Positions 1 to 64,000 of a stretch of DNA of 64,000 bases are shown here, piece after piece. The notes below the pieces were generated by a model. It was not told the origin of the DNA and ran no database searches. It worked only from the letters and a program-made list of their open reading frames with translations. Within the stretch, counting starts at the first letter, position 1; each line of letters opens with the position of its first letter. Source of the DNA: Burkholderia ubonensis subsp. mesacidophila (lineage in GTDB: Bacteria; Pseudomonadota; Gammaproteobacteria; Burkholderiales; Burkholderiaceae); assembly GCF_002097715.1 (NCBI RefSeq), contig NZ_CP020738.1:1984001-2048000 (forward strand). The letters are read 5' to 3'. A program made the translations under genes and the position numbers.

Positions 1-1032
1 GCAGCCGCCACCGGCACGATGCCGCTGGACATGCCGGAATCGGTGCTGGTCCGCTTCAAGGGCAAGATGCAGCCGGGCGTGACCCTGCGTGACCTGGTCA
101 ACGCGATTCCGCTGTACGCGATCAAGCAAGGCATGCTGACGGTGGCCAAGCAAGGCAAGAAGAACATCTTCTCCGGCCGCATTCTCGAAATCGAAGGCCT
201 GCCCGACCTGAAGGTCGAGCAAGCGTTCGAGCTGTCGGATGCGTCCGCCGAGCGCTCGGCCGCCGGTTGCACGGTCCACCTGAACAAGGAACCGATCATC
301 GAATACCTCAACAGCAACGTCACGCTGCTGAAGTGGATGATCGCCCAGGGCTACCAGGACCCGCGCAGCCTGCAGCGCCGCATCGCGGCGATGGAGCAGT
401 GGCTGGCCGACCCGCAACTGCTGTCGCCGGATGCCGACGCCGAGTACGCAGCCGTCATCGAGATCGACCTGGCCGACATCCACGAGCCGATCGTGGCCTG
501 CCCGAACGATCCGGACGACGTGAAGACGCTGTCCGACGTGGCCGGCGCCAAGATCGACGAAGTGTTCATCGGTTCGTGCATGACCAACATCGGCCACTTC
601 CGTGCCGCGTCGAAGCTGCTGGAAGGCAAGCGCGACATCCCGGTCAAGCTGTGGGTCGCCCCGCCGACCAAGATGGATCAGAAGCAGCTGACCGAGGAAG
701 GCCACTACGGCGTGTTCGGCACGGCCGGCGCCCGCACCGAAATGCCGGGCTGCTCGCTGTGCATGGGTAACCAGGCGCAGGTGCGCGAAGGCGCGACCGT
801 CATGTCGACGTCGACCCGCAACTTCCCGAACCGCCTCGGCAAGAACACGAACGTGTACCTCGGCTCGGCGGAACTGGCGGCGATCTGCTCGCGCCTGGGC
901 AAGATCCCGACCAAGGACGAGTACATGGCCGACATGGGCGTGCTCAACGCCAACGGCGACAAGATCTACAAGTACATGAACTTCGACCAGATCGAAGACT
1001 TCAAGGAAGTGGCCGACACCGTGCAGATGTAA
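1..1032 (+). CDS. acnB: Aconitate hydratase B, C-terminal part
   Basis: This is the last 343 codons of aconitase B, the TCA-cycle enzyme that converts citrate to isocitrate and in many bacteria also acts in the 2-methylcitrate cycle. The frame is open from base 1, so the start lies upstream of the window. All three iron-sulfur ligands expected in the family are visible: the Cys in [10 protein letters not shown] (codon 193) and both Cys in [10 protein letters not shown] (codons 251 and 254). The tail ending in [10 protein letters not shown] is a normal AcnB end, so nothing is missing at the 3' side. A strong terminator follows about 50 bases after the stop and separates it from the next gene. 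It is a cytoplasmic enzyme. The identification is secure. Confidence 0.96.
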
Positions 1033-1081
1033 GCGTGCTGTCGGGCTACGGCGGGCTGTGCTCGTCGTAGCGCCACGCAAT

Positions 1082-1118
1082 GGCGCCGCAGGCTGAATGC
1101 CTGCGGCGCCATTTTTTT
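1082..1118 (+). terminator. Rho-independent terminator after acnB
   Basis: A perfect 12-bp stem (GGCGCCGCAGGC with its complement) closes a 5-base loop, TGAAT, and is followed by ATTTTTTT. It lies between the acnB stop and the start of the LRR-kinase gene, so it ends acnB transcription. Confidence 0.93.
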
Positions 1119-1184
1119 GGGTGACGCCGGACCCGACGCCGTTCCCCGTACAATTCCCGCCAACCGAATTGCACCTCGAACCGC

Positions 1185-2540
1185 GTGACCACCACTCTCG
1201 ACCAACTGCGCGCCGGCCAGCTCTCCGGCGCCCGCCACCTCAAGCTCGCCTGCGGCCTGACCGAATTCCCCCGCGAAATCTTCGATCTGGCCGACACGCT
1301 GGAAACGCTCGACCTGACCGGCAACGCGCTGTCGACGCTGCCGGACGACCTGCCGCGCCTGGGCAAACTGCGCATCCTCTTCGCGTCCGACAACCGTTTC
1401 ACCGAACTGCCCGAAGTGCTCGGCGCGTGCCCGCAGCTGAGCATGATCGGCTTCAAGGCGAACCGCATCCGCACGGTCTCCGGCAAATCGCTTCCGCCCC
1501 TGCTTCGCTGGCTGATCCTGACCGACAACGAAGTCGATGCGCTGCCGGCGGAAATCGGCCACTGTTCCCATCTGCAGAAACTGATGCTCGCAGGCAACCG
1601 CCTGCGCACGCTGCCCGAATCCCTGTCCGCGTGCTCGCGGCTCGAGCTCGTGCGCCTGTCCGCGAATCAGTTGAGCGCGTTGCCCGCCTGGCTGCTGCGT
1701 TTGCCGCGGCTGGCCTGGCTCGCCTATGCCGGCAACCCGCTCGGCGCGGCACTGGAAGCGACGGCGGCAGCCGATTCGAGCCTCCCCGAGGTTCCGTGGG
1801 AAACACTGGCGCTGGAGCAAAAGCTCGGCGAAGGCGCATCGGGCGTCATCCATCGGGCGCGACGCCGCCCCGCTGCAACCGACCCATCGCAGCACGTCGC
1901 CGTCAAGCTGTTCAAGGGCGCGGTGACGAGCGACGGTCTGCCGGACTGCGAGATGGCGGCCTGCATCCAAGCCGGGCAGCATCCGAACCTGATCCCGGTA
2001 ATCGGCAGGGTGAACGGCCATCCGGCGAAGGCCCACGGTCTCATCATGGAACTGATCGATCCCGCATTCGTGAATCTCGCCGCGCCGCCAAGCCTCGCGT
2101 CCTGCACACGCGACGTCTATGCGGACGACGCGCGATTCGATCCCGCGTCGGCATTGCGTATCGCGCACGGCATCGCTTCGGCGGCCCGACATCTGCACGA
2201 GCGAGGCATCCTGCATGGCGACCTGTACGCGCACAACATCCTGCATCGCGGCGCGGGGCAGGCGCTACTGGGCGATTTCGGCGCGGCGTCCTTTTACGAT
2301 GCCGACGACGCGGCACTCGGCGCCGCGCTGCAGCGGCTCGAAGTCCGCGCTTTCGGTTGCCTGCTCGAGGAACTGATCGAGCGCTGCGACGCCGGCAAGC
2401 TGCCCGCCGGTCGCGAACTCGAAGCGCTCACGGCAGCCTGCTTGAGTGAAAACGTCGAGAGCCGGCCTTCGTTCGCTACGATCGCGTCAGGCTTGCAGGC
2501 GTGGGCAAACCCGCCGTCGACCGCGCAACGGCCATCCTGA
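1185..2540 (+). CDS. Leucine-rich-repeat protein kinase
   Basis: A 451-residue two-domain protein. Residues about 15-190 are leucine-rich repeats of the bacterial type (LETLDLTGNALSTLP and similar units roughly every 23 residues). Residues about 205-440 form a eukaryotic-like protein kinase domain: glycine loop GEGASG at 215-220, ATP-binding Lys241 in VAVK, a possible helix-C Glu256, catalytic loop HGDLYAHN at 344-351 with Asp346 and Asn351, and DFG at 364-366. The catalytic loop has HGD in place of HRD, a change common in bacterial and atypical kinases. There is no signal peptide or membrane segment, so it should be cytoplasmic. The GTG start at 1185 was chosen because the repeats begin straight after it. 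It stands alone between the acnB terminator and a convergent protease gene. Its substrate is unknown; the repeats probably bind a protein partner. Confidence 0.88.
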   Translation: MTTTLDQLRAGQLSGARHLKLACGLTEFPREIFDLADTLETLDLTGNALSTLPDDLPRLGKLRILFASDNRFTELPEVLGACPQLSMIGFKANRIRTVSGKSLPPLLRWLILTDNEVDALPAEIGHCSHLQKLMLAGNRLRTLPESLSACSRLELVRLSANQLSALPAWLLRLPRLAWLAYAGNPLGAALEATAAADSSLPEVPWETLALEQKLGEGASGVIHRARRRPAATDPSQHVAVKLFKGAVTSDGLPDCEMAACIQAGQHPNLIPVIGRVNGHPAKAHGLIMELIDPAFVNLAAPPSLASCTRDVYADDARFDPASALRIAHGIASAARHLHERGILHGDLYAHNILHRGAGQALLGDFGAASFYDADDAALGAALQRLEVRAFGCLLEELIERCDAGKLPAGRELEALTAACLSENVESRPSFATIASGLQAWANPPSTAQRPS

Positions 2541-2578
2541 AACGGTCCGGCTCGCGACGACGCATCCACCGCAGCCCC

Positions 2579-4078
2579 CTACCGCGTTCGCACCGATACG
2601 AACTTGCGCGTGTTGTTGCGCTGGATCAGCACCGCGATCACCTTCCCGCCCTTCGCTTCGAGCGCAGCGACGTCGTCCGGCGTTTCGAGCAGCGTGTCGT
2701 TGAGCTCCAGCACGACGTCGCCCGGCTGGATGCCGGCAGCGGCGGCCGGGCCGCGCGCGTCGTCCACCATCATCCCGACCGCGAGCCCCGTCGCCCGGCG
2801 TTCCTCCTCGGACAGCGGGTGCATCGTCAGGCCGAGACGATCGCCGCCGCCTTCGGCCGGTCGTGCAGCGCCGCCCATGTCGGCGCCCCCGCCCACCACC
2901 GAGCCGCCCCCGCCGGCCGTCACCGTCAGCGTGATCGGCTTGCGGTTGCGGATCAGCCGGAGCGGCGTCTTCGCGCCGGGCGGCAGCGCGGCCGCATAGT
3001 CGCTCAGTTCGGCCGAGTGGCCGATCGGCCGGTCGCCGAGCTGCACGATCACGTCGCCGGGCTTCACGCCGACCGCGGCGGCCGGCGACCCGGGCTCGAC
3101 CGCGTTGACGAGCGCGCCTGCCGGCCGCGGCAGGCCGAACGCGGCCGCCAGCCCCGCGCCGACGTCCTGCACGTCGACGCCGAGCGCATTGCCCGACGGG
3201 TTGCGTTGCGCCTGCATCTGCGTCTGCAGTTGCGCGCGCACCCTGGCCGCCAGGCCGATCGGAATCGCGAAGGTCAGGCTCGAATAGCGGTCGCCGCCCG
3301 TATAGACCTGCACCGCGATCCCGATCACCTCACCGGCGCGATTGAACACCGGCCCGCCCGAGTTGTCGGGATTGACCGCGATGTCGGTCTGGAAGAACGG
3401 GAACGCGCCGCCGTCCGGCAGCATGCGCGCGGTCGCGCTGATGATGCCGGCGGTGACCGTGTTCCCCGCGCCGTCCGGTGAGCCGACCGTGATCACCGTC
3501 TCGCCGACGCGCACCTTCGACGAATCGCCGAGCCGGACCACCGGCAGCTTCGTCGCGTCGATTCGCAGCACCGCGACGTCGCTCTGCGCGTCGACGGTCA
3601 GGACCCTCGCCTTGAACTCGCGGTGGTCGGTCAGCCGCACCGTCACGTCGGTCGCCTGGTCGACGACGTGCGCGGACGTGAGGATCATGCCGTCGGCACT
3701 GACGATGAACCCCGAGCCGCTGCCGGACAGCATGCGCGGCGCGGTCTCCGGCGTCGTCGGCGGCTGCGGCACGTCGCGCCGGAAGAACGCGGAGAGCGGA
3801 TCGTCGGGATCGAGCGCCGCGACACCCGGCGCGGCAGGCGCCGGCCCTTGCGGCTCCGCCGAGGCCGTGCTGATGTACACGACGGCCGGGCCGTAGCGTT
3901 CGACGATCGCGGGAAGATCGACGGGCGACGCGGCGGGCGGCGCCACGCGCCGTTCCTTCGCCGCGGCCGACGCGGGGCTCGCCGCGTCGGCCGCCGGCTG
4001 CAGACCCAGGCAGCCGGCAAACACGCTCCCGAGCAGCGCGGCGCGAAGCACGGCGCGGACAAGCGTCAGGCGGACCAC
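2579..4078 (-). CDS. HtrA/DegP-like periplasmic serine protease with two PDZ domains
   Basis: A 499-residue HtrA-family protease, likely involved in periplasmic protein quality control. Domain order: signal sequence (1-33), a linker, trypsin-like domain about 60-285, PDZ1 about 300-390, PDZ2 about 420-499. The triad is visible as His137 (LTSAHVVD), Asp167 (QSDVAVLRID) and Ser240 (NPDNSGGPVF). The usual motif is NPGNSGGP, so the oxyanion-loop Gly two residues before Ser is replaced by Asp238; this may alter catalysis. I chose the GTG start at 4078 because a GGGGGAGG ribosome site sits 6 bases upstream and a hydrophobic signal sequence follows at once; the frame stays open to 4282. The gene is convergent with the LRR kinase. 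Paralogues with the usual Gly probably exist elsewhere in such a genome. Confidence 0.88.
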   Translation of the reverse strand: MVRLTLVRAVLRAALLGSVFAGCLGLQPAADAASPASAAAKERRVAPPAASPVDLPAIVERYGPAVVYISTASAEPQGPAPAAPGVAALDPDDPLSAFFRRDVPQPPTTPETAPRMLSGSGSGFIVSADGMILTSAHVVDQATDVTVRLTDHREFKARVLTVDAQSDVAVLRIDATKLPVVRLGDSSKVRVGETVITVGSPDGAGNTVTAGIISATARMLPDGGAFPFFQTDIAVNPDNSGGPVFNRAGEVIGIAVQVYTGGDRYSSLTFAIPIGLAARVRAQLQTQMQAQRNPSGNALGVDVQDVGAGLAAAFGLPRPAGALVNAVEPGSPAAAVGVKPGDVIVQLGDRPIGHSAELSDYAAALPPGAKTPLRLIRNRKPITLTVTAGGGGSVVGGGADMGGAARPAEGGGDRLGLTMHPLSEEERRATGLAVGMMVDDARGPAAAAGIQPGDVVLELNDTLLETPDDVAALEAKGGKVIAVLIQRNNTRKFVSVRTR

Positions 4079-4321
4079 GGTGCACCTCCCCCGGGCAGTC
4101 GCCGCGCCGCGCGATGCGCGAAACGCGCAGGCGGCCGGCAAGCACCAGTACACGACTCCATTTATAGTCCACGCCGCACGCCAGAGCATACGAATCGACG
4201 ACGGCTCGAACAGGCCACGCATCGGCCGCGAAACAGCGGCAGCATTCGTTCCGGTCAAACCGGCGGCTTCGTCAATCCGCATAACTCCGACGGTCCGCCC
4301 ATCCCGCTGGCGACGGCCGGA

Positions 4322-5839
4322 TCAGCGACCGCCGATTCGTTTCGCCAGCACGGACACCGTGCGCAGCAGCGGCTCGAATGCATCCGCCGACGTGTTGCCG
4401 AAGCCGAGCACGAGCCCGTTGTGCGCGGTCTCCGCGCGCATCGAGAAGCCCGACAGCGGATACGGCACGATGCCGTGCGCACGCGCGGCGTCGACGAGCG
4501 CGCGATCCGGGTAGCGCGTCGGCAGGCGCAGCGTCAGGTGCAGGCCGCATGGCCCGCCCTCGACGCGATGCGGGACGCCCAGCGCGCTGTCGAGCGCGGC
4601 CAGCAGCGCGAGGCGGCGATCGCGGTACAACCGGCGCATGCGACCGAGGTGCCGGCCGTATTCGCCGCTCTCGATGAAGTCGGCCAGCGCGAGCTGCACG
4701 TGGCGCGCGCCGCCGCGCAGCAGCTCCGGCAGCACGGCCCGCACCGCGGGCAGCAGCGCTTCCGGCAGCACCAGGAAGCCGATGCGCAGCGCCGGAAACA
4801 TCGTCTTGCTGAACGAGCCGACATACAGGACGGGCGAATCCGGCGCGAGCCCCTGCATCGCGCCGATCGGCTCGCCGGTGTGGCGGAATTCGCTGTCGTA
4901 GTCGTCCTCGATGAGCCACGCGCGATGCCGGCGCGCGGCGTCGAGCAGCGCGAGCCGGCGCGAGATCGACAGCACCGCGCCGGTCGGAAACTGGTTCGAC
5001 GGCGTCGTGTAGACGAGGCGCGGCGTCCGGTCGCGCCAGTCATCGGCATCCGCGCACAAGCCTTCCGCGTCGACCGGCATCGGCACCACGTCGAGGTCGC
5101 CCGCCTGCATCGCGGTGCGCGCGCCGCGGTAGCCGGGCTCCTCGACCCACACGGTGTCGCCGGGGTTGGTCAGCAGCTGCACGCACAGCGCGATCGCGCC
5201 TTGCGCGCCTTCGGTCATCACGATCTGCTCGGGATCGCAGCGCACGCCCCGCGTCACCGCCAGATGCCGCGCGATCGATTCGCGCAGCATGGGCTCGCCG
5301 AGCGGATCGCCGTAGCCGAGCAGCTCGCGCCCCGTGCGGCGCAGCGCGCGGTCCATCGCGTGCCGCCACGCATCGACCGGAAATTGCGACAGCGCGGGCA
5401 CGCCCGGACGGAAGCCGTCGAATTCGCCGCCGTCACCGACGCGGCTCGGACGGATGCGGCCGAGCCGCTGCGCGACGGCCGGCGGCGCCGTGCGCCGACG
5501 CGGCTCGGTCCGGCGCGCCAGCCCGACGACGCGCGTGCCGCGGCGATCCGATTGCAGGAAGCCTTCGGCGACGAGCTGCTCGTAGACGGCCGTCACGGTG
5601 TTGCGCGAGATGCCGAGCGTGTCGGCCAGCGCGCGCGTGCCGGGCAGCCGCGCGCCGGCCGGCATCGCGCCGCCGAGGATCGCGTCGCGCAGGCGGCGCA
5701 GCAGTTGCCGCTGCAGCGAAGGGGCGCCCGGCGCGCGCGACAGCGGCGCATCGAGCTGCGGAAGAACGTCGTCGGAAGGCGAGGCGAGGGTCATGAAATA
5801 CGTGGCACCATAAATTTGCGAGACGCTGGCGCTTTTCAT
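4322..5839 (-). CDS. MocR/PdxR-type GntR regulator with aminotransferase domain
   Basis: A 505-residue regulator. Residues about 35-100 are a GntR winged helix (LRDAILGGAMPAGARLPGTRALADTLG). The rest is a class I aminotransferase-like domain with the PLP-binding lysine in the GSFSKTMFPALRIGF region. Family members sense pyridoxal phosphate or an amino-group ligand and control a neighbouring, often divergent, gene. The target may therefore be the double-GNAT gene at 5912 or the regulator itself. The start at 5839 has a GAGG ribosome site 4 bases upstream; a second ATG at 5794 is possible and would leave the inverted repeat at 5803-5845 entirely in the promoter. The ligand cannot be read from the sequence; PdxR itself is only one possibility. 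Confidence 0.85.
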   Translation of the reverse strand: MKSASVSQIYGATYFMTLASPSDDVLPQLDAPLSRAPGAPSLQRQLLRRLRDAILGGAMPAGARLPGTRALADTLGISRNTVTAVYEQLVAEGFLQSDRRGTRVVGLARRTEPRRRTAPPAVAQRLGRIRPSRVGDGGEFDGFRPGVPALSQFPVDAWRHAMDRALRRTGRELLGYGDPLGEPMLRESIARHLAVTRGVRCDPEQIVMTEGAQGAIALCVQLLTNPGDTVWVEEPGYRGARTAMQAGDLDVVPMPVDAEGLCADADDWRDRTPRLVYTTPSNQFPTGAVLSISRRLALLDAARRHRAWLIEDDYDSEFRHTGEPIGAMQGLAPDSPVLYVGSFSKTMFPALRIGFLVLPEALLPAVRAVLPELLRGGARHVQLALADFIESGEYGRHLGRMRRLYRDRRLALLAALDSALGVPHRVEGGPCGLHLTLRLPTRYPDRALVDAARAHGIVPYPLSGFSMRAETAHNGLVLGFGNTSADAFEPLLRTVSVLAKRIGGR

Positions 5840-5845
5840 GGTACC
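5803..5845. promoter_or_regulatory. Candidate MocR-type operator (inverted repeat)
   Basis: GGCACCAT (5804-5811) and ATGGTACC (5838-5845) form a nearly perfect inverted repeat with a 26-base spacer, in the region between the MocR-type regulator and the divergent acetyltransferase. TGG/CCA-containing repeats are typical of MocR binding sites. One arm overlaps the start codon at 5839, so if this is the operator the true regulator start may be 5794. Confidence 0.4.
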
Positions 5846-5911
5846 TCGCCAGCACTACGATCGTCTTCAGGCCGGTAAGTCGCCGGCCGTATCCACGAAG
5901 CGAGATCGACC

Positions 5912-7108
5912 TTGTCTACGACCAACGCCTACCAACAGTCCGTCGGGCAGCCGCTCCCCGACTGGTCCGCCCGCCCCCGCCCGCAGCCCGTCACGCTCCA
6001 CGGGCGTCATTGCCGCATCGAGCCGCTCGACGCCGACCGTCACGCGGCGGATCTGTACGCCGCGTACGCATCGGCCCCCGACGGCCGCAACTGGACCTAC
6101 CTGGCGCACGGGCCATACACAGACGAAGCGAGCTATCGCGCATATGCGCGCACCGCCGCCGAGAGCACCGACCCGATGCATTTCGCGGTGATCGACGTCG
6201 CGAGCGGCCGCGCGGTCGGCACGCTCGCGCTGATGCGCATCGACCCGGCCAACGGCGTGATCGAGGTCGGCTCGGTCACGTTCTCGCCGGCCCTGCAGCG
6301 GACGCCGATTTCGACCGAGGCGCAGTACCTGCTGATGCGGCACGTGTTCGACACGCTCGGCTACCGGCGCTACGAATGGAAATGCGACAGCCTGAACGCG
6401 CCGTCCCGCAAGGCGGCCGAACGGCTCGGCTTCCGCTACGAAGGCACGTTCCGGCAGGCGCTCGTCTACAAGGGCCGCAACCGTGACACCGCGTGGTACT
6501 CGATCGTCGACGGCGAATGGCCCGCGCTCGCGGCGGCGTTCGACGCGTGGCTGTCGCCCGCCAACTTCGACGAACAAGGAAACCAGCGCGCGTCGCTCGC
6601 CGCGATCCGTCACGCGCAGGCGAACGCGCGCGACGCCGCCAGCCGCGCGGACGGCGCGACGCGCATCGCGATCCGGCCGCTCGCGGCCGCCGACGAAGCC
6701 GCATGGCGGCCGCTGTGGCGCGCATACCAGCAGTTCTACGGCACCGCGCTGAGCGACGCCGTGTTCGCGACGACCTGGGCGCGCCTGATGGATCCCGCCG
6801 AACCGATGTTCGTGCTCGGCGCGTTCGACGACGCGGGCGTGCTGGTCGGCATCGTGCACGCGCTGTTCCATCGCTCGTGCTGGACCGAGGGGCCGTACTG
6901 CTATCTGCAGGACCTGTACACGGCCGCCGACGCGCGTGGGCGCGGCGCGGGCGGCGCGCTGATCGAGGCCGTGTACGCACGGGCGCGCGAAGCCGGTGCG
7001 AGCCGCGTGTACTGGCTCACGCGCGAGACCAATACGACGGCGCGCGCGCTGTACGACCGGCTCGCGAACAACGCGGGCTTCATTCAGTACCGGAAGGACT
7101 TGGGGTAA
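5912..7108 (+). CDS. Tandem GNAT acetyltransferase (two fused domains)
   Basis: A 398-residue protein with two acetyltransferase domains in tandem. Residues about 25-215 resemble the RimJ/RimL type (YEWKCDSLNAPSRKAAERLGFRYEGTFRQ is the classic CoA-binding end, split here by context). Residues about 225-398 are a second GCN5-type domain with the acetyl-CoA motif ARGRGAGGALI and the C-terminal WLTRETNTTARALYD pattern. A roughly 15-residue low-complexity linker (AIRHAQANARDAASRADGAT region) joins them. The start is a TTG at 5912, chosen because the first domain begins soon after and no closer ATG or GTG fits. It is divergent from a MocR-type regulator and may be its target. Substrates are unknown; small amines or antibiotics are possibilities. 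Confidence 0.85.
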   Translation: MSTTNAYQQSVGQPLPDWSARPRPQPVTLHGRHCRIEPLDADRHAADLYAAYASAPDGRNWTYLAHGPYTDEASYRAYARTAAESTDPMHFAVIDVASGRAVGTLALMRIDPANGVIEVGSVTFSPALQRTPISTEAQYLLMRHVFDTLGYRRYEWKCDSLNAPSRKAAERLGFRYEGTFRQALVYKGRNRDTAWYSIVDGEWPALAAAFDAWLSPANFDEQGNQRASLAAIRHAQANARDAASRADGATRIAIRPLAAADEAAWRPLWRAYQQFYGTALSDAVFATTWARLMDPAEPMFVLGAFDDAGVLVGIVHALFHRSCWTEGPYCYLQDLYTAADARGRGAGGALIEAVYARAREAGASRVYWLTRETNTTARALYDRLANNAGFIQYRKDLG

Positions 7109-7199
7109 CGCGTGCGCGGCGGCCGCCCGGCGAAGGTCACGCCCGGGCGGCCGGGTTCGCCCCGGGTTCGCCCCGGGTACGCCCATCCCGCGCTGGTCG

Positions 7200-7295
7200 C
7201 GGCAGGCCGAGGCGGGCGCGGTCGGGCTTCTCGAGGAACTGGTCAACAACAAGGACCGCAACGTGAAGATCATCGTGCAGCCTGCCGCCGGCTGA
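7200..7295 (+). pseudogene. Possible 3' relic of a zinc-type alcohol dehydrogenase
   Basis: A short stretch ends in GLLEELVNNKDRNVKIIVQP and a stop at 7293-7295. That ending is reminiscent of the C-terminus of medium-chain zinc-dependent dehydrogenases, but no start codon, ribosome site or upstream domain is present. It follows the acetyltransferase stop by about 90 bases, after a short repeated GTTCGCCCCGGG segment. It looks like the last fragment of a deleted gene. The family guess is weak and rests on about 30 residues. Confidence 0.35.
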
Positions 7296-7373
7296 CGATC
7301 GCGACGCGGCGCGCGCAGGGAGGAACCGCCCTATCCGGTTCCGCCCGACCTGCAGGCGGCGGGTGAATCTCGA

Positions 7374-7423
7374 TATACTGGATTCCATCCGGTTCGGGCA
7401 TCCGAACCCATCATCTGGAATCC
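7374..7423 (+). promoter_or_regulatory. Promoter -10 and nested inverted repeats upstream of membrane-protein gene
   Basis: TATACT at 7374-7379 resembles a -10 box; the -35 is weak. Two nested inverted repeats follow: outer GGATTCCA (7380-7387) with TGGAATCC (7416-7423), and inner GGTTCGG (7391-7397) with CCGAACC (7402-7408) around the loop GCAT. The GTG start of the next gene is 4 bases beyond, and the only SD-like bases (TGGA) lie inside the outer right arm. It may be a protein operator or an RNA hairpin that limits translation. Confidence 0.4.
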
Positions 7424-7427
7424 CACC

Positions 7428-8084
7428 GTGAAAGCGCGCGCCGGCCTGGCCCTCGAACTCGTCGTCAACCTGTTGTTGCCGTGGGTCGCTTACCACTTTA
7501 CCCATCCCCGTTTCGGCGAAACCGGCGCGCTTTATGCGTCGGCCATCCCGCCCGTCGTCTGGTCGGTCGTCGAATTCGCGCGCGCGCGCCGCGTCGACGC
7601 GGTAAGCGCCGTCGTGCTGTTCGGCATCGCGCTGTCGATCGTCGCGATGGCGCTCGGCGGCAGCCCGCGCGCGCTGCTGATGCGCGAATCGTTCGCGTCG
7701 GGGGCGATCGGCATCATCTTCCTGCTGTCGCTCGTGCGCGAGCGACCGCTGATCTTCTATCTCACGCGCGCCACCGTGGCCCGCCAGATGGCGGGCGGCG
7801 CCGCGCGCTTCGAGGCGGTCTGGGACGAGCAGCCGCTGCTGCGGCAGACGCTGCGCCTGATGACCTTCGCGTGGGGCGCCGGGCTCAGCTTCGAGATGCT
7901 GCTGCGCTGCTGGATGGTCGTGAACTGGCCGGTCGAGCGCGTGCTGGTCGTGTCGCCGATCGCCGGCTATTCGATCTTCGGCGGCCTGCTGATGTGGACG
8001 TTCTGGTACCGGCGGCGCATGCGCACGCGCAACAGCGTCGACATCCCGACCCGCGAAGGCATCACCGAACCCGCCGGCCGTTGA
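7428..8084 (+). CDS. VC0807-like integral membrane protein
   Basis: A 218-residue inner-membrane protein with about six hydrophobic segments (for example LVVNLLLPWVAYHF, AVVLFGIALSIVAMAL, GAIGIIFLLSLV, GAGLSFEMLLRCWMVV, IAGYSIFGGLLMWTFWY) and a basic cytoplasmic tail. It fits the uncharacterised VC0807-type family by overall look, including the FARARRVDAVSAVVLFG segment; this is from memory. The GTG start at 7428 begins exactly at the first hydrophobic helix. No function is known. It is followed by a CPBP protease gene in the same direction 120 bases on, but the two do not overlap. Confidence 0.7.
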   Translation: MKARAGLALELVVNLLLPWVAYHFTHPRFGETGALYASAIPPVVWSVVEFARARRVDAVSAVVLFGIALSIVAMALGGSPRALLMRESFASGAIGIIFLLSLVRERPLIFYLTRATVARQMAGGAARFEAVWDEQPLLRQTLRLMTFAWGAGLSFEMLLRCWMVVNWPVERVLVVSPIAGYSIFGGLLMWTFWYRRRMRTRNSVDIPTREGITEPAGR

Positions 8085-8204
8085 CGGCCGGCGCACCCGT
8101 TACGGGTGCCCTTGTGTAGACGCGCCTCTCCGGGCGCGCTTCTGCGGGCCCAATACGCAGTCCTGTATGATGCGCGGCATTTCATCGGAGGAATGCCGCC
8201 ACTC

Positions 8205-9071
8205 ATGTCCATATCGACTGTCCCGTTCACCGCAACCTGGATCGCCATCTTCGCCGCCGCGGCGCTCGCCTGGTGCCGCCCGCTGCGCATCCCCAGCCTG
8301 ATGCTCGGCGTCGCCGGCTACGCCGGCGCGCTCGCGCTCGGCCAGCTCGCGCCGCTCGCACTGGCGCCGCTGGCATTGCTCGCGCTGGCCGCATGGGGCG
8401 TCGCGCCCGCACGTCCGGCCGCGCTGCGCTTCGCCGCGCATGCCGTCTTCCTCGCACTCGCGATCGCGCTGAGCCTGCACCTGCTGCCCGGCTTCCATAA
8501 TCCGCGCGTGATCGCGCCGACCCGGTTCACGCCGGACGCGGTGCCGTTCACGATGTACCTGAATCTCGACAAGCCGCTCGCCGGCCTGTGGCTGCTGTGG
8601 GTGCTGCCGTGGGTGCATCCGGCCGTGTCGCCGGCGCGCGCGCTGCGGGTGGGCGTCGTCGTCGCGCTCGCGACGTCCGCGGCGTGCCTCGCCGGCGCGA
8701 CCGCGCTCGGCATGGTCGGCTGGGCGCCCAAATGGCCGACGGCCGGCTGGCTCTGGCTCGCGAACAACGTGCTGCTCGTGACGCTCGCCGAAGAAGCGCT
8801 GTTCCGCGGCTACCTGCAAGGCGGCCTGACCCGCGCGCTCGGCGCGTTCTCGTGGGGACCGTGGGTTGCGCTGGCCGCGGGCGCCGCACTGTTCGGCGCG
8901 GCCCATGCGGCGGCCGGCTGGCAATGGATCGTGCTCGGCACGGTGGCCGGCGTCGGCTACGGCATCGCGTACCGCCGGGGCGGCCTGTTCGCCGCCGCGC
9001 TCGCGCACGCGGGGCTGAACGTCGTCCACTTCGGGCTGTTCACGTATCCGATGCTGGCCGCCGCGCATTAA
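8205..9071 (+). CDS. CPBP family intramembrane metalloprotease (CAAX-like)
   Basis: A 288-residue multi-pass membrane protein with the three signature motifs of the CPBP/Abi family in its C-terminal half: EEALFRGYLQ (glutamates and arginine), GAAHAAAG (histidine) and HAGLN (histidine and asparagine). Family members are intramembrane proteases or bacteriocin-immunity-type proteins. The ATG at 8205 was chosen because the first transmembrane helix follows at once. The GGAGG at 8187-8191 is 13 bases upstream of it, rather far, and only 1 base before an alternative ATG at 8193, so the exact start is uncertain. It is convergent with marC-like 9085-9756. The substrate is unknown. Confidence 0.83.
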   Translation: MSISTVPFTATWIAIFAAAALAWCRPLRIPSLMLGVAGYAGALALGQLAPLALAPLALLALAAWGVAPARPAALRFAAHAVFLALAIALSLHLLPGFHNPRVIAPTRFTPDAVPFTMYLNLDKPLAGLWLLWVLPWVHPAVSPARALRVGVVVALATSAACLAGATALGMVGWAPKWPTAGWLWLANNVLLVTLAEEALFRGYLQGGLTRALGAFSWGPWVALAAGAALFGAAHAAAGWQWIVLGTVAGVGYGIAYRRGGLFAAALAHAGLNVVHFGLFTYPMLAAAH

Positions 9072-9084
9072 GCGCCGCGCGCGC

Positions 9085-9756
9085 TTACTTGACCTGGTCG
9101 GCGATCGGCTGCAGGAACTCGGAAAAGCCGGTCAGCATGATCTGCACGCCGATGCAAAGCAGCAGGAACGCCGACACGCGCATCGCGACCTTGGTGCCTT
9201 CGGTGCCGAGGTAGCGCGCGAGGAACGCGGAGCGGCTGTAGGTCTGCCAGATCACCAGCGCGACGAGCGCGGACACCGCGATCGACACGAGGCTCGACAG
9301 CGCGAACTCCGACAGCTTGTGCGTCCGGTTCGCGTTGAGCGCGATCGCGGTGGCGATCGAGCCGGGGCCGGTGGTCAGCGGCACGGTGAGCGGGAAGAAC
9401 GCGCGCTTCATCACGGTGGACACGTCGATCGGCTTGACCGGCGTATCGCCGCCGCCCGGCACGTCGGGCTCGTTCAGCATCCGCCACCCCGCCACCGCCA
9501 CCGCGAAGCCGCCGCCGATGCGCAGCGCTTCCATCGAGATCCCGAAGAAATGCAGCACCGGCGTGCCGGCGAAGAACGCGACGAGCAGCACGACGAACGA
9601 ATTGAACGCGACCTTCTTCGCGAGCATGTCGCGCTCCTGCTCGGTCAGCGACTCGGTACGTTCGAGAAACAGGAAGGCGATGCCGATCGGGTTGATGATG
9701 CCCATCAGGCCGGTGAAGCCGAACAGGATCTCGGAGATAAGGCGGTTGACGATCAT
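9085..9756 (-). CDS. MarC family inner-membrane protein
   Basis: A 223-residue protein of the MarC (UPF0056) family, with six predicted membrane helices and the typical GIINPIGIAFLFL and TVPLTTGPGSIATAIAL segments near the start and centre. The family was once linked to multiple antibiotic resistance but its real role is unknown. Its length fits full-length members. The ATG at 9756 begins the first helix directly. It ends 13 bases from the convergent CPBP gene with no obvious terminator between them. Confidence 0.9.
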   Translation of the reverse strand: MIVNRLISEILFGFTGLMGIINPIGIAFLFLERTESLTEQERDMLAKKVAFNSFVVLLVAFFAGTPVLHFFGISMEALRIGGGFAVAVAGWRMLNEPDVPGGGDTPVKPIDVSTVMKRAFFPLTVPLTTGPGSIATAIALNANRTHKLSEFALSSLVSIAVSALVALVIWQTYSRSAFLARYLGTEGTKVAMRVSAFLLLCIGVQIMLTGFSEFLQPIADQVK

Positions 9757-9885
9757 CGGACGGGGAATCGGTCAGGTCGGATTCGGCGGCGCGCCGGGGG
9801 TCACGCATTGTAGAGCAACCGTCTCCGTTTGCGGCGCGGCGGATGAGCGTCGGCAAGCCGCCGCGCCGGGTGTCCGTTCCTGCAC

Positions 9886-10686
9886 TTACGCGCCGCCCGC
9901 CTCCCACGCCGGCGCCCGCTTCGCGAAGAACGCCGCGAAGCCTTCCTTCGCTTCGTCCGTCGCGCGCACGCGCGAGATCGTCTGCGCGGTGAAAGCCGCG
10001 CGTTCGTCGGACGGCGGATATTCGCCGATCGCGTCGAAGAAGCGCTTGATCTCCATCAGCGCATGCGGGCCGTTGCGGCTCAGCTCCGCGAGGGTCCTGG
10101 CCAGTGCGTCGTCGAGCGCATCGAGCGGCACGACCTGGTGGATCAGCCCGATTTCGACCGCCTCGCCTGCGCTCAACTGCGTCGCGGTCAGCGCGAGCCG
10201 GCGCGCCTGGCGCTGGCCGACCGCCTCGACGAGATACGGGCCGATCACGGCCGGCAGGATGCCGAAGCGCGCCTCGCTGACCGCGAAGCGCGCCTGGTCG
10301 CTCGCGATCACGATGTCGCACGCGGCGCACAGGCCGACACCGCCGCCGAACGCGTGCCCCTGCACGCGCGCGACGGTCGGTTTCGGGCACTGCCGGATCG
10401 CGCGCATCATCGCCGCGAAGCGCTCCGCGTCGCGCAGGTTCGCCGCCGCGTCGTTCGCGCTTGCGCGCTGCATCCACTGCAGGTCGGCGCCCGCGCAGAA
10501 CGCGCGGCCGTCCGAGCGCAGCACGATCGCGCGCACGTCGTCGCGCGCGCCGAGCGTGGTGAAGGTGTCGGTCAGCTCGGCGATCATCGTCTCGTCGAAC
10601 GCGTTGAGCACGTCGCCGCGCGTGAGCGCGACGGTCGCGATGCCGCGCGCATCGACGCTGACGGCCAGGGTCTTCAATCCATCCAT
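9886..10686 (-). CDS. Enoyl-CoA hydratase/isomerase family protein
   Basis: A 266-residue crotonase-fold enzyme. The oxyanion-hole segments FCAGADLQWM and AFGGGVGLCAACD are present. The Glu of SEARFGILPA is kept, while the other catalytic Glu of mitochondrial-type hydratase (GGGCEL) is Gly in GGGVGL. This one-Glu pattern resembles methylglutaconyl-CoA hydratases more than PaaF. It lies 50 bases downstream of paaK in the same direction, so it is probably the last gene of a paaH-paaK operon and may supply a hydration or isomerisation step of phenylacetyl-CoA ring breakdown or of a related branched acyl-CoA route. It is cytoplasmic. The exact substrate cannot be fixed from the sequence. Confidence 0.85.
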   Translation of the reverse strand: MDGLKTLAVSVDARGIATVALTRGDVLNAFDETMIAELTDTFTTLGARDDVRAIVLRSDGRAFCAGADLQWMQRASANDAAANLRDAERFAAMMRAIRQCPKPTVARVQGHAFGGGVGLCAACDIVIASDQARFAVSEARFGILPAVIGPYLVEAVGQRQARRLALTATQLSAGEAVEIGLIHQVVPLDALDDALARTLAELSRNGPHALMEIKRFFDAIGEYPPSDERAAFTAQTISRVRATDEAKEGFAAFFAKRAPAWEAGGA

Positions 10687-10736
10687 CGATCAGGTTTCCT
10701 CGGTTAGTCGCTCGGTTAGTCAGTCAGGCAATGGGG

Positions 10737-12059
10737 TCAGGCGGCATGCCGCCGGTCGATCACGCGCTTGGCCTTGCCGGTCGCGGTCGTCGGAATGCCG
10801 CCCGCCGGCAGCACCGTGACGCCCGCGGACACGCCGACCATCGTCTTGATCCGGTGCTGCAGTTCGCGCGCGATCGCGGCGCGCTCGCCTTCCGGCACGC
10901 TGGCGCCCGCTTCCGAGCGCAGCTCGACCGCGAGATCGAGCCGGTCCATGTGGCCGTCTCGCGAGATCGTCAGCTGGTACTGGCCGGACAGCTTCGGTTG
11001 CGCGACGACCAGCTCCTCGATCTGGCTCGGGAACACGTTCACGCCGCGGATGATCATCATGTCGTCCGAACGGCCGGTGATCTTCGCGAGGCGGCGCATC
11101 GTGCGCGCGGTCGGCGGCAAAAGCGCGGTCAGGTCGCGGGTGCGGTAGCGGATCACCGGCATCGCTTCCTTCGTGAGCGACGTGAACACGAGCTCGCCCT
11201 CGCTGCCGTCCGGCAGCACCTCGCCCGTCACCGGGTCGATGATCTCGGGATAGAAATGGTCTTCCCAGACCACCGGGCCGTCCTTGGTCTCGATGCATTC
11301 GCACGCGACGCCCGGGCCCATCACTTCGGACAGCCCGTAGATGTCGAGCGCGTCGATGCCCGCGCGCGTCTGCACTTCCTCGCGCAGCGCCTGCGTCCAC
11401 GGCTCCGCGCCGAAGATGCCGATCTTCAGCGACGACGCGGCCGGGTCCATGCCCTGCCGCACCATCTCGTCGATCAGGTTCAGCATGTACGACGGCGTGA
11501 CGAGGATGATCCTCGGCTCGAAATCGCGGATCAGCTGCACCTGCTTCTCGGTCTGCCCGCCCGACATCGGCACGACCATGCAGCCGAGCCGCTCCGCACC
11601 GTAATGGATGCCGAGGCCGCCCGTGAACAGCCCGTAGCCGAACGCGTTGTGCAGCGTGTCGCCGGGGCGGCCGCCCGCCGCGCGGATCGAGCGCGCGATC
11701 ACGTTCGCCCAGGTGTCGATGTCGCGCGCCGTGTAGCCGACCACGGTCGGCTTGCCGGTCGTGCCGCTCGATGCGTGCACCCGCACCACCTGCTGACGCG
11801 GCACCGCGAACAGCCCGCACGGGTAGTTGTCGCGGAAATCGGTTTTCGTCGTGAACGGGAATTTCGCGAGATCGGCGAGCGTCGTCAGGTCGTCCGGATG
11901 CACGCCCGCCGCGTCGAACGAGCGGCGGTAGTGCGGGACGTTGTCGTACGCGTGGCGCAGCGACCACTTGAGCCGCTGCAGCTGCAGCGCCTGGAGTTCG
12001 TCGCGGCTCGCGGTCTCGATCGGGTCGAGCGCGGCCATCGGGTGCGTCGGGGCAGTCAT
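10737..12059 (-). CDS. paaK: Phenylacetate-CoA ligase
   Basis: A 440-residue AMP-forming ligase that activates phenylacetate to phenylacetyl-CoA, the first step of the aerobic phenylacetate pathway. The ATP-binding SSGTTGKPTVVGYT, the adenylate motif YGLSEVMGPGVACEC and the YRTRDLT segment are all typical of PaaK, as is the length. The ATG at 12059 has a GGAGGAG ribosome site 8 bases upstream; the frame runs much further but the upstream part is the antisense of another frame of paaH. It sits 56 bases after paaH and 50 before the enoyl-CoA hydratase gene, so the three look like one operon. Confidence 0.94.
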   Translation of the reverse strand: MTAPTHPMAALDPIETASRDELQALQLQRLKWSLRHAYDNVPHYRRSFDAAGVHPDDLTTLADLAKFPFTTKTDFRDNYPCGLFAVPRQQVVRVHASSGTTGKPTVVGYTARDIDTWANVIARSIRAAGGRPGDTLHNAFGYGLFTGGLGIHYGAERLGCMVVPMSGGQTEKQVQLIRDFEPRIILVTPSYMLNLIDEMVRQGMDPAASSLKIGIFGAEPWTQALREEVQTRAGIDALDIYGLSEVMGPGVACECIETKDGPVVWEDHFYPEIIDPVTGEVLPDGSEGELVFTSLTKEAMPVIRYRTRDLTALLPPTARTMRRLAKITGRSDDMMIIRGVNVFPSQIEELVVAQPKLSGQYQLTISRDGHMDRLDLAVELRSEAGASVPEGERAAIARELQHRIKTMVGVSAGVTVLPAGGIPTTATGKAKRVIDRRHAA

Positions 12060-12115
12060 CGGGGTGCTCCTCCAGTGGAGTGATGTCGTTATCGTGATCG
12101 GGGGGAAAGCGGCGG

Positions 12116-13672
12116 TCAGGACCGGAACGCACGGCCGGCCGCGCGCAGCGCGGCGATGCGCGGCGACACGCGATAGCGGTCCTCGCCGTAGCTCGCGGCC
12201 AGATGCGACAGCACGCGATGCACGCGTGCGATGCCGATCGCGTCGGCCCACGCAAGCGGGCCGCACGGATAGTTGACGCCCTTTTCCATCGCGAGATCGA
12301 GATCGGCGGGCGAGCACACGCCCTGGTTCACCGTGTCGGCCGCTTCGTTCGCGAGCATCGCGACGGTGCGCATCACGATCATGCCCGGCACGTCGGCTAG
12401 GCCGACGACGCGAAAGCCCGCCTGCTGGAACAGGCCGACCGCGTCCGCATAGGCTGCGTCGCTGCACTGGAGCGCGCGGGTCAGCGCGACAAGCCCGGCC
12501 TGTGCGTAGTCGCGCGCGAGGTCGACGAGCACGAGGTCGGCCACGCCCGTCTGCGCGGCGCGTTCGGTCGCGGTGCGGCCGTCGGTCAGCGCGACCGATG
12601 CGCGGCCGGCCGTCGCGAGCAGGTCGTCGGGATGGGCGTGCGCGTGCCGCGCGCCGGCCACGCGCTCGGCGATGCGCGCGCGCAGCGCATCGGCCGGGCC
12701 GTCCTGCGCGAACAGCGTGACGGCCGCGGGCGCGTCGCGCGGCGGCTCGACGTCCGGCGCCGGCGGCGTCGCGCCGTCCGCATACGAATAGAACCCGCGG
12801 CCCGACTTGCGGCCGAGGAAGCCTGCGTTGACCAATTCCTGCTGGATCAGCGACGGCGTGAAGCGCGGATCGTTGAAGTAAGCGCGGAACACCGATTCGG
12901 TCACCGCGAAGTTCACGTCGTGGCCGATCAGGTCCATCAGCTCGAACGGCCCCATCCGGAACCCGCCCGCTTCGCGCATCACCGCGTCGATCGACGCGGG
13001 CGCGCCGCCCTGCTCGTTCAGCACGCGCAGCGCCTCCGCGTAGTACGGCCGCGCGACGCGGTTGACGATGAAGCCGGGCGTCGACTTCGTCAGCACCGGC
13101 CGCTTGCCCCACGCGGCGGCGGTGTCGTACAGCACCTGCGCGACCTCGGGCGCGGTCGCGAGCCCGCTGACCACCTCGACGAGCGCCATCAGCGGCGCGG
13201 GGTTGAAGAAATGCAGGCCGGCGACCCGCTGCGGCGCGCGCAGGCCGGCCGCGATCGCCGTGATCGAGATCGACGACGTGTTGGTCGCGAGCAGGCACGC
13301 GTCGTCGACATGACGCTCGAGCGTCGCGAAGATCTCGCGCTTCACGTCGAGCCGCTCGGCCGCCGCCTCGACGACCAGCGCGGCGGGCGCGAAGTCGGCC
13401 AGCGCGCGCACCGCGCTCACACGGTTCGCCGCGGCTTCCGCCTGGGCCGGATCGAGCCGGCCCTTCTCCGCGAGACGCGCGAACTGAGCGCGAATCCCGG
13501 CGAGCGCCTTGTCGCAGGCCGCTTCGTTCAGGTCGTACATCAGCACCGGATGGCCGGCCGCCGCCGCGACCTGCGCGATGCCCGCGCCCATCGCGCCCGC
13601 GCCGATCACGCCGACGACCGCCGCCGGCGCCAGCGCGCCCGAGTTCACCGATTGTGCAGAGGAAACAGCCAT
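12116..13672 (-). CDS. paaH: 3-hydroxyacyl-CoA dehydrogenase, phenylacetate type
   Basis: A 518-residue NAD-dependent enzyme that oxidises 3-hydroxyadipyl-CoA in phenylacetate breakdown. The N-terminal Rossmann motif GVIGAGAMGAGIA is at 20-32, followed by the HFFNPAPLM catalytic-His segment and two C-terminal dehydrogenase domains. The duplicated C-terminal domain and length of about 510 match PaaH/PaaC rather than the shorter FadB2 type. It is the first gene of the operon, directly behind the palindrome at 13715-13728, which suggests control by a TetR-family repressor. The gene for that regulator is not in the window. Confidence 0.92.
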   Translation of the reverse strand: MAVSSAQSVNSGALAPAAVVGVIGAGAMGAGIAQVAAAAGHPVLMYDLNEAACDKALAGIRAQFARLAEKGRLDPAQAEAAANRVSAVRALADFAPAALVVEAAAERLDVKREIFATLERHVDDACLLATNTSSISITAIAAGLRAPQRVAGLHFFNPAPLMALVEVVSGLATAPEVAQVLYDTAAAWGKRPVLTKSTPGFIVNRVARPYYAEALRVLNEQGGAPASIDAVMREAGGFRMGPFELMDLIGHDVNFAVTESVFRAYFNDPRFTPSLIQQELVNAGFLGRKSGRGFYSYADGATPPAPDVEPPRDAPAAVTLFAQDGPADALRARIAERVAGARHAHAHPDDLLATAGRASVALTDGRTATERAAQTGVADLVLVDLARDYAQAGLVALTRALQCSDAAYADAVGLFQQAGFRVVGLADVPGMIVMRTVAMLANEAADTVNQGVCSPADLDLAMEKGVNYPCGPLAWADAIGIARVHRVLSHLAASYGEDRYRVSPRIAALRAAGRAFRS

Positions 13673-13707
13673 CGCTTGCGATCCGTCAGGAAATGAGAAT
13701 GTTGGCG

Positions 13708-13728
13708 ATTATAAACCGACCGGTCGGT
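13708..13728 (-). promoter_or_regulatory. paaH promoter with perfect 14-bp palindrome (TetR/PaaR-type operator)
   Basis: On the minus strand a TATAAT -10 box (13708-13713) is followed upstream by ACCGACCGGTCGGT (13715-13728), a perfect palindrome that fills the -10/-35 spacer. Such palindromes are typical TetR-family operators, and phenylacetate operons of betaproteobacteria are commonly controlled by a TetR-type PaaR. Repression by steric block of RNA polymerase is the simple reading. Confidence 0.65.
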
Positions 13729-14216
13729 AGATTTATGTCAGGGCGAGCCCGGATTCGTCACGTAAAAGACCATTACCGAATCGGCAAAGACAAAAAATGA
13801 AAAATTCTCGGCACTTTTTTCAAATCGAAAGGTCAACGTAAGGGTTCGATTTTCGGAGAGCAGCCCGCATCCGCCTGATAAAATCCCGCAACCCGCAGGA
13901 TTTCAGGGAGAAACCGCGTGCCACGCCGCCATTGCCGCGCATCGCCGGCCGCCCATTCGGGGCCGGAACCGAGCCGCCGGCGTTGCCGGGCGGCGATCCA
14001 GCCCTGCTTCCAGCGGCCAGTCGCATCGAACCGGTTCGGCGCGACGGGCTCGGCCCGCCCGCGCTACCTGCCGCCTTGCAGCGGCGAACCCGGGCGGCGC
14101 TTTTCCGCGCCGCCGTCCTTCAGTTCCATCGCTCTCGTTCGGCGGTTGTCCGGCCGGGCTTCGTCCAACCCGTGACGGCGCGTTGCGCGCCGCCACTCGA
14201 ATAAGGAAAACCCTCC
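13729..14216 (+). other. Long intergenic region; candidate structured leader of the Ca2+/H+ antiporter gene
   Basis: No convincing protein gene lies in these 488 bases; the open frames seen have neither ribosome sites nor recognisable content. A -10-like TAAAAT at 13879-13884 would give a leader of about 325 bases. From about 14027 the leader has a run of clean hairpins: CGAACC/GGTTCG (14027-14038), CGGGC-TCG-GCCCG (14045-14057), GGCGGCGC/GCGCCGCC around TTTTCC (14093-14114), and CGGCGCG/CGCGCCG around TTG (14076-14092 region shifted to 14176-14192). The last lies just before the AAGGA ribosome site. I did not recognise the yybP-ykoY or Mg2+ riboswitch consensus in it. Confidence 0.4.
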
Positions 14217-15305
14217 ATGCCGAAATCGTCCAACCCGCTCCCGCGCTGGACCATCTGGGCCCCGCTTGCCGCCTGGCTGGTGCTCGCGCTGTCGCGCGTC
14301 GTGCCGGCCGAAGGTCTCGTCATCGCACTGTTCGCGGCGGCGCTTGCCGGCTCGGTATTTGCCGCCGTCCACCATGCCGAGGTCGTCGCGCACCGCGTCG
14401 GCGAACCGTTCGGCACGCTCGTGCTCGCCGTCGCCGTGACCGTCATCGAAGTCGCGCTGATCGTGTCGGTGATGCTCGGTGCCGGCCCCGAGAAATCCGG
14501 CCTCGCGCGCGATACCGTGTTCGCCGCGGTGATGATCATCTGCAACGGCATCGTCGGCCTGTGCCTGCTCGTCGGCGCATGGAAGCACGGCGAGCAGGAC
14601 TTCCAGGGGCGCGGCGCGAGCAAGGCGCTCGCGGTGCTCGCGTCGCTGTCGGTGCTGTCGCTCGTGATGCCGAACTACCTGAGCGCCGCGCCGGGCCCGC
14701 TGTTTTCGCGGTCGCAGCTCGCGTTCGCGGGCGTGTCGTCGCTGGTGCTGTACGGCGTGTTCGTGTTCGTGCAGACCGTGCGCCACCGCGACTACTTCCT
14801 CGCCGACCACGACAGCGCGAACGAATCCGTCCACGCGGCGCCGCCGAGCAGCCGCACCGCGCTGGTCAGCCTGCTGTTCCTGTTCGTCAGCCTCGTCGCG
14901 GTGGTGCTGCTCGCGAAGCTGCTGTCGCCGGCCGTCGAGCACGCGGTGCTGCAGCTCGGCCTGCCGGAAGCCGCGGTCGGCATCGTGATCGCCGCGCTCG
15001 TGCTGCTGCCCGAAGGGCTCGCGGCCACCAGCGCGGCGCGCGCGAATCGCCTGCAGACCAGCATGAACCTCGCGCTCGGCTCGGCGCTCGCGAGCATCGG
15101 GCTCACGATTCCGACGGTCGCCGCGGTGTTCATCTGGATCGGCCAGCCGCTCACGCTCGGCATCGGTGCGATGGAAACCGTGCTGCTGTCGCTGACGCTG
15201 CTCGTCAGCACGCTGACGCTCAGCGCCGGGCGCACGACCGTGCTGCACGGCGTCGTGCACCTGTCGCTGTTCGCCGCCTATCTGTTCCTGTCGGTCACGC
15301 ACTGA
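14217..15305 (+). CDS. Calcium/proton antiporter (CaCA family, ChaA-like)
   Basis: A 362-residue ion antiporter with about eleven membrane helices. The two alpha repeats of the CaCA superfamily are visible: GTLVLAVAVTVIEVALIVSVM in the first half and AALVLLPEGLAATSAARANRLQTSMNLALGSALASIGLTIP in the second, each with its acidic residue (E in VIEV and LLPEG). ChaA-type proteins export Ca2+ or Na+/K+ in exchange for protons across the inner membrane. The ATG at 14217 has AAGGA about 11 bases upstream. It has a long hairpin-rich leader, and a broken exported-protein gene follows downstream. Confidence 0.9.
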   Translation: MPKSSNPLPRWTIWAPLAAWLVLALSRVVPAEGLVIALFAAALAGSVFAAVHHAEVVAHRVGEPFGTLVLAVAVTVIEVALIVSVMLGAGPEKSGLARDTVFAAVMIICNGIVGLCLLVGAWKHGEQDFQGRGASKALAVLASLSVLSLVMPNYLSAAPGPLFSRSQLAFAGVSSLVLYGVFVFVQTVRHRDYFLADHDSANESVHAAPPSSRTALVSLLFLFVSLVAVVLLAKLLSPAVEHAVLQLGLPEAAVGIVIAALVLLPEGLAATSAARANRLQTSMNLALGSALASIGLTIPTVAAVFIWIGQPLTLGIGAMETVLLSLTLLVSTLTLSAGRTTVLHGVVHLSLFAAYLFLSVTH

Positions 15306-15343
15306 CGCATCGGATGATGCCCGTGCTCATCAGGACAAGCAGG

Positions 15344-15823
15344 ATGCAAAAACTTCCCGTCCGGCTGATCGGCATCCTGCTGGCGCTGCACCTGCCCGTG
15401 GGGCACGCGCAGCCGGCCAGCGCGCCGGACGATGACATCGGAGCCTAGCATTTCGACAATCCGTTGCTGTATTACGGCGACATGGACACCGACGGCAACG
15501 CGCTCTACGTGATCTGCAAAGCCGGGCGGCTTCGGGCCTCGGTGCTGGTGAGCGGCGCCGATCGACATGACGGCCAGCGCGTGCGCGTCACGTTTGCGTC
15601 GAACAGCGCACGCGTTTCAAGCCGCGGCGCGCTTGCGCTGTCCGATCTCGACATGTACGCCGTCGCGGAAATCACGGACCGCGCGCGGTTCTATCGCCTG
15701 TTCGACGACGACCGGGAGCTTCGGATCGACGTCGAAGGCGATCACCTTCGCCTGCCGTTGCGCGGCGCGCGCGATCAGGCCGTTCAACTGAAAGCCGCCT
15801 GTCCGGTCAGGCGAGGACGCTGA
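15344..15823 (+). pseudogene. Small exported protein interrupted by an in-frame amber codon
   Basis: Two open stretches in the same frame are split only by TAG at 15446-15448. The first encodes a signal peptide, MQKLPVRLIGILLALHLPVG followed by HAQPASAPDDDIGA; the second encodes HFDNPLLYYGDMDTDGNALYVICKAGRLRASVLVSG and runs on to 15823. Joined, they give a 159-codon periplasmic protein with two Cys and no family I recognise. The downstream piece has no ribosome site of its own at 15464. A single base change (for example GAG or CAG to TAG) would explain the break. An ATG at 15314 is an alternative start. Either the gene is recently dead, or the base call is wrong. Confidence 0.65.
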
Positions 15824-15842
15824 AGGCCGCGTCCCGCACACG

Positions 15843-16622
15843 TCATGGGTTGCGTGCGGCGGCGCCCGCGTTCCCGCATGCGTCCGGCGTCCGGTCGGAC
15901 GTCCCCGCACACTGCCGCCACACCGCGTCCGGCATCGCCGCGACCACGACGAGATCCTGTCCCGGCGCGTAGTTCCAGATCACACGCCCCGGCCGGTCGC
16001 GCGCGGCTTCCCAGATCCTGCGCTTCTGCGCCGCGGTCAGGCGAATCGCGCCGTTCCGGCCGCTCTTGCCGGCCGCGAGCAGCTGCATCTCGTCCCCCCG
16101 GAACGCAATGATGCCGCCGGCCGACTCGTCGCCCGGCAACAGCAGGAAACGCCACGCGTAAAACTCGGAATCGACCGGCGGAATCTTCCAGTTCGGGCCG
16201 TCGAGCACCAGCGTGCGCCGTTCGCGATCGATCGCGTCATGGGCGCCGTCGATCAACGGCAACCGGTGCGGCAGGGTCGGAGGCTGCCCGGACGACGCCA
16301 GATAAAGCGCGCCCGGCCTGCCCTGTGCGTCGAAGGTGCGCACCAGCGCGCCTGCGTCGTCGCGGCGGATCACGCGTAGCAGGCGGCCGCCGGCGTCATG
16401 CACGTAGACGAGCCCGCCCGGATCGCCGGCGCGGCCGTCGCACACGTCGGCGCCCGACGCCGCCAGCCAGCCGTGCGCGTCGCGTTTCGCCAACCTCGAC
16501 AGGATGACGGTCTGTGCGATCAGCACCCCGACCGCCGTCGCGCCGCCGGCCAGCGTGCCGTAGCGCGACACCACCATCGACGCCGCGATCGCGGCGGGAA
16601 TCAGGTAAAGCACCCAGATCAA
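15843..16622 (-). CDS. Uncharacterised membrane-anchored protein
   Basis: A 259-residue protein of unknown function. The first about 45 residues form two membrane helices (MIWVLYLIPAAIAASMVVSR, then GGATAVGVLIAQTVILSRLA), leaving a soluble domain of about 210 residues with a few Trp and a Cys near residue 60 and another near the C-terminus. The soluble part contains short repeated beta-type stretches (GLVYVHDAGGRLLRVIRR). The start is a TTG at 16622, accepted because it gives the first helix directly; other starts would lose it. It is convergent with the broken gene at 15344. I know no family for it; it is likely genus-restricted. Confidence 0.55.
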   Translation of the reverse strand: MIWVLYLIPAAIAASMVVSRYGTLAGGATAVGVLIAQTVILSRLAKRDAHGWLAASGADVCDGRAGDPGGLVYVHDAGGRLLRVIRRDDAGALVRTFDAQGRPGALYLASSGQPPTLPHRLPLIDGAHDAIDRERRTLVLDGPNWKIPPVDSEFYAWRFLLLPGDESAGGIIAFRGDEMQLLAAGKSGRNGAIRLTAAQKRRIWEAARDRPGRVIWNYAPGQDLVVVAAMPDAVWRQCAGTSDRTPDACGNAGAAARNP

Positions 16623-16698
16623 TCTGCGCCCTCGTTGTTCTTATGTCGGCGGCGACACGCGCCGGCCTCACGCCTGCATGACGGTCCGTCGCTTCGCG

Positions 16699-17067
16699 TC
16701 AGTCCGGCCGGTTGGAACGGATAGCGGACGACGCACCGCTCGCCGGTTTGTCGACGACGGCGTCGACGATATCGCCGACCCAGTCCAGATCATGGTTTTC
16801 CCGGCGCGCATGCTTCATGTCGATCTGCGCGCGCATCAAGTCGAAACCCTCGCGCGCGTGGTCGCGCCGTGGCGGCACGACGACGCCCTTCGCCATCTGG
16901 CGCCGTGCGAGATCGGCCTTCGCTTTCTGATGCCGGGTCAGCTTCTTCTTGCCGGCTGGTCGCGGTTTCGGTGCCGCCGGCGGCGCGTCGCTTTGCGGCG
17001 GCGTCGCGGCCGCCGCGATCTCCCGCTTCAAGCGGGCGCAGAAATTCCGGATGGCGTCGATCAGCAT
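16699..17067 (-). CDS. Hypothetical basic protein
   Basis: A 122-residue protein with no recognised domain. It begins with an amphipathic helix (MLIDAIRNFCARLKREIAAA), then a Pro/Ala/Lys-rich linker with PAAPKPRPAGKKKLTRHQKAKADLARRQMAKG, and ends with a charged tail. The many Lys and Arg in the middle suggest nucleic-acid or membrane-surface contact, but that is only an impression. It has no signal peptide. It lies between the membrane protein at 15843 and the LysR gene at 17134, all on the minus strand. Its frame is longer than expected by chance alone, but the evidence for expression is thin. Confidence 0.5.
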   Translation of the reverse strand: MLIDAIRNFCARLKREIAAAATPPQSDAPPAAPKPRPAGKKKLTRHQKAKADLARRQMAKGVVVPPRRDHAREGFDLMRAQIDMKHARRENHDLDWVGDIVDAVVDKPASGASSAIRSNRPD

Positions 17068-17133
17068 CGTCTGGTTCCGTCTTCGGTGGTTCGAAATGCT
17101 CCGAACCGAAGTGTGCCACGCAACCCCGCCGCG

Positions 17134-18042
17134 TCACACCGTCCCGCCTTCCGCACTCTCTGCGAGAAACGTATCGACCATCGCGTTGAAGCGCGGCAGC
17201 GCGGGGTTGTCGTTGTCCGTGCGCCACGCGAGATACAGCTCGGCCGCCACGTCGACGTTCGCGAGCGGCCGGAACACGACGCCGCCGACGTGCAGCGCGC
17301 GCGCCGACGCCGGCACCAGCGCCGCGCCGAGCCCCGCGCGCACGAGGCCGAGTATCGTGTGCGTCTGCCCGACGTAGTGCAGGTAGTTCGGCAGCCGCCC
17401 GGCGTTCGCGAACATGCCCGAGATCACGTCGTAGAAGTACTTGCCCTCGTTCGGCGAATACGCGATGAACGGCTGCCGGTCGAGATCGTCGGGGCCGATC
17501 CATTCCCGCGCGGCGAGCGCCGAGCCTTCCGCGACCGCGACGAGCAGCGGCTCGCGCAGCGCCAGCCGGTATTCGAGCGGCTGGCGGGCCGCGCGCTGCC
17601 GCACGAACCCCGCGTCGAGCATCCGCGACACGAGCGCGTCGATCTGCACCGTCGACACCATCTCGCGCAATTCGACGTCGACGTCCGGCAGCGCATGCGC
17701 GGCGTGCGCGAGCAGCATCGGGATCATCCGGTACGCGCTGACCGCGGTGAACCCGAGCGTGATGCGCCCCGCCTCGCCGCGCGCGACGCGCTGCGCGGCC
17801 TGCTCCGCCCGCGCGGAAAACTCGAGGATGTGCTGCGCGTCGCGCAGGAAGCGCTCGCCGGCGGCGGTCAGGCTCACCTGCCGGCTGTTGCGCTCGAGCA
17901 GCGAGATGCCGAGCGCGTGCTCGAGCAGCTGGATCTGCCGGCTGAGCGGCGGCTGCGTCATGAACAGCCGTTTCGCCGCGCGACCGAAATGCAGCTCCTC
18001 GGCGACCGCGACGAAGCAGCGGAGCTGGTGCAATTCAATCAT
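17134..18042 (-). CDS. LysR-family transcriptional regulator
   Basis: A 302-residue LysR regulator with the N-terminal winged helix (ELHQLRCFVAVAEELHFGRAAKRLFMTQPPLSRQIQLLE) and an effector-binding domain from about 90 on. The HTH style (FGRAAKRLFMTQPPLSRQI) is of the BenM/CatR-like branch that responds to aromatic or carboxylic ligands. It is divergent from the D-2-hydroxyacid dehydrogenase gene with 102 bases between, so it most likely controls that gene and the MFS transporter downstream of it. The ligand is likely a hydroxy or keto acid used by those genes. Confidence 0.9.
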   Translation of the reverse strand: MIELHQLRCFVAVAEELHFGRAAKRLFMTQPPLSRQIQLLEHALGISLLERNSRQVSLTAAGERFLRDAQHILEFSARAEQAAQRVARGEAGRITLGFTAVSAYRMIPMLLAHAAHALPDVDVELREMVSTVQIDALVSRMLDAGFVRQRAARQPLEYRLALREPLLVAVAEGSALAAREWIGPDDLDRQPFIAYSPNEGKYFYDVISGMFANAGRLPNYLHYVGQTHTILGLVRAGLGAALVPASARALHVGGVVFRPLANVDVAAELYLAWRTDNDNPALPRFNAMVDTFLAESAEGGTV

Positions 18043-18144
18043 TCAAAATCTGGATTGATCGATAGGCTTTTGATGTTAGACCAACATCGATGCGATTTCT
18101 ATACTCGGTTGCACTTGCTGCCCCACCGCCTGACCGAGCCCGTC

Positions 18145-19083
18145 ATGACCATCGACCTCCTCCTCACCCAACCGCTTCCCGCCGACATCGACGCCGAGCT
18201 GACCGCCCGCTATGCGGTGCACCGGCTGTACGAAGCGGCGGACCGCGACGCGCTGATCGATCGCGTCGCGCCGCGCATCCGCGGCGTCGTCACAGGCGGC
18301 GCGAACGGCCTGTCGCGCGCGTGGATGGATCGGCTCCCGGCACTGGAAATCGTCGCGATCAACGGCATCGGCACCGACGCGGTCGACCTCGAATGCGCGC
18401 GCTCGCGCGGCATCCACGTGACGACGACGCCGGACGTGCTGACCGACGACGTCGCCGACATGGCGATGGGCCTGATCCTGATGACGCTGCGCGATCTCGG
18501 CGCGGGCGACCGGATCGTGCGCGCGCGCCGCTGGGGCACGGTTGCGCAGCCGCTCGCGACGCAGGTGACGGGCAAGCGGCTCGGCATCGTCGGGCTCGGC
18601 CGCGTCGGGCGCGCGATCGCCGAGCGCGCGCGGGCGTTCCGGATGCCGGTCAGCTATTGCGGCCCGCGCGAGCATCCGGGCTGCGGCTGCCGCTACGTCG
18701 CCGATCCGGTCACGCTCGCGCGCGACAGCGACGTGCTCGTGGTCGCCGCGTCGGCGGACCACGGCACCGTGCTCGTCACCGCCGACGTGCTCGCCGCGCT
18801 CGGCCCGCAAGGATTCCTGATCAACGTCGCACGCGGCAAGCTGGTCGACGAAGCGGCGCTGGTGCGCGCGCTCGCGAGCGGCACGATCGCCGGCGCGGGG
18901 CTCGACGTGTTCGCGAACGAGCCGCACGTGCCGGCCGAATTGCTGGAACTGGAGCGCGTCGTGGTGCAGCCGCACCGTGCGAGCGCGACGCACGAAACCC
19001 GCCGCGAGATGGGCCGCATCGTGCTCGCCAATCTCGCCGCGTGCTTCGCCGGGCAGCGTCCGCCGACCAGCGTGACGACCTGA
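18145..19083 (+). CDS. D-isomer-specific 2-hydroxyacid dehydrogenase
   Basis: A 312-residue NAD(P)-dependent dehydrogenase that reduces a 2-keto acid (hydroxypyruvate, glyoxylate or 2-ketogluconate are the usual ones). The Rossmann motif GLGRVGRAIAERARAF and the INVARGKLVDEAALVRAL segment are typical, and the catalytic triad is present: Arg in NVARGK, Glu in ANEPHVP and His in VVQPHRASATH. The ATG at 18145 was chosen from the domain start; the frame continues upstream without meaning. It is followed 73 bases later by an MFS transporter of the carboxylate-uptake type, and a LysR regulator is divergent, so the three make a sugar-acid or keto-acid utilisation block. Confidence 0.88.
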   Translation: MTIDLLLTQPLPADIDAELTARYAVHRLYEAADRDALIDRVAPRIRGVVTGGANGLSRAWMDRLPALEIVAINGIGTDAVDLECARSRGIHVTTTPDVLTDDVADMAMGLILMTLRDLGAGDRIVRARRWGTVAQPLATQVTGKRLGIVGLGRVGRAIAERARAFRMPVSYCGPREHPGCGCRYVADPVTLARDSDVLVVAASADHGTVLVTADVLAALGPQGFLINVARGKLVDEAALVRALASGTIAGAGLDVFANEPHVPAELLELERVVVQPHRASATHETRREMGRIVLANLAACFAGQRPPTSVTT

Positions 19084-19156
19084 CCGCCTGCGCGGCCGCG
19101 CAGGGCCGCCCCGACACGACAACACGCCCTCGCGCGACGAGGGCACGGAGACACGC

Positions 19157-20518
19157 ATGCCCAATCGATCCCCCGACGCGGCCCTCGCCGCGTCCCCCGC
19201 CGCATCGCACGCGATCGGCCGCGCGCGCTACGCGATCCTCGCGCTGATCTTCGCCGTCACGGTCGTCAACTACGCGGACCGCGCGACGATGTCGATCGCC
19301 GGCACCGGCGTCGCGCGCGACCTCGGCCTCACCCCGGTGCAGCTCGGCGTCGTGTTCTCGGCGTTCGCGTGGGCGTACGCGATCGGCCAGATTCCCGGCG
19401 GCTGGCTGCTCGACCGCTTCGGCGCGCGGCGCGTGTACGGCCTGAGCCTGCTGCTCTGGTCGGTCTTCACGATGCTGCAGGGCACGGTCTGCTGGCTCGG
19501 CGTGTCCGGCGCGGCCGCGACGCTCGCGCTGTTCGCGATGCGCTTCATGCTCGGCCTCGTCGAATCGCCGGCGTTCCCGGCCAACTCGCGAATCGTCGCG
19601 TGCTGGTTCCCGACCGGCGAGCGCGGCACCGCGTCGGCGCTGTTCAATTCCGCGCAGTACATGGCCGTCGTGATCTTCACGCCGTGCATGGCGTGGCTCA
19701 CGCATGCGCTCGGCTGGGAGCACGTGTTCCTGTGGATGGGGATGCTCGGCATCGCGCTGGGCGCGCTGTGGTTCGCGTGCTATCGCGAGCCGCACAGCCA
19801 TCCGCGCGTCGGCGCGCGGGAGCTCGACTACCTGCGCGAGCACGGCGCGCTCGTCGACCTCGAGGCGAACCGTATCCGCCAGCGCCCGCGCCTGTCGCTG
19901 CGCGACGTCGCGCAACTGTTCCGGCATCGCAACCTGTGGGCGATCTACGTCGGCCAGTACTGCATCACCGCGCTCACCTACTTCTTCATCACGTGGTTTC
20001 CGATCTACCTGATCAAGGGGCGCGGGATGACGATCATGGAAGCCGGCTGGGTCGCCGCGCTGCCGGCGATCTGCGGATTTTCCGGCGGCGTGCTCGGCGG
20101 CGTGCTGTCCGACTGGCTGATCCGGCGCGGCATGCATCCGTCTCGCGCGCGCAAGACGCCGTTCGTCGCCGGGATGGCGATGGCGACGCTGCTCGTGTTC
20201 GCGAACGGCGCGTCGTCGAACGCGGTCGTGATCGCGCTGATGACGCTCGCGTTCTTCGGCAAGGGGCTCGCCGCGGTCGGCTGGGCGGTGCTCGCCGATA
20301 CCGCGCCGGAGGGTATGGTCGGGCTGAGCGGCGGCGTGTTCAACGGCCTCGGCAACATTGCCGGGATCGTCACGCCGCTCGTGATCGGCTATTTCGTCGC
20401 GCGCACCGGCTCGTTCTCCGGCGCGCTGTGGTTCGTCGCCGCGCACGGGCTGGTCGGCATCGCCGCGTACACGGCGCTGGCCGGGCGCTTCGAGCGGATT
20501 CGCGTCACGCGCGCTTGA
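19157..20518 (+). CDS. MFS transporter, anion:cation symporter type (GudP/glucarate-like)
   Basis: A 453-residue inner-membrane transporter with twelve predicted helices. The ACS-family signature is clear: VVNYADRATMSIAGTGVARDLGL after helix 1, GQIPGGWLLDRFGARRVYG between helices 2 and 3, and RFMLGLVESPAFPANSRIVACWFP. ACS transporters import sugar acids such as glucarate, galactarate or hexuronate, and also nicotinate-like anions. It follows the hydroxyacid dehydrogenase and is probably in its operon. Its last 14 bases overlap the end of the convergent LysR gene at 20505, so transcription of the two must collide or end at once. Confidence 0.9.
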   Translation: MPNRSPDAALAASPAASHAIGRARYAILALIFAVTVVNYADRATMSIAGTGVARDLGLTPVQLGVVFSAFAWAYAIGQIPGGWLLDRFGARRVYGLSLLLWSVFTMLQGTVCWLGVSGAAATLALFAMRFMLGLVESPAFPANSRIVACWFPTGERGTASALFNSAQYMAVVIFTPCMAWLTHALGWEHVFLWMGMLGIALGALWFACYREPHSHPRVGARELDYLREHGALVDLEANRIRQRPRLSLRDVAQLFRHRNLWAIYVGQYCITALTYFFITWFPIYLIKGRGMTIMEAGWVAALPAICGFSGGVLGGVLSDWLIRRGMHPSRARKTPFVAGMAMATLLVFANGASSNAVVIALMTLAFFGKGLAAVGWAVLADTAPEGMVGLSGGVFNGLGNIAGIVTPLVIGYFVARTGSFSGALWFVAAHGLVGIAAYTALAGRFERIRVTRA

Positions 20519-21473
20519 GGCCGTCCGTCGCGTGCTCGACGGTCAGCCGGTCCAGCTCGCGCAAATCGTCTTCCAGCGCGGGCGTAAGCGTCGTGCGCAG
20601 GTGTTCGAGGAAGGTGCGGATCTTCGCGTCGAGATAGCGGCGCGTCGCGTACACCGCGTAGACGCTCAGCGTCTGCAACCGGTATTCCGGCAGCACGCGG
20701 ATCAGCCGCCCTTCGCGGATATCGTCGAGCACCGTATACAACGCGACGCACGCGATCCCGCGCCCGGCACGCACGGCGACGCACAGCGCGTCCGGCACGT
20801 TGACCTGGAACGGCGCGGGCGGCAGTTCGAACACCTGCTCGTCGCCGTCCTTGTGCTCGAGCCGCCATTCGCTGGCCGGCGACGCCGGCGTGTCGAGCCG
20901 CAGGCAAGTGTGCTTCGGCAGGTCTTCCGGCGTCTGCGGCGTGCCGTGCCGCGCGAGGTATTCGCGCGACGCGACGAGCACGCTGCAGCTCGTGCCGCAG
21001 GTTTGCGCGACATAGCCCGAATCCGGCAGCTGCGACGCGGTGACGATCGACACGTCGTAGCCCTCCTCGACCAGGTTCGGCATCCGCTGCGCGAGCGTCA
21101 GCTCGACCGACACGTCCGGGTTGTCCTCCTGGTAGCGGACGATCGACGACACGACGTGGCTCTGCCCGAGCCCCGTCATCGCGTGGATCCGCATCTTGCC
21201 GGTCGGCCGCAGCAGCGCGTTGCGCGCCTCCGCGTTCGCATAGTCGATTTCCGCGAGGATCGATTTCGCCCGCTCGAAATAGCGCTGGCCGCTCTCGGTG
21301 AGGCCGAGGTGACGCGTCGTGCGATGCAGGAGGCGCGTCTGCACGTGCGCCTCGAGGTTCGAGACGGCGCGCGACACCTGCGCAGTGGTCGCGTCGATCT
21401 CCTTCGCGACCGCGGTGAAACTGCCGGCTTCGACAACGCGCACGAACAGGCGCATGTTTTCGAGCATGTCCAT
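20505..21473 (-). CDS. LysR-family regulator
   Basis: A 322-residue LysR protein, with HTH MDMLENMRLFVRVVEAGSFTAVAKEIDATTAQVSRAVSNLE and a co-inducer domain. The opening (MDMLENMRLFVRVVEAGSFTAVA) marks the large CrgA/AaeR-like branch, whose members often regulate a nearby oxidoreductase or efflux gene. No such divergent target is next to it: the HPP-CBS gene starts some 350 bases away and appears to be under MarR control. The C-terminus overlaps the convergent MFS transporter by 14 bases. It could act elsewhere in the genome. Confidence 0.88.
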   Translation of the reverse strand: MDMLENMRLFVRVVEAGSFTAVAKEIDATTAQVSRAVSNLEAHVQTRLLHRTTRHLGLTESGQRYFERAKSILAEIDYANAEARNALLRPTGKMRIHAMTGLGQSHVVSSIVRYQEDNPDVSVELTLAQRMPNLVEEGYDVSIVTASQLPDSGYVAQTCGTSCSVLVASREYLARHGTPQTPEDLPKHTCLRLDTPASPASEWRLEHKDGDEQVFELPPAPFQVNVPDALCVAVRAGRGIACVALYTVLDDIREGRLIRVLPEYRLQTLSVYAVYATRRYLDAKIRTFLEHLRTTLTPALEDDLRELDRLTVEHATDGLKRA

Positions 21474-21757
21474 TGAATTGGCTTGGGGAAAGTAGGTGGG
21501 AAGGCGTCGGCTGCGCTCGCGTCAGGTGGGTAACGGAACACGGCCGGGAACCACGACGACGCGTTCACCATGCCGGAGAAGAGGCGGGAGAGCGGGCATC
21601 GCGTGCGTGGTCAGGACGTTCGGGGAAATCGGTGGGCGGAATTGTACGCCGCTGCAGACAAATGTGCGCTGCTGCGCCCGAAGTTTTCATCCAACGAAAG
21701 CTTTCCGAAAGTCTCGCCGGTCGCGCGCCCACGACACCGTGATGCAGCGCGCCAACT

Positions 21758-21776
21758 TATATCACAACGCGATATA
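21758..21776 (+). promoter_or_regulatory. Candidate MarR operator and -10 box of the HPP-CBS gene
   Basis: TATATC and GATATA form a perfect inverted repeat with 7 bases between, 19 bases in all. The same arms and spacing recur at 23091-23109 before the marR gene. The right arm overlaps a consensus -10, TATAAT at 21773-21778. Binding here would block RNA polymerase. Confidence 0.7.
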
Positions 21777-21827
21777 ATGCCGCACCCCGACACGCGCGCA
21801 TCGCCCGCTTCTTTCTTCATACGTTCC

Positions 21828-23033
21828 ATGTCGTCCGGCTCCTCCACGTCCCGCCGCACGTTGCGGCAATGGCTGCACAGCTTCACCCCTCTTCCGATGA
21901 CCCTCGGCTGGCGCGAGCGCCTGCGCTCGTGCGCTGGCGCGCTGGTCGGCATCGCGACGGTCGGCTTCACGATGCAGGTGGTGCCCGGCGTGCCGGGGCT
22001 CGTGCCGCTGCTGGTCGCGCCGATGGGCGCGTCGGCGGTGCTGCTGTTCGCGGTGCCCGCGAGCCCGCTGGCGCAGCCGTGGTCGATCATCGGCGGCAAC
22101 CTGGTCGCGGCGACGGTCGGCGTCGCGTGCGCGCAGTGGATCGCCGATCCGATCACGGCCGCCGCGGTGGCGGTCGCATGCGCGATCGGCGGCATGTTCG
22201 CGCTGCGCTGCGTGCACCCGCCGTCGGGCGCGGTCGCGCTGACGGCCGTGCTCGGCGGGCCGGCGATCCACAAGCTCGGCTTCGGCTTCGTGCTCGAGCC
22301 GATCGCGCTGCAATCGGCGATCCTGCTGTCGGCGGCGCTCGTCTACCACGCGCTGACGGGCCACCGCTATCCGCACGGCGGCGTGCGGCCCGACGCGAAG
22401 CCGCAGGCGGCCGGCGCGCCGGCGCGCGCAAGCGGCGGCCACGGGGGCCACGGGGGCCACGGCGGCTTTACGCGCGAGGATCTCGACGCGGTGCTCAAGC
22501 GCCGCAGCGAATGGCTCGACGTCGATCCGGACGATCTCGAAGCGCTGCTGCGCGAAACCGAGCTGCAGGCCTACGCGCGCACGTTCGGCCAGCTCACCTG
22601 CGCCGACCTGATGACGAAACGCGCGATCAGCATCGCGCCGTCGACGTCGGTGACGGCCGCGCTCACGCTGCTCGACCGCCATCGCGTGAAGGCGCTGCCC
22701 GTCGTCGATGCGGACCGCCGGCTGGTCGGCATCGTCACCCGCGCCGACCTGACGCGCTATATGCGTCGCCCGACGGCGCTGTGGCAGCGCCTGTCCGCGC
22801 GCCTGCCGGAATCGATCGGCGGCCAGCCCGCGAGCGTCGACACGGTGATGAGCCGCGACGTCGCGTCGGTGCCGCAAACGCTGCCGCTCACGGCGCTCGT
22901 GCCGCTGTTCACGCACTCGGGCCACCACCACATTCCGGTCGTCGACGCATCGCGCCGGCTCGTCGGCATCATCACGCAGACCGACCTCGTCACGGGCCTG
23001 TACCAGCAGACGCAGATGCTCGAAGCCGCATGA
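21828..23033 (+). CDS. HPP-family membrane protein with two CBS domains
   Basis: A 401-residue protein with two parts. The first about 170 residues are an HPP domain: four to five membrane helices, with the RCVHPPSGAVALTAVLGG signature. A His/Gly-rich linker (GGHGGHGGHGG) follows, and two CBS domains end the protein (LMTKRAISIAPSTSVTAALTLLDRH and VMSRDVASVPQTLPLTALVPL). CBS pairs usually bind adenine nucleotides and gate the linked channel or transporter; some HPP proteins carry nitrite. The start at 21828 is preferred over the ATG at 21777, because 21777 lies inside the -10/operator region. It shares its operator with the marR-ClC pair downstream, so all are probably one MarR regulon. Confidence 0.82.
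   Translation: MSSGSSTSRRTLRQWLHSFTPLPMTLGWRERLRSCAGALVGIATVGFTMQVVPGVPGLVPLLVAPMGASAVLLFAVPASPLAQPWSIIGGNLVAATVGVACAQWIADPITAAAVAVACAIGGMFALRCVHPPSGAVALTAVLGGPAIHKLGFGFVLEPIALQSAILLSAALVYHALTGHRYPHGGVRPDAKPQAAGAPARASGGHGGHGGHGGFTREDLDAVLKRRSEWLDVDPDDLEALLRETELQAYARTFGQLTCADLMTKRAISIAPSTSVTAALTLLDRHRVKALPVVDADRRLVGIVTRADLTRYMRRPTALWQRLSARLPESIGGQPASVDTVMSRDVASVPQTLPLTALVPLFTHSGHHHIPVVDASRRLVGIITQTDLVTGLYQQTQMLEAA
22437..22463 (+). repeat. Tandem 9-bp repeat encoding a Gly-His linker
   Basis: Three units of GGCCACGGG (the last ends in C) lie in-frame between the HPP and CBS parts and encode GHG triplets. Slippage could change the number of His residues. The His run could bind a metal, which would be an added input for the protein. 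Confidence 0.75.
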
Positions 23034-23090
23034 CCTGACGCCGCCGCGCGGCACGTTCCGCGCTGGCGCCGCTGGTGTAATTCGTGCTTT

Positions 23091-23109
23091 TATATCATGT
23101 TTTGATATA
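23091..23109 (+). promoter_or_regulatory. Candidate MarR operator upstream of marR
   Basis: TATATC and GATATA with 7 bases between, matching the operator at 21758-21776. A -10-like TATATT follows at 23108-23113. The regulator gene starts at 23143, so autoregulation is likely. Confidence 0.7.
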
Positions 23110-23142
23110 TATTCGCGCTACCGTTTTTCCTTCTCTACGACG

Positions 23143-23556
23143 ATGACCGACACCCGACGCGCACTGCACAAGTCCGACTTCGAGCAGCTTTCCGAATTCC
23201 GCTACCAGATGCGCCGCTTCGAGCGCTTCTCCGAACGCGCCGCGCAAAGCGAAGGCGTGACGCCGCTGCAATACCTGTTGCTGCTGCACATCAAGGGCTA
23301 TCCGCAGCGCGAATGGGCGACCATCGGCGAGCTCGCGGAACGTCTGCAGGCGCAGCATCACGGCGTCGTCGCGCTCGTGTCGCGCTGCGAGGCGCTCGGG
23401 CTCGTGAAGCGCAAGCCGAGCGAGACCGACCGCCGTCAGGTCGAGGTCCATCTCGAAGCCGCCGGCGACACCCTGCTCGCGCGCCTCGCGGCCATGCACC
23501 GCACCGAGCTGAAATCGCTCAAGGGTGCATTCCAGGTTCCCCAACTCGATTACTGA
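23143..23556 (+). CDS. MarR-family transcriptional regulator
   Basis: A 137-residue MarR winged-helix protein. The recognition segment ATIGELAERLQAQHHGVVALVSRCEALGLVKRKPSETDRRQVEVHL is a textbook MarR HTH plus wing. It lies 17 bases before the ClC gene in the same direction, with a palindromic operator upstream that is shared with the HPP-CBS gene at 21828. It probably represses itself, the ClC gene and the HPP-CBS gene, and releases DNA on binding a small ligand or on oxidation. The protein has no Cys, so a simple thiol switch is unlikely. Confidence 0.9.
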   Translation: MTDTRRALHKSDFEQLSEFRYQMRRFERFSERAAQSEGVTPLQYLLLLHIKGYPQREWATIGELAERLQAQHHGVVALVSRCEALGLVKRKPSETDRRQVEVHLEAAGDTLLARLAAMHRTELKSLKGAFQVPQLDY

Positions 23557-23573
23557 CTCCGACGTCCGACACG

Positions 23574-25296
23574 ATGAACGCCCCACACAAACGCGATTTC
23601 GCGACCAACGACCGCCTGCCCAGGATAGCGCTGCTTGCCGCCGTGATCGGCGTGCTCAGCACGCTCGCGGCGTTCGTCCTGTTGAGCCTGATCCACCTGT
23701 TCACGAACCTGTTCTTCTTCCAGCGGTTCTCGTTCGCCGACCATTCGCCGGCGGGCAACACGCTCGGCGCGTGGGTGATCGCGGTGCCGGTGATCGGCGG
23801 GCTGATCGTCGGGATGATGGCGCGCTTCGGTTCGGAGAAGATCCGCGGCCACGGCATCCCCGAGGCGATCGAGGCGATCCTGTTCGGCAAGAGCCGCATG
23901 TCGCCGAAGGTCGCGATCCTGAAGCCGCTGTCGTCCGGCGTCGTGATCGGCAGCGGCGGCCCGTTCGGTGCCGAGGGGCCGATCATCATGACGGGCGGCG
24001 CGCTCGGCTCGCTGATCGCGCAGTGCGTGAAGGTCACCGCCGCGGAGCGCAAGACGCTGCTCGTCGCCGGCGCGGCGGCCGGCATGACCGCCGTGTTCGG
24101 CACGCCGGTCGCCGCGGTGCTGCTCGCGGTCGAGCTGCTGCTGTTCGAATGGCGCCCGCGCAGTTTCCTGCCGGTCGCGCTCGCGTGCGCCGTCGCCGGC
24201 TTCGCGCGCGCGGTGTTCTTCGGCGTCGAGCCGCTGTTTCCGCTGACGACCGCCGCGCCGTCGCCGGTCGCGCTGCTGTCGTGCGTGGTCGCGGGCCTGC
24301 TGTCCGGGATGCTCGCGTGCGGGCTGTCTGCCGCGCTCTACCGCGTCGAGGATGCGTTCGCGAAACTGCCCGTGCACTGGATGTGGTGGCCCGCGCTCGG
24401 CGCGATCGTGATCGGCGTCGGCGGCTGGCTGCAGCCGCGCGCGCTCGGCGTCGGCTACGACGTGATCGGCGACCTGCTGCATCAGCACATCGCGCTGCAG
24501 ATCGCGCTCGCGCTGCTGGTCGTCAAGGCGGTGATGTGGGTGATCGCGCTCGGCTCCGGCACGTCGGGCGGCGTGCTCGCGCCGCTGCTGATGCTCGGCG
24601 CGGGGCTCGGCACCGTGCTCTCGCCGGTGCTGCCGGGCGGCGACCCGGCGCTGTGGCCGCTCGTCTGCATGGCCGCGACGCTGGGCGCGACGCTCGGCGC
24701 GCCGCTCACGGCGATCGTGTTCGCGTTCGGCCTCACGCACGACACCAACGCGCTGCTGCCGCTGCTCGCGGCGACGCTCGTCGCGCACGGCTTCGCGACC
24801 GTCGTGATGAAGCGTTCGATCATGACCGAGAAGATCGCGCGCCGCGGCTATCACATCTATCGCGAATACGGCGTCGATCCGCTCGAGCGGCACGACGTCG
24901 CCGAGGTGATGACGCGCGCCGATGCGATCGTCGCGATCGATGCTGCGACGACGCTCGCGGAGGTCGACGCAAAGTACTTCGGCGCGCAGCAGACGCACCG
25001 CGCGTACCCGGTCGTGAAGGACGGCCGCCTGCTCGGCGTCGTCGATCGCGGACGTGCTGGCCGATCGCGCGCCCGTGGTCGCGCTCGCGCATGAAACGTG
25101 CCGCCTCGTCGCGACGCGTCTCGCGGTGCACGGCCTCGAGCGGCTGCCGGTCGTCGACGACGCGCAGTCGCTGCGCATGACCGGCCTCGTGTCGCGCAGC
25201 GACCTGATCAAGCCGGCGCTCCAGCACTTCGACGAGGAACACAAGCGCGAGCGCTTCCGCCCGATCGTGCCGGCCAACGCGCGCAAGGCGGGTTGA
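23574..25296 (+). pseudogene. ClC-type chloride channel/antiporter with CBS pair, frameshifted near its 3' end
   Basis: The ClC core (about 430 residues) is intact: GHGIPEAIEA where GSGIP is usual, GSGGPFGAEGPIIMTG with the gating Glu, FEWRPRSF with a Glu matching the internal proton-path Glu of exchangers, and GTSGGVLAPLLMLGA. CBS1 (AEVMTRADAIVAIDAATTLAEV to RLLGVVD) reads in the first frame, which then runs into nonsense and stops at 25092-25094. The rest of CBS2 (LADRAPVVALAHETCRLVATRL to ARKAG, stop at 25294-25296) is in another frame from about 25050. A missing CG in GATCGCGGAC, where GATCGCGCGGAC would restore the frame, explains it. The channel part could still be made, but without the second CBS domain. 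It lies 17 bases after marR. Confidence 0.75.
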
Positions 25297-25674
25297 CGCG
25301 CACGATTCCCGCGCGGCGCGGCGCACCCATGTGCGACCGCGCATTTGAAGTTGCTTGACAGTTCGATCTGCGAAAGTTTGTCATCATGAGCCCCATGCGA
25401 CGGGGCCTGTCTTCATCCATCCCACGATAACGAGTCGACGCGCGGCATTCGCACGAATGCCGCACGCGGCGACCTTTCACCCATCACACGCTCGGGCAGC
25501 GGGACGACCACGCGACGCACGGCGTCGCATGCGTCACAGCACCGGATCCGCGGTTTGGCAAGCGCCTTAACATCTTGTTGCGGAATTGCTTGAACCCGGT
25601 CCGCACTGCGCAATCTCACTTGTGCAGTTCTGCTGCGCATCCCACTCAATCAATCACGACCCAAGGGAGATAAC
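25297..25674. other. Intergenic region with hairpins upstream of a small exported protein
   Basis: No gene seen. It contains GCCCC-ATGCGAC-GGGGC (25390-25406), a short stem with a weak T-rich tail that could end ClC-gene transcription, and a perfect 9-bp stem CGGCATTCG-CA-CGAATGCCG (25443-25462) without a T tract. The promoter of the next gene should lie in the last 100 bases (TTGCGG, TTGAAC and TTGTGC segments), but I see no clear box pair. Confidence 0.5.
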
Positions 25675-26019
25675 GTGAAATACCTACCGCTCATCGCACT
25701 GACCGTCGCAATTTCCGCTCACGCGGCCGATCCGTCGTCCGCCGTGCAAAACGTGGGGCAAAGCCAGAAACCGGCTCAGGAAGTCTCGGCCTGCATCGCG
25801 AAAACCTGGGCAGACAAATCCCAGCAACAGGTCGTCTCGCAGAACGTGCTCGCGAATGGCCTCGCGACCGACGTCTACGCGCCGGGCCAGCAACCGCCGA
25901 ACGGCGCGGCCGCGCTGGTGCGCCCGGCCCAGGCCGCAGGCGCGAAGACCTGGGTCGGCTTCCGCGCCGGCAGCGGCGCGGGCGCCGATGCCGCAGGCGA
26001 CATCAACACCTGCCTGTAA
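25675..26019 (+). CDS. Small exported protein, unknown function
   Basis: A 114-residue protein with a clean signal peptide (MKYLPLIALTVAISAHAADP, cut after AHA). The mature part has two Cys, one near residue 41 and one near the end (NTCL), which could form a disulfide. It is rich in Gln, Ala and Gly with no known domain. The GTG start has an AGGGAG ribosome site 6-7 bases upstream (AAGGGAGATAACGTG), and a strong terminator follows, so it is a single-gene unit and likely expressed. It lies between a ClC gene and the convergent ppnP. I do not recognise a family; it is presumably periplasmic. Confidence 0.75.
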   Translation: MKYLPLIALTVAISAHAADPSSAVQNVGQSQKPAQEVSACIAKTWADKSQQQVVSQNVLANGLATDVYAPGQQPPNGAAALVRPAQAAGAKTWVGFRAGSGAGADAAGDINTCL

Positions 26020-26055
26020 TGCGTCCGGCGGACAACCTCGCGCGGTCCGCCAAAC

Positions 26056-26084
26056 AACGAGCCCCGCATCGCGCGGGGCTCGTT
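26056..26084. terminator. Terminator between the small exported protein and ppnP
   Basis: A perfect 12-bp stem, AACGAGCCCCGC with GCGGGGCTCGTT, around a 5-base loop. It sits between two convergent genes and carries A-rich and T-rich flanks (CAAACA before, CATT after), so it can serve both strands. Confidence 0.75.
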
Positions 26085-26120
26085 CATTGAACGTCCGGCG
26101 CGCCGTGCGCGCCGACGTCG

Positions 26121-26441
26121 TCACAGATAGCTGCAGACGTAGTCGAGCGTTTCGAGCACGTCGATGTCGAAACGGCTCTTGCCCGGCACCGAGAACGACT
26201 CGCCCGCGCCGTAGGTCTGCCATGCGTCGCTGCCGTCGAGCTTCACGCGGCACTTGCCGGCCTGCACTTCCATCAATTCGGGCGCGTCCGTGCCGAAGTT
26301 GAGCGCGCACGGCAGGATCACGCCGAGCGTCTTGCGCGTGCCGTCCGGAAACAGCACGGTATGCGATACGCACTTGCCGTCGAAGTAGACATTGGCACGC
26401 TTGACGACCGACACGTTGTCGAATTGGGTTGCACTGGTCAT
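26121..26441 (-). CDS. ppnP: Pyrimidine/purine nucleoside phosphorylase
   Basis: A 106-residue cupin-type protein of the PpnP (DUF1255) family. It cleaves nucleosides with phosphate to free bases and ribose-1-phosphate. Typical segments are present: [25 protein letters not shown] and [14 protein letters not shown], then [24 protein letters not shown] at the end. The ATG at 26441 gives the family's usual length; the longer frame upstream is not conserved-looking. It is convergent with the small exported protein and stands upstream of a LysR gene on the same strand. It is cytoplasmic. Confidence 0.9.
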
Positions 26442-26625
26442 GTGACGCCTCTGGTTGCTGGATCTGAAAGTTGGCGATGGATTGGAAATCGGCCGGTGCC
26501 GCCGGCCGGCCGCTATGATACCGGCTCGCCGGCCGCGCACGGAAATTGCGCCGGGCCGCCGTTCATCATGCGATCCGAATTCTGAGGATTGCTTGGCAAT
26601 CTGCGTTGACTCATGAACGGCCCGT

Positions 26626-27528
26626 TCACCGCAACCCTTGCCTGCGCGCCGAATCGCGCAGGCAATCGAGCAGCATCGATGCCGCCGGCGTGAGCGGACT
26701 GTCGCGGCGCGTCACCACCTGCACCGACACCGCCGGCAGCCGGTCGCGGATCGGCAGCACTACGAGCCGGTCGCGCGCCCAGTCCACGTCGAGCAGTTGC
26801 TCCGGCATCGCCGCAAGCAGGTCGGAACCCATCATCAGGCTATGTGCGAGCCCGAAGCTCGGGCACTCGACGATGCGCGACGGCACCGGCAAACCGTGCG
26901 CGACGAAGCAGTTGAACAGCGCCTGCGTCGAGCTTTCCGGCGACGGGTTCATCAGCCAGTCGGCGTCGACGAGCTCGGCGAGCGACGTCGCCGACGCGAG
27001 CGGATGCCCGTTGCGCGCGACGATCAGCGAGCGGCTCGCATACAGCTCCGCGTGATCGAACTCCGCCGCCAGCAGCTCGGGCACGACCACCGCCACCGCG
27101 AAATCGAGCGAGCCGTCGTGCAGCCGCGGCAGCGCGACGCCCGGGAAGCCTTCGATGAAACTCACGCGCGCAACCGGAAAACGCCGCCGGAACGCGCAGA
27201 ATGCATCGGGCAGGATCGTCACCGCGGCGGCCGGCGTGATGGCCGCCGCCACCGAACCCGTGGTCGCGCCCTGCGCCTGCTCGATGTCGTCGCGCGCCCG
27301 CTGCATCTCGGCGACGATCAGCCGCGCGCGCACCTGGAGCTGCTGGCCGAAGCCGGTCAGCTGCACGCCGCGCGCGGTGCGCACGACGAGCGATACGCCG
27401 AGCGCGAGCTCCAGTTCCTTGACCGCCTTGGTCAGCGCGGCCGGCGACACGTTGAGACGGCGCGCGGCCGCGCGGATGCTGCCCTCGTCCGCGACGGTGA
27501 CGAACGCTTTCAACTGATGATATTTCAT
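26626..27528 (-). CDS. LysR-family regulator
   Basis: A 300-residue LysR regulator, with [43 protein letters not shown]. The ATG at 27528 fits the HTH start. It is divergent from the M20 hydrolase gene at 27706 with a 177-base gap. It probably senses the amidohydrolase substrate or product and activates that gene with the MHS transporter behind it. Its effector domain carries no special feature. The HTH branch resembles TsaR/GcvA-like regulators that act on adjacent degradation operons. Confidence 0.88.
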
Positions 27529-27705
27529 GGCGATGCGTGATCCGTGGAAACCCGGACACCGGGCCCGGCATTCGATCTCAGGGTGTTCCCTAGCGGCAAC
27601 CGGCGGTGAGCACCAAAGCAATTTATCAGCTTCTGGTAGGCGAAAGAAATTCATATGCTTCGACGTCATATGCGCGTCAAAAGCCCCCACCCCACCGGAG
27701 ACACC

Positions 27706-28887
27706 ATGCAGCCTGCGAACCCCGTCATCCCCGGCATCGCCGCAATTGCGCCCGACCTGATCGACGTGCGCCGCCGCATCCACGCCCATCCCGAACTGGC
27801 GTTCGAGGAAACGCTGACGAGCGATCTCGTCGCCGAACTGCTGGGCGGCTGGGGCTACGAGGTCCACCGCGGCCTCGGCAAGACGGGCGTCGTCGGCGTG
27901 CTGCGCGAAGGGCAAGGCACGCGCACGATCGGCCTGCGCGCCGACATGGACGCGCTGCCGCTCGCCGAAGCCACCGGCCTGCCGTACGCGAGCCGCCACG
28001 CGAACAAGATGCATGCGTGCGGCCATGACGGCCACACCGCGATGCTGCTGTGCGCGGCGCGCCATCTCGCGGCGACGCGCCAGTTTTCCGGCACGCTGAA
28101 CCTGATCTTCCAGCCGGCCGAGGAAAACTTCGGCGGCGCGCAGGCGATGATGGACGACGGCCTGTTCGACCGCTTCCCGTGCGATGCGATCTTCGCGATC
28201 CACAACATGCCGGGCCGTCCGGCCGGCGACATGGCGTTCCGCGCGGGCGCGGCGATGGCGTCCGCCGACCGCGTGACGATCACGCTGCGCGGCGTCGGCG
28301 GCCACGGCGCGATGCCGCACTTCGCGCGCGACCCGATGTCGGCGGCAGGCAGCATCATGGTCGCGCTGCAGACGATCGTCGCGCGCGAGGTCGACGCGCA
28401 GCAGGCGGCCGTGATCACGGTCGGCAGCGTGCAGGCCGGCGAGACGTTCAACATCATTCCCGAGACGGTCGTGATGAAACTGTCGGTGCGCGCGCTGGAC
28501 GCAGACGTGCGCGCGCTGCTCGCGCGCCGCATCGACGCGCTCGCGAAGGGCCAGGCCGAAAGTTTCGGCGTGACGGCCGAGGTCGACTACCACTACGGCT
28601 ACCCGGTGCTCGTCAATCATCCGGAACCGACCGCGTTCGCGACCGACGTCGCGCGCCGCATGCTCGGCGCGGAACGCGTCGACGCCGACACGGCGCCGCT
28701 GATGGGCAGCGAGGATTTCGCGTACATGCTCGAAGCGCGCCCCGGCTGCTACGCGTTCATCGGCAACGGCACCGGCAGCAAGGGCGGCTGCATGGTGCAC
28801 AACCCCGGCTACGACTTCAACGACGACATCCTCGCGATCGGCGCGAGCTACTGGGTCCGCCTGGCCGAAGCCTGGCTCGCGGCCTGA
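27706..28887 (+). CDS. M20-family amidohydrolase (hippurate hydrolase-like)
   Basis: A 393-residue metallopeptidase of the M20D type, which hydrolyses N-acyl amino acids such as hippurate, N-acetyl amino acids or indole-acetyl amino acids. The metal-binding set is visible: HACGHDGHTAM, the AEENFGGAQAM segment with its catalytic Glu, and MGSEDFAYML near the end with the last ligand region. The ATG at 27706 has GGAG 7 bases upstream. It is followed 41 bases later by an MHS transporter that likely imports its substrate, and is divergent from a LysR regulator. The substrate is uncertain. Confidence 0.9.
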   Translation: MQPANPVIPGIAAIAPDLIDVRRRIHAHPELAFEETLTSDLVAELLGGWGYEVHRGLGKTGVVGVLREGQGTRTIGLRADMDALPLAEATGLPYASRHANKMHACGHDGHTAMLLCAARHLAATRQFSGTLNLIFQPAEENFGGAQAMMDDGLFDRFPCDAIFAIHNMPGRPAGDMAFRAGAAMASADRVTITLRGVGGHGAMPHFARDPMSAAGSIMVALQTIVAREVDAQQAAVITVGSVQAGETFNIIPETVVMKLSVRALDADVRALLARRIDALAKGQAESFGVTAEVDYHYGYPVLVNHPEPTAFATDVARRMLGAERVDADTAPLMGSEDFAYMLEARPGCYAFIGNGTGSKGGCMVHNPGYDFNDDILAIGASYWVRLAEAWLAA

Positions 28888-28928
28888 CGGTCCTTCATCA
28901 CGCGCGCTCGCGCTCATCGGGGATTTGC

Positions 28929-30242
28929 ATGGAAACGTCCGCTCTTGCTCTCGCCGGCGCGCCGGCCGACGCGCGCGCCGCCGCGAAAAAGCGCCGCCTG
29001 ATCGCCGCCGCCGCGGTCGGCAACGCGCTCGAGTTCTACGATTTCACCGTCTACAGCTTCTTCGCGATCCTGATCGGCAAGCTGTTCTTTCCGGTGCATT
29101 CGTCGTTCGGCCAGCTGATGCTCGCCGTGGCCAGCTTCGGCGTCGGCTTCGTCACGCGTCCGCTCGGCGGCCTCGTGATCGGCATGTACGCGGATCGCGT
29201 CGGCCGCAAGAAGGCGATGATCGCGACGCTGCTGCTGATGGCGCTCGGCACCGCGACGATCGCGGTCGCGCCGACCTACGCGCAGGTCGGCATCGCAGCG
29301 CCCTTGCTGCTCGTGGCCGCGCGCCTGCTGCAGGGTTTCGCGTCGGGCGGCGAGGTCGGCGCGTCGACGACGCTCCTGCTCGAACAGGCGCCGCAGCACC
29401 GCCGCGGGTTCTACGCGTCGTTCCAGTTCTCGAGCCAGGGGCTTGCCGCGCTCGCGGGCGCGCTGACCGGCGTCGCGCTCACGTCGATGCTCTCCGCCGC
29501 GCAGCTCGAAAGCTGGGGCTGGCGCGTGCCGTTCGTGATCGGCACGCTGTTCGTGCCGCTCGGCTACTGGCTGCGCCGCACCGTCGAGGAAGCGCCGGCC
29601 GCGGCGCCCGCGCAGCGGGAGCACGTCGCGTCGCTGCCGCTCGCGGACGTGCTGCGCCATCACGGCAAGGCCGTGTTCGCCGGTCTCGGCGTGACGATCG
29701 GCGGCACGTCGATCCACTACATCATCGTGTTCTACATGGCGATCTACGGCGTGCAGGTGCTGCATCTGCCGAGCTGGCTGTCGATGACGGCCGGCTGCGT
29801 CGCGGGCGCGATCCTTATGGTCGTCACGCCGCTCGGCGGCTACCTGTCGGACGTCTACGGGCGCAACCGGATCGTCTGGTGGACGCGCATCGCGCTGATG
29901 CTCGCGATCTATCCGGCGTTCGTCGCGCTGAACCGCTGGCCGGGCGCCACGTCGCTGCTGTCGATCATCGCCGCGCTGTCCGTCGTGCATTCGATCAACA
30001 TCGGCGCGACCGGCGCGATGCTCGGCGAACTGTTCCCGCGCGCGGTGCGGGCGACCGGCGGCGCGCTCGTGTACAGCGTCGGCGTCGCGATCTTCGGCGG
30101 ATTCGCGCAGTTCTTCGTGACGTGGCTCATTGCGGCGACCGGCAATCCGCATGCACCCGCATGGTATGCGATCGGCTGTGGGGTGCTGACGCTGCTGGCG
30201 CTGCGGTGCATGGACGAGAAGGCGGGGAAGGCGCTCGACTGA
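28929..30242 (+). CDS. MFS transporter, metabolite:H+ symporter (MHS) type
   Basis: A 437-residue inner-membrane symporter with twelve helices. MHS hallmarks: AAAVGNALEFYDFTVYSFFAILIG at helix 1, RPLGGLVIGMYADRVGRKKAM in the first loop, and LGELFPRAVRATGGALVYSVGVAIFGGFA late. MHS proteins import organic acids, amino-acid derivatives and similar compounds with protons. It lies directly behind the M20 hydrolase, so the pair probably forms an import-and-hydrolyse unit for an acyl amino acid. A bidirectional terminator separates it from the convergent porin gene. Confidence 0.9.
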   Translation: METSALALAGAPADARAAAKKRRLIAAAAVGNALEFYDFTVYSFFAILIGKLFFPVHSSFGQLMLAVASFGVGFVTRPLGGLVIGMYADRVGRKKAMIATLLLMALGTATIAVAPTYAQVGIAAPLLLVAARLLQGFASGGEVGASTTLLLEQAPQHRRGFYASFQFSSQGLAALAGALTGVALTSMLSAAQLESWGWRVPFVIGTLFVPLGYWLRRTVEEAPAAAPAQREHVASLPLADVLRHHGKAVFAGLGVTIGGTSIHYIIVFYMAIYGVQVLHLPSWLSMTAGCVAGAILMVVTPLGGYLSDVYGRNRIVWWTRIALMLAIYPAFVALNRWPGATSLLSIIAALSVVHSINIGATGAMLGELFPRAVRATGGALVYSVGVAIFGGFAQFFVTWLIAATGNPHAPAWYAIGCGVLTLLALRCMDEKAGKALD

Positions 30243-30255
30243 TGCGCCGCACATG

Positions 30256-30292
30256 AAAAAAGGGCTTCGGCATCCACTGCCGAAGCCCTTTT
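30256..30292. terminator. Bidirectional terminator between MHS transporter and porin
   Basis: Stem GGGCTTCGGCA (30262-30272) and TGCCGAAGCCC (30278-30288) around TCCAC, with an A run before and a T run after. It serves both convergent genes. Confidence 0.9.
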
Positions 30293-30316
30293 GCGTATCG
30301 CTTGCGTCCCGCGCGG

Positions 30317-31420
30317 TCAGAACGTATGCATCATCCCGACATACGCGCCCGTCTGCGACTCGCCCGCCAACGGGCTCGTACTCGGCGTCGCGTCGCGCGG
30401 CGTCGCCAGCAGCGAGAAGTTCGAATTGCCGCCGTTGCGCACGTACGCGACGGTGCCGTACAGGAACGTGCGCTTCGACAGGTTGTACGTCGTGCCGAGC
30501 ACGTACATCATCGCGTGGCCCGACGGATCGTGCGACGCATCCGCGTTGCCGTCGCCGACCTTCACGTAATAGCCGCCGCCCGTCACCGCCCATTGCGGAT
30601 TCGCGATCCAGGTCGCGCCGAGCCAGTAGTGATCGGCGCGATCGGGGACGCCGGCCGGGCTGTCCGGCGCCTGGTAATGCGTATACGCGCCCTGGATCTT
30701 GAACTGCGACACCTTCACGTTCGCGCCGACGAAGTATTCGCGCGAGCTCGAGAAGATGTTGCTGAACTTGCCGTTGCTGTCACGCAGCTCGTCATACATC
30801 CCGCGCACGTCGAGCAACGGCGAGTGGTACGAGATCATGATCCCGTCCGAGCGGCCGAAGTCGCCGGGCGCGCCGTAGTTGAAGCCGCGCGACTGGTTGC
30901 CGAACGCATACTGCGCCTGCACGTCGAAACCGCCGATCACCGGGCTGTGATATTCGATGTTGTTGCTGGTCTGCTGCCAGTTGCGGCCGCGCACGAGCGA
31001 CGCCGACGAAAACGCCTGCTGCACGAACGGGTCGAATTCCCACACGCCGTCGCTGTCGATGAACAGGTTGCGGCCGGCCTGCAGCTGGCCCCAAGTATTG
31101 CTCTTCAGGCCGACATACGCGCGCCGCGACCACATCCGCCCGCCGCCCGTCGTGCCGTTCATCACCTGGAACGCCGTCTCCAGGTTGAAGACCGTCGACA
31201 GCCCGCCGCCGAGATCCTCGACGCCCTTCAGGCCGAACATGCTGGTGCCCCAGTCGCCGCCCTCGGCGCTGAAGCGCGACTTGCTGCCGTTCGGCGTCGC
31301 GATGTGGTTCAGGTACTCGACGCCGCCGTCGACCCGGCCATACAGCGTGACGCTCGTCTGCGCGCTTGCGGCCGCGGGCACGGCCGCCGCCATCAGCAAT
31401 GCGATTTGTTTGAATTGCAA
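30317..31420 (-). CDS. Outer-membrane porin (Burkholderia Gram-negative porin type)
   Basis: A 367-residue trimeric porin of the OmpC-like betaproteobacterial family. The signal peptide (LQFKQIALLMAAAVPAAASA) is followed by QTSVTLYGRVDGGVEYLNH, the typical first strand, and the protein ends in GMMHTF with the C-terminal Phe needed for outer-membrane insertion. The start is TTG at 31420 with GAGGGGG 7 bases upstream; a longer frame has no better start. No plug domain is visible. It passes small hydrophilic solutes. The neighbour in the same direction is a DoxX protein. The substrate preference is unknown. Confidence 0.93.
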   Translation of the reverse strand: MQFKQIALLMAAAVPAAASAQTSVTLYGRVDGGVEYLNHIATPNGSKSRFSAEGGDWGTSMFGLKGVEDLGGGLSTVFNLETAFQVMNGTTGGGRMWSRRAYVGLKSNTWGQLQAGRNLFIDSDGVWEFDPFVQQAFSSASLVRGRNWQQTSNNIEYHSPVIGGFDVQAQYAFGNQSRGFNYGAPGDFGRSDGIMISYHSPLLDVRGMYDELRDSNGKFSNIFSSSREYFVGANVKVSQFKIQGAYTHYQAPDSPAGVPDRADHYWLGATWIANPQWAVTGGGYYVKVGDGNADASHDPSGHAMMYVLGTTYNLSKRTFLYGTVAYVRNGGNSNFSLLATPRDATPSTSPLAGESQTGAYVGMMHTF

Positions 31421-31476
31421 GGTATTGCCCCCTCGAAGTCTCGACCCTACGACGCGCGCCCCATGCGCGCGCCCGG

Positions 31477-31896
31477 TCAGCCGCGATCGATCGAAAAGCG
31501 TCCGGGGCCGGCCGCGCAAAGCGCGAGCAGGCCGCCGGTGATTGCGATGTTCTTGTAGAAATGAATCATGTTGTTCATCTGTTCGCCGCCCGTCATCGTC
31601 CAGTAGCGGTGCCCGATGAACGCGGCGCCGATCGTGTAGAGCCCCAGCAGCAGCGCGAGCGGACGCGTCAGGAAGCCGACCAGCAGCGCGATGGCGACGA
31701 CCAGCTCCATCACGACGGCGATCGCCGCCGAGATGATCGGCGCCGGGGCGCCTATGCTGCCCATGTACGCGATCGTGCCGGAGAAATGCATCAGCTTCGG
31801 CCAGCCGAACAGGATGAACAGGATAACGATCAGGATGCGGGCAAGCAACAGCAGCACATCGCGCTGGGACGCGAGAAAGGATTGTCTCGGTGTCAT
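31477..31896 (-). CDS. DoxX family membrane protein
   Basis: A 139-residue inner-membrane protein with four helices of the DoxX/SURF4 type (LLLLARILIVILFILFGWPKL, APIISAAIAVVMELVVAIALLVGF, LALLLGLYTIGAAF and a last one near IAITGGLLALCA). Family members are thought to take part in respiratory-chain or redox-protein assembly. The ATG at 31896 starts just before the first helix. It lies just upstream of the porin gene on the same strand (56-base gap) and may be co-transcribed with it. Confidence 0.85.
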   Translation of the reverse strand: MTPRQSFLASQRDVLLLLARILIVILFILFGWPKLMHFSGTIAYMGSIGAPAPIISAAIAVVMELVVAIALLVGFLTRPLALLLGLYTIGAAFIGHRYWTMTGGEQMNNMIHFYKNIAITGGLLALCAAGPGRFSIDRG

Positions 31897-32068
31897 GATG
31901 TCGATCAACGAATGCGATGCGCGGCGGCCGCGCATCGGCGTGTCAATGAACCAGGACGGACGGCGACGCGCGTCGCCCGTCCCGCTCAACCACCTCGCAT
32001 CGGGGCGCCGCCCGATGTGCTGCGCGCCCTCCTCTCGAGAAAGTCCGAGCGCTGTCGTCGCGCGCCGC

Positions 32069-33346
32069 TCAGCGCAGTTTCGCGACGTCCTGCTCGGTCA
32101 CCTTCGCCGCCGGATTGCCGAACTGCCCGGTCAGGTAGTTGGCGAGCGCGGCGATCTGCGCATCCGACAGCTCGTGGCGGAACGCGGGCATCCCGACGTC
32201 CTCGCTGCCGGCCTTGCGCTGCACGCCGTTCAGGATCACCTGCACGAGGTTGGACGGATTCGGCGCGCCCACCGTCGAGTTATGGAACAGCGACGGATAG
32301 TAGCCGTCCGGCGTGCCCTTGCCCTGCATCTGGTGGCAGCTCGCGCAGTTGCCGAGGTACAGGCGCGCCGGATCGATGCCCGACGACGCGAGCGCGACGC
32401 CGCGCAGGCGCAGGCCGTCCTCGGCGGGCTTGCCCCACGTGGAGCGCGGCTGCTTGACGCTGCTGTCGGCGACCGCCGGCACGGTGCGGATGTATGTCGC
32501 GATCGCGCCGATGTCCGCGTCGGTCATCTTCGAGAAGCTGTGCTCGACCGCCTCGGCCATCGGGCCGGCCGCCTGCGCGACGCCCGGCACGCTGCCGGTG
32601 CGCAGGTACTGGACGAGTTGCGGCTGCGTCCAGCCGCCGATCCCCGCGTTCGGGTCCGACGTGATGTTGTAGCCGTCCCAGCCCGCGAGCACCGAGCCCG
32701 ACAGGAAGCTGCCGCCCGTCTCGTCGAGCGACTTCTCCTGCATCGCGATGCCGCGCGGCGTGTGGCACGTGCTGCAGTGCGCAAGGCCCTGCACGAGATA
32801 CGCGCCGCGGTTCCATTCGACGCTCTGCGACGGCTTCGGCTGGTACGCGCCGTCCTTCAGGAACAGCCAGTTCCAGATCTTCAGCGGCCAGCGCATGCCG
32901 AGCAGCGCGGGGATCTCGTTCTTCGGCGGCGCCTGCTTGACCGGCTCGACGCCGTGCATGAAGTACGCGTACAGCGCCTTCACGTCGTCGTCGCTGACCT
33001 TCGCGTACGACACGTACGGCATCGCCGGATACAGATTGCCGACATGCTTCGACTCGCCGTGGCGCACCGCGCGCTCGAAGTCCTCGAGCGTCCAGTTGCC
33101 GATGCCGGTGTCCGGATCGGGCGTGATGTTGCTCGTGTAGATCTTGCCGAGCAGCGGCACCGGCATTCCGAGCCCGCCCGCGAACGGCTTGCCGCCCTTC
33201 GCGGTGTGGCAGGCCATGCAGTCGCCCGCGACTGACAGGTATTCGCCGCGCTTGGCGAGCGCCGCGTCGGCGGCGTCGGCCGCGCGGGTCAGGCCGGGCA
33301 ACGCGAGGCAGCCGGCCAGGAGGAAGGAGAGAGTATGTTTCAGCAC
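32069..33346 (-). CDS. FAD-dependent glucose dehydrogenase, cytochrome c (beta) subunit
   Basis: A 425-residue periplasmic triheme cytochrome c, with CMACH, CSTCH and CASCH as the three heme sites. The signal peptide is MLKHTLSFLLAGCLALPGLTRAADA. It is the electron-transfer subunit that passes electrons from the FAD-bearing catalytic subunit to ubiquinone. From memory its length of 425 is exactly that reported for the beta subunit of the B. cepacia FAD-glucose dehydrogenase. The start is GTG at 33346, 2 bases after the stop of the alpha gene, with AAGGAAG as ribosome site, so it is translationally coupled. Gluconate dehydrogenase cytochrome is an alternative reading of the family. Confidence 0.92.
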   Translation of the reverse strand: MLKHTLSFLLAGCLALPGLTRAADAADAALAKRGEYLSVAGDCMACHTAKGGKPFAGGLGMPVPLLGKIYTSNITPDPDTGIGNWTLEDFERAVRHGESKHVGNLYPAMPYVSYAKVSDDDVKALYAYFMHGVEPVKQAPPKNEIPALLGMRWPLKIWNWLFLKDGAYQPKPSQSVEWNRGAYLVQGLAHCSTCHTPRGIAMQEKSLDETGGSFLSGSVLAGWDGYNITSDPNAGIGGWTQPQLVQYLRTGSVPGVAQAAGPMAEAVEHSFSKMTDADIGAIATYIRTVPAVADSSVKQPRSTWGKPAEDGLRLRGVALASSGIDPARLYLGNCASCHQMQGKGTPDGYYPSLFHNSTVGAPNPSNLVQVILNGVQRKAGSEDVGMPAFRHELSDAQIAALANYLTGQFGNPAAKVTEQDVAKLR

Positions 33347-33348
33347 GG

Positions 33349-34962
33349 TCAGACTTCCTTCTTCAGCTGGTCGGACATCCGCAGCGCGAGCGCAGCGATC
33401 GTCAGCGTCACGTTCACCGTGCCGACGGTCGGCATCGTTGCACTGCTCGAAATGAACAGGTTCGGATGGTCGAACGTGCGGCAGTCCTTGTCGACGACCG
33501 AATCGCGCGCATCCGCGCCCATGATCGTCGCGCCGGTGATGTGGTTGTTCGGCGCGAACTCGTCGTTGAACACGACGTCCGTGCCGCCCAGCACCTGCGC
33601 GGCGGTCGCGTAGACCTCGCGCGTATGCACCGCGCCGCGCTTCACGTAGTCGTCGATCGCATAGGTGATCTCCGGGCGCGGGATGCCGATCGCGTCGGTC
33701 GCCGTCTTGCTCGGCACGATGCGGTTCTCCGGCTGCGGCAGGATTTCGTGGAAGCAGTCGAACTGCACGTAGCGCGCGGAACGGTCGCGGATCTGCGCAT
33801 CGAGTTCGTCGTGCTTCAGCAGCTTGCCGGCCTTGAAGATCTTCTGCGTTTCCTGGTCGACCCGCGAGATGTTCGACAGGTGGATCTTCTTCCCCGCCTC
33901 GGTCGCGCGGAACGGGCCGTCGCGGAAGCCGATCAGCGACGTCATTTCCTGCGGGCCGCGGCCCGGCCACAGCTTCTCGCTCGCGTAGAACGACACGCCC
34001 GTGCCCGGGTGGTCCATCAGGTTGCGGCCGACCATGTCGGAGCTGTTCGCGACGCCTTTCGGGAAATCGCGGTTCGCGGACATCAGCAGGATCTTCGGCG
34101 TCTCGATGCCGTTCGCCGCGATCACGAAGAACTTGCCTTCGACGCGGTGGTCGGCGCCCGTCTTGTCCTTGTAGATCGCCGCGACGATGCGCTTGTTCGC
34201 GCCGGTTTCCAGCTTGTAGACGACCGCGTTCTCGATCAGCTTCGCGCCGGCCTGCTCCGCCTTCTCGACGTGCACGATGCCGTTGTACATCGCGCCGATC
34301 GGGCAGATCGGCATGCAGTTGTTGTTGCCGCAACAGGTCGGCCGGCCGTCGTACGGGCGGCTGTTGCGCGCAACCGGCTCGGTCACCACGTGGTACTTCG
34401 GATCGTGGTTGTTGAGCGCCGTCTTGATCGTCTTCTCGTTGTACGACAGCGGCAGCGGCGGCATCGGATACGGCTCCTTGCGCGGCGAGTACAGGTCTTC
34501 CTCGGGGCCCGGGCCCCACACGCCGAGCTCTTCCTCGGCGCGCTGGTAGTAGTGCTCGAGATCGTCGTACTGGATCGGCCAGTCGCGGCCGACGCCGTAC
34601 ACGGTCTTCAGCTTGAAGTCGTTCGGGATGAAGCGCCATGCGGACGCGGCCCAGTGCCACGTCGTGCCACCCACCGCGCGGATGTACTGCGAGTTGAACT
34701 TGTGCTCGCCCTTCAGGATCAGGTAGTCGTTCGGCGGGCCGTACTCCGGATGCGGCGCCCACGGGCTCGACGGGTACGGCGCCATGAAGTCCATCTTGTC
34801 CGCCTGGTTGCGGAAGCGCTCGACGATTTCCCAGCGCGGCATGCGCGGGCCGGCTTCCAGCAGGATCACCGACTTGCCCGCCATCGCGAGCTGATGCGCG
34901 ACGATCGCGCCCGCGACGCCCGACCCGACGACGACGACGTCGGCTTGTTGTGTATCGGCCAT
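33349..34962 (-). CDS. FAD-dependent glucose dehydrogenase, catalytic (alpha) subunit
   Basis: A 537-residue GMC-type flavoprotein that oxidises glucose to gluconolactone in the periplasm. It has the Rossmann FAD motif VVVVGSGVAGAIVAHQLAMAG near the start and the GMC end (DHPNLFISSSATMPTVGTVNVT). The Cys cluster CCGNNNCMPICPIGA matches the motif shown to hold a 3Fe-4S centre in the B. cepacia enzyme. The whole protein reads almost the same as my memory of that enzyme, with scattered conservative changes. The ATG at 34962 overlaps the gamma-gene stop by one base (TGATG), so translation is coupled. It has no signal peptide of its own; the gamma subunit carries it through the Tat system. Confidence 0.95.
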   Translation of the reverse strand: MADTQQADVVVVGSGVAGAIVAHQLAMAGKSVILLEAGPRMPRWEIVERFRNQADKMDFMAPYPSSPWAPHPEYGPPNDYLILKGEHKFNSQYIRAVGGTTWHWAASAWRFIPNDFKLKTVYGVGRDWPIQYDDLEHYYQRAEEELGVWGPGPEEDLYSPRKEPYPMPPLPLSYNEKTIKTALNNHDPKYHVVTEPVARNSRPYDGRPTCCGNNNCMPICPIGAMYNGIVHVEKAEQAGAKLIENAVVYKLETGANKRIVAAIYKDKTGADHRVEGKFFVIAANGIETPKILLMSANRDFPKGVANSSDMVGRNLMDHPGTGVSFYASEKLWPGRGPQEMTSLIGFRDGPFRATEAGKKIHLSNISRVDQETQKIFKAGKLLKHDELDAQIRDRSARYVQFDCFHEILPQPENRIVPSKTATDAIGIPRPEITYAIDDYVKRGAVHTREVYATAAQVLGGTDVVFNDEFAPNNHITGATIMGADARDSVVDKDCRTFDHPNLFISSSATMPTVGTVNVTLTIAALALRMSDQLKKEV

Positions 34963-35465
34963 CAGGCTTGCCTCTCGATCGGTTTGTCGGCCCAGAAGCC
35001 GGGTTTGTTGGGGCAATACGAGCGGATTACGAGCGTATCCGACACAACGCCGAACATTAGTGCTTCTTCGTAAGTAATGACGACGTTGTCGACGATGCCG
35101 AGATACCACGCTTCAAGAATCGCGAGCGCGAGCTTCTCCTGGTCGGGGCTCAGCGTGCCCGCGGACAGCGCGCCGGCGAGTTGCGACAGGCTGTCGGCCG
35201 TCTTGAACGAACCCTTCTGCAGCGCCTGCAGCAGGCGCTCGCCGATCACGCGGTTCAGGCCTTGCTTGCCGGTCAGCGATTCGGACAGCGTCATGAACGT
35301 ATCGAGCGGCGCGGCGGCCGGGTTGTCGGCCAGCGCCTTCAGCGCGAGCGAGCCGGTGAGGCCCGCGGCAGTCAGCGCGAGCGCGCCCTGCAGCCATTGG
35401 CGCCGCGTGAGGCCGGCGGCGGCGTCACCTGCGCGACGCGGATGGGGAGTGTTGTCGTTGTGCAT
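34962..35465 (-). CDS. FAD-dependent glucose dehydrogenase, small (gamma) subunit with Tat signal
   Basis: A 167-residue subunit with a twin-arginine signal (LTRRQWLQGALALTAAGLTG) and a cleavage region after ALADNPAAAP. It acts as the hitch-hiker partner that takes the folded alpha subunit across the inner membrane, and is needed for its activity. The family is also called gluconate 2-dehydrogenase subunit 3. Length and place (first gene of gamma-alpha-beta) match the B. cepacia operon. The ATG at 35465 starts the Tat peptide after a short acidic/His stretch. The gene overlaps the next by one base. Confidence 0.93.
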   Translation of the reverse strand: MHNDNTPHPRRAGDAAAGLTRRQWLQGALALTAAGLTGSLALKALADNPAAAPLDTFMTLSESLTGKQGLNRVIGERLLQALQKGSFKTADSLSQLAGALSAGTLSPDQEKLALAILEAWYLGIVDNVVITYEEALMFGVVSDTLVIRSYCPNKPGFWADKPIERQA

Positions 35466-35766
35466 GCTTCCTTCTCTCTGACGCCAGATTCGGGAAAACC
35501 ACTCTTGATATTTCTCAAACTTTGGCGCGGGCCTGAAATGTACGCGCACAAATCGGATCGGACAATCTTTTTATAGTCCATGAAATGTTCCGCAATCCGA
35601 CACAATCGAAATTTCGCCGGATTTTTGTGTCGCCGACACGACAAGTCCGCGATGCCCCGCCTCGTGTCGCGCGCCGGCGACATCCGTCGGACGGATGGGC
35701 GGTCATGCCGGTCGGTTAGAATCGCGTCCAATCAAACAGAACGCTTCCCCCGAGGGCAATCGAGCG
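35466..35766. other. Divergent promoter region (glucose dehydrogenase / alpha-2-macroglobulin)
   Basis: No gene seen. The minus strand has a TATAAA segment near 35571-35576 that could be the -10 for the dehydrogenase operon. GTGTCG-C-CGACAC (35627-35639) is a perfect 6+1+6 inverted repeat of possible operator type. No clear promoter pair for the macroglobulin gene is seen. Confidence 0.5.
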
Positions 35767-38700
35767 ATGAAGCAGCGCGACGACACCAAGCACAACAAAA
35801 CCTTTCAAACCATCACGCGATGGCTCTGGCGCACCGGCGCCGTCGCGGCGCTCGGGGCCGCCGCGGTGCTGTCGCTGCAGGCCGACGCCGCGCGCACAGT
35901 GAGCGTGTCGCCGCAAGGCACCGTCGCCGAGGTGCGGCAGGCCGTCGTCAAGTTCGACGAACCGATGGTCGCGTTCGGTTCGGCGTCCGCGCCGAATCCC
36001 GCGCGCATGACCTGCAACGATTCGGTCGCCGGGCGCGGCCAGGGCCGCTGGCTCGACGACAAGACCTGGGTCTACGACTTCGAGAACGACCTGCCGCCCG
36101 GCGTGCGCTGCGCGGTCGCGCTCAACGACGGGCTGCGCTCGGTCGCGGGCAACGCGGCCAGCGGCCCGCGCCGCTTCACGTTCCAGACGGGCGGCCCGTT
36201 CCCGGTGTCGGTGCGGCCCGGCTCGCGCGAGATCGAGGAACGGCAGGTGTTCGTGATCAAGCTGAACGGCCCCGCCGAAGAGCGCTCGGCGCTCGCGAAC
36301 ATCTGGTGCGAGGCGACCGGCATCGGCAACCGCATCCCCGTCGCGAACGCCGACGCGGACACGCGCAAGGCGCTGCTCGATCACTTCGACCTGAAGCAGG
36401 ACGCCGCGCGGGTGCTGACGCTGTCGTGCGCGCAGGCGCTGCCGTCGAGCGCGAAGATGCAGCTGGTATACGGCAAGGGCGTTGCCAGCCCGAGCGGCAT
36501 CGCGAACGACACCGAGCGGCGTTTCGATTTCACCGTGCGCGCGCCGTTCGCCGCGAGCTTCTCTTGCGAACGCGAAAACGCGAAGGCGCCGTGCACGCCG
36601 CTGCGGCCGCTGACGCTCTCGTTCAATGCACCGATCGCGCGCAAGAGCGCCGAAGCGATCCGGCTGCGCAGCCCGGACGGCACGCAGGCGCCGAACTTCG
36701 CGGCGGACGACAAGAGCGAGGAGGTAACGACCGTCACGTTCAACCCGCCGCTGCCCGAGCACGCCGCGCTGACGATCGAGCTGCCGTCGGACCTGCGCGA
36801 CGTCACCGGGCGCACGCTGAGCAACGCCGACCTGTTCCCGCTCGCGACGCGCACCGCGCCGATGCCGCCGCTCGCGAAATTCTCGTCGGGCACCTTCGGC
36901 ATCGTCGAGCGCTTCGCCGAGCCCGGCATGCCGGCGCTCGTGCCGGTCACGCTGCGCAACGTCGAGGCCGACCTGCACATCGCGGGCCTGAACGCCGGCG
37001 GCGCGCAATTCTCGAACCTGAAAGTCGAGAACGACACGTCGATCCGCCAGTGGATGCGGCGCGTCGAGCGGTTCGACAACTGGTCGATGACCGTCGAGGG
37101 GATCGACGAGCAAGTCCCCGGCCTGCTCCGGCGCGGCGGGCAGCATCCCGTCTACGTGCCGCTCGCGGCAGGCGAACGCCCGCCCGCGCCGAAGGACCGC
37201 CGCATCGACGTGCGTTCGCTGTCGCTGCTCAAGGGCGAGTCCGGCACGCAGACGCTGACGCTGCCGAAGGCCGATCCGAAGACGCTGCGACCGTTCGAGA
37301 CCGTCGGCGTGCCGATCGACAAGCCCGGCTTCTACGTGCTCGAGCTCGCGTCGCCGGCGCTCGGCCGCTCGCTGCTCGCGAAGCCGTCGAGCATGTACGT
37401 GCGCACCGCGGTGCTCGTCACCAATCTCGGCGTGCACCTGAAGCAGGGCCGCGAGAACAGCCTGGTCTGGGTCACCACGCTCGACAAGGGCAAGCCGGTG
37501 CCGAACGCGCAGGTGCGCGTGTCCGACTGCAACGGCGACGAGATCGCCGCCGGCAAGACCGACGCGCAGGGCCTGCTGAAGATCGACACGCCGTTCGAGC
37601 CGAAGCACGAATGCCAGACGGCCGAGCGCTTCGACGACTACTTCGTGTCGGCCCGCGTCGACGATCCGAAGACCGGCCCCGACATGGCGTTCGTCAGCTC
37701 GAACTGGAACCGGGGCATCGAGGCGTGGCGCTTCAACGTGCCGACCGACATGGGCAGCGAGCCGACCATGCGCGCGCACACCGTGTTCGACCGCACGCTG
37801 CTGCGCGCGGGCGAAACCGTGTCGATGAAGCACTTCCTGCGCCGGGAAACGCTGCAGAGCCTCGCGTTCCCGTCGCAATACCCGACCCGCGTGACGATCC
37901 GCCATCTCGGCAGCGGGCAGACGTACAAGCTGCCGCTGAGCTGGGCCGCCGACCATAGCGCCGACACCCGCTTCACGCTGCCGCCGGCCGCGAAGCTCGG
38001 CGAATACAGCGTCGAGCTCGAAGGCGGCCCCGAGGATGCGCCGACCGCCAGCTACTACAGCGGCAGCTTCCGGGTCGAGGCGTTCCGCCTGCCCGTCCTC
38101 AAGGGCACGATCGGCGCGCGCGACGCGCAGAAGAGCCCGCTCATCGCCGCGAAGGAAGCGCCGCTCGCGGTGCAGATCGACTACGTGTCGGGCGGCGGCG
38201 CGTCGAACCTGCCGGTGCAGGTGTCGGCGCTGATGAAATGGGCGTCCCCGCCGTTCGCCGATACCTATTCCGAGTTCAGCTTCTCGTCGTACCGCCCGGA
38301 GACCAGCGACGCGACGGCCGCCGACGACGAGCAGGACGGCGACAACGCATCGGGCAGCGCAAGCAACGATCCCGACGCGACCAGGCTGATCGCCGACAAG
38401 CTGCCTCTGACGCTCGACCACAACGGCGCGGGCTCGGTCACGCTCAAGGGGCTGCCTGCCGTCGACGCGCCGAAGCGCGTCGCGCTCGAAGCGACCTTCG
38501 CCGATCCGAACGGCGAGGTCCAGACGATCCGCGGCGACGCGATGCTGTGGCCGGCCGCGGTGGTCGCGGGCATCAAGGCGGGCCGCTGGGTATCGGTCGG
38601 CCAGCGGGTGCCCGTGCAGGCGCTCGCCGTCGACCTGCAGGGCAAGCCGCGCGCGTCGGTGCCGATCGAGATCAAGGGCGTCGCGCGCATCACGACGACG

Positions 38701-41700
38701 TCGCGCAAGCGCATGGTCGGCGGCTTCTACGCGTACGACAACCAGAGCGACACGCGCGACCTCGGCGTGCTGTGCTCGGGCAAGACCGACGACAAGGGCC
38801 GCATGTCGTGCGACGCGACGCTCGAACAGGCCGGCAACGTGCAGCTGATCGCGGTCGCGAAGGACGGTGACGGACGCACGTCCAACGCGTCGACGTCGGT
38901 GTGGGTCACGCGCGAGGACGAGCTCTGGTTCGGCGGCGACAACACCGATCGGATCGACGTGATTCCGGAGAAGACTTCGTACGAACCGGGCGAAACCGCC
39001 CGCTTCCAGGTGCGGATGCCGTTCCGCTACGCGACCGCGCTCGTCGCGGTCGAGCGCGGCGGCGTGATGGAGACGCACATCGTCGAGCTGAGCGGCAAGA
39101 ACCCGACGGTCGACCTGAAGGTCGGCGACACGTGGGGGCCGAACGTCTACGTGTCGGTGCTCGCGCTGCGCGGCCGGATTCGCGAGGTGCCGTGGTACTC
39201 GTTCTTCACGTGGGGCTGGAAGGCGCCGCTCGAATGGGCGCGCGCGTTCTGGCGCGAAGGCCGTCACTATGAAGCGCCGACCGCGTTCGTCGACCTGTCG
39301 AAGCCCGCGTTCCGCTACGGCCTCGGCGAGATCAAGGTCGGCACGGGCGCGCACCGGCTCGGCGTGACGGTCACGACCGACGCGACCCGCTACACCGTGC
39401 GCGGCAAGGCGCAGGCGCACGTGAAGGTCACGCTGCCGGGCGGCCGGCCCGCGCCGGCCGGCACGCAGGTCGCGATCGCGGCCGTCGACGAGGCGCTGCT
39501 CGAACTGATGCCCAACAACAGCTGGGACCTGCTCGACGCGATGCTGCGGCGACGCGCATACGGCGTCGAGACCGCCACCGCGCAGATGGAGATCGTCGGC
39601 CGCCGCCACTTCGGCCGCAAGGCCGTGCCGGCCGGCGGCGGCGGCGGCAGCGCGCCGACCCGCGAGCTGTTCGACACGCTGCTGCTGTGGAATCCACGCG
39701 TGACGCTCGACGCGAACGGCAGCGCAACCGTCGAGGTGCCGCTCAACGATGCGCTGACCCGCTTCCGGATCGTCGCGATCGCGGCGGTCGGCCCCGACCG
39801 CTTCGGCACCGGCAGCACGTCGATCCGCAGCACGCAGGACCTGCAGCTGATCTCCGGCCTGCCGCCGCTGGTGCGCGAAGGCGACGCATTCCGCGCGCAG
39901 GTCACGCTGCGCAATACGACCGAGCGCACGATGCGGGTCGTCGTCACGCCGCGCGTGACCGGCCTCGACATCGCGCCGCAAACCGTTTCCCTCGCGCCGA
40001 ACGGCGCCGGCGAAGTCGCGTGGACGATCACCGTGCCCGAGCAGGCGCTCGATGCGAGCGGCGCGCTGAACTGGCGCATCGAGGCGGCCGAGCAAGGCGG
40101 CGCACGCGCGGCCGACGCGCTCGCGGTCGTGCAGAAGGTCGTGCCCGCGCTGCCGGTCACCGTGCAGCAGGCGACGCTCGCGCAGGTCGACGGCACGCTC
40201 GCGCTGCCCGTCGCGCCGCCGGCCGGCGCGGCCCCGAACGCGCAAGGCGCGCCGCGCGGCGGCATCGCCGTGTCGCTGCAATCGAAGCTGGCCGACGGCC
40301 TGCCGGGCGTGCGGCGCTGGTTCCAGCACTACCCGTACAGCTGCCTCGAACAGCAGGCGTCGCGCGCGATCGGGCTGCGCGATCCCGCGCAATGGCAGGC
40401 GCTGACCGCGCGCATGCCGGTCTATCTGGACAGCGACGGGCTCGCGAGCTATTTCCCGCCGCGCTCCGACGATTCGCACTACGGCAGCCCGACGCTGACG
40501 TCGTACCTGCTCGTGCTGTCGGATGAAGCGAGCCGCCTCGACCCGCGCTTCGCGCTGCCCGAAGACGTGCGCGCGCAGCTCGAAGCCGGTCTCGGGCGCT
40601 TCGTCGAAGGCCGCATCCAGCGCGACACGTGGGCGCCCCGCCAGGACCGCGACCTGCGCAAGCTCGCCGCGATCGAGGCGCTGTCGCGCTACGGCGCGGC
40701 GCAGGGCCGGATGCTCGGCTCGCTCGAGATCGCGCCGAACCAGTGGCCGACGTCGGCCGTGATCGACTATCACGCGATCCTGACGCGCGTGAAGGACATC
40801 CCGCAGCGCGACGAGAAACGCGCGCAGGTCGAGCAGATCCTGCGCGCGCGGCTCACCTACCAGGGCACGCAACTCGTGTTCTCGACCGCGCGCGACGACG
40901 ACCTGTGGTGGCTGATGACGAGCAACGAGACCAACGCCGCGCGGCTCGCGCTGGAATTCGCGGGCGACCCGGCGTGGAAGGACGAGATGCCGCGCGTGAC
41001 GTCCGGCCTGCTCGCGCTGCAGCGCCAGGGCGCGTGGCAGACGACGACGTCGAACGCGCTCGGCCTGCTCGCGGTCGAGCGTTTCTCGCGCGTCTACGAG
41101 AGCACGCCCGTCAGCGGCACGACGAAGGTGACGCTCGGCGGCGACGAGCGCTCGATCGCGTGGTCGTCGTCGCCGGCTGCATCGGCTGCATCGGCTGCAT
41201 CGGCAGCGCCGGCCGCCTCGGCCGTCCCGGCGTCGGCGACCCCGGCCACCCGCGCAGCCGCCGCGCGCAGCGTGATGCTGCCGTGGCCGCGCGCCGCCCA
41301 GCCGGGCACGCTCAGCGTCGCGCAGAACGGCACCGGCCGCCCGTGGGCGGCGATCGAAAGCCTCGCCGCGGTGCCGCTGCGCGCGCCGTTCGCGGCAGGC
41401 TACCGGATCACGAAGACGGTCACGCCGGTGTCGCCCGCGGTCAAGGGCGTGCTGACCCGCGGCGACGTGGTGCGGGTGCACCTCGACATCGACGCGCAGA
41501 GCGACATGACGTGGGTGGTCGTCAACGATCCGATTCCGTCCGGCGCGACGATCCTCGGCTCCGGCCTCGGCCGCGACTCCGAGGCGGCGACGCAGGGCGA
41601 GAAGACCGCCGACGGCGCCTGGCCCGCCTTCATCGAACGCGACTTCGACGGCTATCGCGCGTATTACGACTATGTGCCGAAGGGCAAGCTGTCGGTCGAA

Positions 41701-41838
41701 TACACGGTGCGGCTGAACAACGTCGGCACGTTCGGGCTGCCGCCGACGCGCGTCGAGGCGCTGTACGCGCCGTCGGTGTACGGGCTGTGGCCGAATCCGC
41801 CGGTGACCGTCAAGCCGGCCGACGCCGGCAAGCCGTGA
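35767..41838 (+). CDS. Bacterial alpha-2-macroglobulin
   Basis: A 2023-residue periplasmic protease trap. It has the MG-domain series through about 1300, a bait-like region, and the thioester motif CLEQ at 1526-1529 (YPYSCLEQQASRAIGLRD), then the complement-like and receptor-binding-like end. A protease that cuts the bait is caught by the exposed thioester. The signal sequence (WLWRTGAVAALGAAAVLSLQADA) has no lipobox Cys, so unlike the E. coli YfhM lipoprotein it is probably soluble or held by its signal. The ATG at 35767 was chosen from that signal. It is followed 7 bases later by pbpC, the classic partner in peptidoglycan repair after attack. Confidence 0.94.
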   Translation: MKQRDDTKHNKTFQTITRWLWRTGAVAALGAAAVLSLQADAARTVSVSPQGTVAEVRQAVVKFDEPMVAFGSASAPNPARMTCNDSVAGRGQGRWLDDKTWVYDFENDLPPGVRCAVALNDGLRSVAGNAASGPRRFTFQTGGPFPVSVRPGSREIEERQVFVIKLNGPAEERSALANIWCEATGIGNRIPVANADADTRKALLDHFDLKQDAARVLTLSCAQALPSSAKMQLVYGKGVASPSGIANDTERRFDFTVRAPFAASFSCERENAKAPCTPLRPLTLSFNAPIARKSAEAIRLRSPDGTQAPNFAADDKSEEVTTVTFNPPLPEHAALTIELPSDLRDVTGRTLSNADLFPLATRTAPMPPLAKFSSGTFGIVERFAEPGMPALVPVTLRNVEADLHIAGLNAGGAQFSNLKVENDTSIRQWMRRVERFDNWSMTVEGIDEQVPGLLRRGGQHPVYVPLAAGERPPAPKDRRIDVRSLSLLKGESGTQTLTLPKADPKTLRPFETVGVPIDKPGFYVLELASPALGRSLLAKPSSMYVRTAVLVTNLGVHLKQGRENSLVWVTTLDKGKPVPNAQVRVSDCNGDEIAAGKTDAQGLLKIDTPFEPKHECQTAERFDDYFVSARVDDPKTGPDMAFVSSNWNRGIEAWRFNVPTDMGSEPTMRAHTVFDRTLLRAGETVSMKHFLRRETLQSLAFPSQYPTRVTIRHLGSGQTYKLPLSWAADHSADTRFTLPPAAKLGEYSVELEGGPEDAPTASYYSGSFRVEAFRLPVLKGTIGARDAQKSPLIAAKEAPLAVQIDYVSGGGASNLPVQVSALMKWASPPFADTYSEFSFSSYRPETSDATAADDEQDGDNASGSASNDPDATRLIADKLPLTLDHNGAGSVTLKGLPAVDAPKRVALEATFADPNGEVQTIRGDAMLWPAAVVAGIKAGRWVSVGQRVPVQALAVDLQGKPRASVPIEIKGVARITTTSRKRMVGGFYAYDNQSDTRDLGVLCSGKTDDKGRMSCDATLEQAGNVQLIAVAKDGDGRTSNASTSVWVTREDELWFGGDNTDRIDVIPEKTSYEPGETARFQVRMPFRYATALVAVERGGVMETHIVELSGKNPTVDLKVGDTWGPNVYVSVLALRGRIREVPWYSFFTWGWKAPLEWARAFWREGRHYEAPTAFVDLSKPAFRYGLGEIKVGTGAHRLGVTVTTDATRYTVRGKAQAHVKVTLPGGRPAPAGTQVAIAAVDEALLELMPNNSWDLLDAMLRRRAYGVETATAQMEIVGRRHFGRKAVPAGGGGGSAPTRELFDTLLLWNPRVTLDANGSATVEVPLNDALTRFRIVAIAAVGPDRFGTGSTSIRSTQDLQLISGLPPLVREGDAFRAQVTLRNTTERTMRVVVTPRVTGLDIAPQTVSLAPNGAGEVAWTITVPEQALDASGALNWRIEAAEQGGARAADALAVVQKVVPALPVTVQQATLAQVDGTLALPVAPPAGAAPNAQGAPRGGIAVSLQSKLADGLPGVRRWFQHYPYSCLEQQASRAIGLRDPAQWQALTARMPVYLDSDGLASYFPPRSDDSHYGSPTLTSYLLVLSDEASRLDPRFALPEDVRAQLEAGLGRFVEGRIQRDTWAPRQDRDLRKLAAIEALSRYGAAQGRMLGSLEIAPNQWPTSAVIDYHAILTRVKDIPQRDEKRAQVEQILRARLTYQGTQLVFSTARDDDLWWLMTSNETNAARLALEFAGDPAWKDEMPRVTSGLLALQRQGAWQTTTSNALGLLAVERFSRVYESTPVSGTTKVTLGGDERSIAWSSSPAASAASAASAAPAASAVPASATPATRAAAARSVMLPWPRAAQPGTLSVAQNGTGRPWAAIESLAAVPLRAPFAAGYRITKTVTPVSPAVKGVLTRGDVVRVHLDIDAQSDMTWVVVNDPIPSGATILGSGLGRDSEAATQGEKTADGAWPAFIERDFDGYRAYYDYVPKGKLSVEYTVRLNNVGTFGLPPTRVEALYAPSVYGLWPNPPVTVKPADAGKP
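41175..41201 (+). repeat. Triple 9-bp in-frame repeat in the macroglobulin gene
   Basis: Three copies of GGCTGCATC lie in a Ser/Ala-rich low-complexity stretch (SPAASAASAASAAPAASA) about 240 residues downstream of the thioester motif. The repeat keeps the frame and may vary in number between strains. Confidence 0.85.
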
Positions 41839-41845
41839 ACGCGCG

Positions 41846-44086
41846 ATGAAGGGATTCGCTTCACCCCGGCCGGCGCATATCGCCGGTACTGCCGGCCGCC
41901 TCTTCGTCGCCGTGCTGCTCGCGGCCCCGCTCGTCGCGCACGCGCTGCCGTCCTACGACGACGTGCGCCACCGCTGGCGCAGCTCCGACTGGGTGCTGCT
42001 CGCCCGCGACGGCACCCCGCTGCAGCGCACCCGCGTCGATCTCGCCGAACGGCGCGGCGACTGGGTCGCGCTCGGCGACGTGTCGCCCGCGTTCCGCGAG
42101 GCGATCGTCGTGTCCGAGGACCGGCGCTTCTACGAACATAGCGGCGTCGACTGGCGCGGCATCGCGGGCGCCGCATGGGGCAACCTGTGGAACGAGCGCA
42201 CGCGGGGCGCGTCGACCGTGACGATGCAGCTCGCCGGCCTGCTCAGCGATTCGCCGCGCCGCTCGGGCCAGCGCTCGCTGCCGCAGAAGGCCACGCAGGC
42301 GATGAACGCGCTGCTGCTCGAACGCGGCTGGCGCAAGGACCAGATCCTCGAGGCCTACCTGAACCTCGTGCCGTTCCGCGGCGAGACGATCGGGCTCGAC
42401 GCGATGTCGCGGGTGCTGTTCGGCAAGGCGCCGTCCGGGCTCGACGTGCGCGAGTCCGCGGTCGCCGCCGCGCTCGTGCGCGCGCCCAACGCGAACGCCG
42501 CGAAAGTCGCCGAGCGCGCGTGCCGCATCCTGCGCGACATGCAAGCCGCGCAGCAGTGCGCATCGCTCGACGGCTACGTGCAGCTCGTGACCGCGCGCCC
42601 GCCAAGCGCCGCACGCGACGACGGCGCGGCGCTCGCGCCGCATTTCGCGCGGCGCATCGCGGCCGAGGTGAAGCCGGGCGCGGGCGCGCAGGTCCGCTCG
42701 ACGCTCGACGCGCCGCTGCAGCGCTTCGCACGCGACACGCTGACCCGCGCGCTGACCGAGCTCAATGCCCCCGCCCATCGACGCAACGTGCAGGACGGCG
42801 CGGTGGTCGTGATCGACAACGCGAGCGGCGAGATCCGCGCGTGGGTCGGCTCGTCCGGCGCGCTGTCGGGCGCGCGCGACGTCGACGCCGTGCTCGCGCC
42901 GCGCCAGGCCGGCTCGACGCTCAAGCCGTTCCTGTATGCGCAGGCGATCGACGAGAAGCGGCTGACCGCCGCATCGTTGCTCGACGACGCGCCGATCAAC
43001 CTCGCCACGGGTGGCGGCCTGTACATTCCGCAGAACTACGACAAGGAATTCAAGGGCTGGGTGAGCGTGCGCAGCGCGCTCGGCGGATCGCTCAACGTGC
43101 CGGCCGTGCGCACGCTCGTGCTCGTGACGCCGCACCGCTTCGCGCGCACGCTGACCGCGCTCGGGCTGCCGCTCACGCAGGAAGGCGACTACTACGGCTT
43201 CAGCCTCGCGCTCGGCAGCGCGGACGTCACGCTGCTGTCGCTGACCAACGCGTATCGCGCGCTCGCGAACGGCGGCGTCGCGCGCAAGGCCATCGACCTG
43301 CCGGCGCCGGCTTCGTCCGCATCGGCACCGGCGCGCGCGCCCGACGGCACGCGCGTGTTCAGCGAGGCGGCGAGCTTCGTCGTCACCGACATCCTCGCCG
43401 ACAACAACGCGCGCGTGCGCACGTTCGGCTTCGACAACCCGCTCGCGACGCGTTTCTTCTCGGCGGTCAAGACCGGCACCAGCAAGGACATGCGCGACAA
43501 CTGGGCCGTCGGGTATACGTCGCGCTACACGGTCGGCGTCTGGGTCGGCAACGCGGACGGCTCGCCGATGTGGGACATCTCGGGCGTGACCGGCTCGGCC
43601 CCGGTCTGGTCGGCGGTCGTCGGCTACCTGCATCGCGATCTCGCGAGCCGCGCGCCGCGTGCTCCCGCCGGCGTCGAGCAGCGCCGCATCACGTTCGAGC
43701 GCGATCTCGAGCCGGCGCGCGGCGAATGGTTTCTCGCCGGCACCGCGGTCGATACGATCCGGCTCGCCGCGCCCGTCACGGCCGGCAAGGACGGGCCGCG
43801 CGCGCCGCTGACGATCGGCGCGCCGACCGACGGGACGATCTTCGCGATCGATCCGGACATTCCGCCGAAGAACCAGCGGGTCTGGTTCGAGCGCACCGCG
43901 GGCCGCGCGGCGAAGTTTTCGTGGCGGCTCGACGACAAGGTGATCGGGCACGCGGACCGCGTCGCGTGGATGCCGTGGCCGGGGCGGCACCGGCTCGAAC
44001 TGGTCGATGCGCGCGGGAATGTCGCCGATACGATCGGGTTCGAAGTGCGGGGCGCGTTCGCGAAGCCGGGGGCGCGCCGGCCGTAA
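41846..44086 (+). CDS. pbpC: Penicillin-binding protein 1C
   Basis: A 746-residue bifunctional peptidoglycan synthase. A signal/membrane anchor (about 15-35) is followed by the GT51 glycosyltransferase with EDRRFYEHSGVD (Glu91) and RGASTVTMQ (120-128). The transpeptidase has Ser357 in GSTLK, SLN at 415-417 and KTG at about 542, and the C-terminal 90 residues form the BiPBP_C domain. PbpC with macroglobulin next door is a well-known genomic pair, thought to mend cell-wall damage during protease or host attack. The start at 41846 is 7 bases after the macroglobulin stop, so the two are co-expressed. Confidence 0.95.
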   Translation: MKGFASPRPAHIAGTAGRLFVAVLLAAPLVAHALPSYDDVRHRWRSSDWVLLARDGTPLQRTRVDLAERRGDWVALGDVSPAFREAIVVSEDRRFYEHSGVDWRGIAGAAWGNLWNERTRGASTVTMQLAGLLSDSPRRSGQRSLPQKATQAMNALLLERGWRKDQILEAYLNLVPFRGETIGLDAMSRVLFGKAPSGLDVRESAVAAALVRAPNANAAKVAERACRILRDMQAAQQCASLDGYVQLVTARPPSAARDDGAALAPHFARRIAAEVKPGAGAQVRSTLDAPLQRFARDTLTRALTELNAPAHRRNVQDGAVVVIDNASGEIRAWVGSSGALSGARDVDAVLAPRQAGSTLKPFLYAQAIDEKRLTAASLLDDAPINLATGGGLYIPQNYDKEFKGWVSVRSALGGSLNVPAVRTLVLVTPHRFARTLTALGLPLTQEGDYYGFSLALGSADVTLLSLTNAYRALANGGVARKAIDLPAPASSASAPARAPDGTRVFSEAASFVVTDILADNNARVRTFGFDNPLATRFFSAVKTGTSKDMRDNWAVGYTSRYTVGVWVGNADGSPMWDISGVTGSAPVWSAVVGYLHRDLASRAPRAPAGVEQRRITFERDLEPARGEWFLAGTAVDTIRLAAPVTAGKDGPRAPLTIGAPTDGTIFAIDPDIPPKNQRVWFERTAGRAAKFSWRLDDKVIGHADRVAWMPWPGRHRLELVDARGNVADTIGFEVRGAFAKPGARRP

Positions 44087-44095
44087 GGGCGGCAC

Positions 44096-44111
44096 GAGCG
44101 GGCGCCCGCTC
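44096..44111. terminator. Palindrome between convergent pbpC and hemerythrin genes
   Basis: GAGCGGGCGCCCGCTC is a perfect 16-base palindrome in the 29-base gap between two convergent genes. It lacks a T tract, so its terminator role is only suggested by position. Confidence 0.4.
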
Positions 44112-44115
44112 CCGC

Positions 44116-44697
44116 TTACGCCTGCGCTTCCGGGATCACCTGCACGATCAGCGCATACAGACGCTCGAAATCCTCGTCGAACTTTTCGCCTTCGAACGGA
44201 TCCCGGTTCGCGCCGAATGCGTCGTCGAGCTCGATCCAGTCTTCCACGGTCAGCCATTGCCGTGCGGCAGGCAGGATGACCTCTTCCTCGACGTGCATGT
44301 GCTTCAGGTAGAACGCGGCATATTCGTCGACCGCCGCGCGCAATTGCGGATAGGCGGATTCGCCGACCTGTTCGCAACGCGTCAGCTCATGCTCGATGTT
44401 CCGCAGCAGCGCTTCGCCTTGCGCGTGCTGCGCCTCGAGAGCGTCGATGACTTCGTCCAGCGCTTGCGTGCGGCGGCGCAGGCGCGCAAACAGATACCGA
44501 TCCTCGTTGGGATGATGGATCTGCTCCGGGTACTCGCGGATGTAGTACAGCATGGCCCGGAACACCATCAGCCCCGGCATCGTCGCGCCGCCGGCGAGCC
44601 GCTCGACGAAGTGCTGCATACCCGAGATGACGGTCGACAGCTGCCGATGCTCCCTGAGAATGACCTGTACCGCGCTCCTTGGCTGTGGGGCTCGCAT
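44116..44697 (-). CDS. Hemerythrin domain-containing protein
   Basis: A 193-residue all-helical HHE protein. The iron-ligand set is present: EHRQL near the start, HHPNEDRYLFARL (His and Glu), and KHMHVEEEVILPAA (His, His, Glu). Hemerythrins bind O2, sense redox or repair iron-sulfur centres. The ATG at 44697 has GGGAGG 8 bases upstream. The N-terminal region to about 25 is basic and Pro-rich. It is convergent with pbpC and follows a chemoreceptor gene on the same strand 174 bases away. It is cytoplasmic. Its partner is unknown. Confidence 0.88.
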   Translation of the reverse strand: MRAPQPRSAVQVILREHRQLSTVISGMQHFVERLAGGATMPGLMVFRAMLYYIREYPEQIHHPNEDRYLFARLRRRTQALDEVIDALEAQHAQGEALLRNIEHELTRCEQVGESAYPQLRAAVDEYAAFYLKHMHVEEEVILPAARQWLTVEDWIELDDAFGANRDPFEGEKFDEDFERLYALIVQVIPEAQA

Positions 44698-44871
44698 TTC
44701 ACTCACCTCCCGCCGTGCGTTCGGCACGGCAACGTCCCGGTGTTCGTCCGGCGCCGCCTCCGCCGCGCGGGAGGCGCCGCGGCCGGGGCGTTCGGACCAG
44801 TCAATTGAAATGGTCGCGCCAACCCGGCCGGCGGGCTTGACCTCGATCAACGCCCGGCGTCAGGCGTCGAG

Positions 44872-46734
44872 TCAGCCGTCGACCTTGAACGCCGCCATCA
44901 GCCGCGACAGCTCCGCGGCCTGCTGGTTGAGGCTCTCCGCCGCCGCCGCGCTCTGTTCGACCAGCGCCGCGTTCTGCTGCGTCATCTGGTCGAGCGACTG
45001 CACCGCGTCCCCGATCTGGTCGATGCCGGCGCTTTGCTCGAGGCTCGCCTCGGCGATCTCGTTCATCATCGCGCTGACGCCCTGCACCTGCGAAACGACG
45101 TCGCGGATCACCTCGCCGGCCTCGCCGACGAGCCGCGAGCCGACGCTCACCGTCCCGGCGCTGTGCTCGATCAGCACCTTGATCTCCTTCGCGGCCTGCG
45201 CGCTGCGCTGCGCGAGGCTGCGCACTTCCGAGGCCACCACCGCGAACCCGCGGCCCTGTTCGCCGGCGCGCGCCGCTTCCACCGCCGCATTGAGCGCGAG
45301 GATGTTGGTCTGGAACGAGATGCTGTCGATCAACCCGATGATTTCGGAGATCCGGTTCGACGCGTTGCTGATCTGCTCCATCGTGCTCACCACTTCCCCG
45401 ACCACCTGGCCGCCGCGCACGGCGGTTTCGGACGCGCCGTTGACCAGCCGCGCCGCGGTACGGGCGGTTTCCGTGTTGTTCTTCACGACGGCGGTGATCT
45501 CCTCCATCGACGACGCGGTCCGCTCCAGGTTGCTCGACTGCCCTTCGGTGCGCGCGCTGAGATCCGCGTTGCCCGACGCAATCTGCGAGGAGCCTGTCGC
45601 GATCGACGCGGACGCCGCCCGCACGCGATGGACGAGCGTCGAGAGCGACGACACGAAACGGTTGAACGCGTCCGACAGCTGCCCGATCTCGTCCTCGCTC
45701 TCGACCGTCATGCGGCGGGTGAGATCGCCCTGCCCGCTGGCGATTTCGGCGAGCAGCGTCGCGGCGCGCCGCAACGGTGCGGCGATCGCCCGGCCGACCA
45801 GCAGGATGACCGCCAGCGCGACGCCCAACCCGGCGACGGTCGCCACCAGCGTCGCGTTCCGGATCGCACGGGTCACGGGCCCGAGCAGTTCCGCCTCCGG
45901 AACCTGGACCACGACATACGCGTTCACCTCCGGAATGAACGACGTGGCGATGAAACGCGCGCCGTCCGGTCCCGCATAGCTGACGTATGCGTAGGGCTTG
46001 CCGGCCAGCAGCACCGCCGACGCGTCGCCGGGCAGCCCGGGTTCGTCCTTCATGAAGTGCTTGCCGTCGATCAGCGCCGTGTCGCGATGCATCATGATCG
46101 CGCCGTCCGGGCGCACGAGGTACGCAAACCCGGTCTCGCCGATCCGGTAGGCCGCGATGTTCCTGGCCAGCGCGTCCACCGACAGGCTCATGCCGGCCGC
46201 GCCGACCGGATTGCCGTCGCGCTCCACGCGCGCATTGATGAACATCATGTAGCCGCCGAGCGTCACGTCGCGGTCCATGTTGACCTCGAACGGCTTGCCG
46301 GACGCGAGGAACGCGGTCAGCCATCGATCCTTGTCGCCGAGCTTGCGCTGCAGCCCGGCCTCGGTGAAGTAGTTGCCGCTCGTCGTCGACACCCACTGCA
46401 CGGACGCCGCCTTCTGCGCCGTCTTCACGTTCTCCGCGAGACGCACCCAGTTGCGCGTGCCGGCCTCGGGTTCGCCGTCGGCCTCCCATTGCAGCAGAAA
46501 CGCATCGCCGGCCAGCAGCCGCGACGCCGCGACCGGTCCGGCGAGCTGGCGCTGCACGTCGGCGCGGATGCTGTTCAACGCCGTCGGCAGTTCGTCGTGC
46601 ACGACACGCTCGCGCACCGCGCTGCCGATCAGGCGGACGCTCAGCACGCTCGAGATCGCCACGAAGACCAGCAGACAGCTGGTCATGCTGAGAACCAGCT
46701 TGCGCTGAATGGAAAGCTTGCGCCAGAAGTGCAT
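44872..46734 (-). CDS. Methyl-accepting chemotaxis protein
   Basis: A 620-residue chemoreceptor. A first membrane helix at about 12-32 is followed by a periplasmic sensor of the dCache type (about 35-290), a second helix near 300-320, a HAMP domain and a cytoplasmic signalling region with the hairpin core ISEIIGLIDSISFQTNILALNAAVEAARAGEQGRGFAVVASEVRSLAQRSA. It has no C-terminal CheR-binding pentapeptide (it ends AAFKVDG). dCache sensors usually bind amino acids or organic acids. The ATG at 46734 has GAGGAA upstream. The gene is transcribed away from the decayed DUF2625 gene. Confidence 0.93.
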   Translation of the reverse strand: MHFWRKLSIQRKLVLSMTSCLLVFVAISSVLSVRLIGSAVRERVVHDELPTALNSIRADVQRQLAGPVAASRLLAGDAFLLQWEADGEPEAGTRNWVRLAENVKTAQKAASVQWVSTTSGNYFTEAGLQRKLGDKDRWLTAFLASGKPFEVNMDRDVTLGGYMMFINARVERDGNPVGAAGMSLSVDALARNIAAYRIGETGFAYLVRPDGAIMMHRDTALIDGKHFMKDEPGLPGDASAVLLAGKPYAYVSYAGPDGARFIATSFIPEVNAYVVVQVPEAELLGPVTRAIRNATLVATVAGLGVALAVILLVGRAIAAPLRRAATLLAEIASGQGDLTRRMTVESEDEIGQLSDAFNRFVSSLSTLVHRVRAASASIATGSSQIASGNADLSARTEGQSSNLERTASSMEEITAVVKNNTETARTAARLVNGASETAVRGGQVVGEVVSTMEQISNASNRISEIIGLIDSISFQTNILALNAAVEAARAGEQGRGFAVVASEVRSLAQRSAQAAKEIKVLIEHSAGTVSVGSRLVGEAGEVIRDVVSQVQGVSAMMNEIAEASLEQSAGIDQIGDAVQSLDQMTQQNAALVEQSAAAAESLNQQAAELSRLMAAFKVDG

Positions 46735-46949
46735 GGGGGATTCCTCGACATTTGCTCGGTTGTAGCCAGCACGGGTTATCGGCACACGCGCGCAGAACGT
46801 TATGGCTGAACGCAAATAGTCGGCATCAGGGATTGAAGATTCTGCGGTTTGCCGGTGCAGACTCCGGCGGCGAACGTGCCGGTCGGTGCTTATCGAACCG
46901 TTATAGTCCGGCCCGATGCGGACTTTGAACAACGCGGAAGGAGATGGAC

Positions 46950-47473
46950 GTGCGGCCGCTAAACGAACTGGTGAACGAACGGGAGCCGGCGCTTACTCGA
47001 CCGGCGGCATGCTCGTGGACAGCGGCTACCTGCGCCTGCTTGGCTCGGGACATCCCAGGCCCACCAGGAACATCGTCGACTGGAACGAAGGGCGATCTTC
47101 CGGATTTCTATTGGTCGCGGATGATGTGGTCGGCGGATTCTTCGCGCTGAACGGAGGCGCGCTTGGAAAGGACGTCGGCTCGATGTACTACCTGGCGCCT
47201 GACAACCTGACGTGGGAATCGCTCGAGATCGGATACGGCGACTTTCTGCGATGGTGCGTCACCGACAGGCTGAGTGATTTCTATTCGAGCATGCGTTGGC
47301 CCGGCTGGCAATCCGATGTGCGGAGCCTGGGGCCGGACGAATGTTTCAGTTTCTATCCATTCCTCTGGACGAAAGAAGGATCGGTTCAACATGGCAGCCG
47401 CAAAGCGGTCCGTGTTTCCGAGCTGTACGCGCTCTCGATCGATTTAAAATCCGCGCGCTCAAGACAGCCGTGA
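46950..47473 (+). pseudogene. DUF2625 family gene with an internal deletion
   Basis: The end of the family's fold is intact (TGGMLVDSGYLRLLGSGHPR, GFLLVADDVVGGFFALNGGALG, FSFYPFLWTKEGSVQHGSR). The N-terminal start, MRPLNELVNEREPAL, is present too, but in another frame at 46950-46997, with GGAAGGAG 6 bases upstream of GTG 46950. Between them the family normally has about 45-50 more residues; here they are gone and the frame shifts, so an internal deletion near 46997 is the simple reading. The longer downstream frame open from 46916 gives a false N-terminus. DUF2625 proteins are of unknown function, sometimes linked to immunity or toxins. The gene is not functional as it stands. Confidence 0.65.
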
Positions 47474-47562
47474 TCGGGCGCTAACGGAAAATCTGCCAGG
47501 CGGGCAAACATCGGCGCGCACCTTAGGTTGCGCACACAACGACCCAGCCCGCCCCGCTCAAT

Positions 47563-48459
47563 TCAATACTGAGCCTGATCCGTCGGATTCCTGAACAGCT
47601 GCCGCATTTCGGCCGACAGCGGATAGTTCAGGTTCATGCCCTTCGGCGGAATCGGCTGCGTGAACCAGCGGTTGTAGAGCTTCTCGGCGTCGCCGGAGGT
47701 CTGCATCTTCGCGATCACGCCGTCGACGACGCGCTTGAACGCCGGATCGTCCCTGCGCATCATGCATGCGTAGTTCTCGTGGACGAGCGGCGTGCCCGTA
47801 ACCGTATACGCGCCCGGATTCCGGTCCTTCGCGAGCTCGCCGTAGAGCAGCGGCTCGTCCATCACGAACGCGACCGCACGCCCGGTCGTCACGTTCATGA
47901 ACGCTTCCGCGTGGTCCTTCGCGCTGATGATCGTCATGTTCATGTTCTTCTCTTCGTTCAGCTTGCGCAGCAGGCGCTCGTCCGACGTGCCGGCCGTCGT
48001 CGCGACCGTCTTGCCCGCTAGGTCCGAAAAGTCCTTCACGCCCGAATCCTTGCGCGTGCTGAAGCGGATGCCGTAGAGAAAGATGCTGTTGGAGAACGCC
48101 GCCTGCTTCTGCCGTTCGAGCGTGTTCGTCGTCGACCCGCATTCGAAATCGATCGTGCCGTTCTGCAATAGCGGAATCCGGTTCTGCGACGTGATCGGAA
48201 TCTCCTTCACCGCGAGGCCGGGCAGGTTCAGCTCCGTCTTCAGCTGCTCGATGATGCGCGACGCGATGTCCCGCGAATAGCCGATGTTCTTCTGCTGGTT
48301 GTCCGAATACGAGAACGGCACCGACGATTCGCGGATGCCGAGCGACACGACGCCCGTGTCCTTGATCTTCTTCAGCGTGCCCGTGAGCGCCTGCGCGTGC
48401 GCGGCGCCCGCCAGCGCGCACGACATCGCAAAAGCCAACCAGCGGTAACGACGGTCCAT
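47563..48459 (-). CDS. gltI: Glutamate/aspartate-type ABC transporter substrate-binding protein
   Basis: A 298-residue periplasmic binding protein. The signal peptide (MDRRYRWLAFAMSCALAGAAHA) is followed by the SBP_bac_3 fold, with GIRESSVPFSYSDNQQKNIGYS and the DFECGSTTNTLERQKQAAFSNSIF segment typical of GltI. It binds glutamate or aspartate for ABC import. The ATG at 48459 has AGGAGA 6 bases upstream. No permease or ATPase gene is next to it, so it works with a system elsewhere or replaces its own lost partners. It is transcribed divergently from the S8 protease gene with a 479-base gap. Confidence 0.88.
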   Translation of the reverse strand: MDRRYRWLAFAMSCALAGAAHAQALTGTLKKIKDTGVVSLGIRESSVPFSYSDNQQKNIGYSRDIASRIIEQLKTELNLPGLAVKEIPITSQNRIPLLQNGTIDFECGSTTNTLERQKQAAFSNSIFLYGIRFSTRKDSGVKDFSDLAGKTVATTAGTSDERLLRKLNEEKNMNMTIISAKDHAEAFMNVTTGRAVAFVMDEPLLYGELAKDRNPGAYTVTGTPLVHENYACMMRRDDPAFKRVVDGVIAKMQTSGDAEKLYNRWFTQPIPPKGMNLNYPLSAEMRQLFRNPTDQAQY

Positions 48460-48938
48460 GCATGTCTCCTGACGAATCGTTGGTCGAACTGCGATCGTAC
48501 GCTCGACAAAATCTCCCCGCATCAGGGAAAGCGTAAGGTGGCCGGTCATCGCGCAGGCTGCCGCCCGATCCCCCACCCGGCATGCTGCGACGCAGCATCG
48601 CCACGGCGGCATGTCGGGTGCCGCCCCCGCTACGCGCGGCCTGACGCCGCCGCCGGCCCCCCGCACGATCACCCGTTCCAAACGCCCGTTCGTGCGGGCG
48701 CGCAACAACGCTATCGTTTGCGCGGCCGCCATGTTTTCTTTTGAAACCGCTCAAGAAGCGCCCACGCTGGCCGTTACCCAATGCGTGGCGCGCCGCAGCA
48801 ACCCTCGCACCGGCCGCCCGAGAACACCGAGAAAGGCCGGCTGTCCGCCGGGCGCCGCCGCGAACGCGGGCGGCGACCGGGCCACCGCCGACCGACCGCC
48901 ACTGTCGGCACAACGGCTACCTAACAGGAACAACCAAC
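48460..48938. other. Divergent intergenic region with a perfect hairpin
   Basis: No gene seen. ATGCTGCG-A-CGCAGCAT (48582-48598) is a perfect 8+1+8 inverted repeat without a T tract, of operator type. The open frames in this stretch have no ribosome site and no recognisable content. Confidence 0.5.
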
Positions 48939-50573
48939 ATGAGAGCCAAACGTTTCACTCCCGCCGTGGCCCGATTCACGCAATCCCGCGCCCTCGCCGG
49001 CGTGCTGTCCGCGGCGGCCCTGTTGCCGCTCGCCGGTTGCGGCGGCGGCGGCGGCGACAGCGCGACGCCGTCCACGGCCGCGCCGGCGCCCGCGCCTGCA
49101 CCCGCCCCGGCGCCCGCGCCTTCATCGCCCAACAGCGCCGCATGTGCCGCGCAGCAGGCGTCCACGCAGATGGTGCAGCAGGCCATCGCAGCGAACGCGC
49201 CGCCGGTCGACCACCTGATCATCAAGCTGAAAACGTCGACCGCCACGCACGCGATGGCAGCCTCCAACACCGCATCGCGGTTCGACGCCGTGATCCAGCG
49301 GGCGATGAACCAATGGGTCGCGCCGACCGGCAGCGCGCGCGCGTTCGCGAGCACGACCGGCCGCTCGCAACTGAACGTGCAGGTCGAGCACGCGATGGCA
49401 AGCGGCGCGGCCGTGCTGTCGCTCGGCCAGTCCGTCACCGCCGCCGATGCGGCGGCGCTCGCGCAGATCTTCGCCGCCGATGCCGACGTCGACTATGCTG
49501 AGCCGGACAGCCGGATGGGTGTGCGCGATATTCCGACCGATCCGCTCTTCAGCCAGCAGTGGTATGCCACCGATCCGACGGCCGGCATCAACCTGCCCGC
49601 CGCCTGGACCCGCGCCAAGGGCTCGCCGACCGTCGTGACCGCCGTGCTCGACACCGGCTATCGTCCGCACCCGGATCTCGCGCCCAACCTCGTGGCGCAA
49701 GGCTATAGCTTCATCACCAACGTCAACACGAGCAACAACGGCAAGGGGCGCGGCCCGGACGCGACCGATCCGGGCGACTGGGTCACGCAGCAGGAGCTCG
49801 ACAACGCAAGCGGCCCGTTCTATCACTGCGCGAGCAGCCCGAGCGACAGCAGCTGGCACGGCACCCGCGTCGCGGGCGTGATCGGCGCCGCCGCGGACAA
49901 CAACATCGGCATCGCCGGCGTGTCGTGGCTCGGCAAGATCCTGCCCGTGCGCGTGCTCGGCAAGTGCGGCGGCGCGACGAGCGACATCGCCGACGCGATG
50001 CGCTGGGCCGCCGGCATCCCGGTCAGCGGCGCGCCGACGAACGCGAACCCGGCGAAGGTCATCAACCTGAGCCTCGGCGGCACCGGCGCGTGCAGCCAGA
50101 CGTTCCAGCAGGCAATCGACGACGTGACCGCACTGGGCGTAACGGTCGTCGTCGCGGCCGGCAACGACGGTCTCTCGACGGCGTTCGACCAGCCCGCGAA
50201 CTGCCGCGGCGTGATCGCCGTCGGTGCGAACGACGCGACCGGCCGGCGGGCGTCCTTCAGCAACTTCGGCAGCGACGTTGCGTTGAGCGCGCCCGGCGTC
50301 AACATCCTGTCGACGTCGAACAGCGGCACGACCACGCCCGGCGCAGACGTCTACGGCCTCGCGGACGGCACGAGCCTCGCGGCGCCGCAGGTGGCGGGCG
50401 TCGCGGCGCTGATGCTCGCCGTGAACGGCAACCTCACGCCGGCCCAGATCCAGCAGAAGCTGCAAGGCGGCGCGCGCGCGACGAAACTTGCGGCCGGCAC
50501 GTCGTGCTCGGCGATGCCCGCCGGTTCGGGCATCCTCGATGCGGGCGCAGCGGTAGCGGCGGCGGCGCAGTAA
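48939..50573 (+). CDS. Subtilisin-like (S8) serine protease, lipoprotein
   Basis: A 544-residue exported protease. The signal ends in a lipobox LAGC (about 29-32), followed by a Gly run and an Ala-Pro linker (PAPAPAPAPAPAPSS) that spaces the enzyme from the membrane. A propeptide region (about 60-195) precedes the catalytic domain. The triad is visible as Asp (TAVLDTGYRPHPD), His (SSWHGTRVAGVIG) and Ser (DGTSLAAPQVAGVAAL), with the oxyanion Asn in AAGNDG. Such proteases degrade host or competitor proteins, or process the cell's own exported proteins. The ATG at 48939 has AGGA upstream. A terminator follows. Confidence 0.93.
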   Translation: MRAKRFTPAVARFTQSRALAGVLSAAALLPLAGCGGGGGDSATPSTAAPAPAPAPAPAPAPSSPNSAACAAQQASTQMVQQAIAANAPPVDHLIIKLKTSTATHAMAASNTASRFDAVIQRAMNQWVAPTGSARAFASTTGRSQLNVQVEHAMASGAAVLSLGQSVTAADAAALAQIFAADADVDYAEPDSRMGVRDIPTDPLFSQQWYATDPTAGINLPAAWTRAKGSPTVVTAVLDTGYRPHPDLAPNLVAQGYSFITNVNTSNNGKGRGPDATDPGDWVTQQELDNASGPFYHCASSPSDSSWHGTRVAGVIGAAADNNIGIAGVSWLGKILPVRVLGKCGGATSDIADAMRWAAGIPVSGAPTNANPAKVINLSLGGTGACSQTFQQAIDDVTALGVTVVVAAGNDGLSTAFDQPANCRGVIAVGANDATGRRASFSNFGSDVALSAPGVNILSTSNSGTTTPGADVYGLADGTSLAAPQVAGVAALMLAVNGNLTPAQIQQKLQGGARATKLAAGTSCSAMPAGSGILDAGAAVAAAAQ

Positions 50574-50600
50574 CGCGCTTCGCCGGCGACGCGGCCGTGA

Positions 50601-50634
50601 ACGGGCCTTCGGCGGCATGCCGAAGGCCCGTTTT
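50601..50634 (+). terminator. Terminator after the S8 protease gene
   Basis: A 13-bp perfect stem (ACGGGCCTTCGGC with GCCGAAGGCCCGT) around GGCAT, followed by TTT. Confidence 0.9.
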
Positions 50635-50732
50635 GTTTCCGGCGCGCGCAGCGTGACCTAGAATCGATCTGAGCCGCCGTGCGTCGCGATTTCAGCGCCG
50701 GCGAAGCATTCGGGCCATTCGAAGGAGCGCCC

Positions 50733-51149
50733 ATGTCCCCAGCCAGCCATCATGCGGACACGCCGCTCGTCGCGGTCCGCCCCGACCGGAAGATCGACAC
50801 GGCTCAGGGCCTGCCCTATTTCGTCGGCATTTCCGCGCAAACCGCGGGCGCGACCGGGCTGTCGATGCACATCGTCGTGATCCCGCCCGGCGGACATGCG
50901 ACGCCGCATATCCACGTCGGCTTCGAGACCGCCGTCTACGTGCTCGAAGGACGCGTCGAAACGCACTATGGTCCGGGTCTGCGCCAGACGATCGTCACCG
51001 GGGCCGGCGAGTTCCTGTTCATTCCGCCCGGGGTCCCGCACCAGGCGTTCAACGTGAGCGACACGACCGCCGTGCGGGCACTCATCGCGCGCAACGCGCC
51101 CGGCGAGCACGAAACGGTGCAGCCTTACGATCCGGCCGACGATGCATGA
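50733..51149 (+). CDS. Small cupin-domain protein
   Basis: A 138-residue single cupin. The metal-ligand motif is PPGGHATPHIHVGFETAVYVLEGRVE (His, His and Glu), and the second motif is GEFLFIPPGVPHQAFN (His). Such proteins bind a metal and act as sugar or amino-acid isomerases, dioxygenases, or ligand sensors. The ATG at 50733 has GAAGGAG about 7 bases upstream. It stands alone between a subtilase terminator and the mgtA leader region. The exact reaction is unknown; the small size suggests a simple enzyme or storage/sensor protein. Confidence 0.85.
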   Translation: MSPASHHADTPLVAVRPDRKIDTAQGLPYFVGISAQTAGATGLSMHIVVIPPGGHATPHIHVGFETAVYVLEGRVETHYGPGLRQTIVTGAGEFLFIPPGVPHQAFNVSDTTAVRALIARNAPGEHETVQPYDPADDA

Positions 51150-51191
51150 CACGAGGCCGACGCGGACAGCGAAAAAAGTCTTACGAAAGGG

Positions 51192-51221
51192 TTGACGCTT
51201 CGCACTGCCGCCCTTTACCAT
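51192..51221 (+). promoter_or_regulatory. Predicted promoter of the mgtA leader
   Basis: TTGACG (51192-51197) and TACCAT (51216-51221) lie 18 bases apart, a fair sigma-70 pair. A start near 51228 would give a leader of about 530 bases before mgtA. Confidence 0.6.
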
Positions 51222-51250
51222 CGCCCCCGTCTAAACACATGGAGTGTTCT

Positions 51251-51304
51251 GTGAACACCGATGCGAGTTGTAGTTGGTGCTTGACCAACATGACTGCCGC
51301 CTGA
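51251..51304 (+). CDS. Candidate 17-residue leader peptide
   Basis: MNTDASCSWCLTNMTAA, from GTG at 51251 to TGA at 51302-51304. A GGAG ribosome site lies 6 bases upstream, which is rare for a random small frame. The peptide has two Cys and one Trp close together. It sits near the 5' end of the long mgtA leader and is followed by a 9-bp stem and then a T7 element, an arrangement typical of leader-peptide attenuators. It is too short for most gene finders. There is no direct proof of translation. Confidence 0.5.
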   Translation: MNTDASCSWCLTNMTAA

Positions 51305-51330
51305 GGAAATTGCGCAGAGCCTCGTCTTCT

Positions 51331-51357
51331 GCCGCATCCCGGGAAGCAGGATGCGGC
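51331..51357 (+). promoter_or_regulatory. Hairpin in the mgtA leader
   Basis: A perfect 9-bp stem, GCCGCATCC with GGATGCGGC around CGGGAAGCA, 26 bases after the stop of the 17-residue ORF. Confidence 0.6.
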
Positions 51358-51361
51358 GTCC

Positions 51362-51399
51362 TTCCGGCCTGACCGGCCAGATTCCCGCCGAATTTTTTT
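51362..51399 (+). terminator. Candidate attenuator terminator in the mgtA leader
   Basis: TTCCGGC and GCCGAA can pair (with one bulge) around an inner part containing CTG/CAG, and TTTTTTT (51393-51399) follows at once. It could end transcription early, 358 bases before mgtA, unless the leader ORF or Mg2+ changes the fold. Confidence 0.45.
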
Positions 51400-51556
51400 G
51401 AACGATACGCGACCGCTCGCGTGGTCGCGCACGCTCGTCCCGCGCGCAGCACTGCTGCGTGCGCATTCCGTTCGCGCGCCGTCCGGCGTGCGTGCCGTCA
51501 CGCACGCACCGCCATCGATCGCCCGTGCCGCTGACCGCCAACCGACAGGAGTGCAG

Positions 51557-51715
51557 ATGACTTCCGACGACAGTAGTCGATTACCGCTCGCCGGTGCGGC
51601 CATCCGCACGGCACGTCCGATCGCGCATCGCGCGCCGGCGAGCGGCCCCCCCTTCACCGATCAACAGCCGATCGCGCCTGACGCGACGCGGCGGGGAGCG
51701 CTCGTTCGTCGATGA
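51557..51715 (+). CDS. Candidate 52-residue leader ORF upstream of mgtA
   Basis: An ATG at 51557 with AGGAG 5 bases upstream opens a 52-codon frame with six Pro codons, including a Pro-Pro, and many Arg. Its stop at 51713-51715 lies in the loop part of a strong hairpin (51691-51729) just before the mgtA ribosome site. Ribosomes that finish this ORF would melt that hairpin. Pro-rich leader ORFs control mgtA in enteric bacteria by the same logic, but with other sequences. The peptide itself has no recognisable domain. Confidence 0.45.
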   Translation: MTSDDSSRLPLAGAAIRTARPIAHRAPASGPPFTDQQPIAPDATRRGALVRR

Positions 51716-51729
51716 CGTGCGCTCCCCGC
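51691..51729 (+). promoter_or_regulatory. Strong hairpin just before mgtA
   Basis: GCGGGGAGCGC (51691-51701) and GCGCTCCCCGC (51719-51729) form a perfect 11-bp GC stem; the loop can also pair as CGTC-GAT-GACG. It ends 28 bases before the mgtA start and 14 before its AAGGAG. It also contains the end of the 52-residue leader ORF. Confidence 0.7.
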
Positions 51730-51757
51730 GCGCCGCCTCGCGCGCAAGGAGCAACAC

Positions 51758-54523
51758 ATGACGCAACGCAACCCATCGCACAAGAAACAACGCGGTTTCA
51801 TCAACACCGGCGGCACCGGCCGGCAGGCCGAACCGCACATCATGCGCGCCGCGCAGGAAGCGGCCCGCCCGCTCGACGACACGCTGAAGTCGCTGCGCAC
51901 CAGCACCCGCGGCCTCACCTACGAGCAGGCCGCCGACCGCCTGCAACTCGACGGCCCGAACGAAATCGCGCACGACAAGCCGCCGCACTGGACCCGCCAG
52001 CTGCTGCTGTCGTTCCACAACCCCTTCGTCTACGTGCTGCTGGTGCTCGCCGCGATCAGCTTCTGCACCGACGTCTACTTCGCGGCGCCCGACGATCGCG
52101 ACTACGTCGGCATGACGATCCTGCTGACGATGGTGACGATCAGCGCGCTGCTGCGCTTCGTGCAGGAATTCCGCTCGCTGCGCGCCGCCGAGAAGCTGAA
52201 GGCGATGGTGCGCACGACCGCGACCGTGCAGCGCGCGGTGACCGACACCGCCGAGCCGGCGCGGCGCGAAGTGCCGATGCGCGAGGTGGTGGTCGGCGAC
52301 ATCGTGCATCTGTCGGCCGGCGACATGATCCCCGCCGACGTGCGCCTCCTCGCATCCCGCGACCTGTTCATCAGCCAGGCCGTGCTGACCGGCGAAGCGC
52401 TGCCGGTCGAGAAATACGACACGCTCGGCGCGGTCGCCGGCAAGTCCGCGAACACGCGCGCGGCCAGCGCGGCGAACGACGCATCGATGTCGCTGCTCGA
52501 TCTCGAGAACGTCTGCTTCATGGGCACCAACGTCGTGAGCGGCACCGCGACGGCCGTCGTCGTCGCGACCGGCGAAGACACCTACTTCGGGTCGCTCGCG
52601 CGCAACGTCGTCAGCCACAAGCGCATCGAGACCAGCTTCGACCGCGGCGTCGCGAGCGTGAGCTGGCTGCTGATCAAGTTCATGTTCGTGATGGTGCCGA
52701 TCGTCTTCCTGATCAACGGGTTGACCAAGGGCGACTGGCTGAGCGCCCTCACCTTCGCGCTCGCGGTGGCCGTCGGCCTGACGCCCGAAATGCTGCCGAT
52801 GATCGTCAGCGCGAACCTCGCGCGCGGCGCGGTCGCGATGGCGCGCCGCAAGGTCGTCGTCAAGCGGCTGAACTCCGTGCAGAACTTCGGCGCGATGGAC
52901 GTGCTCTGCACCGACAAGACCGGCACGCTCACGCAGGACAAGATCATCCTCGAACACCATCTCGACCTGTCCGGCCACAAGAACGAGGAAATCCTGCGGC
53001 TCGGCTGGCTGAACAGCTTCCACCAGAGCGGCCAGAAGAACCTGATCGACATCGCGATCGTCACGCGCGCGAACGAAATCGGCGAGCGCGTGAAGCCGCA
53101 GGGCTACAAGAAGATCGACGAACTGCCGTTCGACTTCGTGCGCCGCCGCCTGTCGGTTGTCGTCGAGGACACGCGCGGCACGCACACGCTGATCTGCAAG
53201 GGCGCCGTCGAGGAAATGCTGGCGGTATCGACCCACGTGCAGGATGAGGACGGCGTGCGGCCGCTCGACTTCGTCGCCCGCAAGCGGCTGCTCGAACAGG
53301 CGAATGCGTACAACGAGGACGGCTTCCGCGTGCTGGTGCTGGCCACCCGCGCGATCCCGCGCGGCGACGAGCGCGAGCAATACCGCACCGCCGACGAGCG
53401 CGACCTCGTCGTGCGCGGCTTCCTGACCTTCCTCGATCCGCCGAAGGAATCGGCCGCGCCCGCGCTCGCCGCGCTGCGCGAGAACGGCGTCGCCGTGAAG
53501 GTGCTGACCGGCGACAACCCGACCGTCACGATCAAGGTGTGCCGCCAGGTCGGCCTCGAACCCGGCAAGCCGGTGCTCGGCCCCGAAGTCGACGCGCTCG
53601 ACGACGCGACGCTCGCGCAGGTCGTCGAACGCACGACCGTGTTCGCGAAGCTCACGCCGCTGCAGAAGGCGCGCATCGTCACGGCGCTGCAGGCGAACGG
53701 CCACACCGTCGGCTTCCTCGGTGACGGCATCAACGACGCGCCCGCGCTGCGCGACGCCGACGTCGGCATTTCCGTCGACAGCGGCGCGGACATCGCGAAG
53801 GAAACCGCCGACATCATCCTGCTCGAGAAGAGCCTGATGGTGCTCGAGGAAGGCGTGATCAAGGGCCGCGAAACGTTCGGCAACATTCTCAAGTACCTGA
53901 ACATGACGGCCAGCTCGAACTTCGGCAACGTGTTCTCGGTGCTCGTCGCCAGCGCGTTCCTGCCGTGGGAGCCGATGCTCGCGACCCAGCTGCTGGTGCT
54001 GAACCTGATCTACGACACGTCGCAGATGCTGCTGCCGTGGGACAAGATGGACCCCGAGTTCCTGAAGAAGCCGCGCAAGTGGGAAGCCGGCAACATCCGC
54101 CGCTTCATGATGTGGGTCGGGCCGACGTCGTCGGTGTTCGACATCACCACGTACCTGCTGATGTGGACCGTGTTCGGCGCGGGCGCGCTGTATCACCTGC
54201 ATGGCGGCTCGGGCGGCCAGGTCGTGATGAATTCCGGCTGGTTCATCGAGAGCCTCGTGTCGCAGACGCTCGTCGTGCACCTGCTGCGCACGCAGAAGAT
54301 CCCGTTCCTGCAAAGCACGGCCGCGCTGCCGGTGCTGCTGTCGACGGTCACCGCGATCGCGATCGGCTGCTGGCTGCCGTTCTCGCCGTTCGCGGACTCG
54401 CTCGGCTTCATGCACCTGCCCGGCAGCTACTGGCTGTGGCTCGCGGCGACGATGGTCGGCTACATCCTGCTCGCGCAGATGGTCAAGACGATCTACGTGC
54501 GCCGCTACAAGCAGTGGTTCTGA
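51758..54523 (+). CDS. mgtA: Magnesium-translocating P-type ATPase
   Basis: A 921-residue P3B-type ATPase that imports Mg2+ using ATP. Motifs: TGEA (211-214) in the actuator domain, LTPEMLP (341-347) in membrane segment 4, DKTGT with phosphorylated Asp386, TGDNP and GDGINDAPAL in the P domain, and about ten membrane helices. A basic N-terminal stretch of about 30 residues precedes the core, as in MgtA. The ATG at 51758 has AAGGAG upstream. The roughly 530-base leader with two small ORFs suggests control by Mg2+ or translation. The gene is followed by a strong hairpin and then an outer-membrane-type protein gene. Confidence 0.95.
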   Translation: MTQRNPSHKKQRGFINTGGTGRQAEPHIMRAAQEAARPLDDTLKSLRTSTRGLTYEQAADRLQLDGPNEIAHDKPPHWTRQLLLSFHNPFVYVLLVLAAISFCTDVYFAAPDDRDYVGMTILLTMVTISALLRFVQEFRSLRAAEKLKAMVRTTATVQRAVTDTAEPARREVPMREVVVGDIVHLSAGDMIPADVRLLASRDLFISQAVLTGEALPVEKYDTLGAVAGKSANTRAASAANDASMSLLDLENVCFMGTNVVSGTATAVVVATGEDTYFGSLARNVVSHKRIETSFDRGVASVSWLLIKFMFVMVPIVFLINGLTKGDWLSALTFALAVAVGLTPEMLPMIVSANLARGAVAMARRKVVVKRLNSVQNFGAMDVLCTDKTGTLTQDKIILEHHLDLSGHKNEEILRLGWLNSFHQSGQKNLIDIAIVTRANEIGERVKPQGYKKIDELPFDFVRRRLSVVVEDTRGTHTLICKGAVEEMLAVSTHVQDEDGVRPLDFVARKRLLEQANAYNEDGFRVLVLATRAIPRGDEREQYRTADERDLVVRGFLTFLDPPKESAAPALAALRENGVAVKVLTGDNPTVTIKVCRQVGLEPGKPVLGPEVDALDDATLAQVVERTTVFAKLTPLQKARIVTALQANGHTVGFLGDGINDAPALRDADVGISVDSGADIAKETADIILLEKSLMVLEEGVIKGRETFGNILKYLNMTASSNFGNVFSVLVASAFLPWEPMLATQLLVLNLIYDTSQMLLPWDKMDPEFLKKPRKWEAGNIRRFMMWVGPTSSVFDITTYLLMWTVFGAGALYHLHGGSGGQVVMNSGWFIESLVSQTLVVHLLRTQKIPFLQSTAALPVLLSTVTAIAIGCWLPFSPFADSLGFMHLPGSYWLWLAATMVGYILLAQMVKTIYVRRYKQWF

Positions 54524-54540
54524 TTCATCGCGCATGAAGA

Positions 54541-54575
54541 GCGGCGGCCCCGTGCACGATGCGCGGGGCCGCCGC
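54541..54575 (+). terminator. GC-rich hairpin after mgtA
   Basis: A perfect 12-bp stem, GCGGCGGCCCCG with CGGGGCCGCCGC. It has no proper T run, so it may attenuate or stabilise the mRNA instead of ending it fully. It lies between the mgtA stop and the next start. Confidence 0.6.
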
Positions 54576-54599
54576 GCGCAACGCCTTTCGGGGAATGTC

Positions 54600-55343
54600 A
54601 TGAAAAGAATGCTTCCGCTCGCCGTCGCGGGCACCCTCTTCGCGCCGTCGGGCGCGTACGCGACCCATCCGCTCGTCAGCGACGATACGGGCACGCAGGG
54701 CGACGCGAACTGGCAGCTGGAACTGAATGCCGAGGAAACGTCGAAACAGGAAGAGACCGGCCGGCACGGGCTGTGGAACGCGACATTGACGCGCGGCTTC
54801 GGCGATCGCGTCGACCTGTACGTCAACGCGCCCTATACGCACGTGCAGACCCGGTCGGACGAGAACGGGGCGGGATTCGGCGATGTCGAGATCGGGATGA
54901 AATGGCGGTTCGTCGAGCACGGGCCGTTCAGTCTCGCACTCAAGCCCAGGGTGACGATGCCGACCGGCAACGACCGGCGCGGGCTCGGGACCGGACGCGT
55001 CGGCGCCGGCGCGACGCTGCTTGCGCAGGCCGACGTCGCGAAGGTGTCGTTCCTGGCGAATGCGGGGATCACGTACCAGCCGAACCGGCACGACGAGCTC
55101 ACGTCGATCTGGCAGGTTTCCGGCGCGGCGCTCTACCGTGCGACGGACAAGCTGCAGCTGGTCGTGGACGTCGGGATGTCACGCAATGCCGAGCCCCGCG
55201 CCGGCGCGAATCCGGCGTTCGTGATCGCGGGCGCGATCTATTCGCCGAAGCGCTGGCTCGATCTCGACGTCGGGTATCGCCGCGGCCTGAACGATCAGAC
55301 TTACGACCATTCGGTCATGGGCGGGATCACGGCGCGGTGGTAA
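54600..55343 (+). CDS. Outer-membrane beta-barrel-type protein, transporter-like
   Basis: A 247-residue exported protein. Its signal peptide is MKRMLPLAVAGTLFAPSGAYA. The rest has many alternating beta strands with aromatic girdles (WQLELNAEETS, RVDLYVNAPYTHVQTR, GVGAGATLLAQADVAKVSFLANAGITYQ) and ends in VMGGITARW, a C-terminal aromatic residue like a barrel. It resembles the Phenol_MetA_deg/transporter families of outer-membrane proteins. It lies 76 bases behind mgtA in the same direction, so it may serve Mg2+ entry through the outer membrane, but that is only inferred from position. The ATG at 54600 was chosen from the signal peptide. Confidence 0.75.
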   Translation: MKRMLPLAVAGTLFAPSGAYATHPLVSDDTGTQGDANWQLELNAEETSKQEETGRHGLWNATLTRGFGDRVDLYVNAPYTHVQTRSDENGAGFGDVEIGMKWRFVEHGPFSLALKPRVTMPTGNDRRGLGTGRVGAGATLLAQADVAKVSFLANAGITYQPNRHDELTSIWQVSGAALYRATDKLQLVVDVGMSRNAEPRAGANPAFVIAGAIYSPKRWLDLDVGYRRGLNDQTYDHSVMGGITARW

Positions 55344-55368
55344 GGCGCCGCAGATTCGCGACAACCGA

Positions 55369-55399
55369 AGGCGGGCTGCTTTGGCGGCCCGCCTTTTTT
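55369..55399 (+). terminator. Terminator after the outer-membrane protein gene
   Basis: Stem AGGCGGGC and GCCCGCCT around a 10-base loop, followed by TTTTTT. It also lies at the 3' end of the convergent small regulator. Confidence 0.9.
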
Positions 55400-55673
55400 A
55401 CGTCGCATCGAAGAGCTGCGCGCACAGCGCGCGCCCTTCATCAGTCAGCGCCGCGCTGCCCGTGCCGTCCTCGCGCAAGGTGGTCGTGGTCAGGCCGCCG
55501 CCGTCGAGCTGCGTCAGCACGCGGCGCAGCGTGCTCATCGGCAACTGCGCGCGCTTCGCGAGCTTCGGCAGCGACCATTGCTTGCCGGCCGGATCGTTGG
55601 CGGCTTCGTGCAGCGTCGCGAGGGCCGCGACAAGGGCGGGATCGAGGTCGTCTTCGTGTGATGCGGTGGTCAT
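55398..55673 (-). CDS. Small winged-helix regulator
   Basis: A 91-residue protein with a single winged-helix domain of MarR/IclR style (SLPKLAKRAQLPMSTLRRVLTQLDGGGLTTTTLREDGTGSAALTDEGRALC). There is no ligand domain, so it is a minimal DNA-binding protein. The ATG at 55673 gives the whole domain; upstream sequence in frame is not conserved-looking. It ends at the shared terminator, convergent with the outer-membrane protein gene. Its target is unknown and no divergent gene is close. Confidence 0.75.
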   Translation of the reverse strand: MTTASHEDDLDPALVAALATLHEAANDPAGKQWSLPKLAKRAQLPMSTLRRVLTQLDGGGLTTTTLREDGTGSAALTDEGRALCAQLFDAT

Positions 55674-56187
55674 CGTGTCCGTGCGGCAGAGATCGTGAAT
55701 GAGGCTTGCGTCAGGAGCACAGTTCCGCCTCCTGCCGATCATCACAATGCGTTTTCCGCGGAGCAAACGCATTCCGATGGCCGGCACACTATACCGCTTC
55801 CGTCACGACAGGATGCGGCCGGAAACGACGCATCGGCGCTCAGCGGGGCCAATGCTTGCGTGATACAACGGCGAAGCTGATCGCGATCGCGCCTGTCGCT
55901 GCGCGAGCGGGCGCGTCGGGTATCGCGTCGCCGAAGCGGACGCGGCGGCCGCGTGCGCCGCGCGGATCGGGACCGCGAACCGGCGCCGCGTCGCGTTCGT
56001 CACCGGCCGCGCAGGCGTCCACGTTGGCGGGTTCACCGGCCGCGCCGACGCCGGCCGCGCCGATCGGGTTCTGCAACGTGGGGCGAAGAGACATGACGGA
56101 GGATTTCGGGAAGGACATGCCCGTATTGAACGCGCTGCCGATCGATCAGTAAAATGAATGTTTTGACCGAAACGATTCTTTTCCAGA
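55674..56187. other. Intergenic region without a recognised gene
   Basis: Open frames exist on both strands (for example 55840-56118 minus) but none has a ribosome site or a family look. A LysR gene follows at 56188 and would normally have a divergent target here, so the region may be the remains of that target. Confidence 0.4.
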
Positions 56188-57063
56188 ATGGAACTGAAAC
56201 TCCTCAGGACGTTCCTGACGGTGACCGAGCTGCGTCACTTCAGCCGCGCGGCGGACGCGCTGCACATGAGCCAGCCGGCGCTCAGCAAGCAGATCGGCGC
56301 GCTGGAAGCGAGCCTCGGCGGCAAGCTGTTCGAACGGGGGCGGCACGGCGCGGAACTCACGCCGTTCGGCGAGCGCTTCCTGTCCGATGCGCAGGCACTC
56401 GTGCGCGACGCGGACGAGATCCTGTCGCGCGCACGGGAAGCGAGCAGCGGCCGGCGTGGCCACTTGCGCATCGGCATCTGCCTGTCGGTGCTGACGATCG
56501 TACCGCGGCTGATCGCCGAGTTTCGCCGTCAGCATCCGGACGTCGCCGTCACGCTGAGCGACCTGTCGTCCGCCGAGCAGGCGCGCCGCATACTGGCCGG
56601 CAAGCTGGATGCGGGCTTCATGCGCCTGCCGCCCGGGGACGGCCTGTCGTCGTTCAAGGTGGTCGACGAAGCGCTTGCGCTGGCCCTGCCGCCGCAGCTT
56701 CGCCATACGCGCGTGCCGGCCGATCTCGACGTGCTCAATGAAATCGGCTTCATCGCGTTGCAGCGTGCACGCGGCGCCGGGCTTGCCGCGCAGATCGACC
56801 GGTGGTGCCGCGAACGCGGCTTCGTGCCGAACGTGACGCAGCAGGCCGAAGACGTGCAGTCGGTGCTCACGTCGGTTGCGGCGGGCGTGGGGGTCGCGTT
56901 CATTCCTTCGCGCGCGCAGCATCTGCTGCGGGACGCGACGGTGCTGCCGCTGCCCGGCAAGCACGCGAAATGGCGCGTCGGGCTCGCGTGGCCGTCGACG
57001 TGCGACGACCCCGTGACGTCGCGCTTCGTGTCGTTCATGCGGGCGGCGATGAAAGGCGGCTGA
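56188..57063 (+). CDS. LysR-family regulator
   Basis: A 291-residue LysR protein. The N-terminal HTH is MELKLLRTFLTVTELRHFSRAADALHMSQPALSKQIGALE. An effector domain from about 90 contains SDLSSAEQARRILAGKLDAGFMRLPPGDG, typical of the class. The usual divergent target is missing: about 510 bases of apparent non-coding DNA lie upstream. It ends 4 bases from the convergent hypothetical gene at 57068. Its ligand is unknown. Confidence 0.9.
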   Translation: MELKLLRTFLTVTELRHFSRAADALHMSQPALSKQIGALEASLGGKLFERGRHGAELTPFGERFLSDAQALVRDADEILSRAREASSGRRGHLRIGICLSVLTIVPRLIAEFRRQHPDVAVTLSDLSSAEQARRILAGKLDAGFMRLPPGDGLSSFKVVDEALALALPPQLRHTRVPADLDVLNEIGFIALQRARGAGLAAQIDRWCRERGFVPNVTQQAEDVQSVLTSVAAGVGVAFIPSRAQHLLRDATVLPLPGKHAKWRVGLAWPSTCDDPVTSRFVSFMRAAMKGG

Positions 57064-57067
57064 CGCG

Positions 57068-58105
57068 TCAACCAGCCGCCGCCGCGCGGATATCACACGT
57101 CGGCTGCGCGCCGTCCGCACCATGGCCGACGGTCGCGATATCGGCGATATCGATCCGATAGACGTTACGATCCGTACCGACGACATGCAACGCGCGCCCC
57201 CGGCCGACCATCCGAACGATCTCGACAGGCTCGGGACCATCGCCCTGCAGGCGATACGTACGAATCAGCCGGGCGTCGCCGCTGCGGCCGAGCCGCACGA
57301 GATGCAACGCATTGCGGTCTTCGTACGAGCCGCCCAACAGCGCGACGTATCCGCCTTGTTGCGTCGGATCGGCCATCACGGCGAACGCGTGGCAACCGCG
57401 GGCCGGCATGCCCCATGACGCGACCGCCTGCCGGTCGCGCAGATGGACGAGCGCGAATTCATCGTAGTAGCAGAGCCACACGTCCCGGTCGCTCGACACG
57501 TTGAGCGCGTAGCAATCGCAGATCGCGCCGAGCCCGTCGGGGGGCGCAAATGTGTAGAGCTGGTCGCCCCGCCTGTTCCAGGCGATCAGCCCCGCTTCGC
57601 CCACAGGCGGCGACCAGCCGTAGTTGCCGAAGACGCCTTCGTCGAAATAGGACGTCCAGATTTCGCCAGCACCTGTGACCTGCACGGTTTGGATGCCGTC
57701 GCCAAGCAGGATCTCGCCGCATGGCGTGCCGTCGCGGCGATAGAGGCGGCCGTTCAGGTCGAAATCGTCCGGCCCGCGGTAGACGGACCGGGCGCAAACG
57801 AACAGCAGATCATCACCGACAGGCTGAACTTCGTGAATGTTGAACGGCTCGTTGTCGATGACGAGATCCAGCAGCACGTTCCCGTCTTTCCATGCGAACA
57901 CGCGATATCGCTGCAACGCCGAAGGCCTGGTTTTCACGAACGAGGCGCCGGTCGACTGGATCCGGTAATCGAGCGGCTCCAGTGCAAACGCCATGTAGAC
58001 GGCATCGTCCGGCCCCACGTTGAAGGCTGCGAGTTCGCCTGTCGCGGACAGACTGTCGATCGATGCGAGCGGCGATGCACGCCAGACATGGGGACGGCGG
58101 GACAT
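57068..58105 (-). CDS. Hypothetical beta-propeller-like protein
   Basis: A 345-residue protein with no signal peptide. It is made of repeated beta-type stretches (GELAAFNVGPDDAVYMAFAL, IQTVQVTGAGEIWTSYFDEGVFGNYGW, ICDCYALNVSSDRDVWLCYYDEFALVHL, HAFAVMADPTQQGGYVALLGGSYED) that suggest a WD40- or NHL-like propeller. The ATG at 58105 has AGGAG 5 bases upstream; a TTG at 58120 is less likely. I do not recognise a family. It is convergent with the LysR gene at 56188 by a 4-base gap. It may be a binding or sensor protein. Confidence 0.6.
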   Translation of the reverse strand: MSRRPHVWRASPLASIDSLSATGELAAFNVGPDDAVYMAFALEPLDYRIQSTGASFVKTRPSALQRYRVFAWKDGNVLLDLVIDNEPFNIHEVQPVGDDLLFVCARSVYRGPDDFDLNGRLYRRDGTPCGEILLGDGIQTVQVTGAGEIWTSYFDEGVFGNYGWSPPVGEAGLIAWNRRGDQLYTFAPPDGLGAICDCYALNVSSDRDVWLCYYDEFALVHLRDRQAVASWGMPARGCHAFAVMADPTQQGGYVALLGGSYEDRNALHLVRLGRSGDARLIRTYRLQGDGPEPVEIVRMVGRGRALHVVGTDRNVYRIDIADIATVGHGADGAQPTCDIRAAAAG

Positions 58106-58265
58106 GAGATCTCCTGGCAAGAAGCTTCGGCATCTTGCCGATCCGAGCGCCGTTTGTCACGCACTCGCGCCGCTGCGCGGCGCGATCGACCTTATAATTT
58201 CCCGCATCCCCTGACCGCCAGCGCATTGCACGCCGCATCGTCGCGCGTGCAAAGGAGACTTCCGA

Positions 58266-59330
58266 TTGACCGGCTTCGTCGTACGCGCCCCCCGCGCCCG
58301 GAATTACCTGCTCATCACCCTGTCGATCCTGATGCTCGCTTTTGCCGCGAACGCCTTCGCGCAGCGCGCATCGCACCGTCCCGCACACGGGCATGCGACG
58401 GCCGTCAAGAAAGCGACTGCCCACCGCAAGGCCGTCAAGCACCGCCGCCCCCGCGCGCGACATCACGCGGTCAAGCGCCACGCCGCGCCGGCCCCCCAAC
58501 ACCGTCGCGCGAAACGCACCGCCTCGACCCGCCCTCGCCCCGCGACGAAACCCCGCCTGCTGGCGAGCTGCGGCTTCACCCCGCGCGCGGTCGACGCGCT
58601 GCATTCACGCGCCGCCTACGTGCTCGACGTCCGCACCGGCACGCCGCTGCTGGCCCGCAACGCGCGCACCGTGCGGCCGATCGCATCGATCTCGAAGCTG
58701 ATGACGGCGGTCGTCGCCCGTGACGCGGACCGCCCGCTGGACGGCATGCTGCGCGTCACCGCGCACGATCGCGACACGATCAAGTTCACGCATTCGCGGC
58801 TGTCGGTCGGCTCGACGCTGTCGCGCCGCGACATGGTCCGCATCGCGCTGATGTCGTCGGAGAACCGCGCGGCAGCCGCGTTGAGCCGCGACTATCCGGG
58901 CGGGCGTCCCGCATTCGTGGCCGCGATGAACCGGGAGGCGCGGCGGCTCGGCATGCGCCACACCCGCTTTCGGGAAGCGACGGGCCTGTCGCCGCACAAC
59001 GTGTCGACGGCCGAGGAACTCGCGCTGCTCGTCGACGCCGCGGCGCGCGACCCGCTGATCCGGCGCTTCTCGACCGCGAAGTCGCGCACCGTCCATCCCG
59101 GCGACGGCAAGCTGCTCTACGTGAACTCCGATCCGCTGGTGCGATACGGCCAATGGCCGATCCAGCTGCAGAAAACCGGCTTCATCAACGAAGCGGGCCA
59201 CGGCGTCGTGATGCGCGCGCTCGTGCGCGGCCGGCCGCAGACCATCGTGCTGCTGGGTTCGCCGACGCGTGACGGCGTGACGAGCGACGCGCTCAGGATC
59301 CGTCGCTGGCTGGCCTGCTCGTTGATGTGA
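58266..59330 (+). CDS. pbpG: D-alanyl-D-alanine endopeptidase (PBP7)
   Basis: A 354-residue low-molecular-weight penicillin-binding protein that cuts D-Ala-mesoDAP cross-links in peptidoglycan. A signal peptide (about 15-32) is followed by a very basic His/Lys/Arg/Ala stretch (about 35-95), then the serine peptidase: SISK with Ser141 and Lys144, SEN, and KTG in LQKTGFINEAGHG. The start is TTG at 58266 with AGGAG 8 bases upstream. The basic linker is longer and more charged than in E. coli PBP7 and may bind the anionic cell wall. A broken DUF7661 gene follows. Confidence 0.88.
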   Translation: MTGFVVRAPRARNYLLITLSILMLAFAANAFAQRASHRPAHGHATAVKKATAHRKAVKHRRPRARHHAVKRHAAPAPQHRRAKRTASTRPRPATKPRLLASCGFTPRAVDALHSRAAYVLDVRTGTPLLARNARTVRPIASISKLMTAVVARDADRPLDGMLRVTAHDRDTIKFTHSRLSVGSTLSRRDMVRIALMSSENRAAAALSRDYPGGRPAFVAAMNREARRLGMRHTRFREATGLSPHNVSTAEELALLVDAAARDPLIRRFSTAKSRTVHPGDGKLLYVNSDPLVRYGQWPIQLQKTGFINEAGHGVVMRALVRGRPQTIVLLGSPTRDGVTSDALRIRRWLACSLM

Positions 59331-59339
59331 TCACGAGAC

Positions 59340-59597
59340 ATGGACCTTCGGGAGCATGACATCAAGGACGAATATCGCTTCAACGCATTCGGACGCCTGC
59401 TTGCGGTGGTGCGCGAGCAGGATCGCTGACGCGTGTTCGACCTCGGCGCCGACGGCAAGCGCCGCCCCGCCAACCTGCCGCTCCCGGCCGACGTCGCCGC
59501 CGACGAACTCGCGCAGTACCTCGGCGACCTGCTGCACGAGAACGCCACGCCGCGCAACGATTCGGTCAAGCCCATCGCGTCGCTGAAGCGCGATTAG
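59340..59597 (+). pseudogene. DUF7661-type small protein with a TGA in place of Trp
   Basis: Frame 59340-59597 is a small conserved type of protein (FGRLLAVVREQDR, then RVFDLGADGKRRPANLPLPADVAADELAQYLGDLLHENATP). It would be 85 codons long. A TGA at 59427-59429 splits it exactly where the family has Trp (TGG) before the RVFDLG segment. One G-to-A change explains this. It has no clear ribosome site at the second part, so the protein is not made whole unless the codon is read through or the base is wrong. It lies 9 bases after pbpG, likely in its operon. Confidence 0.6.
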
Positions 59598-59635
59598 CGT
59601 CGCACTGCGCTTTCCTGCATTCCGCCCGAGTCAAT

Positions 59636-59662
59636 TTGACAGTTTAACTTGCAAGTTAAACT
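59636..59662 (+). promoter_or_regulatory. Promoter -35 and 22-bp perfect palindrome (MarR operator)
   Basis: TTGACA at 59636-59641 overlaps a perfect palindrome of 22 bp (59641-59662) whose half is AGTTTAACTTG. TTAACTTGCAAGTTAA is a classic MarR-family core. It lies just before the marR gene at 59673, so autoregulation of the whole operon is the likely reading. Confidence 0.8.
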
Positions 59663-59672
59663 TTCATACCCT

Positions 59673-60128
59673 ATGATCCGCCGCATGAACCCACCGCGCC
59701 CCTCCGCCAAAGCCGCCGAAGCGGTCGCCGCCGACCTGACCCTCGCGGTCGGCCAGCTCATCCGCCGGCTCCGCTCCGAAATCGAATCCGAAGGGCTCGG
59801 CATGTCCCAGACGAGCGCGCTCGCGCGCCTCGAACGAAACGGGCCGATGACGACCGCCGATCTCGCGCGCGCCGAGGCGATGAAGCCGCAGTCGATGAAG
59901 GCGATTCTCGCGAGCCTGGAGGAAGACGGCCTCGTCATGCGCGAGCCGCATCCGACCGACGGCCGCCAGATCCTGTTCGTGCTGACCGCCGCCGGCCGCG
60001 AAGCGCGGCGCAAGCGCAACGCGGCCAAGCACCAGTGGCTCGGCGCCGCGATCGACAAGCTCGACCCCGAAGAAATCCGCACGCTCGCCGCCGCGATTCC
60101 GCTGATCAGGCGCATCGGCGACACCTGA
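59673..60128 (+). CDS. MarR-family transcriptional regulator
   Basis: A 151-residue MarR protein. The winged helix (SQTSALARLERNGPMTTADLARAEAMKPQSMKAILASLEEDGLVMREPHPTDGRQILFVLT) is intact. Two starts are possible, ATG 59673 or 59685; both lie just behind the palindromic operator. It heads a three-gene direction-sharing block with an isochorismatase-type hydrolase and a DHA2 exporter, a common arrangement for drug- or toxin-responsive repressors. The inducer is probably an aromatic or other lipophilic compound that the exporter removes. Confidence 0.9.
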   Translation: MIRRMNPPRPSAKAAEAVAADLTLAVGQLIRRLRSEIESEGLGMSQTSALARLERNGPMTTADLARAEAMKPQSMKAILASLEEDGLVMREPHPTDGRQILFVLTAAGREARRKRNAAKHQWLGAAIDKLDPEEIRTLAAAIPLIRRIGDT

Positions 60129-60203
60129 TTCCGGCGATGCGCGCGCCAGCACAGCCGCGCGCGTTCCGCCCCCCACCACCGTCCCCCTCACGGAACCTCC
60201 ATC

Positions 60204-60767
60204 ATGAGCACAACCCGTCTCGACTCGAACACGGCCCTCGTCGTCATCGACCTGCAGAAAGGGATCGTCGGCCTCCCCACCGCCCATCCGCCCGGCGACG
60301 TGGTCGCCCGCTCGCGCGCACTGCTCGACGCGTTCCGCAGCCGCGGCCTGCCGGTCGTGCTCGTCAATGTCACCGGCGGTGCGCCGGGCAGGACGGAACT
60401 GCCGCCCCGCACCGAGCCGTTCCCGGCCGACTGGGCCGAGTTCGTGCCCGAACTGAACCGGCAAGCAGGCGACCACGTGGTGACGAAGAAAACCTGGGGC
60501 GCGTTTACCGGCACCGGTCTCGACGCGCACCTGAAGGCGGCCGGCGTGACGCAGGTCGTGGTGGTCGGCATCGCGACGAGCATCGGCGTCGAATCCACCG
60601 CGCGCCAGGCGTTCGAGCTCGGCTACAACGTGACGCTCGCCATCGATGCGATGACGGACCTGAATGCGCAAGCGCACGCGAACAGCATCGCGCGTATCTT
60701 TCCGCGGCTCGGCGAGACGGCGTCCACGCAGGAAGTCATCGCACTGCTCGACGCGCTCGATGCGTGA
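60204..60767 (+). CDS. Isochorismatase-family hydrolase lacking the usual Cys
   Basis: A 187-residue cysteine-hydrolase fold protein. The Asp (ALVVIDLQKG) and Lys (VTKKTWGAFTG) of the family are in place, but the catalytic Cys position is Gly: GIATSIGVESTARQAFELG instead of the usual TNICVES. A subgroup with this exact change is widespread, so these proteins are likely not thiol hydrolases. It may bind or move a substrate, or use another mechanism. The ATG at 60204 has GAACCTCC-type sequence nearby but no strong SD. It is 75 bases after marR and is followed by the exporter. Confidence 0.8.
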   Translation: MSTTRLDSNTALVVIDLQKGIVGLPTAHPPGDVVARSRALLDAFRSRGLPVVLVNVTGGAPGRTELPPRTEPFPADWAEFVPELNRQAGDHVVTKKTWGAFTGTGLDAHLKAAGVTQVVVVGIATSIGVESTARQAFELGYNVTLAIDAMTDLNAQAHANSIARIFPRLGETASTQEVIALLDALDA

Positions 60768-60780
60768 GCGCGGCACAGGC

Positions 60781-62241
60781 ATGAACGACGGCGTCGCGCG
60801 ATCCGCTCCACGCCACGCGCGCGCCGCCGGCCGGCTCGATCCGTCGGTCTGGAAGGTCAGCGCGGTCGCGGTGCTGGGCTCGCTCCTGGCGCAGCTCGAC
60901 GCGACGATCGTCAACGTGTCGCTGTCCAGCCTCGCGACGGACCTGCATGCGCCGCTGTCCGTGATCCAGTGGGTGACGAGCGGCTATCTGCTCGCCCTCA
61001 CGCTCGTCCTGCCGCTGAACGGCTGGCTGGTCGACCGCATCGGCGCGAAGGCGCTTTATCTGTGGTGCTTTTCCGCATTCACGCTGTCGTCGGCACTGTG
61101 CGCATTCGCGTGGTCGGCGCCGTCGCTCATCGCGTTTCGGGTGCTGCAGGGCGTGAGCGGCGGATTGCTCGCGCCGATGGCGCAGATGATGATCGCGCGC
61201 GTCGCAGGCAAGCAGATGGCGCGCGTCGTCGGCTATGCCGCCGTGCCGGTGCTGATTGCGCCGATCCTCGGGCCGGTCATCGCCGGCGCGATCCTGCAGC
61301 ATGCGTCGTGGCGCTGGCTCTTTTTCGTGAACCTGCCGGTCGGTGCGCTGGCGCTCGCGCTCGCCGCGCGTTTCCTGCCGAACGATCGCGACGACACGCA
61401 GCGGCGCGCGCTGGACTGGCTCGGTCTCGCACTGCTGTCGCCGGCGCTCGTGCTGTTCCTGTACGGCGCCGAGCGGATCGGGCTGAGCGTCGGCGTCGCG
61501 GCGATCGCCGCGTCGGTCGCATTGCTCGCGGCGTTTCTCCGGGTGCAGCGGCGCAAGGGCGCGCATGCGCTGATCGACCTGCGGCTGTTTCGCGGCAAGG
61601 TGTTCGGCGCCGCCGCCGGCACGCAGTTCCTGTCGAACGGCGCGCTGTTCGCCGGCCAGATGCTGATTCCGGTGTTTCTGATCGACGCATGCGGACGATC
61701 GCCGGGCGAGATGGGCTGGCTGCTCGCGCCGCTCGGCCTCGGCATGCTGGTCACGTATCCGTCGATGGGCGCGTTGACGAGCCGGTTCGGCGTGCGCCGC
61801 GTGTCCGCCGGCGGTGCGCTGCTGGCGCTGCTCGCCACGCTGCCGTTCGTGTGGCTCGCCGGTCGCGGGCTCGACCTGGCCGTGCTGATGCCCGCGCTGT
61901 TCCTGCGCGGCATGGGACAGAGCGCGGTCGGCACACCATCGCTTACCGCGGCATACGCGTCGATCGACCGGCGCGACCTGCCGATGGCGACGACGTCGCT
62001 CAACATCGTCCAGCGTCTCGGCGGCCCGGTGTTCACGACGCTGTGCTCGCTGTTTCTCGCGTGGCGGCTGCAGTCCGCGCCTGCCGGCGACGCCGGCGCG
62101 TCTGCCTATGCGTATGCAGCGGCGTTCGCGCTGTTGTGCGTGCTGCACGCGTCGACCTTCGTGATGTCGCTCCGCTTGCCGCTATGGTCCGACGCTGCCG
62201 GCCGGCAAGCCGCAGGACACGCGCCGGCCGAATCGCGCTGA
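60781..62241 (+). CDS. DHA2-family drug/H+ antiporter (MFS)
   Basis: A 486-residue exporter with about fourteen helices. The DHA2 hallmarks are LAQLDATIVNVSLSSLATDLHAPLSVIQWVTSGYLLALTLVLPLNGWLVDRIG at the start and PVLIAPILGPVIAGAILQHASWRWLFFVNLPVG in the middle. It pumps hydrophobic drugs or related toxins out against protons. The start is uncertain: ATG 60781, or ATG 60760 overlapping the isochorismatase stop. The marR gene and operator upstream suggest induction by the drug itself. Confidence 0.9.
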   Translation: MNDGVARSAPRHARAAGRLDPSVWKVSAVAVLGSLLAQLDATIVNVSLSSLATDLHAPLSVIQWVTSGYLLALTLVLPLNGWLVDRIGAKALYLWCFSAFTLSSALCAFAWSAPSLIAFRVLQGVSGGLLAPMAQMMIARVAGKQMARVVGYAAVPVLIAPILGPVIAGAILQHASWRWLFFVNLPVGALALALAARFLPNDRDDTQRRALDWLGLALLSPALVLFLYGAERIGLSVGVAAIAASVALLAAFLRVQRRKGAHALIDLRLFRGKVFGAAAGTQFLSNGALFAGQMLIPVFLIDACGRSPGEMGWLLAPLGLGMLVTYPSMGALTSRFGVRRVSAGGALLALLATLPFVWLAGRGLDLAVLMPALFLRGMGQSAVGTPSLTAAYASIDRRDLPMATTSLNIVQRLGGPVFTTLCSLFLAWRLQSAPAGDAGASAYAYAAAFALLCVLHASTFVMSLRLPLWSDAAGRQAAGHAPAESR

Positions 62242-62285
62242 ACGGCGTAAGCCATCGTGCGGGCCGACGCGACCCGCACCCTGCG

Positions 62286-62591
62286 CTACTTCCACTTCGA
62301 TCCGAGGCTCGCGAGTCCCGCCCGGTCGAGGTCGGCCGGGAGCATCACCACGCGAAACTCGCAATCCGCGTTGAACATCAGGAACCACGGCTCCGCGAGC
62401 GCCGGAATCCGTGACGGGTCGTCGAGATCGACGATCAGGACGGCGCCGCGCGTGCCGTCCTGCTCGGTGAAGTAAGCAGCCTCCGGTTTGGTCTCCTCGA
62501 GGATTCGCGCAATCACTTCGCCGACGCTGCCGTTTCGCACCAGACCATTGAACGGCTCGTGGGGAATTCGTATGTTGAGAAGCATGCGCAT
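62286..62591 (-). CDS. Conserved small protein of unknown function
   Basis: A 101-residue protein. MRMLLNIRIPHEPFNGLVRNGSVGEVIARILEETKPEAAYFTEQDGTRGAVLIVDLDDPSRIPALAEPWFL resembles a small alpha/beta ferredoxin-like (dimeric barrel) fold. The ATG at 62591 has GGAGG 5 bases upstream. It has a single Cys near residue 79 (ADCEF). I recognise the look from other proteobacteria but no function. It is convergent with the DHA2 exporter and transcribed away from the carbonic anhydrase gene. Confidence 0.7.
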   Translation of the reverse strand: MRMLLNIRIPHEPFNGLVRNGSVGEVIARILEETKPEAAYFTEQDGTRGAVLIVDLDDPSRIPALAEPWFLMFNADCEFRVVMLPADLDRAGLASLGSKWK

Positions 62592-62763
62592 GGTCACCTC
62601 CGTGATTGAAACCCCGCATGGGGTCTTCAAAGCATAGAAGCTTTCTTGCGTCGCGCCAGCGCGCCCGGCTCGCGTTTGCCTCACTTGCGCCCCGGCAACT
62701 GCGGCCTATATTGGAGCAATCGTTCGCGACGCATGCCGGTCGCCGCAGAAGAGGAACAACGCG

Positions 62764-63510
62764 ATGTGCGACACCTTCGACTATCCGAAGCAGTACGGCG
62801 GCGCGAGCCGAAGGCGCTTTCTCCGGCTCGCCGGCCTCGCGTCGTTGAGCGGGCTTGCCGCCGGCCCGTTCGCGACGCTGCCGGCACGCGCCGATGCGTT
62901 GACGAAGGCGCAGCGCGAGCGCATGACGCCGGACCAGATCATCGAGGTCATGAAGCAGGGAAACGCTCGCTTCCAGCGGGGCGAGCGCAAGGCCCGCAAT
63001 TACCTGCGGGAACAGAAGGCGAGCGCAAGCGGACAGTACCCCGCGGCCGTGCTGCTCAGTTGCATCGACTCGCGCGCGCCGGCGGAAGTGATCATGGATC
63101 TCGGCATCGGCGACATCTTCAACTGCCGCGTCGCCGGCAACGTCGAAAACAGCGACATCCTCGGCAGCATGGAGTTCGCCTGCAAGCTGTCCGGCGCGAA
63201 GGTCGTCGTCGTGATGGGACACACCGCGTGCGGCGCCATCAAAGGCGCGATCGCCAATGCCGAGCTGGGCAACCTCACCGGGCTGCTGGCCAGGATCAAG
63301 CCCGCCGTCCAGGCCACCCGCTACGACGGCGAGCGTTCCGCGACGAACTATGCATTCGTGGACGCAGTGGCGCGCAAGAATGTCGAACTGACCATCGACG
63401 GCATTCGCCGGCACAGTGCGGTGCTCGCGGAGCTGGAATCCGCCGGCACGATCAGGATCGTCGGCGCGATGTACAACCTGGGAACAGGCGCACTGGAATT
63501 CCTCGGCTGA
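62764..63510 (+). CDS. Beta-class carbonic anhydrase with Tat signal
   Basis: A 248-residue enzyme that hydrates CO2 to bicarbonate. The Tat signal ASRRRFLRLAGLASLSGLAA is followed by the beta-carbonic anhydrase fold. Zinc ligands are visible in LSCIDSRAPAEV (Cys, with Asp and Arg of the active-site dyad) and GHTACGAIKGA (His and Cys). The C-terminal part MYNLGTGALEFL is typical. Export makes it a periplasmic enzyme, folded with its metal before transport. It has its own ATG with AGAGGAACAACGCG upstream. The next gene is on the opposite strand. Confidence 0.9.
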   Translation: MCDTFDYPKQYGGASRRRFLRLAGLASLSGLAAGPFATLPARADALTKAQRERMTPDQIIEVMKQGNARFQRGERKARNYLREQKASASGQYPAAVLLSCIDSRAPAEVIMDLGIGDIFNCRVAGNVENSDILGSMEFACKLSGAKVVVVMGHTACGAIKGAIANAELGNLTGLLARIKPAVQATRYDGERSATNYAFVDAVARKNVELTIDGIRRHSAVLAELESAGTIRIVGAMYNLGTGALEFLG

Positions 63511-63570
63511 GCGCACCGAGGCGAGTGTCGCTCACACCGAGCGGCCGCCCGGGACCGGCGGCGGGCAATG

Positions 63571-64000
63571 TCACGTCACCGGCGGCGCACGCCCGTGGTC
63601 GCCGATGCCGCGCACGTCGTCGTATTCCCGCGAGATGTCCTTGTTCGTGTAATCCCCGAGCCGCGACGCCGCGATCACGCTGATCACCGCGCACACCAGC
63701 ACGTACGCCGCGATCGCATAGCCCGAGTGGTAGTAGGCGAACAGCGCGGTCGCGATCAGCGGCGCCGGCCCGCCGGCGATGACCGACGCGAGCTGGTAGC
63801 CCATCGACGCGCCGCTGTAGCGCAGCCGCCCGGTGAACGATTCGGCGATCAGCGCGGCCTGCGGACCGTACATCATCGAATGCGGCACCAGCGACAGCAC
63901 GATGGCCGCAAAGATCAGCACGGGGTGCTTCGTATCGACCATCGCGAAGTAGAGGAAGCCGAACGCGCCGGCGACGGCGGCCCCGATCACGTACATTTTC
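63571..64000 (-). CDS. MFS transporter, C-terminal part (MHS type)
   Basis: The last 142 codons of a transporter whose start is beyond base 64000. MYGPQAALIAESFTGRLRYSGASMGYQLASVIAGGPAPLIATALFAYYHSG is the late MHS-family signature (helices 10-12 region), and the tail (YTNKDISREYDDVRGIGDHGRAPPVT) is polar and cytoplasmic. It is similar in type to the transporter at 28929. The convergent carbonic anhydrase gene lies 60 bases away. Confidence 0.88.
   Translation of the reverse strand, partial: KMYVIGAAVAGAFGFLYFAMVDTKHPVLIFAAIVLSLVPHSMMYGPQAALIAESFTGRLRYSGASMGYQLASVIAGGPAPLIATALFAYYHSGYAIAAYVLVCAVISVIAASRLGDYTNKDISREYDDVRGIGDHGRAPPVT

Follow-up and report, generated by a model that had tools for sequence, protein, structure and literature searches.

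A putative pair of ribosome-operated RNA switches in the mgtA leader of Burkholderia

In attenuators of the trp type, the ribosome's position determines which of two pairings with a common strand is formed, and leaders of the mgtL type carry early proline and acidic codons with an EPDP-like motif. The enteric mgtL system is described as an upstream ORF (uORF) and two exclusive RNA folds upstream of mgtA, linked to Mg2+ (PMC11552253). Salmonella mgtQ, as outlined in sections of a further paper, combines Asp and Glu codons, alternative stem-loops and an occluded ribosome-binding site of an Mg2+ pump (PMC8092293). Among β-proteobacteria, the Bordetella copper uORF CruR is presented, in the portion concerned with it, as a uORF controlling transport genes (PMC9426467), and part of a study of Pseudomonas aeruginosa MgtA reports the use of the Salmonella leader as a sensor (PMC11218974). 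Neither mgtA nor magnesium nor a leader peptide was found in the main text of a start-site map of B. cenocepacia (PMC4603805, as far as that text goes), and no description of the leader analyzed here was found in the open-licence PMC literature.

We analyzed a 64,000-nt stretch of DNA from Burkholderia ubonensis subsp. mesacidophila (the window) that contains an mgtA leader. Like the mgtL leader, it places a uORF upstream of mgtA together with two exclusive folds; however, MgtL works with Pro and acidic codons and, in Salmonella, with Rho, whereas here each switch would have one uORF with a Ser-rich start. The two starts, VNTDASCS in ORF1 and M..DDSSR in ORF2, are acidic but lack the early Pro run of the mgtL type. 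ORF2 and the downstream pairing b:c share with mgtQ, as far as the cited sections describe it, acidic codons near the start, alternative stem-loops and a closable ribosome-binding site (PMC8092293); in contrast, mgtQ has 8 codons and lies between mgtC and mgtB, whereas ORF2 has 44-55 codons and a long internal hairpin, and no sequence relation between the two was seen by eye. The competing pairings S:T and T:T' have strand T in common, as in trp-type attenuators, although no run of one control codon and no conserved U-tract terminator is present here. CruR differs in being a DUF2946 protein with conserved CXXC and RAPP motifs, whereas ORF1 keeps no CXXC: a copper-type motif was considered and rejected, as the window has C-S-W-C but position 10 varies across leaders. 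No Rfam 15 model matched the window at its gathering score, in keeping with the earlier note's view that the leader is unrelated in sequence to known leaders, and at a relaxed threshold one miRNA model alone appeared (E 0.24 and 0.72, far under its gathering score). We consider it probable, at roughly 60%, that the mgtA leader consists of two ribosome-operated RNA switches in series, like those of enteric mgtL and mgtQ and unrelated to them in sequence.

Layout and conservation of the leader

All features lie on the forward (+) strand. The leader opens with a sigma-70-type promoter at 51192..51221 (-35 TTGACG at 51192-51197, an 18-nt spacer and TACCAT ending at 51221), the one promoter-like site found by a promoter scan of 50600-52000, against 0.2 expected in shuffles. 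ORF1 (VNTDASCSWCLTNMTAA; 51251..51304) starts with GTG and has 17 codons and a TGA, with GGAG at 51241-51244; an in-frame ATG at 51239 is a second possible start, by eye without a Shine-Dalgarno sequence. Hairpin P1 lies within ORF1 (51266..51295), and strand S (51293..51314), which holds the ORF1 stop codon, is the alternative partner of strand T (51332..51347), with hairpin P2 (51314..51332; 51314-51318 with 51328-51332) nested between them. Strand T forms the 5' arm and loop of hairpin P3 and can pair with S or with T' (51349..51356), the 3' arm. The first hairpin of the earlier note, P3, is present at 51332-51356, but its arms (CCGCATCC at 51332-51339 with GGATGCGG at 51349-51356) read as 8 bp rather than 9 bp. 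Directly downstream, a terminator-like GGCC hairpin with a T-run (P4, 51357..51399) is a predicted stem of the window and near relatives, in which seven T residues (T7, 51393-51399) stand 3' of a bulged stem.

ORF2 (MTSDDSSRLPLAG...APDATRRGALVRR; 51557..51715) starts with ATG at 51557 behind AGGAG at 51547-51551 and has 52 codons, 7 of them for Pro by manual count. It contains hairpin P5 (51584..51645; 51584-51594 with 51633-51645), and its end pairs with the post-stop spacer in a GC hairpin, a:b (51690..51729; 51690-51701 with 51717-51729), whose loop holds the ORF2 stop TGA (51713-51715). Spacer b can also pair with region c (51716..51763 for b and c together), which comprises the mgtA Shine-Dalgarno sequence AAGGAGC (51746-51752) and the start codon. 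The gene itself (51758..54523, ATG at 51758) encodes a Mg2+ P-type ATPase of type IIIB (TIGR01524, 1274 bits, and NF011702, above cut-off), and no second Mg2+ P-type ATPase above cut-off was found in the host genome. Fold z-scores against shuffles were -2.5 for 51228-51405 and -3.7 for 51228-51790.

With a 611-base leader query, matches at E 0.001 were obtained in 62 of 65 genomes of the genus; by manual count, the match was near full-length in 59 genomes and in pieces only in 3, and 3 had none. From 89 leaders taken, with L002, L003 and L152 excluded, 69 distinct ones were obtained, including second copies (L141, L143-L150) and one divergent locus (L151). In all 69, the promoter spacing TTGAC-N18-TTAMCAT is identical, ORF1 retains its GTG start and DAS core, and the ORF2 frame is intact over 44-55 codons with a DDSS-like start. 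Each feature listed in the earlier note is present in the window, at the position given there or a few bases away. Asp4 and Ala5 of ORF1 are fixed in 60/60 rows of alignment A3 amid synonymous changes, and Asp conservation at alignment positions 4 and 5 of ORF2 is 1.00 and 0.99 (67 distinct ORF2 sequences). The codon-position entropy means of ORF2 (0.50, 0.56 and 0.54) give no clean coding pattern, which suggests a mixture of RNA and coding constraint. A protein search with ORF2 returned 21 entries, the named ones being hypothetical or uncharacterized proteins, all from Burkholderia, with the closest match 85% identical (B. ubonensis).

Competing pairings in the ORF1 block

When 349 genomes of the family were searched with the first covariance model of the ORF1 block, built from 25 Burkholderia rows, 82 gave a match. 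They fall into 3 of 25 genera: 50 belong to the window's genus, 30 to g11 (Pandoraea included) and 2 to g20. Nucleotide conservation of the block is very strong. In alignment A3 (60 rows), 92% of cells are paired and 10 pairs show both-side changes (86 cells), and the covariation score of P1-P3 was 0.223, compared with 0.132 for shuffles and at most 0.088 for slid partners; by one of the five measures, further pair types, the alignment did not exceed shuffles (306/500). The double changes are located in P1 (7/12 pairs, with one outer pair mostly unpaired) and P2 (3/5 pairs) and none in P3, of which 99.5% of cells are paired, yet 0/7 pairs changed on both sides. Conservation in relatives, which the earlier note had named as the check on its proposal, was thus found for stems and ORFs, with compensatory changes in P1 and P2.

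Wider models matched 8/250 and 18/399 genomes of the order, the own genome counted. The own genome alone was matched by model R2 in 299 genomes of the phylum and by model R3 in 185 of the class, samples that overlap and in part come from the same family and order. Among the best 80 of 591 named mgtA loci, R3 matched 29, namely 20/20 from Burkholderia, 8/8 from Pandoraea and one from Iodobacter, and none of the 51 outside these three genera; among 39 mgtA loci searched with R2, Iodobacter alone fell below E 0.01, and the enteric mgtA loci examined were not matched by the ORF1-block models. Judged from sequence, the ORF1 block is a structural RNA class that extends beyond Burkholderia into Pandoraea, Iodobacter and other families of the order.

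We compared the pairing energies of S, T and T' at 26 loci, or at 17 with one locus per lineage, from a set (A5) of 40 hand-chosen loci; A5 left out L224, L233 and L234 (E 7.9e-4 to 9.2e-4, no matching ORF by eye) and kept L232, where mgtA lies 1.6 kb further on. The own pairing of S:T averaged -14.58 kcal/mol versus -9.71 when strands were swapped between loci (0/3000; 26 loci), and that of T:T' -18.45 versus -15.29 (0/3000; 26 loci); with one locus per lineage, each test still gave 0/3000. The S:T pairing is part of no search model, and its controls were flat (reversed S, 711/3000; the region before the ORF, 1261/3000; the P2 loop, 1584/3000). Twenty mono-shuffled S sets gave z between -2.8 and 0.9, compared with -8.2 for the real S:T, and coevolution of S with T' was slight (92/3000). 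Because P3 was part of the model used to find and align the rows, the T:T' test lacks independence from that model. By eye, S and T match along 11 bases in L230, and L218 and L220 differ by both-side changes at two S:T positions. According to these comparisons, two mutually exclusive folds share strand T, and both coevolve.

The ORF1 stop lies inside strand S in 38/40 loci as scored, despite peptides of 13 to 22 residues; of the two exceptions, L226 had an incorrect start codon assigned in the scoring, and in L232 the ORF ends slightly beyond S. When a ribosome was masked on the window leader, the predicted fold contained S:T with the P-site at codons 3-12 and P3 (6-8 of 8 pairs) with the P-site at codons 13-18. 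The unmasked leader had its minimum with S:T at -64.2 kcal/mol, against -62.0 with P3 forced; this small predicted gap of 2.2 kcal/mol fits a switch but proves none.

Three further pairings were considered and not adopted. One between GATGCG in ORF1 and CGCATC in strand T was suggestive in Burkholderia but is broken by GAC in L185 and L188; a GAGG/CCTC pairing was 94.9% paired but without double changes; and a pseudoknot between the P3 loop and a strand 3' of P4 fits some Burkholderia by eye, but not L141.

ORF2, related uORFs and linked genes

Hairpin P5, which follows soon after the DDSSR codons, gave a self energy of -43.7 versus -41.0 when swapped (16/5000; 12 representatives) and is weak in the second copies L141 and L143. 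The GC hairpin a:b, noted earlier at 51691-51729 with the ORF2 stop in its loop, is stable in 12/12 representatives (-31 to -46 kcal/mol) but has no coevolution signal of its own (2800/5000; 12 representatives), a result that is uninformative. For b:c, the self energy was -17.58 versus -15.50 when swapped (0/5000; 12 representatives of the 69), while reversed b gave 1380/5000 and five shuffled b sets 62 to 1559 of 2000. Spacer b is thus common to a:b and b:c, with coevolution in b:c only; in the window itself, b:c is weak (-11.6 versus -42.2 for a:b). These energies indicate that the mgtA ribosome-binding site can pair with an upstream strand. This spacer pairing with the mgtA Shine-Dalgarno sequence, the competition of S:T with T:T', and the spread past Burkholderia and past mgtA go beyond what had been noted before.

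Among the best 80 of 591 mgtA loci, 45 carry, 200-255 nt upstream of the matched mgtA start, a uORF that begins behind a Shine-Dalgarno sequence and has in-frame AGY-AGY (Ser-Ser) no more than eight codons from its start, versus 0.8 expected; the count covers related species, so the loci are not independent. They comprise 28/28 loci of Burkholderia and Pandoraea, where the uORF is ORF2, and 17/52 others, all labelled Pseudomonas. In several of the latter, a hairpin can be read directly 3' of the uORF. Any homology of the Pseudomonas uORF to ORF2 is putative. AGT-AGT was seen shortly 5' of a hairpin in the Pseudomonas mgtA uORFs of L066, L067, L069, L080, L087, L097, L105 and L109. A Pseudomonas ORF, VPTGASAR, was rejected as a relative of ORF1 after a reading of the DNA showed no likeness. 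We also observed a conserved small protein of ~80 residues upstream of mgtA in Pseudomonas, enterics and others, with an MNF- or MTF-like start, ..RV..NWRV or similar, and TG.L; it lies ~530-645 nt before the matched mgtA start in L068, L070, L076, L079, L083, L084, L087, L090, L093, L098-L100, L107 and L112, and the one example tested had no Pfam match.

At 10 of the 14 kept order-level loci (L218-L223 and L225-L232, the own genome and G012 apart), mgtA follows the element on the same strand at a distance of no more than 2 kb: those of G593, G497, G423, G919, G385, G927, G902, G409, G376 and G477, and not those of G957, G458, G457 and G512. In g11, the same holds within 2 kb for 27/30 genomes, and the remaining three (G132, G110 and G270) have no MgtA above cut-off. 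An OprB porin is the first gene at L222, L223, L227 and L231, and is followed by mgtA at three loci (G423, G385 and G376); in G512, mgtA is not on the contig. Small ORFs lie between the element and mgtA in L218 and L219 and by eye resemble that of L232, which has a weak MgtC_SapB_C likeness (PF21770, E 2.8e-4, under the Pfam cut-off); that of L218 has no Pfam match. As a side observation, small ORFs like the MgtC C-terminal domain were seen by eye in L218, L219, L220, L225, L232, L186 and L193, with mgtA behind some and not others.

Five genomes with the element before other genes (G015, G027, G248, G304 and G457) lacked an MgtA match at E 1e-100. In four of them (L239, L238, L241 and L221/L237), the element is followed by a two-domain ABC permease; an ATPase was also observed in L237 and L238, and OprB in L239. 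No ABC permease was found in 6.3 kb of G304 (L240). Where no strong MgtA match exists, the ABC transporter headed by the element is a candidate substitute Mg2+ importer. The loci placing the element before an ABC permease in genomes MgtA-less at E 1e-100 correspond to L190/L238, L189/L239, L184/L241 and L221/L237. A short frame, MK....S(R/Q)F.L.S.LYF, was seen after the ORF1-type element in L183, L184, L189 and L190, with an ABC permease then in the last three and none found after L183.

Nine Burkholderia genomes (L141, L143-L150) carry the complete leader twice, with promoter, ORF1, switch and ORF2, and in 9/9 cases the second copy is not beside mgtA. Downstream of one extended second copy (L242, leader at 1-530) come a short ORF and genes for a 2OG-Fe(II) oxygenase-like protein, PhoU_div and PHO4. 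The element is therefore not confined to mgtA, but mgtA is its most frequent partner. Since in some members the element is followed by an ABC transporter, by the oxygenase-PhoU_div-PHO4 group or by small ORFs that have no mgtA behind them, the signal may be something other than Mg2+.

Proposed mechanism and alternative readings

Conservation and coevolution establish, at the level of sequence, both ORFs, P1, P2 and the pairings S:T, T:T' and b:c, and from these we propose the following mechanism. In switch 1, if S is free when T is made, S:T would form and T' would be left free; a ribosome covering S (codons ~13 to the stop) would instead let T pair with T' as P3, and the fold present as polymerase passes would set whether transcription continues. 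In switch 2, pairing of b with the ORF2 end (a:b) would leave the mgtA ribosome-binding site open, and pairing with that site (b:c) would close it, provided that the two exclude each other in the cell. A ribosome reaching the end of ORF2 would open a:b and close mgtA, whereas drop-off early in ORF2 would keep a:b and leave mgtA open. The conserved ORF starts, in which Asp is followed by Ser-Ser or Ser-Cys and these in turn by a stable hairpin, may be the place where elongation is sensitive and ribosomes drop off or pause, and low Mg2+ is the most likely condition to which it would respond. Against this two-switch reading, ORF1 has one acidic residue only. The predicted sense of switch 1, in which completion of ORF1 would prevent T' from joining the terminator-like stem, runs counter to that of switch 2, unless low Mg2+ holds ribosomes at the ORF1 stop codon. 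The earlier suggestion of a leader sensing Mg2+ or translation state is partly supported: the ORFs and the ORF1-block stems are conserved and linked genes point to Mg2+, which would be a putative signal.

A classical intrinsic attenuator, in which P3 is the antiterminator, the bulged stem with T7 the terminator, ORF1 translation makes the choice and ORF2 is secondary, would agree with the minimum-energy fold of 51228-51405, which holds S:T and a stem before UUUUUUU, and with the shift to P3 under a ribosome on codons 13-18. We nevertheless regard it as unlikely. T' showed no coevolution with a downstream strand across the class (2371/5000), and the T-run varies: many leaders have it shortened or interrupted, and the Pandoraea-type and second-copy rows inspected lack it; moreover, a mechanical terminator scan did not list the T7 element, its 3 hits lying elsewhere (1.0 expected). 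The T7 element with a bulged stem described in the earlier note is present and terminator-like in the window and near relatives, but its role as an intrinsic terminator is not supported by sequence across the class, and in the absence of downstream coevolution of T' our explanation does not build on it. Stretches 3' of P4 read as C-rich in some other members, which would suit Rho, and termination in switch 1 may be Rho-dependent or intrinsic.

A somewhat stronger competitor, though still improbable in our judgment, is that the ORFs sense a cue other than Mg2+, such as another metal, general translation stress or an aminoacyl-tRNA (through AGU serine codons). Such codons are found repeatedly in ORF2, in the ORF1 of relatives and in the Pseudomonas mgtA uORFs, and some operons carry other genes; however, mgtA is the commonest linked gene, and the copper-type CXXC is not conserved, with position 10 varying. 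Direct binding of a metabolite or Mg2+ by P1-P3, with the ORFs mattering little, could account for the very strong nucleotide conservation of the ORF1 block and for several invariant or near-invariant third codon positions at the ORF2 start. We give such a riboswitch little credence, since Asp4 and Ala5 are fixed amid synonymous changes, ORF1 is kept at variable length with its stop nearly always in S, the ORF2 frame survives length changes, and no Rfam match was found. Least plausible is a passive conserved leader whose ORFs and folds have no regulatory role: GC-rich DNA readily folds and holds ORFs, and the a:b hairpin lacks a coevolution signal, but two exclusive pairings coevolve with flat controls, and the element occurs across families of the order, while 299 phylum genomes (R2) and 185 class genomes (R3) gave the own genome only.

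We tentatively raise, as a possibility that we doubt somewhat, a broader element, so far undescribed, of β- and γ-proteobacteria: a uORF start with Asp and AGU-AGU (Ser-Ser) directly before a hairpin. Such an element would be mobile between operons, with an ABC transporter (with OprB) as the substitute Mg2+ importer in MgtA-less genomes, and would read cytosolic Mg2+ through early elongation. Pseudomonas mgtA leaders would have a single copy of it, other families of the order a single copy combined with the S/T/T' switch, and Burkholderia and Pandoraea two copies arranged in series.

The analysis yields a structural RNA class unmatched in Rfam 15, for which a covariance model is available and the informative mutants are evident. 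The oprB-mgtA operons, the ABC transporter, the oxygenase-PhoU_div-PHO4 group and the small MgtC_C-like proteins are candidates for one Mg2+ regulon. If the two-switch reading is true, Mg2+ import control would have a stackable two-step design, and bacteria other than the enterics would also read translation to control Mg2+ import, a strategy either reached separately or shared across a great distance.
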